Source: a virus
IMG/VR virus record: IMGVR_UViG_3300009419_000059
Coordinates: 1 to 30,502 of that record
Strand: one strand, 5' to 3'
Length of the DNA stretch: 30,502 nt
Numbering within the stretch: position 1 is the first letter of the stretch; every line of letters begins with the position of its first letter. Both the position numbers and the translations under genes were made by a program. A model generated the notes under the pieces. That model searched no databases. It saw only the letters and a list, made by a program, of their open reading frames with translations, and had not been told where the DNA came from. Below, piece by piece: positions 1-30,502 of this stretch.

Positions 1-1706
1 ATATTAGCCAACGGATTCATGGCGGCAAGGCGGTCTGCGATTACATCTGCACCAGGGAAGTCCATATTCCTAAACACCAAATCACCCGCAATATTGAACA
101 ATTCCGCATTGCCTGTGAGTAGCGGCATCATGCTTTCTACGGCTTGTTGACGCTTGGATTGGAAGCCTGGGCCTGTGTCCATCACCACATCGTACTCACC
201 CACCGTCACATCGTTAAGAACTTCACCAATTTCGTTCTTTTCATTGATTGTGGTCATATCTGGTTGACCATCTGAGCCAATGATTCGCATCACTCGCTGA
301 GTGTCATAAATGTAAGGAATCAAATCCAAGATGATTTTGCCCGTGTGCCTAATGGAACGGGTCATGTTGTCGTAGAAGTGGTAATTCGACAGATCAACTT
401 GGTTCTGTTGGCCTTGTAAAGCCTTGCCTGAGATGTTTCCAGAGGGCAATTGATTAGGGTCAAGGATGCCCAAAACCATCTGCAAGTCTGCGGAAATAGC
501 GCCAGCGGCTTCCATAATGCCTGTAGGAGGTGCTTCTGGCTGTAAACGTGTAGGAGTTGGGGCGGGTTGCCCTTCAATGTCCTTTTGTTTGTATCTCAGA
601 ACAGGCGTTGACTTGATGTTAGCCATTGCCCATTCGTTCTCGTGACCCTCGTCCTGACCTTCTGCAAGCAGCCACTTGGCTTTAGGTGCAAGTGCTACGC
701 TCTCGGTCATGGATGTGCGCCAGAAGTTGTACATCCGTTGTGGGTCTTTGGCAAACCTTACCAAACCGTATTTCTTGCGCTTGTCATCCACAATGACTTG
801 TGCGCCATAGCAAGGGACTACGGGAATGTACTTACCCGCCATAGTCTTTTCTTCCAAGACTTCCATAGCGGTGCATTTAATCCACTTTACCGCCTTGCGG
901 AAACTATTACGCTCATCAATTACGGTCAAACCAGAAGCCTCAACACGGGCAAAAAAGTTTTCTGAGTCGGCAAAGCCTGAAGTGCCATCGCTCAACAAAT
1001 AAAGTTTGGCTCGTTCACGCTCAATCCAGAAGTATTCGGCAACTCGAATGTCCTCTTTGGTGATCCATGCGGCTGTGTCATCGCCTGTGGAACGTTGTTG
1101 AAAGTTAGCCCCATCGTCAGCGCCTGGGTAACTTTCCCTAAATATCTTCTTGTCCATCACCGTAGTAATCAGGCATCGTTCTGCGTCTGAACCATCGGGG
1201 AGGACTGAATTGGGGTCAAAGTAAACAGTGAAAGGATTATCAATCGTATCAATGTAGATTTCCTGATCAAACGAATCTTCCCGTGTGTAACGGGTGTTCA
1301 CTCGCCAGTAACCCCAACCCATCCGCACTGCGTAGTCAAAGGCGGTGTCATAGGCTGTATCAGCATTGGAGTTCACTTCAATGTGACGGGTAATTCCCTC
1401 GATCACTTGGGCAATCTTGTAATCAGCCAAGTTATTCACAGGGTGAACTTTGATGCGGGGGCGTTGCATCCTTTGTTGGTTTGTCACTTGACGGATGTAC
1501 GCATCAATCTTGTTGATGGTCAAACAAGGGCGGGATTCAAGATTGCGTGAGTTTTGAATCTCTACAGGCCATTGATCGCCAGCGGCAAACTTTACATCTT
1601 GTAAGGCTTCGGCTCGGTTTGTAGAATCAGAATCATTGACCAAGCGCCAGAACTTGATCGCCTCGTTGATCTTTGAGTTTGCGCCTGTTTCGTCTTGGTA
1701 AGCCAT
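1..1706 (-). CDS. P22-type portal protein (3' end cut by window edge)
   Basis: The portal ring sits at one capsid vertex, docks the terminase, passes DNA and anchors the tail machine. Reading from ATG at 1706 (MAYQDETGANSK...) the frame is open for 568 codons to the window edge with no stop. Features typical of P22 gp1-like portals are an N-terminal helical part ending in RPCLTINKID, an RMGWGYWRVNTRY segment with a following DNPFTVYFDPNS block, and near the edge YDVVMDTGPGFQSKRQQ, which lines up with the YECYTDVGPSFQSMKQQ stretch that I recall from P22 gp1. The P22 protein has 725 residues, so roughly 100-150 residues are missing here. AAAGGT lies upstream of the ATG. TerL ends 38 bases upstream, giving the usual terS-terL-portal order. 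The family call rests on recognised motifs rather than on an alignment. Confidence 0.93.
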   Translation of the reverse strand, partial: MAYQDETGANSKINEAIKFWRLVNDSDSTNRAEALQDVKFAAGDQWPVEIQNSRNLESRPCLTINKIDAYIRQVTNQQRMQRPRIKVHPVNNLADYKIAQVIEGITRHIEVNSNADTAYDTAFDYAVRMGWGYWRVNTRYTREDSFDQEIYIDTIDNPFTVYFDPNSVLPDGSDAERCLITTVMDKKIFRESYPGADDGANFQQRSTGDDTAAWITKEDIRVAEYFWIERERAKLYLLSDGTSGFADSENFFARVEASGLTVIDERNSFRKAVKWIKCTAMEVLEEKTMAGKYIPVVPCYGAQVIVDDKRKKYGLVRFAKDPQRMYNFWRTSMTESVALAPKAKWLLAEGQDEGHENEWAMANIKSTPVLRYKQKDIEGQPAPTPTRLQPEAPPTGIMEAAGAISADLQMVLGILDPNQLPSGNISGKALQGQQNQVDLSNYHFYDNMTRSIRHTGKIILDLIPYIYDTQRVMRIIGSDGQPDMTTINEKNEIGEVLNDVTVGEYDVVMDTGPGFQSKRQQAVESMMPLLTGNAELFNIAGDLVFRNMDFPGADVIADRLAAMNPLAN

Positions 1707-1728
1707 AGTTAGACCTTTATATTCATGC

Positions 1729-1744
1729 TGAGATTATTATCTCA
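1729..1744 (-). other. Perfect hairpin between terL and portal
   Basis: TGAGAT-TATT-ATCTCA is a perfect 6-bp inverted repeat with a 4-base loop, directly after the terL stop codon and about 25 bases before the portal ATG. No T-run follows on the minus strand, so it is not a standard terminator. It may act as an mRNA processing or stability element that sets the terL/portal ratio. The role is inferred. Confidence 0.5.
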
Positions 1745-3019
1745 CTAGCTCATCCAACTGCCAACATTGGCAATTTGTGCTGATTTCTTACGCTTTGTTG
1801 GCTCTTTAATCATAAGTGCAATGTATCTGAAAGCATCTGCACCGTGTGAATAATGATCGTGCAATGGGCTTCGACTGAACTGCCCCGTGTCTGGATCAAC
1901 CTCATAACGGTAATGCCTGAGACAAGAAAGCCCGTCTGCTGCGTGTTCCCGATCAAACCAACAACTTGGGAATATTGTCCTAGCCGCATTGATTGAGTCC
2001 ACGATTGGCACTTTTGGCAAGATTTGAGTCTTGTACCCTGCCGCCCTTACGATGTCATCGATTGACCGACCAGCTGCTGCCAACGTTTTATTCTCTGCAT
2101 CGTGCGGAAGCCAGATGGTGTCATAGACATACCCAAACGTCTGCATTGTTGCCATGTAATAGCTGATGGTCTTTTGACTGTCTTCAATGTATCGAATAAG
2201 GCGTGTTTCCATGCCTATGAACTGCAAAAACCAAATGGCGGTGCTATCTGACCACCCAAGGTCAAAAACCGCATGGACGGGCTTTGTAGCGTCATAAGGA
2301 ACACGGGTAATGCGTCCCTCTTTCTCGGCCTGTTGCATTTCTTTGGCAAAGATAGCCCCATCCACCGTTTGACGACACAAACCTTCCCAAACTTGGTTAT
2401 AGGCTTCCTCATCCCTTATCTTAAGGGAGTCTTTCTCAAGTTTAAGGGTTTCGGGAAACCAAGGGTTGTCGTACCAGTTCACCTTCATGGTGATGCAGTC
2501 AGCGGGGGGAATTGCCACAAATCTTTGATAAGTCTCGTCTGTCTCTAACTCAGGGTTAAAGCTGATCCATATCTCTGAGCCTTCCTTACGGATGGTTGGA
2601 ATCAGGATGTTCCACGATAGGCGGCTGGTTGTCTGTGCTTCCTCTACCCAACAAATATCAACCCCCTCATAGGACTTGATGTTTGAGACATTGTTCTTTA
2701 GGCCAACAAAGGCAAACTCTGTGCCGTTTTTGCCTCTGATGCTGTTTTGGGTGATCTCATAGAAACTCAGTAGGCCAAGACTTTCGATCTGGTCACACAA
2801 TAACTTGTGAACTGAGTCTTTGATGGATGTTTGAAACTCACGGGCGCACAGTATGCGGATTGGGTCTTTTGCGCCTTTGATCAATAGCGCTCTCGCTATT
2901 CCCCAACTCTTAGCCCCGCCTCGTCCACCATAAAGAACCTTGTAGCGGCTCTTTTGAAACAGACCTTCCAACTTAACGGGAAACTCTGCCTTTGCAATCG
3001 CATTGGCTAAATTGCTCAT
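1745..3019 (-). CDS. terL: Terminase large subunit (Sf6 gp2-like)
   Basis: This is the ATP-driven packaging motor and headful nuclease, which binds the portal during packaging. At 424 residues it is normal for the Sf6/HK620-type group. The ATPase has Walker A GGRGGAKS at residues 31-38 and Walker B with tandem acids (VDICWVEEAQ, 120-129). The RNase H-like nuclease acids appear as D253 (VFDLGWSDS), D307 (LPHDAEN) and D395 (SHGADAFRY). The N-terminal stretch around RYKVLYGGRG is very close to Sf6 gp2 as I know it. The ATG overlaps the terS stop by 4 bases (ATGA), so translation is coupled. The motifs look intact. Confidence 0.96.
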   Translation of the reverse strand: MSNLANAIAKAEFPVKLEGLFQKSRYKVLYGGRGGAKSWGIARALLIKGAKDPIRILCAREFQTSIKDSVHKLLCDQIESLGLLSFYEITQNSIRGKNGTEFAFVGLKNNVSNIKSYEGVDICWVEEAQTTSRLSWNILIPTIRKEGSEIWISFNPELETDETYQRFVAIPPADCITMKVNWYDNPWFPETLKLEKDSLKIRDEEAYNQVWEGLCRQTVDGAIFAKEMQQAEKEGRITRVPYDATKPVHAVFDLGWSDSTAIWFLQFIGMETRLIRYIEDSQKTISYYMATMQTFGYVYDTIWLPHDAENKTLAAAGRSIDDIVRAAGYKTQILPKVPIVDSINAARTIFPSCWFDREHAADGLSCLRHYRYEVDPDTGQFSRSPLHDHYSHGADAFRYIALMIKEPTKRKKSAQIANVGSWMS

Positions 3020-3423
3020 TCGGGCTTCACAAAGCTAACTTGGATGCCTGACAACAAAGGTGAGCCATCAGCGCCTGTGATCTCTTGCTTGACGCTCTCA
3101 CGGTACTTCTTGGGGAATCGTGCAGCCATTGAACGTGACCACAAAGTCGCATTTAAACGTGGGCCATCCTTGGTCTCCACCATGTAAGCATCGGCTTGAT
3201 CTTCCCACCAAGCTAACTCATGTTGCTTGGCTTCCTCCAAGGCGTGCAAAAACTCAGGATGGACATCACGCCATTCATACATTGTGCGTAGGGAAAACCC
3301 TAACCTAGAAGCAATTTGTTCAACGCTTTTACCGATTTTGCCCAAGGCAATCACTTCCTCACAATACTTTGGATCGTAGAGGGATGGGCGACCAACAGGG
3401 CGTTTTTCGGTTGTTTGGGTCAT
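3016..3423 (-). CDS. terS: Terminase small subunit
   Basis: TerS recognises the pac site and loads TerL. The 135-residue protein starts with a basic segment (RPVGRPSLYDPKYCEE), then a helix-turn-helix of the kind seen in Sf6-like small terminases: SVEQIASRLGFSLRTMYEW at about residues 34-52, followed by HPEFLHALEEAKQHE. The C-terminal part (KQEITGADGSPL) matches a motif common in small terminases. It overlaps terL by 4 bases and abuts the upstream small gene by one base. In phages of this type pac usually lies in or near terS, but I cannot identify it by eye. Confidence 0.9.
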   Translation of the reverse strand: MTQTTEKRPVGRPSLYDPKYCEEVIALGKIGKSVEQIASRLGFSLRTMYEWRDVHPEFLHALEEAKQHELAWWEDQADAYMVETKDGPRLNATLWSRSMAARFPKKYRESVKQEITGADGSPLLSGIQVSFVKPE

Positions 3424-3584
3424 TACTTCTTGGACTTCTTTGAAGTGGGCTTTTTGCCCTCTTTGGCTTCCCGCTGAACAGAGTAAGCAATAGCCACCGC
3501 TTGTTTGGGCGGCTTGCCAGCTTCTATCTCTTTTTTGATATTGGCTCTAAGTGCCTTCGGGGTCATTGACGCTATCAGGGGCAT
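3423..3584 (-). CDS. Small basic phage protein, 53 aa
   Basis: I do not know the function. The product starts [19 protein letters not shown] and contains a [16 protein letters not shown] helix followed by a lysine-rich tail ([10 protein letters not shown]). The KQA(V/I)AIA motif recurs in short phage proteins of the DUF6496 kind, so that resemblance is the best label. I chose ATG 3584 over the upstream GTG at 3608 because AAAAGGAGAAGG sits just before it. The stop overlaps the terS start by one base, and the 5' end lies within the 3' end of the upstream gene. Confidence 0.7.
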
Positions 3585-3741
3585 TTGCCTTCTCCTTTTG
3601 GATTTCACTTAGCCAATAGTGGCAGTCCTGAATCATCCCAGAGAGTTGAAACAGGACTGTTTCTTGTTGCCTAGCTTGCGCTTGGAGTTCTTCTAAGCGC
3701 TTTTCAATGGCTTCTTTATGAAGCACTGTGAATAATTGCAT
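3547..3741 (-). CDS. Coiled-coil small phage protein, 64 aa
   Basis: Unrecognised function. From ATG 3741 ([19 protein letters not shown]...) the protein is predicted helical, with heptad-like spacing in [24 protein letters not shown], then an [10 protein letters not shown] motif that I have seen in short phage proteins beside terminase genes. No clear Shine-Dalgarno precedes this ATG. It overlaps the end of the upstream gene (stop at 3716), so reinitiation is likely. A GTG at 3762 is an alternative start. The 3' end overlaps the next gene by 38 bases. Confidence 0.6.
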
Positions 3742-4120
3742 AGTTGATAACAACAGCCTCACCCAATGCGCCAGCGGTGTTGTTGTAAAGACCGATTACG
3801 GCTGATCCAGCGGCTACGTTTGCAACGTAAGGCCAATAAGCGCCTGATGTGCCACCACTTCCCACATTTACAATTAAAACGTCTTTTGCAGACAAAGTGC
3901 TGTTTGTCAAAGTGAACAAAACAGTTGTGCCAGCCGCCAATGAAGCATTGTTCATGGTAATTTGACCAGCAGACTTGTTTAAAGTCACGCCTGTTGATTT
4001 GTCGGTGAGTTGGGTTACTGTGCCTTGTGCGGCAGTTGCATAACCAATTTCTGAGCTTGCATAGCAAGTTGTAAATTCGGGGTCAGAATAGGCTACGCCT
4101 GTTGCTACTGAGTTTGACAT
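3716..4120 (-). CDS. Beta-rich phage protein, possible virion decoration
   Basis: The 134-residue product is rich in Ala, Thr, Gly and Val with no charged clusters, which suggests a small beta-sandwich such as phage decoration or fibre proteins. Its core (TGVTLNKSAGQITMNNASLAAGTTVLFTL as two adjoining pieces) belongs to a widespread uncharacterised phage family in my experience. AAAGGAATATC precedes the ATG. Its position among small accessory genes upstream of terS, away from the other structural genes, is unusual for a virion protein. A virion role is inference only. Confidence 0.75.
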   Translation of the reverse strand: MSNSVATGVAYSDPEFTTCYASSEIGYATAAQGTVTQLTDKSTGVTLNKSAGQITMNNASLAAGTTVLFTLTNSTLSAKDVLIVNVGSGGTSGAYWPYVANVAAGSAVIGLYNNTAGALGEAVVINYAIIHSAS

Positions 4121-4129
4121 GATATTCCT

Positions 4130-4402
4130 TTAACAGTTCCAGTTTTTGAGGGATGCCTTGGCTCGTTCCGCTGGGCCTTTGGCGTTTTTAACTACCCCCT
4201 CCATCCTAGCGCAAAAACTGGCTTTACGACCAGCATCTGCTTTAGTTTTTGGATTGGGGGCAGGCGGTTTTAAATTTGCATTGTTCTTTGCATTGTATTC
4301 GGCACGACCTTTAGCGGTCATTCCCGCACCTTTTTCCGTAGGATTGTAGGTTTTACCCTTGCCTGTGGTCTTGTGCGAAATGGGCTTGTCGTGCTTTGCC
4401 AT
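4130..4402 (-). CDS. Small basic phage protein (DUF6321-like?), 90 aa
   Basis: A lysine-, glycine- and asparagine-rich protein starting MAKHDKPISHKTTGKGK and ending in KASFCARMEGVVKNAKGPAERAKASL plus a short tail. The SFCARM motif and the GAGMTAKGRAEYN segment are hallmarks of a small, highly conserved phage family, which I tentatively label DUF6321-like. The function is unknown, and basic charge suggests nucleic-acid contact. I chose ATG 4402 rather than the longer frame (from 4426) because GGAGGAA lies 7 bases upstream. It follows the GroES-like gene after 2 bases. Confidence 0.78.
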   Translation of the reverse strand: MAKHDKPISHKTTGKGKTYNPTEKGAGMTAKGRAEYNAKNNANLKPPAPNPKTKADAGRKASFCARMEGVVKNAKGPAERAKASLKNWNC

Positions 4403-4404
4403 GA

Positions 4405-4662
4405 TTATTCCTCCACGACAGCACAAATATCGGCTTCTTGAATGATTTGGTAATCTTGCCCATCAATTTTCTCTGTGGGCCAGTTAAGGTAATCCCCATT
4501 GCCGTACTTGATGAAGTCTCCGACCTTTACATCGTAAACCTTTGGGCCAATGGCGACAACAGTACCCTCGTTAAAGGGTTCTTTGTTGTTGACATAAATA
4601 ATGTCTGACAGATTTCTAACCTGTGGCTTGACCACAACACGGTCACGCAATGGATTTAGCAT
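4405..4662 (-). CDS. GroES-like co-chaperonin (Cpn10)
   Basis: The 85-residue product reads as a short Cpn10. It has the N-terminal NPLRDRVVVKPQV (compare RPLHDRVIVK of GroES), a GTVVAIGPK strand, the VKVGDFIKYGNG core and the C-terminal YQIIQEADICAVVEE (compare VLIMSESDILAIVE). Family proteins cap GroEL in a heptamer to fold client proteins. Phage versions such as T4 gp31 serve coat-protein folding. The mobile-loop region (residues about 16-33, RNLSDIIYVNN) keeps an IIYV stretch where GroES has the IVL motif that contacts GroEL. Residues between the strands are fewer than in the host protein (about 97 aa). It overlaps the upstream gene by 7 bases. No groEL-like gene is present, so host GroEL would be the partner. 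Confidence 0.87.
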   Translation of the reverse strand: MLNPLRDRVVVKPQVRNLSDIIYVNNKEPFNEGTVVAIGPKVYDVKVGDFIKYGNGDYLNWPTEKIDGQDYQIIQEADICAVVEE

Positions 4663-4883
4663 TTCTTGGGTCTCCCTGGCTTTTTCTTTACAGGAACAGA
4701 AACCTCTGTGGTTTGATCAGTCATGATGTCGTAAACAGGCAGTTTAACAACATCAACGATTCCCTTTTCGTGCTGTCCGCACCAATCGGTATGGTGTTTG
4801 TTTTGTTGTTCAGGGTAACGTCTGCAAATACCCATGATTTGCTGATTCCTAAAAAATCGGCAATTACCGCAGTTATCGGACAT
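4656..4883 (-). CDS. Cys-rich small protein with AT-hook-like tail
   Basis: A 75-residue unknown. An N-terminal cluster CGNCRFF, followed by GICRRYP and WCGQH, gives four cysteines plus histidines that could bind zinc. The C-terminus KKKPGRPKKC contains a GRP core between basic residues, like an AT-hook for minor-groove DNA binding. I chose the second ATG (4883, MSDNC) because GGAAG lies 9 bases upstream. The ATG at 4892 has that sequence too close. It overlaps both neighbours. Short proteins with this CxxCRFF layout are frequent in phages without assigned function. Confidence 0.68.
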   Translation of the reverse strand: MSDNCGNCRFFRNQQIMGICRRYPEQQNKHHTDWCGQHEKGIVDVVKLPVYDIMTDQTTEVSVPVKKKPGRPKKC

Positions 4884-5073
4884 TTTTGGCATCTTCCGCT
4901 AAAACAGATTTGTTGAGTCCAGCAGCTAGTCTTTCTGCCAAACCTTTGTTCTCAGCTTCAAAACGCCTAAGTTCTCGATGTTCAGCGGGGCTGACCAAGC
5001 GTTCCTCGGTAGATGGAATCGGATAAGCGCTCTCCGTTGATTCCGTTGGCCCTAACTCGTTCAAGAGTCTCAT
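4873..5073 (-). CDS. Small helical protein overlapping the zeta-like kinase gene
   Basis: A 66-residue unknown with a disordered N-terminus and a charged helix (SPAEHRELRRFEAENKGLAE). Support for being real is an excellent ribosome site, AAGGAGGTTAT directly before ATG 5073. The first 92 bases lie in another frame inside the 3' end of the kinase gene, so the two genes share sequence. Being translated directly with a zeta-type kinase, it could be a regulator or antitoxin, but nothing in its sequence shows that. Confidence 0.62.
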   Translation of the reverse strand: MRLLNELGPTESTESAYPIPSTEERLVSPAEHRELRRFEAENKGLAERLAAGLNKSVLAEDAKNVR

Positions 5074-5890
5074 ATAACCTCCTTTTCACTTCATTCTCGC
5101 TTAGTTTAGGTAGCTTGTCAAGCTGGCTTGCTTGTGCTTTTCCTCTGCCCAACGAATTGTCAACAATTTGAATGTTTACTTTGGGGTTGTTCTTGTATTT
5201 CTTTTGCAATTGCTCAATGACTTGTCTAGCACCAATGTGAGTCCGCAAATGTTCAGTAATAGGGACGGTTCTGCCTGATCCCTTTTCTTTTTCCATTCTG
5301 TGCGCTCTGGACAAAGCACCATTTTCTAATGCTTCGGCTGGGTCACGATATGTGTAAAGAATACGAACTTTACGCTTGGCATCCAATGCCTGTTTGATCT
5401 TTTTGTCGGCAGATTCAAACTTATTCATGTTTGTGTCGTAAATCATTTCAGCGTTTTTAAGCGCTGGATCGACAGCTTCAAGCAAATCTAATGCAGTTGT
5501 TTTACCAGCTCCTGTGCCGCCAGCACTAAAAACAACCGTGTTGTCTTTGCCTTTGGGTGTTGGATTGGCTAATTTGTCAGCATAAAGACGCTTCATAAAA
5601 GCGCTTGATGGTTCGTGAACATTTGCCGATCTGGTGCGGTCTTCCCTGTAATCAGGGGACATCTCACGGGCCACATCGGTATTGATAACCCGTCCACCCT
5701 TAGATTCAGGATTGGCGTTGTATTCGTCAACTAATTGCAAATACTGATTATTTAAACGTGCAAAGTAAGCCTGTTCAAATGGATCAACCATTTGAGGCTC
5801 AGATGGCGGCATTAATGCAGATGCCCTGGTCATGCCAGGGTTGGGGCTTGGTTGCCCCGCTGCCATCATGCTGGACAGCGGGATAGCCAT
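4982..5890 (-). CDS. Zeta-toxin-like P-loop kinase
   Basis: The 302-residue protein has a disordered N-terminal third, then a P-loop domain. Walker A is GGTGAGKT (residues 124-131), followed by MIYDTNMNKFESADKKI, a strand RILYTYRDP, and the GRTVP motif at 206-210 followed by HLRTHIGAR. That order matches zeta-family kinase domains found in phage and mobile-element proteins. Classical zeta toxins phosphorylate UDP-N-acetylglucosamine and poison wall synthesis. The substrate here is unknown, and the acidic and arginine catalytic residues would need alignment. It is coupled to the upstream gene by a shared base (TAATG). No epsilon-type antitoxin is recognisable nearby. A role in host takeover or in the virion is equally possible. 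Confidence 0.75.
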   Translation of the reverse strand: MAIPLSSMMAAGQPSPNPGMTRASALMPPSEPQMVDPFEQAYFARLNNQYLQLVDEYNANPESKGGRVINTDVAREMSPDYREDRTRSANVHEPSSAFMKRLYADKLANPTPKGKDNTVVFSAGGTGAGKTTALDLLEAVDPALKNAEMIYDTNMNKFESADKKIKQALDAKRKVRILYTYRDPAEALENGALSRAHRMEKEKGSGRTVPITEHLRTHIGARQVIEQLQKKYKNNPKVNIQIVDNSLGRGKAQASQLDKLPKLSENEVKRRLYETLERVRANGINGERLSDSIYRGTLGQPR

Positions 5891-6102
5891 TATTGGTAAG
5901 ACTTACGACCGTGAGTGTAGCAAACACCACTCATTTTGCCGCCTTCAAAACTGCAATCTTTGCCAGTTGCATTAGTCATGGCGTTAGGAATATTCTTTTT
6001 AGCACTTCCTTGTTCGCCAGATTTCATGTCAGCGGCAGGGTTGCCAGGCAATGTTACTTTATTGCCATAACCAGCGGGTTGGTTTTTGTCCATGTTTGCC
6101 AT
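5890..6102 (-). CDS. Small unknown protein, 70 aa
   Basis: Unrecognised. The polar, low-complexity N-terminal half (NQPAGYGNKVTLPGNP) is followed by KDCSFEGGKMSGVCYTHGRKSYQ-like residues with two cysteines at the C-terminus. It has a good AGGAATCATC ribosome site before ATG 6102. The stop shares one base with the kinase start (TAATG), so the two are translationally coupled. It could be a partner of the kinase, but no family evidence supports this. Confidence 0.72.
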   Translation of the reverse strand: MANMDKNQPAGYGNKVTLPGNPAADMKSGEQGSAKKNIPNAMTNATGKDCSFEGGKMSGVCYTHGRKSYQ

Positions 6103-6110
6103 GATGATTC

Positions 6111-6479
6111 CTATTTAAGGGTAAGTAAATACAAGGTTGAATTGATCAGATCAGCAATTTCATCAACGATGTTTTGCAGCTCTGTATCTTGGGGGATTTC
6201 TTGACGGGCTTCCTGAACAAACGATTTCAGTTGTGTCAGGTACTCGGTTGGGGTTTCCTGTGGCTGGTGCAACTCATCAGGAAACTTCTTCATTCTTGTG
6301 TTGTAGCGCCCTTGATAGCTTTCAGCCAACTGGTCTGCTAAATCAACAATGGCGGGATAAAACTTGCCCAAAGCCTTGTGGGTTGCGTATTCCCGTGTCT
6401 GTAAATGCTGAAAATGGGTAATCGTCCCGCTGTGAAACAGCGTAGCTACAAACTCGGCAACTTCGGCATTTTTTTCCAT
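6111..6479 (-). CDS. Helical phage protein, DUF5856/Dps-like
   Basis: A 122-residue all-helical protein containing THFQHLQTREYATHKALGKF and AESYQGRYNTR. The H...H..T..YA.H.AL.. and Y.G...R pattern resembles DUF5856 phage proteins, which look like one half of a ferritin/Dps helical bundle. The function in phages is not established. The ATG has no Shine-Dalgarno. Instead a TATAGT hexamer lies 6 bases upstream, right after a terminator, so the mRNA may start at or next to the ATG. It is first in the transcription unit that leads into the packaging genes. Confidence 0.7.
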   Translation of the reverse strand: MEKNAEVAEFVATLFHSGTITHFQHLQTREYATHKALGKFYPAIVDLADQLAESYQGRYNTRMKKFPDELHQPQETPTEYLTQLKSFVQEARQEIPQDTELQNIVDEIADLINSTLYLLTLK

Positions 6480-6485
6480 AATTGC

Positions 6486-6514
6486 ACTATAACAAAAAAG
6501 ATGGGGGAATTAAA
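6486..6514 (-). promoter_or_regulatory. Possible promoter for the accessory/packaging operon
   Basis: The minus strand carries TATAGT (plus 6486-6491), with TTTAAT 17 bases upstream as a weak -35. The spacing from the -10 to the ATG of the next gene (6 bases) equals that at the strong leftward promoter at 9525-9553. Transcription restarting here after the terminator would explain how packaging genes are expressed separately. The -35 is poor, so an activator or a readthrough mechanism may be needed. This is inference. Confidence 0.35.
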
Positions 6515-6521
6515 CCCCCAT
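6494..6521 (-). terminator. Rho-independent terminator, leftward
   Basis: On the minus strand ATGGGGG-TTTAATT-CCCCCAT forms a perfect 7-bp, mostly G-C stem, followed after one C by six T residues. It ends the replication/nin-like operon just before the gene at 6479. In lambdoid logic, late genes beyond such a terminator need antitermination or a new promoter. Confidence 0.85.
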
Positions 6522-6546
6522 AAGGACAAAATCAATGGCAACCTTG

Positions 6547-6882
6547 TCAGGCCCATTGTGCGGTGTCTGGAATGGGGATGTCAAGAGGCCATTTGCCCTG
6601 ATTACACAAATTCTCCACGGTTGCTACATGAGCCTCAAGCCACATCTTTTTGCGCTCGTCTTTGCTTAAATGTGCGCCTTGGTCAATTTTGTAGTGGCAT
6701 TGAAGGCAAAGAGCCGCCACGCAATTATCGTCAGCCTTAATCCCTTTACCTTTACCCGCACCCCAATTTGCGTGTGCCGCCTGAACCCCGTTATCTATGC
6801 CACAACTTTGACAAGCTAAATTTGCTACTAGCTTTAGGAGTTTCTGGCTTCTCACATATTGATGCTTCAAATATTGTGTCAT
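6547..6882 (-). CDS. HNH-type nuclease (YbcO/DUF1364-like)
   Basis: A 111-residue protein with a zinc-bound HNH layout: CQSC (24-27), QAAHANWGAGKGKGIKADDN with H37, then ALCLQCHYKIDQG with C59, C62 and H63. The AH...G.G.K.DD...C..CH..ID order matches YbcO/DUF1364 and related nin-region nucleases of lambdoid phages, which act in recombination or DNA processing. The position in a nin-like block supports this. No strong ribosome site is seen. The first 92 bases overlap the preceding zinc-ribbon gene in another frame. A GTG ten codons in is a less likely start. Confidence 0.78.
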   Translation of the reverse strand: MTQYLKHQYVRSQKLLKLVANLACQSCGIDNGVQAAHANWGAGKGKGIKADDNCVAALCLQCHYKIDQGAHLSKDERKKMWLEAHVATVENLCNQGKWPLDIPIPDTAQWA

Positions 6883-7012
6883 CGGTTATTGCGTATTCTC
6901 TGGTTAAGTATTTATGCCCGTTATCGCATAATCGTCTTCTAAGGATAAACTCAGGGTTTGCCCTAGTGTCCAAAACTTTGTTATGCCGTGTTTTACAGAC
7001 GGGACACATCAT
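6791..7012 (-). CDS. Zinc-ribbon protein, NrdR-like N-terminus
   Basis: A 73-residue product, MMCPVCKTRHNKVLDTR then ILRRRLCDNGHKYLTREY. The CPxC ... V.D.R ... RRR.C ... Y.T.EY order is that of the NrdR zinc ribbon, with the fourth ligand apparently a histidine (H33) instead of cysteine. Only the ribbon is present, not the ATP-cone, so nrdR function is unlikely. A small DNA- or RNA-polymerase-binding regulator (Ogr-like in size) is an alternative. I chose ATG 7012 with GAGGATAAAA upstream over a TTG at 7024. The 3' end overlaps the HNH gene. Confidence 0.7.
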   Translation of the reverse strand: MMCPVCKTRHNKVLDTRANPEFILRRRLCDNGHKYLTREYAITDDTIFEASICEKPETPKASSKFSLSKLWHR

Positions 7013-7166
7013 TTTTATCCTCAATTCCTTCGTAAATTAACTGAAGTTTGACTAATTCCAAAGCCCCAATGATTGTCGCCATGTAAAGGGACTCATCGTA
7101 TTTGTTGATTGTGTAGAGCAAATCTTCAATAAGACTGTCCACCAGTTCACCCTGGTTAAAGTTCAT
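6993..7166 (-). CDS. Small acidic helical protein, 57 aa
   Basis: Unrecognised. The product MNFNQGELVDSLIEDLLYT... continues as an acidic, leucine/isoleucine-rich helix, and is too short for routine ORF thresholds. Support comes from the AAGGAATTGAAGC ribosome site, an ATGA overlap with the ninB stop, and its filling of the otherwise empty gap between ninB and the zinc-ribbon gene, whose start it overlaps by 20 bases. Confidence 0.68.
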   Translation of the reverse strand: MNFNQGELVDSLIEDLLYTINKYDESLYMATIIGALELVKLQLIYEGIEDKNDVSRL

Positions 7167-7564
7167 GCTTCAATTCCTTTGTTTGCCATCCAACACAATA
7201 GCCACTCAATAAACTCTGAGCCTTCCTCAACCGTGAATTTGTGGCTTTGAAGTCCTAACTGGACAACTCTTTCACCGTCTAGGCTTGGTGCAACCTTGCC
7301 GATCTTGCGGTTTGTCTCATGCGCCCATTGATCAATCAAAAGGCGCTTCCAATCGTCCGCTGACCACGTTGACCCAACCACCTTCATGGCCTTATAAACC
7401 TTGTCTATCAGGGCATGAAACATATCGTTCTGGTCTGTGCTTCGAGTGGCTTTTTTAACTTCCAAGCGTAATTGTTTGCCAGCTTGCAAAGATTCTTTAA
7501 TCTTGGGCCATAAGTCTTTTAAAACTGTATGGGCCTGTTGACTGTTATGTAGGCTAAAAATCAT
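7163..7564 (-). CDS. ninB: NinB-like recombination protein
   Basis: The 133-residue length and the block KKATRSTDQNDMFHALI, then GSTWSADDWKRLLIDQW and HET, identify the NinB (lambda Orf) family. Lambda Orf is a dimeric DNA-binding recombination mediator that can replace RecFOR with SSB-coated single strands. The gene sits between two nuclease-type genes in a nin-like block and is joined to neighbours by ATGA-type overlaps. GAGGACTT precedes the ATG. This supports phage recombination-dependent replication together with ERF and exonuclease in the opposite operon. Confidence 0.9.
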   Translation of the reverse strand: MIFSLHNSQQAHTVLKDLWPKIKESLQAGKQLRLEVKKATRSTDQNDMFHALIDKVYKAMKVVGSTWSADDWKRLLIDQWAHETNRKIGKVAPSLDGERVVQLGLQSHKFTVEEGSEFIEWLLCWMANKGIEA

Positions 7565-7640
7565 AAGTCCTCACAAAATAAACCACTAGAGACCAAAACG
7601 CTATTAAAAAAGAAATAACCCAAGTCCAAGTGTTTTTCAT
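7554..7640 (-). CDS. 28-residue membrane microprotein
   Basis: The frame MKNTWTWVISFLIAFWSLVV... ends in a short charged tail. It is nearly one transmembrane helix with a positive N-terminus. GGAGTTATCAA precedes the ATG, the ATG overlaps the stop of the nuclease gene (ATGA), and the 3' end overlaps the ninB start. No family is recognised. At this length chance cannot be excluded, but the couplings on both sides favour a real gene. Confidence 0.5.
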   Translation of the reverse strand: MKNTWTWVISFLIAFWSLVVYFVRTYDF

Positions 7641-7903
7641 TTGATAACTCCAATCATGCGTAAAGCCGCCTCTGGACTGTCTATTCTTGCCAAGGTACTA
7701 CCAGACCAATTTTCAAAGAAATCGGCTTGTAAACCCGTAAAACGCTTTTTAGACGTACTTTTGATCTCCACCAGAAATGTGTGACCACGAAACCCAACCA
7801 ATAAGTCAACAGGCAAGCCAATGATCCATACATAAGCGCCAGCGCTTCTCAAGGCTAAAACTATCTGCTCTTGATTTGCGTCAACACGGGCGGCATATCT
7901 CAT
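7637..7903 (-). CDS. Small PD-(D/E)XK nuclease, VRR-NUC-like
   Basis: The 88-residue protein has the nuclease core D33 (PVDLLVG), E46-x-K48 (FLVEIKS) and the following TGLQADFF with Q59, plus a C-terminal SPEAALRMI helix. This is the minimal restriction-like fold found in phage VRR-NUC and Holliday-junction-resolvase-like proteins. It probably cuts branched or unwound DNA during replication and recombination. It is coupled to the gene upstream by a 4-base overlap and to a membrane microprotein downstream. Confidence 0.82.
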   Translation of the reverse strand: MRYAARVDANQEQIVLALRSAGAYVWIIGLPVDLLVGFRGHTFLVEIKSTSKKRFTGLQADFFENWSGSTLARIDSPEAALRMIGVIK

Positions 7904-8079
7904 TTTTTGTCTTTCTGCTCATTCATGTGTTTGCGTAAGTCGTCAGCAGCTGCTTGGCCTCGCCTCTTGGCAATGTCTGCCAAAGTCTGCTGCCACCAGT
8001 ATTGGGCTTCCCCCCTGCCTTCCTCCAGCGCTTTCTTTTTGAATCGCCTGATCCATTCCAATGCTTCCGTTTGTCTCAT
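7900..8079 (-). CDS. Small nin-region protein, 59 aa
   Basis: Unknown function. MRQTEALEWIRRFKKKALEE is followed by a QYWWQQTLADIAKRRG segment and a charged C-terminus. The W-W...tlADI.k.rG pattern recurs in short phage proteins next to replication genes. The frame stays open back to 8169, but GGGAGACT precedes the ATG at 8079, so I chose this start. It shares 137 bases in a different frame with the gene below and overlaps the nuclease start by 4 bases. Confidence 0.72.
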   Translation of the reverse strand: MRQTEALEWIRRFKKKALEEGRGEAQYWWQQTLADIAKRRGQAAADDLRKHMNEQKDKK

Positions 8080-8179
8080 AGTCTCCCGTAAGTTCAAGCG
8101 CTTTTGTAATGACAAAGTGGCTAAATTGCTGGCCTTCTCTGACCCGATCAAGAATTCTGTTTGCTTCATAGTGGGTCAT
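7943..8179 (-). CDS. Small phage protein with a conserved N-terminal half
   Basis: Residues 1-34 (MTHYEANRILDRVREGQQF, then ITKALELTGD) match a pattern common in short phage proteins. The remaining 44 residues lie in the frame overlapping the gene at 7900-8079 and look unselected (GGRQGGSP...). The ATG overlaps the P-like stop (ATGA) without a strong ribosome site. The likely history is that an original stop after the conserved part was lost, extending the frame through the next gene. Function is unknown. Confidence 0.55.
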   Translation of the reverse strand: MTHYEANRILDRVREGQQFSHFVITKALELTGDYETNGSIGMDQAIQKESAGGRQGGSPILVAADFGRHCQEARPSSC

Positions 8180-8565
8180 TTTGCGTATTGCTTTTTCATT
8201 GCAGCCAATTTTGCAAGTGCTTCTGCTCTGATCCTGTCGCTTTCAATCTGCTCATGCAGCGTTTTCTTTCGCTCAATCAAAACTTCAGTTGGCGGTTTGA
8301 CAGGAATTGATGGGCCTTGATTGCACATATCACGAAAAGCCAATGCGCTGGGGGGGAAATCTTTGTCCAGTTTGTCAAGCGCAAAGTCCATACTTGGCTT
8401 GTAGGTCAAGAATCTGCCCAGGCATCGCTTCCATGTTTCACGCACCAGCGTTGGGTCAACGTCTTGCCAATGGGTGATAAACCGTGAACCGTAAATGGCG
8501 TTCATCATCCCAAAGATGTAATCAAAGCCTGAGTCGGCATCACAAAAGTCGTTTTCGTTCCACAT
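8176..8565 (-). CDS. Replication protein P-like (helicase loader candidate)
   Basis: A 129-residue protein: FGMMNAIYGSRFITHW, then DPTLVRETWKRCLG, then FPPSALAFRDMCNQG and a helical charged tail. The aiyG..F...W ... R..W...L ... fPPs...F..lC order is that of the lambda P / phage replication P group, which loads the host DnaB-type helicase at the origin. It lies directly downstream of the O-like gene with a short overlap, the lambda O-P order. GGAGGCTGAAA precedes the ATG. Sequence identity to lambda P is clearly low, so the role rests on pattern and context. Confidence 0.66.
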   Translation of the reverse strand: MWNENDFCDADSGFDYIFGMMNAIYGSRFITHWQDVDPTLVRETWKRCLGRFLTYKPSMDFALDKLDKDFPPSALAFRDMCNQGPSIPVKPPTEVLIERKKTLHEQIESDRIRAEALAKLAAMKKQYAK

Positions 8566-9253
8566 TTTCAGCCTCCAAAATTACAGTCTCAGGTTTAGCC
8601 CAAAATGGCGTTTGTGGGATTGATTTGCCCCTGGTCAACTCTGCCATGACGTTTTGACGTTCCTCAGAACGGGTTAATTTTTCTTTCACCCATGCAGCCT
8701 TGAATGTTTGCCAGTTCCTGACAACAATTTCATTCAATGCTTCCTCAAGTGTCCAGCCAGCCAACTTTGCCTGTCCAACAATGGCATCCATCACCCGTTC
8801 AGTAATTTGCGCTCGCCTGGCTTTTCTTTGTTTGACAAATGAATTCCAAACTTCAAGCGAAACGCCTTCAGGCGGTTTTGCCTCTTTCTTTGTCTCTTTC
8901 TCTCCCTCTCCCTCTGTCTCTCTCTCTGTCTCTGGGATAGCAACTTGATAGCGTTCTGCTAGCATATCACTAGCAACAACAAAAAACCCGTTTGAAATCA
9001 ACGGTTGAAGCCCTTGCTGGTATTCTTTTTCTGAAATATGCAGCCTAAACACCAGTTCATCTAATGAGCCATCAAAAACACCATCTTTTGATTCACTTGC
9101 TAGCAACCAAAGCATAGGCGCTATCGCTTTGCTAGCAATAGGCAAGCGCATAAAAGCTCTGTCATTTAACAGGTCACGATGAAGTTTTATCCAAGGAGGA
9201 CAACGGTCTTTGTAATGTTGAAAGACTGCCCAATTTTTTGGCTGTAAAAGCAT
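8540..9253 (-). CDS. Replication initiator, O-like
   Basis: The 237-residue protein starts MLLQPKNWAVFQHYKDR and continues CPPWIKLHRDLLNDRAFMRLP, the N-terminal signature of a large phage replication-protein group with winged-helix DNA-binding fold. A charged, repetitive Glu/Thr/Lys linker follows (about residues 106-122), then a helical C-terminal region (EALNEIVVRNWQTFKAAWVKE) likely to bind the loader. I chose ATG 9253 with GTGGAAAAAT upstream. The upstream TTG at 9331 is unsupported. As in lambda, candidate origin sequences lie inside this gene (8881-9137). Confidence 0.8.
   Translation of the reverse strand: MLLQPKNWAVFQHYKDRCPPWIKLHRDLLNDRAFMRLPIASKAIAPMLWLLASESKDGVFDGSLDELVFRLHISEKEYQQGLQPLISNGFFVVASDMLAERYQVAIPETERETEGEGEKETKKEAKPPEGVSLEVWNSFVKQRKARRAQITERVMDAIVGQAKLAGWTLEEALNEIVVRNWQTFKAAWVKEKLTRSEERQNVMAELTRGKSIPQTPFWAKPETVILEAENVERKRLL
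8881..9137. other. Candidate replication origin inside the O-like gene
   Basis: Three exact copies of the palindrome TGCTAGCA (8957-8964, 9098-9105, 9130-9137) and one variant (CACTAGCA, 8968-8975) fall within 181 bases. Spacings of 11 and 32 bases are about one and three helical turns. Next to them are an A-rich stretch (8975-8986) and a 56-base pyrimidine-rich tract (8881-8936, purine-rich on the coding strand). Lambda-type origins lie in the initiator gene with iterons beside an A-rich unwinding region. Function is inferred from this layout. Confidence 0.45.
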
Positions 9254-9266
9254 ATTTTTCCACTTT

Positions 9267-9307
9267 AAAAAACCACTTAAAAGAAACTGCGGCAGGGGAG
9301 AAGTGGT
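9267..9307 (-). terminator. Possible attenuator between the Cro-like and O-like genes
   Basis: On the minus strand ACCACTT ... AAGTGGT pairs over 7 bp across a 22-base loop that holds a smaller CTG/CAG pairing, and the stem runs straight into TTTTT. A second inverted repeat, GGAATGG/CCATTCC, lies just upstream (plus 9315-9336). The position matches lambda tR1, between cro and the replication genes. The long loop makes termination weak at best. Confidence 0.4.
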
Positions 9308-9359
9308 AACCCTTTTCGGAATGGGGATCAATCCATTCCTAGCCGTGTTTCAAACAATC

Positions 9360-9518
9360 TTAAACCATAAACCATTCAGGCCGCAACGCTTTTAATTGCC
9401 ACACCCTAGCTTGGGGAACTGTGTCACCCCATTGGCTGATGGCTGCTCTTGTAATGCCCAGCAGCTGTGCCAGGTTCTTTGCAGACCCAGCGTTTTTTAT
9501 AGCTTGCAATTTATCCAT
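9360..9518 (-). CDS. Cro/YdaS-like HTH repressor, 52 aa
   Basis: The 52-residue product (MDKLQAIKNAGSAKNLAQLL then GITRAAISQWGD, VPQARVWQLKALRPEWF) is a compact helix-turn-helix of the YdaS/DicC-type Cro family. The LAQLLGITRAAISQWG part is the HTH. It is first in the leftward early operon. There is no Shine-Dalgarno. The -10 box TAATAT ends 7 bases before the ATG, so the transcript should begin at or next to the start codon (leaderless). The operators at both divergent promoters are its likely targets. No larger CI-type repressor gene is present. Confidence 0.87.
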   Translation of the reverse strand: MDKLQAIKNAGSAKNLAQLLGITRAAISQWGDTVPQARVWQLKALRPEWFMV

Positions 9519-9524
9519 GTTTGC

Positions 9525-9553
9525 ATATTAAGCCAACTTACACAAACAGTCAA
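9525..9553 (-). promoter_or_regulatory. Leftward early promoter (pR-like)
   Basis: On the minus strand TTGACT (plus 9548-9553), a 17-base spacer and TAATAT (plus 9525-9530) form a near-consensus sigma70 promoter. It drives the Cro-like and replication genes. The operator at 9528-9541 overlaps the -10 and spacer, so repressor binding would block RNA polymerase. Confidence 0.85.
9528..9541. promoter_or_regulatory. Operator at the leftward promoter
   Basis: TTAAGCCAACTTAC is an imperfect copy of the 14-bp palindrome at 9603-9616. Read on the minus strand it agrees with that site at 11 of 14 positions. Its offset from the -10 box is the same as at the rightward promoter. The Cro-like product is the expected ligand. 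Confidence 0.65.
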
Positions 9554-9590
9554 ATACCCGACAAATTTAAGGGGGCTTTATAAATACCAT

Positions 9591-9619
9591 TTGACAAGCC
9601 AGTTAAGCTAGCTTAATAT
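9591..9619 (+). promoter_or_regulatory. Rightward early promoter (pL-like)
   Basis: TTGACA (9591-9596), a 17-base spacer and TAATAT (9614-9619) form an almost ideal sigma70 promoter. It reads into the LPD29-like gene and the recombination operon. The -35 boxes of the two divergent promoters are about 37 bases apart, leaving no room for a cI-like gene between them. Confidence 0.9.
9603..9616. promoter_or_regulatory. Operator palindrome at the rightward promoter
   Basis: TTAAGCTAGCTTAA is a perfect 14-bp palindrome lying in the spacer and the first half of the -10 box. Related sites occur at 9528-9541 and 10780-10793 with the same offset to a -10 hexamer, which is strong evidence for a shared repressor site. 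Confidence 0.75.
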
Positions 9620-9628
9620 TCACCCATG

Positions 9629-9664
9629 CCCTGACGTTTCGGGGTCTTTTAAAAGGAAATCAAA
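9629..9664 (+). other. 5' leader hairpin and ribosome site, copy 1
   Basis: CCCTGA-CGTT-TCGGGG forms a 6-bp stem (one U-G pair) with a 4-base loop (9629-9644). GTCTTTTAAAAGGAAATCAAA follows in two parts, with the AAAGGA ribosome site. The same ATGCCCT...GGGTCTTTTAA...GGAAATCAAA frame occurs at 10803-10845. The leader may tune mRNA stability or initiation. Confidence 0.55.
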
Positions 9665-10210
9665 ATGACCACTCAATATCTTTCTTGCGCTGAGACTGCA
9701 AAATTAGTTCGTGCAGCTCTCAAAGAATCTTTCCCTAGCATCAAGTTCTCTGTTCGCTCTAGCACATACAGCATGGGCGCTTCAATCAACATCAGCTATA
9801 CCAACGGCCCAACTTACGATGCTGTCAAAAATGTTGTGGCAATGTTTGAGGGCGCTTACTTTGACGGTATGACCGATTACAAAGGTTACAACTACAGCAG
9901 TCTTGACGGTGTTGAAACTAGCTTTGGCGCTAACTACATTTTCGTTAGGCGTGAATTGACTGTAGAAGTTATGCAAGCAGCTGTGCAAGCGGCTTGTGAA
10001 TATTACGGTTTGCAAGTGCCAGCTGTAAAAGACGGTTGCCAAGGCGCTTACATTGCTGATTCTATTGATTACAACGATCAAAGACGCATCATGGATCGGG
10101 TTTCTGCTCTTAGCTTTTGCGAGACACAGCCTAGCCCCACATTGGCCCGTGTTGCCTTTTTAGGTGATGACGGTTACGGCTTTAATTCTGTTGGACGTTT
10201 GGCAGCTTAA
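9665..10210 (+). CDS. LPD29-domain-like protein
   Basis: The 181-residue protein begins LSCAETAKLVRAALKESFP, then IKFSVRSSTYSMGASI and FEGAYFDGMTDYK. This order matches LPD29, a domain found alone or in large polyvalent proteins of phages and plasmids and often seen near anti-restriction or counter-defence genes. Its biochemical role is not established. It is the first gene of the strongest rightward promoter, so it is made at once after DNA entry, which fits a host-takeover or anti-defence role. That role is inference. The C-terminal third (residues about 110-181) I do not recognise. Confidence 0.78.
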   Translation: MTTQYLSCAETAKLVRAALKESFPSIKFSVRSSTYSMGASINISYTNGPTYDAVKNVVAMFEGAYFDGMTDYKGYNYSSLDGVETSFGANYIFVRRELTVEVMQAAVQAACEYYGLQVPAVKDGCQGAYIADSIDYNDQRRIMDRVSALSFCETQPSPTLARVAFLGDDGYGFNSVGRLAA

Positions 10211-10216
10211 ATTTAC

Positions 10217-10230
10217 GGGGCGCAAGCCCC
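10217..10230 (+). other. GNRA-type hairpin between two early genes
   Basis: GGGGC-GCAA-GCCCC gives a 5-bp all-GC stem with a GNRA tetraloop, in the 33-base gap before the next ATG. AAAGGAAAAAA follows. With no T-run it is unlikely to terminate. RNA stability or translational control is more likely. Confidence 0.5.
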
Positions 10231-10243
10231 TCAAAGGAAAAAA

Positions 10244-10447
10244 ATGATTATTTCTCAAGTCTCAAACCAAGTCGCAACATTTGTCAATGTTTTGGATGGC
10301 ATCGCCTCCCTGGTGACCAAGGTTCAAAAGGGTTACGCAGTCACCTTGATCGACACAGACGCAGAACAAGTGGTAACAACCAGAATTTACCCGCCCACCA
10401 TGTTTGACCAGGCTGTTGCTTACGCAAAAAAATTAGCAAACATTTAA
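10244..10447 (+). CDS. Small unknown early protein, 67 aa
   Basis: Unrecognised. It is predicted alpha/beta: ATFVNVLDGIASLVTKVQKG, then YAVTLIDTDAEQVVTTRIYP and an alanine-rich C-terminal helix (FDQAVAYAKKLA). AAAGGAAAAAAA precedes the ATG. It is co-transcribed with the LPD29-like gene. Similar short proteins follow LPD29-type genes in other phages as far as I recall, but no function is assigned. Confidence 0.72.
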   Translation: MIISQVSNQVATFVNVLDGIASLVTKVQKGYAVTLIDTDAEQVVTTRIYPPTMFDQAVAYAKKLANI

Positions 10448-10457
10448 AGGAAACATC

Positions 10458-10769
10458 ATGCAAATTTCTAAAACCGCATTTGGCTGGAGAGCCTTATCAA
10501 CCGTTCAACTGGACGATGCTACCCGCATTTCAATTGGAACAATGAAACGCAGTAGCGGCCTGATCACTACCACGGTGACGGGCAGTCGCAAAGAGGGTGA
10601 AATGTATTACTTCACCGTTACAAAAGATTATCAAATGACTTGGGCGGTCACAGGCGGCAAAGCCACAGAAAAAGCAATCACCAACCAACATGAGACTGCC
10701 ATGCAGCAAATTGAAAAAATAATTGCGGAATGTGTTGTTTTTTACGCAAATTTAAGGGTAAGCACCTAG
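10458..10769 (+). CDS. Unknown early protein, 103 aa
   Basis: Unrecognised. The N-terminal two thirds are predicted beta-strands (FGWRALSTVQLDDATRISIG, TTTVTGSRKEGEMYYFTVTK), the C-terminal third is a helix (NQHETAMQQIEKIIAECVVFY). AAAGGAAACATC precedes the ATG 10 bases after the previous stop. It is the last gene before the second promoter-like cassette. Confidence 0.68.
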   Translation: MQISKTAFGWRALSTVQLDDATRISIGTMKRSSGLITTTVTGSRKEGEMYYFTVTKDYQMTWAVTGGKATEKAITNQHETAMQQIEKIIAECVVFYANLRVST

Positions 10770-10796
10770 TATTTAGTTGTTAAGCTAGCTTACAAT
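10768..10796 (+). promoter_or_regulatory. Second rightward operator/promoter cassette
   Basis: The operator copy TTAAGCTAGCTTAC (10780-10793) differs from the 9603-9616 palindrome only in the last base. A -10-like TACAAT (10791-10796) sits at exactly the same offset. The -35 position (10768-10773, AGTATT) is poor. A similar leader follows. The cassette looks like a duplicated promoter whose -35 has decayed, or one that needs an activator. Confidence 0.55.
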
Positions 10797-10802
10797 CACA
10801 TC

Positions 10803-10842
10803 ATGCCCTAGCAAATCGCACAGGGTCTTTTAAGGAAATCAA
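10803..10842 (+). other. 5' leader hairpin and ribosome site, copy 2
   Basis: ATGCCCT...AGGGTCTTTTAAGGAAATCAA repeats the layout of the leader at 9627-9664. CCCT (10806-10809) pairs with AGGG (10822-10825) and the ribosome site AAGGAAATC follows. The hairpin loop sequence differs between copies while the stem and the downstream block are kept. Confidence 0.5.
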
Positions 10843-11106
10843 ATGTCAACTTCTACACAATCCAGCCGCAACGTGTCCATGTACGGTTTCGAGGATATTG
10901 ATTCTTACATTGAGTCGGTCAAAGAATCTATCACTTACCAATTCACAGGCGGCAACATGATCGTTGCTGGCCTTATGTCTGACGCACAAGAATTGATGGC
11001 TTTTGGCGATACAGAACGTGCTAGACAAACCCTCAACGTTGCCAAAACCATTCTGTTCAACATCATGGACGGCAAACTGGTTGCCACACAGCCATCACGC
11101 ATCTAA
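10843..11106 (+). CDS. Small unknown early protein, 87 aa
   Basis: Unrecognised and predicted helical: a serine-rich N-terminus, then YGFEDIDSYIESVKESI and a long helix (AQELMAFGDTERARQTLNVA). TAAGGAAATCAA precedes the ATG. It is first after the second operator cassette. The helical hairpin resembles small regulatory or scaffold proteins, but no family is evident. Confidence 0.7.
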   Translation: MSTSTQSSRNVSMYGFEDIDSYIESVKESITYQFTGGNMIVAGLMSDAQELMAFGDTERARQTLNVAKTILFNIMDGKLVATQPSRI

Positions 11107-11117
11107 GGGGCAGCAAC

Positions 11118-11390
11118 ATGAACGATCTTAAACTGCAATATTACTTTGATGCTGCCATCTCTTATGACGATGGCGCAACCTTGGAAAACGTAAGGGTTGG
11201 TTATGACTACTATCCTGAAGAAATAAATTACCCGCATGACCACAACTCAGCGGAAATTTACGATGTGTTTGTGTTTGATTGCCAGGGCAACGACATAACC
11301 TATGACATTCCCAAATCAGAGGGTGTTTATTTGATGGCAGAAGCAAAACGTGACTTTGCACAAATTCAGAAAGACCGCAATGAAATCTAA
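11118..11390 (+). CDS. Small acidic unknown protein, 90 aa
   Basis: Unrecognised. It is strongly acidic and rich in Asp and Tyr (YYFDAAISYDDGATLENVRV, GYDYYPEEINYPHDHNSAE), with a charged C-terminal helix (AEAKRDFAQIQKDRNEI). Acidic early phage proteins often mimic DNA or bind host enzymes, but nothing here shows that. The ATG follows GGGGCAGCAAC, a weak ribosome site, 11 bases after the previous stop. Confidence 0.68.
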   Translation: MNDLKLQYYFDAAISYDDGATLENVRVGYDYYPEEINYPHDHNSAEIYDVFVFDCQGNDITYDIPKSEGVYLMAEAKRDFAQIQKDRNEI

Positions 11391-11472
11391 AATTATTCAA
11401 ATTCTTGTTGAGTGCTTTTTAGCCATCGTCATCTTTGGCGGCATTGGCGTAATGCTAGCTTGGAGAGGCTAA
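11380..11472 (+). CDS. 30-residue membrane microprotein
   Basis: The frame MKSKIIQILVECFLAIVIFG continues GIGVMLAWRG, which is one transmembrane helix flanked by positive charges. It overlaps the end of the upstream gene by 11 bases and ends 2 bases before the next ATG, filling an otherwise empty gap. The ribosome site is weak (AAAGACC), so coupling would be needed. No homologue is recognised. Confidence 0.48.
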   Translation: MKSKIIQILVECFLAIVIFGGIGVMLAWRG

Positions 11473-11474
11473 CC

Positions 11475-11660
11475 ATGATTGACCAATTTAAAGATTACTT
11501 CCGCTTGCCATCAGCCAAAGAGTTGGCAGCCAAAGAACTTGAAATGGCCCAGCGCAAGCTATTAGAGGCTCTCAGCGCTCAGGAATACGCAAAGCGCATG
11601 GGTGACTACCACTCAGACCGAATCAAACGCCTAACGGCTTATTTAAAGGAAGAAACATGA
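11475..11660 (+). CDS. Small coiled-coil protein of the recombination operon
   Basis: A 61-residue, highly charged helical protein: MIDQFKDYFRLPSAKELAAK followed by alanine/leucine heptads and DRIKRLTAYLKEE. Short proteins with the FRLPSA.ELA.KEL opening occur next to phage recombination genes; their role is unknown. I chose ATG 11475 because GGAGAGG lies upstream. The frame is open from 11412 but that part overlaps the microprotein. The stop overlaps the ERF start (ATGA). Confidence 0.72.
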   Translation: MIDQFKDYFRLPSAKELAAKELEMAQRKLLEALSAQEYAKRMGDYHSDRIKRLTAYLKEET

Positions 11661-12214
11661 AAAACTTAGCAACCGCATTGGTCAAGGCTCAAAAGGCTTT
11701 TGGCCCTGCTTTAAAGTCCTCTACAAACCCGCATTTCAAGTCACGCTATGCTGACCTATCCGCTTGCGTTGAAGCTGTCCTAGACGCTTTAAACAACAAC
11801 GGGATTGCCTTAGTTCAGAAATCTTATGACTGTGAAAATGGCGTAATGGTTGAAACCATGTTTGTCCATGAATCAGGCGAAATGATGGAGTGCGGGATTC
11901 TTCACTTCCCTGCAAGCAAGGCAGACCCACAAGGCCACATGAGTGCTTTGACTTATGCCCGTAGGGGATCGCTGATGGCGGCTTGTGGTATTGCACCCGA
12001 GGATGACGATGGCAATGCCGCCAGCCGCAGAACCGTGATTACTCCAACAATCAATGAAAGCGCCCTTGTAGACCACTTAGCGGCTATTGAGGCATCTACC
12101 GACCAAGATAGTCTGAAAAACGCCTACAAAGCCGCTTATACCGCTTGCAATGGTGATTCTGAATGGCAAAAGAAAGTTATCGCTGCCAAGGACAAAGTTA
12201 AAGCTAAATTATGA
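11657..12214 (+). CDS. erf: ERF-family single-strand annealing protein
   Basis: Family members bind single-stranded DNA and anneal complementary strands in RecA-independent recombination. P22 Erf circularises the permuted genome after injection. The 185-residue protein has the ERF core: FKSRYADLSACVEAVLDAL, NGIALVQKS, VETMFVHESGE, then LTYARRGSLMAACGIAPEDD with the conserved D/E cluster and DGNAA. The C-terminal part (about 125-185) is helical. It is coupled to the neighbours on both sides by 4-base overlaps. With the exonuclease next door it forms a two-component recombination system and fits a headful, circularly permuted genome. Confidence 0.93.
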   Translation: MKNLATALVKAQKAFGPALKSSTNPHFKSRYADLSACVEAVLDALNNNGIALVQKSYDCENGVMVETMFVHESGEMMECGILHFPASKADPQGHMSALTYARRGSLMAACGIAPEDDDGNAASRRTVITPTINESALVDHLAAIEASTDQDSLKNAYKAAYTACNGDSEWQKKVIAAKDKVKAKL

Positions 12215-12915
12215 AAACATTAGAAGATGATGAATTTGATTTTTTAGAAAAATCAATTGCTTGGCGTAAACGACAAATAGGAAACAAAATGATTGAAATG
12301 ATTGAACAACGCTCAGACGCATGGTTTGAGGCTCGCATTGGCAAAGTCACCGCATCCCGTGTGGCTGATGTGCTTGCCAAGACCAAAACGGGTTATTCAA
12401 CAAGCCGTGACAACTACATGGCTCAGTTGGTGTGCGAACGCCTCACGGGTCAAAAAGGCGATAGTTTTAGCAATGCCGCTATGCAACATGGAACTGAAAC
12501 AGAGCCGCTTGCCCGTATATCGTATGAAGTCGCTCAAAACGTCTTGGTTGATGAAGTGGGGTTTGTCCCCCATCCATCCATCATCATGGCGGGCGCTTCC
12601 CCTGATGGCCTAGTTGGTGACGATGGCCTGTTAGAAATCAAATGCCCAAACACAGCCACGCACATTGAAACTTTGCTTAGTCAGACTGTGCCAGGCAAAT
12701 ACAACACCCAGATGCAATTCCAAATGGCTTGCACAGGGCGTAGTTGGTGTGACTTTGTGTCTTTTGACAATCGTCTGCCCGCAGAACTTCAGTTGTTTGT
12801 TAAACGTGTCCCAAGGGACAATATGTATATCAGACTAATGGAAGAAGAAATTGTCAAATTCTTGAATGAACTTGACATCAAAATTGCTCAACTTATGGAA
12901 ATTAAAAATGTCTAA
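12211..12915 (+). CDS. YqaJ/lambda-exonuclease-family nuclease
   Basis: The enzyme resects double-strand ends to give single strands for the ERF protein. Motifs numbered from ATG 12211 are EQRSDAWFEARIGKVTASR (32-50), HGTETEPLAR (93-102), and the metal-binding core D132 (ASPDGLVG), E142-x-K144 (LLEIKCP), followed by QMQFQMACTGR. Length 234 is usual. Start: ATG 12211 overlaps the erf stop but has no ribosome site. ATG 12289 (MIEMIEQ) has AGGAAAC upstream and matches the usual N-terminus. The 26 extra residues (MKTLEDDEFDFLEKSIAWRK...) look coding and may be a small ancestral gene fused in frame. Confidence 0.9.
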   Translation: MKTLEDDEFDFLEKSIAWRKRQIGNKMIEMIEQRSDAWFEARIGKVTASRVADVLAKTKTGYSTSRDNYMAQLVCERLTGQKGDSFSNAAMQHGTETEPLARISYEVAQNVLVDEVGFVPHPSIIMAGASPDGLVGDDGLLEIKCPNTATHIETLLSQTVPGKYNTQMQFQMACTGRSWCDFVSFDNRLPAELQLFVKRVPRDNMYIRLMEEEIVKFLNELDIKIAQLMEIKNV

Positions 12916-13141
12916 ACTTTACGAAATTACCGTTGTTTCAGGTAAATACAAAAACAAAGATGGTGTGGAAAAATCACGTTATCAAAACATTGGGTCTGTT
13001 ATTGAAACTAAAAACGGGCCAATGCTCAAACTGGACAACATCCCTTTGATGGATGGCGGCTGGAACGGTTGGGCATACATGAACGCACCCAAGCCTAAAG
13101 AAGACCAAGGCTTTCCAAAGGACGATGACATCGATTTTTAA
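12908..13141 (+). CDS. SSB-like protein with acidic C-terminal tip
   Basis: The 77-residue product MSKLYEITVVSGKYKNKDGV... contains beta-strands (SRYQNIGSVIETKNGPMLKL) and a WNGWAYMNAPK segment, and ends in DDDIDF. That tail matches the DDDIPF tip of bacterial SSB, which docks partner proteins. Phage proteins of this size with such a tail lie beside erf and exonuclease genes and are thought to coat single strands. The gene follows the exonuclease with an 8-base overlap. I cannot show the OB-fold by eye. I chose ATG 12908 with GGAAATT upstream. Confidence 0.72.
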   Translation: MSKLYEITVVSGKYKNKDGVEKSRYQNIGSVIETKNGPMLKLDNIPLMDGGWNGWAYMNAPKPKEDQGFPKDDDIDF

Positions 13142-13147
13142 GTTTAC

Positions 13148-13201
13148 GGGGGGAAAGCTGCGTAAAGACTTTAAGCCTTGCGGACGAACAGTGATCCCCC
13201 C
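13148..13201 (+). other. Long-range G6/C6 pairing in the leader before a wHTH gene
   Basis: GGGGGG (13148-13153) and CCCCCC (13196-13201) could close a 42-base loop that contains TAAAG-A-CTTTA. The next ATG is at 13220 with AAGGAAACATC. The opening AGTTTACGGGG resembles the AATTTACGGGG at 10210-10220, before another early gene. An RNA control element is possible. Folding was judged by eye. Confidence 0.35.
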
Positions 13202-13219
13202 ACCCAACAAGGAAACATC

Positions 13220-13546
13220 ATGGACTATAAAGAAACATTTAAACGCATTTTTGCCATGCCCGAATTCCCAAGAGTTCGTGCGAATGATCCCCTCACATCG
13301 TTTGAGGCGGCAGAGTCGATCAAAGATGTTGCACCGCAACACCACCAAGTTATTTTTGATTGCCTCAAGTTTTACGGGCCGTTGGGCAAAGACGGGATTT
13401 CAGCTTTGACAATGCTAGACGGCAACCAAGTCGCTAGGCGGCTCAATGAAATGAAATTGATTGGGCTTATCCAGTTAACGGGCAACACAGTTAAATCCAA
13501 TTCAGGCAGAAATGAAAGAGAATGGCAATGTATCCAATCGAATTAG
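13220..13546 (+). CDS. Winged-helix-like phage protein
   Basis: A 108-residue protein. RANDPLTSFEAAESI is followed by an I..CLKFYGPLGKDGI helix, then LDGNQVARRLNEMKLIGLI and a wing (GNTVKSNSGRNEREW). This PLTS..AA.SI ... QV.RRL.E....GLI ... SGR.E..W pattern marks a frequent phage winged-helix family, probably DNA-binding. It may regulate the early-late switch or assist recombination, but its targets are unknown. AAGGAAACATC precedes ATG 13220. The frame is open upstream to 13178 but without a ribosome site. The 3' end overlaps the next gene by 19 bases. Confidence 0.75.
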   Translation: MDYKETFKRIFAMPEFPRVRANDPLTSFEAAESIKDVAPQHHQVIFDCLKFYGPLGKDGISALTMLDGNQVARRLNEMKLIGLIQLTGNTVKSNSGRNEREWQCIQSN

Positions 13547-13698
13547 GCGGCAATCAACCAGTTCACAGATTACGAACTTGTAATAAATGCACTGTAACCA
13601 AGCCGCCAGAGGGCGGAATTGATATGGGGCATAAGTGGATTTGTCAAACTTGTTGGATTAACAGGGGCAGAAAAGATGCTAAGAACTTGGATAAATGA
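13528..13698 (+). CDS. Small zinc-finger protein, 56 aa
   Basis: MYPIELGGNQPVHRLRTCNK then a CxxC (C18, C21), PPEGGIDMGHKW and a second CxxC (CQTCW, C39 and C42), with a basic tail (INRGRKDAKNLDK). Two CxxC knuckles of this spacing form a zinc ribbon. Short phage proteins with the PPEGG...W.C..CW layout are common with unknown roles. It is too short for routine gene calling. AGAG lies 7 bases before the ATG. An in-frame ATG at 13522 is an alternative start. It overlaps both neighbours by about 20 bases. Confidence 0.72.
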   Translation: MYPIELGGNQPVHRLRTCNKCTVTKPPEGGIDMGHKWICQTCWINRGRKDAKNLDK

Positions 13699-13876
13699 TG
13701 AAGAATTTATAGATCGGCCTATCCCAAAGCCAATCAGACAGATTTTTCAAGAAACCATTGATGTGTTAGAGCTTGAACTGGACTCATCTCTTGACGATAA
13801 AGAATGGGATAACATGGTAGACAAGAAGTTATATCTCCAACTCAAACTGAAGAAGATATTAGATGACCAAGGATGA
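13676..13876 (+). CDS. Small acidic unknown protein, 66 aa
   Basis: Unrecognised. MLRTWINDEEFIDRPIPKPI is followed by an acidic helix (FQETIDVLELELDSSLDDKE) and a lysine/leucine helix. AGGGGCAG precedes ATG 13676. The frame is open from a TTG at 13619 but that part overlaps the zinc-finger gene. It overlaps the next gene by 14 bases. Confidence 0.62.
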   Translation: MLRTWINDEEFIDRPIPKPIRQIFQETIDVLELELDSSLDDKEWDNMVDKKLYLQLKLKKILDDQG

Positions 13877-14057
13877 TCTAGTTAACTTGCTACGCATCAC
13901 AGGTGCTCAGGAGACCGCCATAGACGTTGTATGCGCTGCTTACGATGCGGGCTGGAACGATGCCCTTGATGACTATGCAAAACGCATAGCGGTGCTTCCT
14001 TTTGGCAAGGACACAATTGGCAGCTTTGGCTGTTTTATTAAAGACGCTAAGAAATAA
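13863..14057 (+). CDS. Small unknown protein, 64 aa, last of the rightward operon
   Basis: Unrecognised. MTKDDLVNLLRITGAQETAI then DAGWNDALDDYAKRIAVLP and a glycine-rich end. Short phage proteins with the AYD.GWNDALD pattern are frequent and uncharacterised. No strong ribosome site is present, so coupling to the overlapping upstream gene is likely. Its last 11 bases are antisense to the end of the endolysin gene, and no terminator is visible between the two converging operons. Confidence 0.65.
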   Translation: MTKDDLVNLLRITGAQETAIDVVCAAYDAGWNDALDDYAKRIAVLPFGKDTIGSFGCFIKDAKK

Positions 14058-14490
14058 GATTGCACTCGGCTTGTCTGCGTTTGGTTAATCCTGACAAGAC
14101 TTTGCCACCGCCTTTATTCCACAGCATCAATTGCTCTTTAGCCCCGTCCCAATCCTGTGCGTTGATTTTGCGTTTAAGGGTTGAAGTTTGGAGTCGGCCT
14201 GTCCCCAAGTTGTAGCAGAAATCCACGATGGCGTTGCACTTGCGCTCATCTGTTAGAAGTATGGGGCAGTTCCTCAGAACGCCAGGCAAGTAAGTATGCT
14301 CAAGTTCCACCATAAGCAGCGCCCGTGCCGTTGGCTCATCCATCGGAGCGTCTTCCAAAGTCACCTTGCGTTTATCTGCGTAGTACGTAGAACCATAGCC
14401 AATCGTAGCCACGCCAGCCGGACAAAGGTACGGCTTGGCGCGGTAGCCCTCAAACTGACGGCACAGGCTAGCGGCTAACTCTAAGTTCAT
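14047..14490 (-). CDS. Endolysin, GH24 lysozyme, E-C-T type
   Basis: The enzyme cleaves the glycan strands of peptidoglycan to release progeny. The 147-residue protein has catalytic E14 (RQFEGYR), C23 (YLCPAGV) and T29 (ATIGYGS), the E-8-C-5-T spacing of P22-type endolysins in which Asp of T4 lysozyme is replaced by Cys. Later come DFCYNLGTG and SGLTKRRQAECNL, typical of GH24. There is no signal peptide or SAR helix, so export depends on a holin. It is coupled to the 46-residue gene (ATGA) and is last in the late operon. Confidence 0.95.
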   Translation of the reverse strand: MNLELAASLCRQFEGYRAKPYLCPAGVATIGYGSTYYADKRKVTLEDAPMDEPTARALLMVELEHTYLPGVLRNCPILLTDERKCNAIVDFCYNLGTGRLQTSTLKRKINAQDWDGAKEQLMLWNKGGGKVLSGLTKRRQAECNLIS

Positions 14491-14627
14491 TGCTCTTCTT
14501 CTAGCGCGTCTTTAATGGCGGTGATGGCTTCTACTGCCCATTGTTGATATTCGTAGTCCATTGCTGAAACATGAGCTATTCGTTGTAACGCCTCCAATGC
14601 AAGGCGTAATGCTTCGTCTCTAGTCAT
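14487..14627 (-). CDS. Small helical protein in the lysis cassette, 46 aa
   Basis: MTRDEALRLALEALQRIAHV is followed by YEYQQWAVEAITAIKDALEE. It is an amphipathic helical protein with no membrane segment. AGAGGTATTTAA precedes the ATG, which directly abuts the holin stop, and the stop overlaps the endolysin ATG by 4 bases. Similar small proteins accompany phage late genes. Function is unknown. It is too short for standard thresholds, but both couplings and the ribosome site support it. Confidence 0.72.
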   Translation of the reverse strand: MTRDEALRLALEALQRIAHVSAMDYEYQQWAVEAITAIKDALEEEQ

Positions 14628-15122
14628 TTAAATACCTCTTTGCTTCAAGGTGCGGTCAAGGAACCAATAGTTAATTGTCCCAGACAACAGGGCTGAGAAG
14701 TCAGGTGTCATCATGGTTTTAAACACTTCTACGGCTGGCGCACCTGCAAGCCATGCGTTCCATGCAAACCACACATGGATGAACGACCAGACAAATAGCA
14801 CCCAGTAAGTTACGACTGGACGCACAGAAGCTGACAAACTAGCAACCCAACCGCCTGCGGCTTTGACCATCTCGGCTTGCTGAACGATAGCGTTGTTAAA
14901 CGCATCCATAACACCTACGTCAATAGCGGCTTCTCTTTGAGCGCCAATCTCAGCCAGTTTTTGCTGACCACGTTGGGCTTCCAAGTCGCATTGGAACTTG
15001 AACATATTTAGTTCGTGCTGACGCTCGTTCTTTTTGTCCAACCATTTCAGGACTTCAGGGGCCATCCTAAAAATGCCACCAAAAATAGAACCCAACAATC
15101 CACCGCTTAAAATTTCAAACAT
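14628..15122 (-). CDS. Holin-like membrane protein
   Basis: The 164-residue protein has an N-terminal glycine-rich hydrophobic helix (GGLLGSIFGGIFRMAPEVL), a charged cytoplasmic region with QHELNMFKFQCDLEAQR, then SVRPVVTYWVLFVWSFIHVW as a second helix and a C-terminal LLSGTINYWFLDRTLKQRG. This is a recurrent phage holin family pattern with the LSASVRP..TYW motif. Holins open the inner membrane at lysis time so that the endolysin reaches the wall. I chose ATG 15122 because GGAGGATTGATC precedes it, rather than a TTG at 15128. Location just upstream of the endolysin supports the call. Confidence 0.78.
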   Translation of the reverse strand: MFEILSGGLLGSIFGGIFRMAPEVLKWLDKKNERQHELNMFKFQCDLEAQRGQQKLAEIGAQREAAIDVGVMDAFNNAIVQQAEMVKAAGGWVASLSASVRPVVTYWVLFVWSFIHVWFAWNAWLAGAPAVEVFKTMMTPDFSALLSGTINYWFLDRTLKQRGI

Positions 15123-15124
15123 GA

Positions 15125-15853
15125 TCAATCCTCCGACATATCAGTTGCAGCTAAGTTAATGCGGGTCTTTAATGCCGCAATATCCTCTGGCTTATTTTTA
15201 AATCCAATAGCTACATATCCCGCAAACTTACCCATATCGGGGGGGATAGAGCCACGACACATGAACTTTACACCTTGTTTAGCACCCCATTCGCCCACCT
15301 TGCTTGACGGGTTAAATTCCTCACACATGACCTCACCATTAAGCATTGCAACCATTGCACCATTACGGTCTGCGCTTGCGTTAAACAATGAAGTAAGAGA
15401 GCCTTCAATAGCTTTTTCCCGTGAGCCATCAGCATTTAAGGCCAAAACCGTTGTGCGGCTGTTGGTTGATAAATTAGCTTTGTGAACCAAAAGAACAATT
15501 CCATCCACATCTTTAAGCAAACTACGGGCAGGGGAAAGTAAGTTTTCCTGTTTAGCCAACTGAGGCATTTTGTCCTGAGTGGTAATTGCATGAAGAATGA
15601 CTTGGCGGGAGTCCCAAGCAAAGTAACCAGCAAACGCTAAAAACGACAACAGAATCACTGTAAACAGTTTAAAAGGGTTATCTACCCACTCAATTAGGCC
15701 AATCACTTTGCCAAGGGTGCTATCGTCTTTTTTGGCCTCTGGCTTGGAGGCAGAGGGCGCTGCCACAGACACATTGATTGTCTGTTCTGCTTTAGGTTTA
15801 GGCGATCTGCGCTTAACTGGCGCTACCTTGGCTGGAGGCTTTTTTGTAACCAT
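15125..15853 (-). CDS. Single-pass membrane protein, unknown
   Basis: The 242-residue protein has a basic, proline-rich cytoplasmic N-terminus (KKPPAKVAPVKRRSPKPK), an amphipathic segment VIGLIEWVDNPFKLF, a transmembrane helix (TVILLSFLAFAGYFAW, about residues 64-79), then a soluble domain with strands such as DGIVLLVHKANL. The outside domain resembles small ligand-binding or GAF-like folds, but that is a guess. It starts one base after the upstream stop (TAATG) and ends next to the holin start. A role in lysis control is suggested only by position. Confidence 0.7.
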   Translation of the reverse strand: MVTKKPPAKVAPVKRRSPKPKAEQTINVSVAAPSASKPEAKKDDSTLGKVIGLIEWVDNPFKLFTVILLSFLAFAGYFAWDSRQVILHAITTQDKMPQLAKQENLLSPARSLLKDVDGIVLLVHKANLSTNSRTTVLALNADGSREKAIEGSLTSLFNASADRNGAMVAMLNGEVMCEEFNPSSKVGEWGAKQGVKFMCRGSIPPDMGKFAGYVAIGFKNKPEDIAALKTRINLAATDMSED

Positions 15854-16092
15854 TATGCGTATATGTCCAATTTACGGTTGGTAAATATCTCTAAGTTAAG
15901 TTGATTTCTTTCTGCTTTTTTAACGTACAACTCAAATTCAAGATCATCAATTTTGTTCTTCACCTTTTTCATTTTTAGCGCTTGTTTGTATTCTTCTTCA
16001 AGACGTTCTGTTCTACGTTCAAGAGCATCTGTTTTAGTCGGGTAGTCGGCTACCCCAAGCATGGGATACCATTTGTGGATGGGCGGGATCAT
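15853..16092 (-). CDS. Coiled-coil small protein, 79 aa
   Basis: Unrecognised. After MIPPIHKWYPMLGVADYPTK comes a long charged coiled coil (ERLEEEYKQALKMKKVKNKI, DDLEFELYVKKAERNQL). No membrane segment or signal is seen. It is coupled by ATGA to the upstream gene and by TAATG to the downstream one. It may be a structural partner of the adjacent membrane proteins. Confidence 0.7.
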   Translation of the reverse strand: MIPPIHKWYPMLGVADYPTKTDALERRTERLEEEYKQALKMKKVKNKIDDLEFELYVKKAERNQLNLEIFTNRKLDIYA

Positions 16093-16376
16093 TTCTTTTC
16101 ACGCTCAAGAGCCTCTTTGTATCCGTGAACAACTTTGTTACGCAACCAAGTGGAATCGGAAGCACCCGCCCACTCGGACAAGTTGTTCCAAATGACAATG
16201 TAATCCGTTGACTTGCAATGTTGGGCGTTCTGATTTAGCCATGCCATCATCTCCTTATGTCGCTGTGTAGGATCGTGCGTTGTATAGCCAATCCCATAGA
16301 ACTCTCTAACGTGACAGCCATTCTTGGCTACTGCACCAACTAGCGCAAGCAACAAAAGAAGAATGAGCCAACGCAT
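16089..16376 (-). CDS. Exported or membrane-anchored small protein, 95 aa
   Basis: From ATG 16376 the protein starts MRWLILLLLLALVGAVAKNG, a signal peptide or anchor, followed by a soluble part with CHVREFYGIGYTTHDPTQRH and two Trp-rich helices. There is no lipobox. A longer frame back to 16484 overlaps the previous gene in another frame and is less likely. It lies in the lysis block. I find no convincing Rz/Rz1 pattern, so a spanin role is unproven. Confidence 0.65.
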   Translation of the reverse strand: MRWLILLLLLALVGAVAKNGCHVREFYGIGYTTHDPTQRHKEMMAWLNQNAQHCKSTDYIVIWNNLSEWAGASDSTWLRNKVVHGYKEALEREKK

Positions 16377-16380
16377 CCAT

Positions 16381-16584
16381 TTACTTTGACCAATAGTGTG
16401 AAATGTAACCAAAGATTGAGGAAACGCCTGACACCAATGCCATGCCCATCCAAAAACCACCACGACCCTTGTTAGCCAAAGCAATGAGGATTTCCATGTT
16501 GGCTTCTAGCTTGTCGATCTTTGCTTCCATAGATTCAACTTTTTGCCACAAAACGCCATATTTGACCAAATCAATATCAGACAT
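16381..16584 (-). CDS. Small coiled-coil plus TM protein, 67 aa
   Basis: MSDIDLVKYGVLWQKVESME leads into a coiled coil (AKIDKLEANMEILIALANKG) and a C-terminal membrane helix (FWMGMALVSGVSSIFGYI). Phage proteins of this plan near lysis genes are often annotated as holin-like or accessory lysis proteins. The start shares a base with the upstream stop (TAATG) and GGGGAAAT provides the ribosome site. Confidence 0.72.
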   Translation of the reverse strand: MSDIDLVKYGVLWQKVESMEAKIDKLEANMEILIALANKGRGGFWMGMALVSGVSSIFGYISHYWSK

Positions 16585-18794
16585 TATTTCCCCAAATCTT
16601 GAAGTTTGTTTTTGCCAGTTTGCTTAGTGCCAGCACCAGTTTCAAGCGCTTTTTTGGTTTCTGCTTCTGCGGCTCGTCTTGCTCTCATTTCCATGACAGA
16701 AGTTCCAAGTTGCAAGCCTGGCACAGCTACGTTCAAACCTTTTTCAACGCCCATAGAAACGCCTTTAGCGGCTTTTTCAGCAAGTGATCCAACCAATGTA
16801 TTGGAGTTGTTCACAAACGCACCACGGGGTTGTGCTTGGGTATAACGGGCAACATTCCCTAAAGTCTTAAGTTGAGATGCCGCTTCTTGATTAAAAATGG
16901 CATTTACATTTTGAACATCGTCTAATTTTTTGAGGGCCTTGTTGTAACCCGCTTGGCTGAAATTGCCATTGCCATCAATAATGCCTGATTTTTCTGTAAG
17001 CCAGTTGATAGTTCCAGCAGCCATGTGTTGATGGGCGGGTGAGTCTCTACCCAAATGCTCAACCATTGTGTTGATGTTCTTATTTACGCCATTGACCACA
17101 AACTTGTCAATAAACTTGTCTGCGGGTACAGAATCATCCACAGCCGCTTTCATGGCAGGGTCTTTTTCAAGCATTTGGAATCTTGCTCTAGCAGATGCCC
17201 TAGCTTTGTCAGCCAATGGTTTCTGTGCTGCCGCTTCTGCTTTAAGTGGTAACTTTTCAAATTCTTCAATCATGTAACCAGCGGCTTTGCGAACACTTCC
17301 ATCAGGATTTGTTCTTGCAATATCACCAAGATTTCGTCTTGCAGACAAATAGTCTTCAAAGGTCATGGAATTGCTTTCAGCCAAACGCTGAAGTTCTTTT
17401 AATTGACCCGCTGGTGCTTCGTTAGACAACAATTCTTTTTTAAGTTTTGTTTCTATATTTTTCAGCAATTGAGGCGCATCAACAGGGAATTGACCACCAG
17501 CCGCATCACGCAAAGCCTGATAGTCTGCGGTAATTCCCTTGTTCAGATTGCTATCAATCTCTTTGTAAGCATCAATAATGCCTTGGCTGTTTTCAATCTT
17601 TTTAGTGCCATAAACATCAGGGGCGGCTTTGTCTCGAATCAAACCAAGATTCTCAACTAACTGACCATTTTGCTCATTAAATCTTTGAGCCAACATGGGG
17701 TCTTTGCCACGCCTATTTTGCTCATTGGATAACTTAACCACATCACCAGTGGCTTGACCTTCTGTCAAACGAACAGGGACGGGCAATGTGTCAGCCTCAA
17801 TGTGCCGTTGCAAAGTTGGAATATTAACTTTATCAACAGGAATTGAAGAAATTGCTTGTTGCAGTTCAGGACTTGCTACAGACAATGCTTGTTTAATTGT
17901 GGTTGCATCGGGAACAACCGCAGCGCCAGCGCTCACCATGCCAGGCTTGGCAATAGGGGCGGCAGTTGGTGCAGTTGGCTGAAGTTCAGCAGCCGCAGCC
18001 TTAAATGTTTTGACAACTTTAGGCGCAACCGCACCACCAGCCATTATTGCGGCATTGATTGCGTTCTCCACATCGGCAACAGGAACACCAAATTTTTGAG
18101 AAATTGATTGTGCGCCTTCACCAATATTCTTGCCAATGTATTCCATGACTTGCGTTGGCAAGGCTTGACGATAAGCCTCAGTCTGAGATAAACCCGTCAT
18201 TCGACCAACAGGTTCGGCAATAGCGCCAGCAACTTTTTGTGAGGATTCTGTGGCTTGTTCAGGCGATAAACCAAACAATCTACCAGCACCATAACCAATA
18301 ACTCCCGCAATAGCAGAAGGGGCGCTTGCGACCACATCAGCCGCAGATGCCAAGAAACCTGGCACTTGTCTACGCATTTCTAAGCCTTGGCCTAAAATGC
18401 TACCAACAAGACCTCTGACTTTTGATGGTTCTTCTTTGGTTTTTTCTTCTGTAACTTGCGGCTTAGTTGGCTCATTAGCCGCAGGGGTTGATTCCCACAA
18501 ATCAGCCAATGTGCCACTTATAGGGGCAGCAGTAGATGCCATTGATGGCGCAGTTAGGGGTGTTGAAACGGGCGCAGTTCGTGCCACTTTGCCACCCATC
18601 TCACGGGTCAAAGCCTCAATGTCTCTTTGCGCTCTAGCATCGCCTTTAGCAAGTCTTTCTTGCGCCTTGGTCATCTCCGATTGGAGAGTATCCATTCGGC
18701 TCTTATCACGCATTGCTTGATCTTGAGATGGAACTTTTGCGCTTTTAACTGGCGCAGGGGCTTCCGTATCCCACAGTTCAGCAAGTGTTGCCAT
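16584..18794 (-). CDS. Large ejection-type virion protein (gp16-like position)
   Basis: The 736-residue protein is alanine- and glutamine-rich, largely helical with hydrophobic stretches (e.g. VPGFLASAADVVASAPSAIA) and matches the size and place of P22 gp16/gp20-type proteins that leave the virion to help DNA cross the envelope. The first 130 residues are low complexity and contain a motif twice: TLAELWDTEAP (3-13) and TLADLWESTPA (about 95-105). The C-terminal half (from about residue 330) is helical without recognisable enzyme motifs. It is coupled to both neighbours by TAATG. The role is inferred from context. Confidence 0.72.
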   Translation of the reverse strand: MATLAELWDTEAPAPVKSAKVPSQDQAMRDKSRMDTLQSEMTKAQERLAKGDARAQRDIEALTREMGGKVARTAPVSTPLTAPSMASTAAPISGTLADLWESTPAANEPTKPQVTEEKTKEEPSKVRGLVGSILGQGLEMRRQVPGFLASAADVVASAPSAIAGVIGYGAGRLFGLSPEQATESSQKVAGAIAEPVGRMTGLSQTEAYRQALPTQVMEYIGKNIGEGAQSISQKFGVPVADVENAINAAIMAGGAVAPKVVKTFKAAAAELQPTAPTAAPIAKPGMVSAGAAVVPDATTIKQALSVASPELQQAISSIPVDKVNIPTLQRHIEADTLPVPVRLTEGQATGDVVKLSNEQNRRGKDPMLAQRFNEQNGQLVENLGLIRDKAAPDVYGTKKIENSQGIIDAYKEIDSNLNKGITADYQALRDAAGGQFPVDAPQLLKNIETKLKKELLSNEAPAGQLKELQRLAESNSMTFEDYLSARRNLGDIARTNPDGSVRKAAGYMIEEFEKLPLKAEAAAQKPLADKARASARARFQMLEKDPAMKAAVDDSVPADKFIDKFVVNGVNKNINTMVEHLGRDSPAHQHMAAGTINWLTEKSGIIDGNGNFSQAGYNKALKKLDDVQNVNAIFNQEAASQLKTLGNVARYTQAQPRGAFVNNSNTLVGSLAEKAAKGVSMGVEKGLNVAVPGLQLGTSVMEMRARRAAEAETKKALETGAGTKQTGKNKLQDLGK

Positions 18795-20200
18795 TATTGA
18801 ATAACCTTCAATTGACGGGCCAAACGAATCTTACGGGTCAATTCTGCTTGTTGCGCTTCAGACATTGAAGCCTTTAATTTTGCAACATCTTCTCTAGTCA
18901 TTTCTTGGAAAATTCTAGGGTCTGCAATCTGATCAAACTGTAACTTGCGTTGACCATATTGCGTTGCATCATTTTGCACAGGAGTTAAATAATTAGCCCT
19001 TGCAATCTTCATGTTTTCAATGCCAATCATTTGATCAGCAATTGCAAGAATGGCTTTTTCGTTCAACTTCTTGTTAGGAGTAGCAATTTCAGCCAAAGCC
19101 CTTGCCGCATCCGTATTGCCACCCGCCAAAGCCAACAAAGCAGAGTTCTTTGCCAATTCTTCGGTGTTGACCTTTTCTTGCTCATAAGCAGGGATGCCAA
19201 CAGCGTTAAGAATACCCGCAGCCAATTCCTTGCGCTGACCGCCAACGCCTGTAAAGGAATCGGGGGCAAACTTCTTAATGTTTTGAAAGATTGCAACACG
19301 ACCAGGCGCTTCTGCGGCATCTCTGACAGTTGTTGCAAAGTCTGTGGAAATGGTTGCACCACCAGCGCCCAAAAGCGCTGTTTGAGCAGGGCCAAGACCT
19401 GTGACCATAGGCTGATTGCCACGCTGAGACATTGGGCCAACCAATTGTGTTTGACCCATTGGGTTAACAATTTGTTGTGTTGGAGGGATTTGTTGTTCAA
19501 ACATAGTACCAGGCAAGATTTGACCAGGCACATAAGGGCCAAACTGACCCGTTTGAACAGTAGCGCCACCAGCCCCTGTATTGATTCCAATACCACTAGG
19601 TTGCATTGCGCCAATTCTTGAACCTTGATCCAAGGTGCTTAATAACTTGTCTTTTAAGAACTGACGAATCCCCGCAGGGTTTGTAGTTGCTTGTTCAAGA
19701 TAAGGCTGTAATAGTTGATCAGCTTTTTCTTTAGGAATACCTAAAGCAGATGCTTGTTCTTCACCATATTTTTTAACAATACCCATCAATTGAGTTGGAT
19801 TAACTGCTTGAGGATTTTGCTCTGAAGCAATAATCAAAGGATTGTTAATCAGGCTTGTAAGGCGACCAGCAACAGCATTGACTTGTTTATTAGCAAAATC
19901 TAACTGTGCGGATTGAGTGCCTGTTTCAGCGGTTTGTGCGCCAGCTTCAGCACTGCGGATGCGGGGCTGTTGAGTTTGAGTGGCAACATTAGCCTCTGCT
20001 TGCGCTCTTGCAACTTCTTCAGGAGTAAGTTGTTGTAATCTTGAAAGTTGTTGTTGTGCAGTTTGCAATTCAACAGGATTAATCTGCTGTGCTTGCTGAT
20101 ATGCCTGTGCGCCACGGGCAATATTTACCATGTCAGCAAGGGATGCGCCTTGAACTGGACGGATTTGCGTTGCAACGGGTTGAATGTTGAAATCAGCCAT
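18794..20200 (-). CDS. Ejection-type virion protein (gp20-like position)
   Basis: The 468-residue protein is glutamine- and alanine-rich with an N-terminal helical region (SLADMVNIARGAQAYQQAQQ) and long Q-rich segments (TAQQQLSRLQQL). The centre is low-complexity Gly/Pro/Gln, the C-terminal third helical (AKLKASMSEAQQAELTRKI). Composition and place just downstream of the gp7/14-like gene fit P22 gp20-type DNA-ejection proteins. No enzyme motif is seen. Its start follows the frame-broken end of the upstream gene. Confidence 0.7.
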   Translation of the reverse strand: MADFNIQPVATQIRPVQGASLADMVNIARGAQAYQQAQQINPVELQTAQQQLSRLQQLTPEEVARAQAEANVATQTQQPRIRSAEAGAQTAETGTQSAQLDFANKQVNAVAGRLTSLINNPLIIASEQNPQAVNPTQLMGIVKKYGEEQASALGIPKEKADQLLQPYLEQATTNPAGIRQFLKDKLLSTLDQGSRIGAMQPSGIGINTGAGGATVQTGQFGPYVPGQILPGTMFEQQIPPTQQIVNPMGQTQLVGPMSQRGNQPMVTGLGPAQTALLGAGGATISTDFATTVRDAAEAPGRVAIFQNIKKFAPDSFTGVGGQRKELAAGILNAVGIPAYEQEKVNTEELAKNSALLALAGGNTDAARALAEIATPNKKLNEKAILAIADQMIGIENMKIARANYLTPVQNDATQYGQRKLQFDQIADPRIFQEMTREDVAKLKASMSEAQQAELTRKIRLARQLKVIQ

Positions 20201-20203
20201 TTT

Positions 20204-20319
20204 TTATCCAATATTAGGGGCAAAGTAACTGTTCTGCAATGCAGGGTTCATTGTGGTCACACCGCCTGGTGTAATTCCACCACCACCGCCCTGAGGACTT
20301 AACAAACTTGCCAAAGTAG
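20204..20319 (-). other. Out-of-frame C-terminal tail of the gp7/14-like gene
   Basis: In the frame one base off from the upstream gene, the sequence reads WNAATLASLLSPQGGGGGIT and continues to NPALQNSYFAPNIG, then a stop 3 bases before the next gene's ATG. The composition matches the preceding protein, and the stretch would otherwise be an unusual 98-base gap. Adding one T to the GTT run near 20319 (GTTTGG) joins both parts into a 263-residue protein. Confidence 0.72.
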
Positions 20320-20994
20320 CGGCATTCCAACTTGACCATATCCACCAGCCATTACGTTAGCCGCACCCACTTGACCAGCACCCAAAGCACTAGCACCGCC
20401 AATTCCAAGTTGACCAATGTTTGCCGCTGTTGATGTGCCAAGATTTTGAGCTTGAGTTTGCGCTGTCTGACCAATTCCAGCAAGTGAAGCCAAACGATTG
20501 TAAATATTAGTTTGTTGCGTTTGACCTTGAGTAAAACCTTGTTGTTGTTGCGTCATGTAATTGTTTAACGCATTTTGATAAGCATTAGAAGCGTAATCTT
20601 CTGCAAACTTAGTTCTTGCCAAGTCCACATTAGAACCACCACCACCTACATTCATGGCTTGACCCGTAGCGCCCAAACCTTGTTGCTTCATAAACTCATA
20701 ATTTGGGGCAAGATTTGTTTTTAAATCTGCCGCAGTAAATGGCTTATATGCTGGCGCTTGTTGCGTGAAGTAAGGCAACATTTGATTGATATTTGTTAAT
20801 GCGCCAGTTCCCGCCTCACGATATGGGGCTTGTTGAGCATTGAGAATGTCAAACATTTGCCGTTGTTGATCTGCGGCACGTTGAGTGGCTTCATATTGAA
20901 GCTGAGAAGCGCTTTGAGCAGCACCAGCTTGTTTCTGTGCGCCCGCATAACCCAAAAGGGCTGATCCACCAATTGCTACTGCTACCCAAGTCAT
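20299..20994 (-). CDS. Small ejection/virion protein (gp7/gp14-like), frame-broken at the 3' end
   Basis: The readable frame gives 231 residues. MTWVAVAIGGSALLGYAGAQ is a hydrophobic N-terminal segment typical of small P22-type ejection proteins, followed by a Q-rich helical body (SASQLQYEATQRAADQQRQM) and a glycine-rich end. AAGGAGAATAAT precedes ATG 20994. The last residues (MPLLWQVC) are probably artefactual: a shift of one base restores a natural tail ending at 20204. The break is either a sequencing error or a real mutation. No slippery heptamer supports programmed frameshifting. Confidence 0.72.
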   Translation of the reverse strand: MTWVAVAIGGSALLGYAGAQKQAGAAQSASQLQYEATQRAADQQRQMFDILNAQQAPYREAGTGALTNINQMLPYFTQQAPAYKPFTAADLKTNLAPNYEFMKQQGLGATGQAMNVGGGGSNVDLARTKFAEDYASNAYQNALNNYMTQQQQGFTQGQTQQTNIYNRLASLAGIGQTAQTQAQNLGTSTAANIGQLGIGGASALGAGQVGAANVMAGGYGQVGMPLLWQVC

Positions 20995-20995
20995 A

Positions 20996-21439
20996 TTATT
21001 CTCCTTCAATCTTCAATTTTTTAATGTCATTATTGGCATCAAAAAGTGCGGTTGTATCTGGCTCAATCAATTCAGCCTCAATCTCGTCCAAATCGGTCTT
21101 GTCAGTTCTGTGAATGGTAATGCCAATTGCATCGGTCACAGCCAGAGTTACCCGCTTCGTGCCAGGCTTGGATTCCACAACATCCCCCGCCTGAAGCCTT
21201 TTCATTCCATTTTCTGTCCACGCAATTATCTCGCCTTTTGCACATAAAAAGAAGTGGGGTTCTTTATGAACTTTGCCCACAATTAGAGTGCCAGCGGGAC
21301 GGAAAACCTTACGCATATACATACCTGGGCTAAAACTATGCTCAGTCGTCAACTCTGCCTGTGGCATCAAAGACATTTCAGCCTGTAAACGCTCAATTTG
21401 GTCACGGCTAACATGATCAGGAAGGTCAATCTCGTTCAT
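20996..21439 (-). CDS. Cupin-like phage protein
   Basis: The 147-residue protein contains a double-stranded beta-helix-like core: FRPAGTLIVGKVHKEPHFFL, then KGEIIAWTENGMKRLQAGDV and VESKPGTKRV. The H.E.H.. run followed by G.....G..........G resembles cupin motif 1. Such proteins appear between tail and ejection genes in several podoviruses, but the function is unknown. The acidic N- and C-termini are probably flexible. The start overlaps the end of the upstream gene by 4 bases. Confidence 0.74.
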   Translation of the reverse strand: MNEIDLPDHVSRDQIERLQAEMSLMPQAELTTEHSFSPGMYMRKVFRPAGTLIVGKVHKEPHFFLCAKGEIIAWTENGMKRLQAGDVVESKPGTKRVTLAVTDAIGITIHRTDKTDLDEIEAELIEPDTTALFDANNDIKKLKIEGE

Positions 21440-22296
21440 ACAATGCTTGTAATGATTCCGTTTGTAACTGTGACAGTTTTAGGCGGGACATTAGCCGTGA
21501 TAAATGAGCCACTTACGCCAATGTTTTCAGTTGACATTGTTCCCAAACCCGTAATTGCCGTGTTTGGAATGGTTGTAGAAGCTGTAAAAGGGCTTGTTCC
21601 ATTGCCATAAACATAACCAGTAAGACTATTTGCACCCGATCCACCATTGCCGACAGGCAAAATGCCCGACACATGAGTGGTCAATCCAATCTTGCCCCAT
21701 GATGGCGCTGTTGTTACACCGCCTGAAATAAGTGCATTTCCTGTCGCAACGTCTGCCAATTTAGCCAAAGTTGTTGTGGTATTGGCATATAAAAGATCGC
21801 CAACAGCATAAGAATTAAATCCTGTACCGCCATTAACCGCAATCAAAGTACCCGCCAAAGTAACTGCGCCAGTTGTTGCCGCAGCTGGCGTAAGTCCCGT
21901 TGCTCCACCAGAAAAACTTAAAACACCAGTATTTGAAATAGTTACATTGCCTGTAGGACTAGATACGGAAATTCCAGAGCCAGCAATGTTGGATAAAACA
22001 CCAGTATTGGCTACAGTTATTGTGCCAACGCCATTGGCAACAGAAATGCCTGATCCAGTTGCTAGAGTGTTAAGTGTGTAACCAGTTCCATTGCCAATTA
22101 GTAATTGTCCATTTGTGGGAATGGTTGTAAGGCCAGTACCGCCAGAGGTTACAGCTAAAGCATTTCCAAGATTAACATTGATAAACGATGGGTTCATCAG
22201 CCATAACAACCATTCCTGATTTGGTCTTCCCGTTGTTGCGTTCAGGAATTCACTATAAGGAATGTTAATGTTGTTGTTTGGCAGCGCTGTTGCCAT
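21436..22296 (-). CDS. Tail fibre-like repeat protein
   Basis: The 286-residue protein has an N-terminal NIPYSEFLNATTGRPNQEWLL module that likely attaches to the tail machine. A Gly/Thr/Val/Asn-rich beta repeat region follows, including a tandem copy GSGISVANGVGTITVANTGV and GSGISVSSPTGNVTISNTGV. The end, VTVTNGIITSIV, resembles those of two other tail genes here. Such repeats are typical of fibrous or trimeric virion proteins. It follows the gp10-like gene with TGATG coupling, the place where P22 has its needle gene gp26, so a tail-tip role is possible. Confidence 0.72.
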   Translation of the reverse strand: MATALPNNNINIPYSEFLNATTGRPNQEWLLWLMNPSFINVNLGNALAVTSGGTGLTTIPTNGQLLIGNGTGYTLNTLATGSGISVANGVGTITVANTGVLSNIAGSGISVSSPTGNVTISNTGVLSFSGGATGLTPAAATTGAVTLAGTLIAVNGGTGFNSYAVGDLLYANTTTTLAKLADVATGNALISGGVTTAPSWGKIGLTTHVSGILPVGNGGSGANSLTGYVYGNGTSPFTASTTIPNTAITGLGTMSTENIGVSGSFITANVPPKTVTVTNGIITSIV

Positions 22297-23774
22297 CAGT
22301 TATCTCCCGCACTTGCTTTAAGTTCAGCAGAAACAATAACGGCCTTAATAGGATCGGAAATAGCAACTTCAAATATTCTGTCCCGTGACCAACCCAAACG
22401 CCTCCAAAGCGCTCGGTTAGAGTATTGCCCTATCTTTCCAATAGAAACCCAATGCTCGTTTGAAAAAGTAGAACCACCGTCATTTGACCATCTCAGCATT
22501 GCTTGAGGATCATCGCCTTGACCAGTGGTTAGGCCAACGCCAGGCTGGAACTGAATCTGAAAACTCTCAAAATACTGCCTTTGAAAATCGGTTACTAAAT
22601 GAACAGCTCTACGCAATCTGCGGATTGTTGTTCCATCATCTGTGTAAACTTCATTTTCAAGGCTGTAAATTTTGCCGTTTTGAAAATCACCAACAAGGTA
22701 TGAGTTATTAAAATAACAACCGCAATTTGATCTGTGACGATAATATTGACCTGATGTTGGATTCCAAGAAAGCCATTTGTGCCATGACTTTGTTGAACTG
22801 TCATAAACCCATGTCAAACCATTTTCTATGCTTGGAAACGTACAAACATACATTTCGTGACCTTGAATTTGATAGGTGTAAGCAATAGCATCTGAAACAA
22901 TTTGATTCAACAAAGACTGCTCAACAGCATGGGTTGAAATTTTTACAAATGTGTATCCATTGACCATTTCGATGGTTGAATTGCCTCGGGTATCTTTTGC
23001 CACAAATGCAAAAGAATCCATAAATCTAGCAATTGAAAATCGTGCGCCAAGTCCAGATTGGATTGAAGTGCCAGGCACTCTTTGAAACGGAAAAGTCGTA
23101 ATTCCCGCAATTACATTGCCCACATCCGTCCAAACTTCTGTAGTCACTTCGCCCATCAAATAAACTTGTCTTCGATCAACAATCAAACTGACCAAGTTAT
23201 CAGGAGAGCCATTTTTAGTTCCGTATAAGGCTTGGGTAGAAAGACTAGACCCAAGATCGGTACAAGCCCAATTTTGTGTGCCTGGCTCGTTGTAAATGTT
23301 GTAACTGTCCACAACATCCACCACAGTAGCGCCTTGCCAAGGGCCATCTGTTGATGGAAGAATAGTAAAAGTATTAGTAGAAACAACCCATGTGTAACGA
23401 TTTGGGCCATCAACAATATAGGCAGTCAAACCCGCTGAAGTGGTTATATTGTCAGAAATAGAAACAGGGCCAACACTTGTGGTTAAAGTTCCCACTTGTG
23501 TTGCTATGTAAGAAGTATCAATCTTATAGACACGATTCCCGCAAACAGCAAGAACGTATTGTTCGCCAGAAAGAGTCCTCATGCCACGCACTTCTGCGCC
23601 AGCGGGTAAGGTAACTTTAGTCACCAAGCCTGGCGTTGGATACAGCGCAACCACACCCCGATTACCAGGCTGTTTGGTAGGATCAATCTCTGCAAAGAAA
23701 TTGATGCACTCTTGATCATCTTGGTAGATTGATGGTGCAGTATAAGAAGTGCCGACAAAACCAAAATCAGGCAT
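22296..23774 (-). CDS. Tail-hub DNA stabilisation protein, P22 gp10-like
   Basis: The 492-residue length and the N-terminus GFVGTSYTAPSIYQDDQECI followed by NFFAEIDP, YPTPGLV and VRGMRTL identify the P22 gp10 family. In P22, six gp10 copies extend the tail below gp4 and help retain packaged DNA. Later segments (GARFSIARFMDSFAFVAKD, EMYVCTFPS, WVYDSSTKSWHKW) are characteristic beta-propeller-like blades. It is placed between the gp4-like and tip genes, as in P22. AAAGGATAAAAA precedes the ATG. Confidence 0.9.
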   Translation of the reverse strand: MPDFGFVGTSYTAPSIYQDDQECINFFAEIDPTKQPGNRGVVALYPTPGLVTKVTLPAGAEVRGMRTLSGEQYVLAVCGNRVYKIDTSYIATQVGTLTTSVGPVSISDNITTSAGLTAYIVDGPNRYTWVVSTNTFTILPSTDGPWQGATVVDVVDSYNIYNEPGTQNWACTDLGSSLSTQALYGTKNGSPDNLVSLIVDRRQVYLMGEVTTEVWTDVGNVIAGITTFPFQRVPGTSIQSGLGARFSIARFMDSFAFVAKDTRGNSTIEMVNGYTFVKISTHAVEQSLLNQIVSDAIAYTYQIQGHEMYVCTFPSIENGLTWVYDSSTKSWHKWLSWNPTSGQYYRHRSNCGCYFNNSYLVGDFQNGKIYSLENEVYTDDGTTIRRLRRAVHLVTDFQRQYFESFQIQFQPGVGLTTGQGDDPQAMLRWSNDGGSTFSNEHWVSIGKIGQYSNRALWRRLGWSRDRIFEVAISDPIKAVIVSAELKASAGDN

Positions 23775-23784
23775 TTTTTATCCT

Positions 23785-24759
23785 TTAACGGAAGCCGCCA
23801 TCCATAATAAAACCAGCGTCTTTTGCCCTTCCAACCATCAAAGCCTCTGGATAACGTGCAATCTGCACTGGCTTCATGTTCGTGCGCTTAATAGTAGCTT
23901 TTCCTTGCGCTGCAAACGCATTGATCATTCCAATCTGAACCGCATTTGTTTTGCCATACATCGGAAGCAAACGCTCTGCCAAGCACCACCTCAAAGCCAT
24001 GTTATAGCCTTCAGGAAGTGAAATCGTATCATTCAAAGTTTGAAATTGACGGAAAATTGTTTGTGTGAACAAATGCAATTCACCTTGTGATGGATTGGGG
24101 TAAACATAAATAGTCCCCAATAATTCAGAAGGTTGATAGTAAATTGCTTTTGCCCAAGGGCCATTCAATTGTTTGATGCCAATAGATTCATATTCTTCAA
24201 GGCTCAGAATTGACAAGGGATAGTCAAGATAGCCACCCGCAATGTTTGTACCGCCTTGCTGAGTTGCTACCCGCACAAAGCCTGATTCAATGTTTAAAGG
24301 ACGCTCGTAATAAGCCGTAATTGTGGTGCTAGAAGCTGTTTGGCTTTGACTGACTGTGTATGTACCACCTTCATTCACATTGCCGCCAGCGCCCGTTACA
24401 AAGCCCACAATGCGTGTTCCTGATGTGATGCCTGTGCCACTCAATGTCATGCCAATGTTGATACCACCCGCTGTGACCCCATTTGCAGGGACTGTCAAAG
24501 TCGTTCCAGAAATTGAGCCTGTAAAGGTTGCACCCATTTGCCCGCTTGGGCCAATGGTGTATTGGACTTGGTTTTGAGTGGTTTGAAAAATGATCTCACT
24601 ACGGTAGAAAACCATCATGTTTTCATTTGACCATTGTGCAACCATGTCATTGAGCATATCCAATGCGTCTTGCGCTTCATCAGCCGTTGGCACTTCACCA
24701 GCCGCAACAGCGCCAATGTCCTTCATGGCTCTGGTAATAATGTCAATTGGCTGAGTCAT
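23785..24759 (-). CDS. Head-to-tail adaptor, P22 gp4-like, with inserted beta domain
   Basis: P22 gp4 binds under the portal and begins tail assembly. The N-terminus ([20 protein letters not shown], then [20 protein letters not shown]) and later segments ([31 protein letters not shown]) match the family. Between about residues 72 and 149 an extra segment begins [16 protein letters not shown], contains [17 protein letters not shown] and ends [19 protein letters not shown]. This Gly/Thr-rich beta module is widespread in phage surface proteins. It makes the protein 324 residues, against 166 in P22. AAGGATTTGCT precedes the ATG. Confidence 0.86.
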
Positions 24760-24777
24760 AGCAAATCCTTACGCTAA

Positions 24778-25014
24778 TTATGCTTCTTGAGATGCTTGAT
24801 AAGCAGCAATAACGTCAGCAGTGTGAACAGAAGCAGCAACGGCTTGCACCTTGGCATCTTCTGCACTGTAATCATTGCCTGGAGCAATTACACGATGCTC
24901 AAACGATTCGGCAATTTCAACATCATTTGATAAAACTGATGTTTTTACACGAACACGAATTACATCATTTTTCATGATTTCAATTAAGTCAATGGTAAAT
25001 TTTGTTGTAAGCAT
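24778..25014 (-). CDS. Small phage protein, 78 aa
   Basis: Unrecognised function. MLTTKFTIDLIEIMKNDVIR is followed by ESFEHRVIAPGNDYSAEDAK, VQAVAASVHTADVI and AAYQASQEA. The HR.(V/I).PG.DYSAE...VQA...VWT pattern recurs in short proteins between tail genes of many phages. AAGGAAAAATC precedes the ATG. Confidence 0.75.
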   Translation of the reverse strand: MLTTKFTIDLIEIMKNDVIRVRVKTSVLSNDVEIAESFEHRVIAPGNDYSAEDAKVQAVAASVHTADVIAAYQASQEA

Positions 25015-25030
25015 GATTTTTCCTTAAAGT

Positions 25031-25101
25031 TTATTTTTCAACCCAGTTAATATTACTACTTTCAGATTCTTTAACATACATTGATGAAAGAAAACTGCCA
25101 T
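25031..25101 (-). pseudogene. Frame-broken micro-ORF between tail genes
   Basis: AAGGACAAATC stands before ATG 25101, a good ribosome site. The frame as written gives 25 odd residues (MAVFFHQCMLKN...) ending at 25024. One extra T in the TTTT run gives MAVFLSSMYVKESESSNINW plus VEK, ending at 25031, which looks far more natural. It may be a real 23-residue peptide hit by a one-base deletion, or chance. Confidence 0.4.
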
Positions 25102-25110
25102 GATTTGTCC

Positions 25111-26505
25111 TTATACCAAAGTCGTAATTACGTTGCCAGAATTATCAACAGAGATCACATATTGGTTTGTGTTGTCAGGTGTAGTCACAACGATGCCGTT
25201 TTTGGCGTAAACACTTTTCCATTTATTGGTTGTTGTTCCCAAAGTTCCTACTGCACTTAGCTCTGGGTAAACATTACCAGTTTCACCATCGCCAATAATG
25301 GTTCCAATACTATATCCTGCTGAATTTCTAGCAAACAATGTAATTAATCCATTTCCATCACCTGATGGGTTTACAACAGTTGCGGCAACAGAACCAAATG
25401 AAACCAAAACTTGATCACTTTTTTTGGCGTGTAATTCCAGTTGAGTAGTTGTGTTTACATCTGCCGTACCAGAATTGCCAATAACTGCAAAAACTCCACT
25501 ACCAGAAGCAGACTTTTGCGTGAAGTTAAAAAGTTTTGTAGATGACCCGACAGGATTCCCACATAAAACACCCATTAACGGATCAACAACCGAGTTAACT
25601 TCGCCAGAAGTATTTACAATAACTTGTGCGCTTAGATTATTTCCGGCAACAATGATGTTATTTTTGCTCAATTGGCCTGATGTGCCGTTATTTACAAATT
25701 CAATGTCAGTGCCGCCTGTTGGTTGCTCCCAATACAAGTTATTAAACGAATTATTGATGCCTTCACAACGCAATTTGCGTTCCCACTGACCCTCTACGAT
25801 GGTTCCGTAAAAGTTGATGCCGTTGGTTGTTGTGTATGTAGTGCTATTTCGTATATCAATGCAACGTGAGCCTGTTACAGTTGAGTACCCACCTAGAGAA
25901 ATTTCTCCACCATATACATTAACTCCTGTGCAGAATGAGTTGACAGAATCTGTCGCATCGAACACCATGCCGTATTTACAGAATCGGACTCGGTGAGAAT
26001 AGAAATCAATGTAGGAAACTCCAACACCTTCAGAGGAAAGCACCGTTCCGTAAGCATATCCTGTAATGCTAATATTTCTAAAAATACACTTTAGCGTTCC
26101 TTGAGAACCAGTACCAATAAGCTCCAATCCAGTACCAGTCAATGCGCCTGTGTTGGTGGTAGAAAATGTAGGTTTTGAAATTGTCAAATTGCTGGCGTAA
26201 ACAAAATTTGCATTAACTCTTACTGCTCGTCCTGTTGCAGACGAATCATATAAAAGCAAAGCCCCGTTGCCTTCAATGACCATTGACTTGTTGATTAGCA
26301 CTCCAACAGCACCAGACCCAATGTTATATGCTTTTCCACCAGTAAACTGCAATGTACCTTGGTAACTGCTTGGCATTGCCGCAATCGCTAGTGCAATGTA
26401 AGTTGATACGTCTGTCGTTTCAGTATTAGTACCAGCGGGAATAAAATCATCAACCGAAACCGGAGCGCCAGTAATCATTGAATAGGAAACTTTAGTGAGA
26501 GACAT
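25111..26505 (-). CDS. Tailspike with predicted beta-helix
   Basis: The 464-residue protein begins VSYSMITGAPVSVDDFIPAG, a head-binding motif common to phage tailspikes. Repeated short strands follow with aligned Asn/Gly/Ile residues (SMVIEGNGALLLYDS, FRNISITGYAYGT, SFCTGVNVYGGEISLGG), as in right-handed beta-helix polysaccharide-binding or -degrading spikes. The C-terminal part (about 350-464) is a second beta domain that ends YVISVDNSGNVITTLV. It would recognise the host surface glycan. Catalytic acids cannot be assigned by eye. AAGGAATCATT precedes the ATG. Confidence 0.8.
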   Translation of the reverse strand: MSLTKVSYSMITGAPVSVDDFIPAGTNTETTDVSTYIALAIAAMPSSYQGTLQFTGGKAYNIGSGAVGVLINKSMVIEGNGALLLYDSSATGRAVRVNANFVYASNLTISKPTFSTTNTGALTGTGLELIGTGSQGTLKCIFRNISITGYAYGTVLSSEGVGVSYIDFYSHRVRFCKYGMVFDATDSVNSFCTGVNVYGGEISLGGYSTVTGSRCIDIRNSTTYTTTNGINFYGTIVEGQWERKLRCEGINNSFNNLYWEQPTGGTDIEFVNNGTSGQLSKNNIIVAGNNLSAQVIVNTSGEVNSVVDPLMGVLCGNPVGSSTKLFNFTQKSASGSGVFAVIGNSGTADVNTTTQLELHAKKSDQVLVSFGSVAATVVNPSGDGNGLITLFARNSAGYSIGTIIGDGETGNVYPELSAVGTLGTTTNKWKSVYAKNGIVVTTPDNTNQYVISVDNSGNVITTLV

Positions 26506-26514
26506 AATGATTCC

Positions 26515-27189
26515 TTAAACTAGCGTAATTGCACCAGCGTTATTTATCGTGATAGTTTTGGTAGTTAATCCGTCTGGACTTGTTACGGTAACACCTTTAC
26601 CCACACCGTTAATAAGTAAGTTTCCTGAAGTAATATACACATTACCCGTAGGACCATCAATTTGAAATGCGGCAGTAGAAAATGTAGTACCGCCATTCGC
26701 TGTAGAAGGTATAAATTCAAATCTACTTGCCGCTGTCAGGTTGTGACCAAACTTCCAGTTGCGGTAAGTATTGGTGTTCCGCATAATGAACGAACCAACC
26801 CCATCAGCAGATGGGACGGCTGGGCCAAGGTTAATAACACCCGTACCGGTAGTTGTAGACAGCGCAGTAGTATTGCCACTAGTGGATGTAAACGAGGTGG
26901 ATGTAACTGCTGCGGGAGTAGTCCCGCCAATCGCACCTGGTGCGGCAAAAGTAGCACCATTTAAACTACTCGCGTTCAAGTTAGCAACATTGGTTGTGCT
27001 TGCTATAACCAAAGGTGCTGTTCCCGTTGCAATTGTAGATGTGTATTGAGTTGCACTAACTGCCCGTCCAGCGGTCAAGTCACTCACGGCAACTTTTACC
27101 GTTGTACTAGATTGAACAATAGGTAATACTTCAGTCCCTGCTAGGGGTGCTGTTGCACTGGTTAGGGCGCTAATCTTTTTATCTGCCAT
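26515..27189 (-). CDS. Tail fibre/spike-associated protein
   Basis: The 224-residue protein opens MADKKISALTSATAPLAGTE then VLPIVQSSTTVKVAVSDLTAG, an N-terminal module seen in many phage fibres. A Thr/Ser/Ala-rich shaft follows, then a more globular part (MRNTNTYRNWKFGHNLTAAS, FEFIPSTANGG) and the end ITINNAGAITLV. Its place beside the tailspike and the virion-attachment-like gene suggests a branched receptor-binding apparatus. AAGGAATCATC precedes the ATG. Confidence 0.75.
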   Translation of the reverse strand: MADKKISALTSATAPLAGTEVLPIVQSSTTVKVAVSDLTAGRAVSATQYTSTIATGTAPLVIASTTNVANLNASSLNGATFAAPGAIGGTTPAAVTSTSFTSTSGNTTALSTTTGTGVINLGPAVPSADGVGSFIMRNTNTYRNWKFGHNLTAASRFEFIPSTANGGTTFSTAAFQIDGPTGNVYITSGNLLINGVGKGVTVTSPDGLTTKTITINNAGAITLV

Positions 27190-27198
27190 GATGATTCC

Positions 27199-27699
27199 TT
27201 AGAAATAAGTCACTTCAATCGTTGATGTGTAAGGCGGTGCAGTTGAGAATGTCAGCGTTGTGCCACTTAAAGAAAATGTGTTCTTTTGTTGATAAACGCC
27301 ATTAACATAGACTTGTGTATTGTTCTCATCTGTGGGGGCGGCTGTTAACGTGAAATTAACTTGACTGCCTGTGCCTGTGAAATTATCCACATAGGCAGTC
27401 CGTCCACCAGTACCAAAAATATTGTCATAAGTTGCAATCAAAACATCCGCAGAAGTCTTGAGAACAAACTTATAAGAAAAACCCATCAGAAGCCAAATTT
27501 CACCACTAGGCACTCGGCCTGATGAATCTAAAATGATTGGATTTGTATGGGCGATATTCCCTGCGCTTGTTGTATAAGTCGCCTGTGGCGTTGTGGTTGT
27601 AGCTTGATAGGTGTAGATTTTCCCGCCAGCAAGGGGAACACCATTGTTGTCAAAGAATTGCCATCCTACGCCACCAAATGCTGAAATATTTACATTCAT
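27199..27699 (-). CDS. Virion-attachment-type tail protein, P22 spike head-binding-like
   Basis: The 166-residue protein reads like a separate head-binding domain: GGVGWQFFDNNGVPLAGGKI, YTYQATTTTPQATYT, NPIILDSSGRV and EIWLLMGFSYKFVLK, all typical of N-terminal domains of phage tailspikes and fibres. The remaining part (FTGTGSQVNFTLTAAPTDEN, VYVNGVYQQKNTF) is a small beta module also frequent in fibres. As a stand-alone protein it may act as an adaptor for the spike proteins encoded next to it. GGAGTAATAA precedes the ATG, inside the end of the upstream small gene. Confidence 0.78.
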   Translation of the reverse strand: MNVNISAFGGVGWQFFDNNGVPLAGGKIYTYQATTTTPQATYTTSAGNIAHTNPIILDSSGRVPSGEIWLLMGFSYKFVLKTSADVLIATYDNIFGTGGRTAYVDNFTGTGSQVNFTLTAAPTDENNTQVYVNGVYQQKNTFSLSGTTLTFSTAPPYTSTIEVTYF

Positions 27700-27702
27700 T
27701 TA

Positions 27703-27837
27703 TTACTCCAAGACAATTTGGTCACCATTTTCTTGCAATAAACTAAATCCGTCTTCTTGCAAAAGATAGCCAAATACATGACCCGCCCCAAGCGTACACT
27801 TGAAACGATACATTCGGATTCCAAGACCCCGAATCAT
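27703..27837 (-). CDS. Small protein with LLQEDG/LLQENG repeat, 44 aa
   Basis: MIRGLGIRMYRFKCTLGAGH is followed by FGYLLQEDGFSLLQENGDQI and a short end. The repeat LLQEDG...LLQENG with a terminal VLE matches short phage proteins found in tail clusters. The ATG abuts the upstream stop (TAAATG), GAAGG lies upstream, and the end carries the ribosome site of the next gene. It is too short for common thresholds. Function unknown. Confidence 0.66.
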   Translation of the reverse strand: MIRGLGIRMYRFKCTLGAGHVFGYLLQEDGFSLLQENGDQIVLE

Positions 27838-28170
27838 TTAGATGCCTTCACCCGCTATGACTTCAAAAGCATTAGCAGTAGCAGATTTAAACCAAACATT
27901 TGGAGGCAAAGTGAAAACTTCAACAGATTCAGGAAACATTCCAATTACGTTCTGTGATGGACTTCCCGCTGTTGGAGTTGTAACCGTTCCAATAGCTACA
28001 GTCGCACCAGTTGGATCGGCTGGTTTCCATCCAAAATAAGCTGTGCTAGTGGATAAATTGCGAATACGGTAAGAAACAGCATTGACGTTATCTTGTGTCT
28101 TGACTTGAACATCAGACGTAGTTACAAGATACGTTTGCCCTTTGGGTGAAAATGCGTTCACAGTTGACAT
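27838..28170 (-). CDS. Beta-rich structural-type protein, 110 aa
   Basis: Unrecognised. It has a predicted beta-sandwich composition (SYRIRNLSTSTAYFGWKPAD, GMFPESVEVFTLPPNVW, ANAFEVIAGEG). Proteins of this kind between coat and tail genes are often virion decoration or fibre components. GAGGAATAAAA precedes the ATG. It is the first gene after the terminator at 28213-28246, so it and the genes downstream are expressed by readthrough or from an unseen promoter. Confidence 0.72.
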   Translation of the reverse strand: MSTVNAFSPKGQTYLVTTSDVQVKTQDNVNAVSYRIRNLSTSTAYFGWKPADPTGATVAIGTVTTPTAGSPSQNVIGMFPESVEVFTLPPNVWFKSATANAFEVIAGEGI

Positions 28171-28212
28171 TTTTATTCCTCAATAGGTTTAACAAATTAT
28201 AGGCTTATAAAA

Positions 28213-28246
28213 AGAAAAAGCCACCCCTTTTGGGGGTAGCCTTTTC
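28213..28246 (-). terminator. Strong terminator after the capsid genes
   Basis: On the minus strand AAAAGGCTACCCC pairs with GGGGTGGCTTTTT over a short A-rich loop, and the T-run continues into CTTTTTAT. The plus strand also shows a T-run (CTTTTC), so it may work in both directions. It separates coat and the 140-residue protein from the tail genes, which would lower tail gene expression relative to coat. This is the usual stoichiometric need. Confidence 0.85.
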
Positions 28247-28263
28247 AATTATTTCATGCCAAA

Positions 28264-28686
28264 TTAAGGCAAGAAACTCAGGTCATAACCGTAGATAAAA
28301 ATATCAGCGGTTGCGGCAGCGCCTTGAGCTGTTGTGCAACGAATATACAAGGGTGATCCTGTAATTGATGCGGTAGAGGTTGCCGCTGTCACAACTACTG
28401 CGGTTGTCGAGTTATTACCCGACAAAGCATAAGCTGATTTAACGGCAGTTCCAGTTGCTCCTGCGCCTGTATAAACTGCAAGTTGTGCAGTTGTCAAACT
28501 GGTGCTTGCATTGGCAACAATAATGCTCTGAACGCTGACATTTCCTGCTCCCAAAATGGGGGCAATAGTGTCTGCAACAGCATTAAGGTTGACACCTTGT
28601 GCGGATGCAATCAAGCGTAAAGCCTGATTGGTTGCCAAGTTACTGGGGTGATTTGTAGATGTACTAGCTGCGCCTGGATTAGCCAT
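28264..28686 (-). CDS. Beta-rich virion protein next to coat, possible decoration protein
   Basis: The 140-residue product is Ala/Thr/Ser-rich with alternating strand patterns (VQSIIVANASTSLTTAQLAV, YTGAGATGTAV, SPLYIRCTTAQGAAATADIF). It lies between coat and the terminator, so it shares the high expression of coat, which fits a capsid decoration or cement protein. AGAAAGGAAACGCATC precedes the ATG. No exact family is recognised. Confidence 0.74.
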   Translation of the reverse strand: MANPGAASTSTNHPSNLATNQALRLIASAQGVNLNAVADTIAPILGAGNVSVQSIIVANASTSLTTAQLAVYTGAGATGTAVKSAYALSGNNSTTAVVVTAATSTASITGSPLYIRCTTAQGAAATADIFIYGYDLSFLP

Positions 28687-28709
28687 GATGCGTTTCCTTT
28701 CTTAGTTAA

Positions 28710-29957
28710 TTAAGCCGCAACTCGGCAAGCGAGTTCGGGGTATAGAGGGGCCCAGCCATACAAGACATCGACACGAGTTGGGATCGAATCGTTGTTAATT
28801 GTATATTGACGAACCACACGCATTGACAGGCCAAGTTCCTTGTCGCTTGCACGACCAGCGAACACAACGCCATCAGGCAATTCCAAGTCAGCCGTAGCCA
28901 AAGTGAACGCATTTTTGTGCATCACGATGTTCTGTGGTGACACAGTACCTGTGTTGTTGAATGGAGTCACAACAGCGGTTGCGCTTGTAGAAGTCACAAC
29001 TACGTTTTGGAACTGACCACCTGTGATGACAGCGGGGCTGACAACAACGGAAGTAGTACCAGAAGTGGCAACAGTCACATCAGCAGTCACAACAAAGTTA
29101 CGCAATTTGCCAGAGCCGTATGCGCTACGATTCTGGGGGTTAGCTGCATAAATTCCAGCGATCTGGATCACATCGCCTTGCTTCAAACCAGCGGTAGCGG
29201 TTGTAGCAGTCAATGCAATAGTAGACGTTGAAGCCCAACCAGTTGCCAAAAATCCAGTAGCGGTAGTGGTAGCACAGGCCAATGTAGCAGTAGAGTATGA
29301 ACCAAATGTTTGGTTCACCACGTTCTGATCCATCTTCCAGTTCATACCAGCAGAGTCACGGCCCATCATGCCTTTTTGGTATTGCTTGCCGATAATATCG
29401 GAAGGAACAAACAAACCTTTCAAGCTGTCCACAATGGTTGCGCCTGTGAAAGGCTCAACGATGCAAGACCTACGACCATCACGGGGTGCGCCTTCAGCGT
29501 CCAAATACGCACCAGCGGTCAAGTAGGTGAGCAAGGATGTAGGAGGGCTACCAGCAGTACCAACGATATTGGCTGTGTTGTTCTTAGCCATTGTCAGACC
29601 GTCAAAGTCGATCTTATTGGCAACAGCTGCAACAGCGGGCTTCAACACACGGTCAGAGAACATATCCAAGGACAGAGCCAAGTCTTGTGTTGTGAACTGA
29701 GTGTCAACGTGGAACTGAGTGGACAAAGTAACGGGAACTGAAGTCTCGTTAAAGTCTTCCACATTCAGCGCTGGGCCAGATGTACCAATGAAACGGCCTG
29801 GTCTACGGACGTTCAATGTGTTACCGATCTTTGCGCCTGAAACAGCGAATTGATCATCATAATTACGGTCTACTTCGCTAGAGAAGGTCAACTCGTTTTC
29901 CAAGACCATCAACGCTTCGTTGGTGATCATGGAGATAGTAAGCAGATTATTGCTCAT
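28710..29957 (-). CDS. Major capsid protein, P22 coat-like
   Basis: The 415-residue protein builds the T=7 shell with scaffold. The N-terminus (LTISMITNEALMVLENELTF), then DRNYDDQFAVSGAKIGNTLN, VRRPGRF and the segment DFNETSVPVTLSTQFHVDTQ are those of P22 gp5-type coat proteins. Further on, SDIIGKQYQKGMMGRDSAGM and the C-terminal SMRVVRQYTINNDSIPTRVD plus VLYGWAPLYPELACRV also match. A Thr/Ala/Val-rich region (about 220-340) corresponds to the inserted I-domain. AAGGAAATAAA precedes the ATG. A phage GroES-like gene (4405-4662) may serve its folding. Confidence 0.94.
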   Translation of the reverse strand: MSNNLLTISMITNEALMVLENELTFSSEVDRNYDDQFAVSGAKIGNTLNVRRPGRFIGTSGPALNVEDFNETSVPVTLSTQFHVDTQFTTQDLALSLDMFSDRVLKPAVAAVANKIDFDGLTMAKNNTANIVGTAGSPPTSLLTYLTAGAYLDAEGAPRDGRRSCIVEPFTGATIVDSLKGLFVPSDIIGKQYQKGMMGRDSAGMNWKMDQNVVNQTFGSYSTATLACATTTATGFLATGWASTSTIALTATTATAGLKQGDVIQIAGIYAANPQNRSAYGSGKLRNFVVTADVTVATSGTTSVVVSPAVITGGQFQNVVVTSTSATAVVTPFNNTGTVSPQNIVMHKNAFTLATADLELPDGVVFAGRASDKELGLSMRVVRQYTINNDSIPTRVDVLYGWAPLYPELACRVAA

Positions 29958-29985
29958 TTTATTTCCTTAAAAGAATGGGTTTATG

Positions 29986-30502
29986 TCAGCGGATTCGCCC
30001 TGCAAGTCTAGCCGCTTTCCAAGCCTGATATGAACCATGAAAATTTCCATCGGAAGTTAGATTCACATCACGCCCATTAGCCGCAGACCTGATCGGGTTG
30101 ATCGGTGCTGGCGCTTTACTTTTCCCAACAACAGTCTTTGTCTGAGGCTCGGCTTTTTCAAACTGCGCCTCCAATTTCCCAATAGTTCTCAATGCGGATG
30201 TGACTGTCATGCCTTGCAGTTTCTCAGCTATCTCGGGATTCTCAGCTAAGTGGTACAGGATTCGAGGGCCAACATCTGATTCAAAGATTGCGTCCCGCAC
30301 TTCGTTGCTTACGACAACATCGGCAGACCCAACCATATTCTCAAAATCTGGCATCTCAGATTTAGCAGATTCAACTCGCTTGGCCCAAGTGTTAATCACT
30401 TCTTGCCTTTGAGCCTCTACCTTTGCCTGAACTTCCTTTTGCTTTTCCTCACCTAATCGCTGATCAACCCGATAATCTGTCAATGCTTTCGCATATTCAT
30501 AC
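29986..30502 (-). CDS. Scaffolding protein, P22 gp8-like (5' end cut by window edge)
   Basis: The frame is open from the window edge (YEYAKALTDYRVDQRLGEEK...) for 171 codons, so the N-terminal part is missing. TTG 30483 is not the true start. The protein is charged and helical: KEVQAKVEAQRQEVINTWAK, EMPDFENMVG, EVRDAIFESDVGPRILYHLA, ENPEIAEKLQ and a basic C-terminal hook (SYQAWKAARLAGRIR) like the coat-binding helix-turn-helix of scaffold proteins. It is directly upstream of coat. Scaffolds of this type exit the procapsid during packaging. Confidence 0.87.
   Translation of the reverse strand, partial: YEYAKALTDYRVDQRLGEEKQKEVQAKVEAQRQEVINTWAKRVESAKSEMPDFENMVGSADVVVSNEVRDAIFESDVGPRILYHLAENPEIAEKLQGMTVTSALRTIGKLEAQFEKAEPQTKTVVGKSKAPAPINPIRSAANGRDVNLTSDGNFHGSYQAWKAARLAGRIR

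Follow-up and report, generated by a model that had tools for sequence, protein, structure and literature searches.

The early genes of this virus are probably run by an obligately lytic lambdoid circuit of the P22 type, in which a small Cro-like protein, the only regulator found, throttles all early promoters alone. The window (the whole stretch of 30,502 bases analysed) is a virus contig classed as linear, a fragment of a P22-type podovirus with P22-like scaffold, coat, Hc3 head closure and DNA ejection genes, in addition to terminase and portal. The phage is of freshwater origin and shares head-closure genes (40%) with Rhodoferax phage P26218; a nucleotide search of the phage collection with the window gave no match. 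For a collection scan with Cro, a mixed alignment (A1) was too diverse, and a clade-only alignment (A2) was used instead, yielding about 250 viral loci. The genes, promoters, operators and RNA structures described below, their conservation, and the absence of cI and int are features of the sequence itself.

Layout of the early region and absence of cI and integrase

The control region consists of two divergent promoters with several operators beside a cro-like gene, as in a lambdoid immunity region (Table 1). The promoters score 9 and 10 of 12, both have 17-bp spacers, and their -35 boxes are 37 bp apart (9554-9590), exactly the interval that the first-pass annotation had estimated. That annotation had also recognized the general layout; the operator lying between the -35 boxes, P3, the predicted leaderless start of cro and the RNA elements had escaped it. 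Promoters, operators and cro are kept across 97 distinct regions, a degree of sequence conservation that rules out chance. The cro start codon follows the end of the best -10 hexamer by 5-7 nt in 91 of these 97 regions, against 4% of shuffled sequences, and the cro messenger is predicted to be leaderless, starting at its AUG or adjoining it.

The lambda-like character assigned earlier to the two arms holds for the O-like, NinB and NinG-like HNH genes leftward and for the ERF and YqaJ genes rightward; the supposed P gene owes its name to position, family searches having returned no P/DnaC match. For the O-like gene, the ATG at 9253 is a likelier start than the listed TTG at 9331, which lies inside the int-alpA-type RNA; with many relatives the match begins no earlier than residues 25-27. 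Among the nin-side genes lies one for a zeta-toxin-family kinase (4982-5890, minus strand; PF06414, 51 bits), which is kept in relatives.

Table 1. Position of the genes, promoters, putative operators and RNA elements in the window
Feature	Coordinates	Strand	Basis
Portal gene, cut by window start	3-1706	-	family/relative comparison
NinG/YbcO-like HNH nuclease	6547-6882	-	phrog_131, E 9e-24
NinB/Orf	7163-7564	-	PF05772, 67 bits
Small gene in P position	8176-8565	-	placed by position only
O-like replication gene	8540-9253	-	phrog_678, E 4e-15
int-alpA-type RNA, three-way junction and predicted pseudoknot	9272-9362	-	RF02996; covariation; own model
cro-like gene, 52 aa, P22_Cro/YdaS family	9360-9518	-	Pfam and profile match
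P_cro, TTGACT-17-TAATAT	9525-9553	-	near-consensus hexamers; predicted start at cro ATG
Putative operator in P_cro spacer, TTAAGCCAACTTAC	9528-9541		9/10 match to TTAAGN4CTTAA
Putative middle operator between both -35 boxes, TTAAGGGGGCTTTA	9567-9580		TTAAGN4CTTAA type; outside both promoters
P_right, TTGACA-17-TAATAT	9591-9619	+	near-consensus hexamers; conserved in relatives
Putative operator in P_right spacer, perfect palindrome, TTAAGCTAGCTTAA	9603-9616		10/10 match to TTAAGN4CTTAA
P_right leader	9626-9664	+	5'-AUG-CCC-UGA, hairpin 9628-9645, U-run, Shine-Dalgarno
First rightward gene, LPD29-domain protein	9665-10210	+	PF18847, 79.3 bits
P3, third operator-bearing promoter	10780-10805	+	putative operator TTAAGCTAGCTTAC 10780-10793; -10 TACAAT 10791-10796; AUG-CCC-UAG from 10803
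ERF annealing protein	11657-12214	+	PF04404, 71.5 bits
YqaJ/exonuclease	12211-12915	+	PF09588, 99.2 bits

The window's record contains no match to PF00589, PF00239 or PF00717, and its single HTH_3 candidate did not pass. Opposite cro, where a CI-type repressor would be expected, lies the LPD29 gene, and neither a tyrosine nor a serine integrase of the kind that marks a temperate lambdoid was detected. The same holds in the clade: family searches found no cI, integrase, resolvase or S24 repressor in some 50 related contigs, of which two are complete, under conditions in which P22 (integrase, S24) and the prophages in G014 and G016 gave matches. HTH_3 matches in clade contigs correspond to the Cro gene itself and are sub-threshold, the exception being a weak match inside a 640-codon frame of G003. 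Most relatives are fragments, and the claim of absence is carried by the two complete ones (G002 and G004, each with 123-bp terminal direct repeats) and by the number of long contigs. The segment missing from the window, from the last portal residue held to the first scaffold residue, measures 866-909 bp in five of six relatives and 1,413 bp in the sixth. The end of portal and the start of scaffold nearly fill it, and the longest version adds a 126-aa open frame. A missing piece this small (about 0.9-1.4 kb) and mostly given to portal and scaffold leaves no room for cI plus int. Thus, the suggestion that cI, rex and integrase are lacking stands, and the search proposed at the time, of the missing piece (as present in six relatives) and of the clade's contigs, turned up neither cI nor int.

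A virulent lifestyle fits the lack of an integrase and of copies in bacterial genomes. One could envision the phage being temperate by another route, through an unrecognised repressor, an episomal state held by Cro or integration functions provided in trans. Several small ORFs match no family, the zeta-toxin-like gene belongs to a class that also takes part in plasmid maintenance, and maintenance without CI would not be visible from sequence. However, clade contigs contain no integrase, resolvase or ParA-type ATPase, the clade's Cro occurs in none of 84,980 bacterial and archaeal genomes, and the only bacterial assemblies with related capsid genes are metagenome bins, labelled Burkholderiales and Pseudomonadota, in which five short contigs carry them. 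This alternative is, in our judgment, improbable.

The Cro protein and its putative operators

The 52-residue protein belongs to the P22_Cro family (PF14549), scoring 48.7 bits against a curated cut-off of 30.2, and all 13 clade members compared match the same family (E up to 0.01). The match to YdaS (PF15943) also passes its cut-off (31.5 versus 30 bits) and is the weaker of the two; YdaS itself was named a Cro homologue in earlier work (PMC5917428). A profile of the Cro family finds the solved P22 Cro structure, 1rzs, with an E value of 5e-16.

Sites agreeing with TTAAG-N4-CTTAA in at least 9 of 10 positions number four in the window, against 1.2 expected. Among 84 distinct upstream regions, three AAGN4CTT cores are present in 43, two in 19 and four in one, so that at least two occur in 63 of the 84; none of 1680 shuffled regions had more than one. 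The annotated O_R region of P22 contains TTAAGTCATCTTAA, whose half-sites and spacing match those of the P_right operator. These palindromes are best regarded as putative Cro operators. The core in P_cro is present in 63 of 64 regions whose Cro has Arg at residue 24 and in none of the 18 with Gln24, a contrast that follows clades, the sequences not being independent; we take it, as support only, to link the protein to the site. No shared TTAAG core was found at P_cro in the Gln24 clade, and half-site matches are weaker there. Alternatively, the palindromes might serve a host regulator or simply belong to the architecture of the promoters, since two of them overlap promoter hexamers sharing TTAA/TAAT-like letters. 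Against this, the middle site is conserved outside both promoters, half-site and N4 spacing equal those of the repressor-binding region of P22, and the loss of the P_cro site follows the recognition helix. We consider such a reading of the palindromes quite unlikely.

With P22-type operators in both spacers, and with the P_cro site lost along with the recognition-helix change, the Cro-like protein very probably governs both divergent promoters, as had been proposed when the gene was first noticed. From these features we infer the binding of Cro, the timing and start sites of transcription and the functions of the RNAs, as follows. On entry, the divergent sigma-70 promoters would fire, cro-O-nin being expressed leftward and the recombination genes rightward; the second rightward promoter, at 10780, would also feed the rightward arm. 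Accumulating Cro dimers would then occupy the operators between -35 and -10 boxes and close P_cro, P_right and P3, the central operator probably aiding occupancy. The outcome would be a self-limiting early pulse that works as a timer, with no bistable, heritable state because no CI competes with Cro. Part of the tuning might take place at the RNA level, through leaderless cro and the structured int-alpA-type RNA that follows it. Models of the lambda switch ask what Cro does alone, and the viral loci collected here appear to supply that case. As their operators vary alongside Cro, the lytic role of Cro would be open to study without CI.

RNA elements in the two arms

The predicted transcripts from P_right and P3 both open with ATG-CCC-stop (9626-9634 and 10803-10811), the stop being TGA and TAG, respectively; in both leaders this start is followed by a hairpin, then a U-run and then a Shine-Dalgarno sequence. 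Among relatives, the third codon is a stop in 38 of the 40 leaders that have AUG-CCN, and all three stops occur. The hairpin is likewise maintained: a C-G pair is swapped for G-C in six of the 26 distinct leaders, and pairing holds in 92.6% of hairpin cells, whereas shuffled versions reach 85% and slid ones no more than 63%. The hairpin on its own might account for part of the AUG-CCN-stop pattern. There is a precedent in axe-txe, where a leader minigene of two codons is known to influence translation (PMC8708949). A strict requirement for the stop was dropped as an idea (two leaders are without it, and in some the ATG is lost), and L164, L215 and others have leaders of a second type that differs from the main one. 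We also rejected a plain intrinsic terminator as the main reading of the hairpin, which lies at the 5' end of the transcript and in some relatives has an interrupted U-run (UCUAUUU).

The element after cro, initially described as an attenuator, is indeed present, and its identity can be refined to a structured RNA related to int-alpA (RF02996), a family that sits near int and alpA genes. The window's copy aligns over the full length of the model (positions 1-71), forms the consensus three-way junction and has the conserved CGAAAAG...CCUG; it differs from the family in its location between cro and O and in scoring 25.9 bits (E 0.0032), under the gathering score of 35.8. RNAs at the same position in relatives exceed that score (44.3, 38.0, 38.8, 37.4 and 37.0 bits), and 10 of the 16 pairs of the junction covary. 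Our own model gives the window 87.3 bits, the window being itself among the model sequences, and detects the RNA in 29 of 50 sources, one copy each and directly upstream of the O gene in the relatives inspected; both the count and the O-adjacent location are partly by construction, the model having been built from window-like sequences. The loop of hairpin 2 is complementary to a stretch past the U-run (AAGTGG). The longest complement of loop and tail averages 6.0, against 4.5 (sd 0.14) when tails are swapped among relatives, a permutation result that supports a pseudoknot. In position, the element is the counterpart of lambda nutR/tR1 and of HK022 putR.

The slot downstream of cro looks interchangeable. 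One relative (G001, L009) has a Cro 98% identical to that of the window yet carries another RNA-like sequence in place of the int-alpA RNA, which indicates that the content of the slot is exchanged among close relatives. At L015:4276-4470, L183:2095-2290, L196:3399-3560 and L220:1258-1420 it is filled by different RNAs, whose predicted folds are very stable (about -53 to -77 kcal/mol); in L015 and L183 the RNA has the promoter-like TATGTATAAT ahead of it and a terminator-like end behind. The RNAs of L015 and L196 had no Rfam match, nor did that of L183 in a search at gathering thresholds. Matches for L220 and L201 to plant or animal miRNAs and a viral IRES were far under gathering scores and were taken as chance.

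It is tempting to speculate, if only tentatively, that in a large lytic lambdoid clade the CI and antiterminator layers have been replaced by a multi-operator governor made of Cro only and by RNA control. The latter would comprise the leaderless cro, the 5'-terminal Met-Pro-stop minigenes in the rightward leader hairpins, and the int-alpA-type pseudoknotted RNA, which from its nutR/putR position would influence, in cis, either elongation into the replication gene or the translation of that gene. For the orphan int-alpA RNA, the present findings provide a conserved address in an early phage operon, between cro and O, and add a covarying pseudoknot, making its function directly testable.

Origin of the circuit and comparison with known systems

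Two temperate cousins, on integrase-bearing contigs (L043 and L045), have a gene of the cI type divergent from cro, encoding 135 aa in one and 216 aa in the other (the latter protein with an S24 domain), in the slot taken by the LPD29 gene in the window. Operator-like palindromes lie between cI and cro, and cro has a Shine-Dalgarno leader. The initial reading had left a choice between a naturally virulent derivative and a simpler ancestor of lambdoid circuits. Its virulent part agrees with our results. Of the two origins, derivation from temperate lambdoids is more likely, since the cousins share the operator type and have cI where the window has its LPD29 gene, although a 52-aa protein is unable to root a tree. 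That the Cro-only circuit came first, and that cI and int were later additions in temperate lambdoids, is very improbable: a large clade does show the arrangement widely and in self-consistent form, but the cousins speak against it, as do a gene order and nin genes like those of temperate P22.

As far as the literature was searched, the conserved combination of multiple operators, leaderless cro and int-alpA RNA is undescribed, and no publication directly describing a P22-type clade with Cro alone came up, subscription papers being mostly outside coverage. Some of its elements have precedents. In the text searched, virulent Streptococcus thermophilus phages with a "lysogeny replacement module" are described as retaining remnants of the lysogeny region (PMC5601072, PMC8470116); these phages are unrelated and have Gram-positive hosts, and the same text does not mention cro. 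Phages devoid of CI and carrying a Cro-like gene are already present in databases. In Pantoea phage PdC23 (NC_071008) and Marinomonas phage P12026 (NC_018269), as in the window, one Cro-like regulator is divergent from recombination genes and neither an integrase nor an S24 repressor is matched. Their Cro proteins are 50% identical (PdC23) and 44% identical over 36 aa (P12026) to that of the window, both genomes lack an int-alpA match, and the divergent gap of PdC23 is 450 bp. Three metagenomic circular phage genomes from Manatee Spring (MW202520, MW202462 and MW202674) resemble the window in their terminase, their ERF and the genes of the O side, and searches for integrase and S24 gave nothing in them; their Cro counterparts are distant. 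MW202520 also has an int-alpA RNA above the gathering score, sited on the recombination side (2423-2489, minus strand), ahead of an endonuclease gene and away from both the ERF-side regulator and the O gene.

A further comparison is with the early control region of Salmonella phage P22 (NC_002371). P22 has the c2 repressor, c1, c3, gene 24 antitermination with nut sites, and an integrase, none of which was found in the window; unlike the window, it gives no int-alpA RNA match. Its cro lies about 30 bp past its promoter, whereas that of the window is predicted to be leaderless. In both, however, a Cro of the same family is accompanied by TTAAG/CTTAA half-sites at 4-bp spacing, several operators lie between divergent promoters, the O-nin order is the same and the other arm carries Erf-type recombination genes. 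The promoters of the two arms, which flank c2 in P22, stand 37 bp apart in the window.
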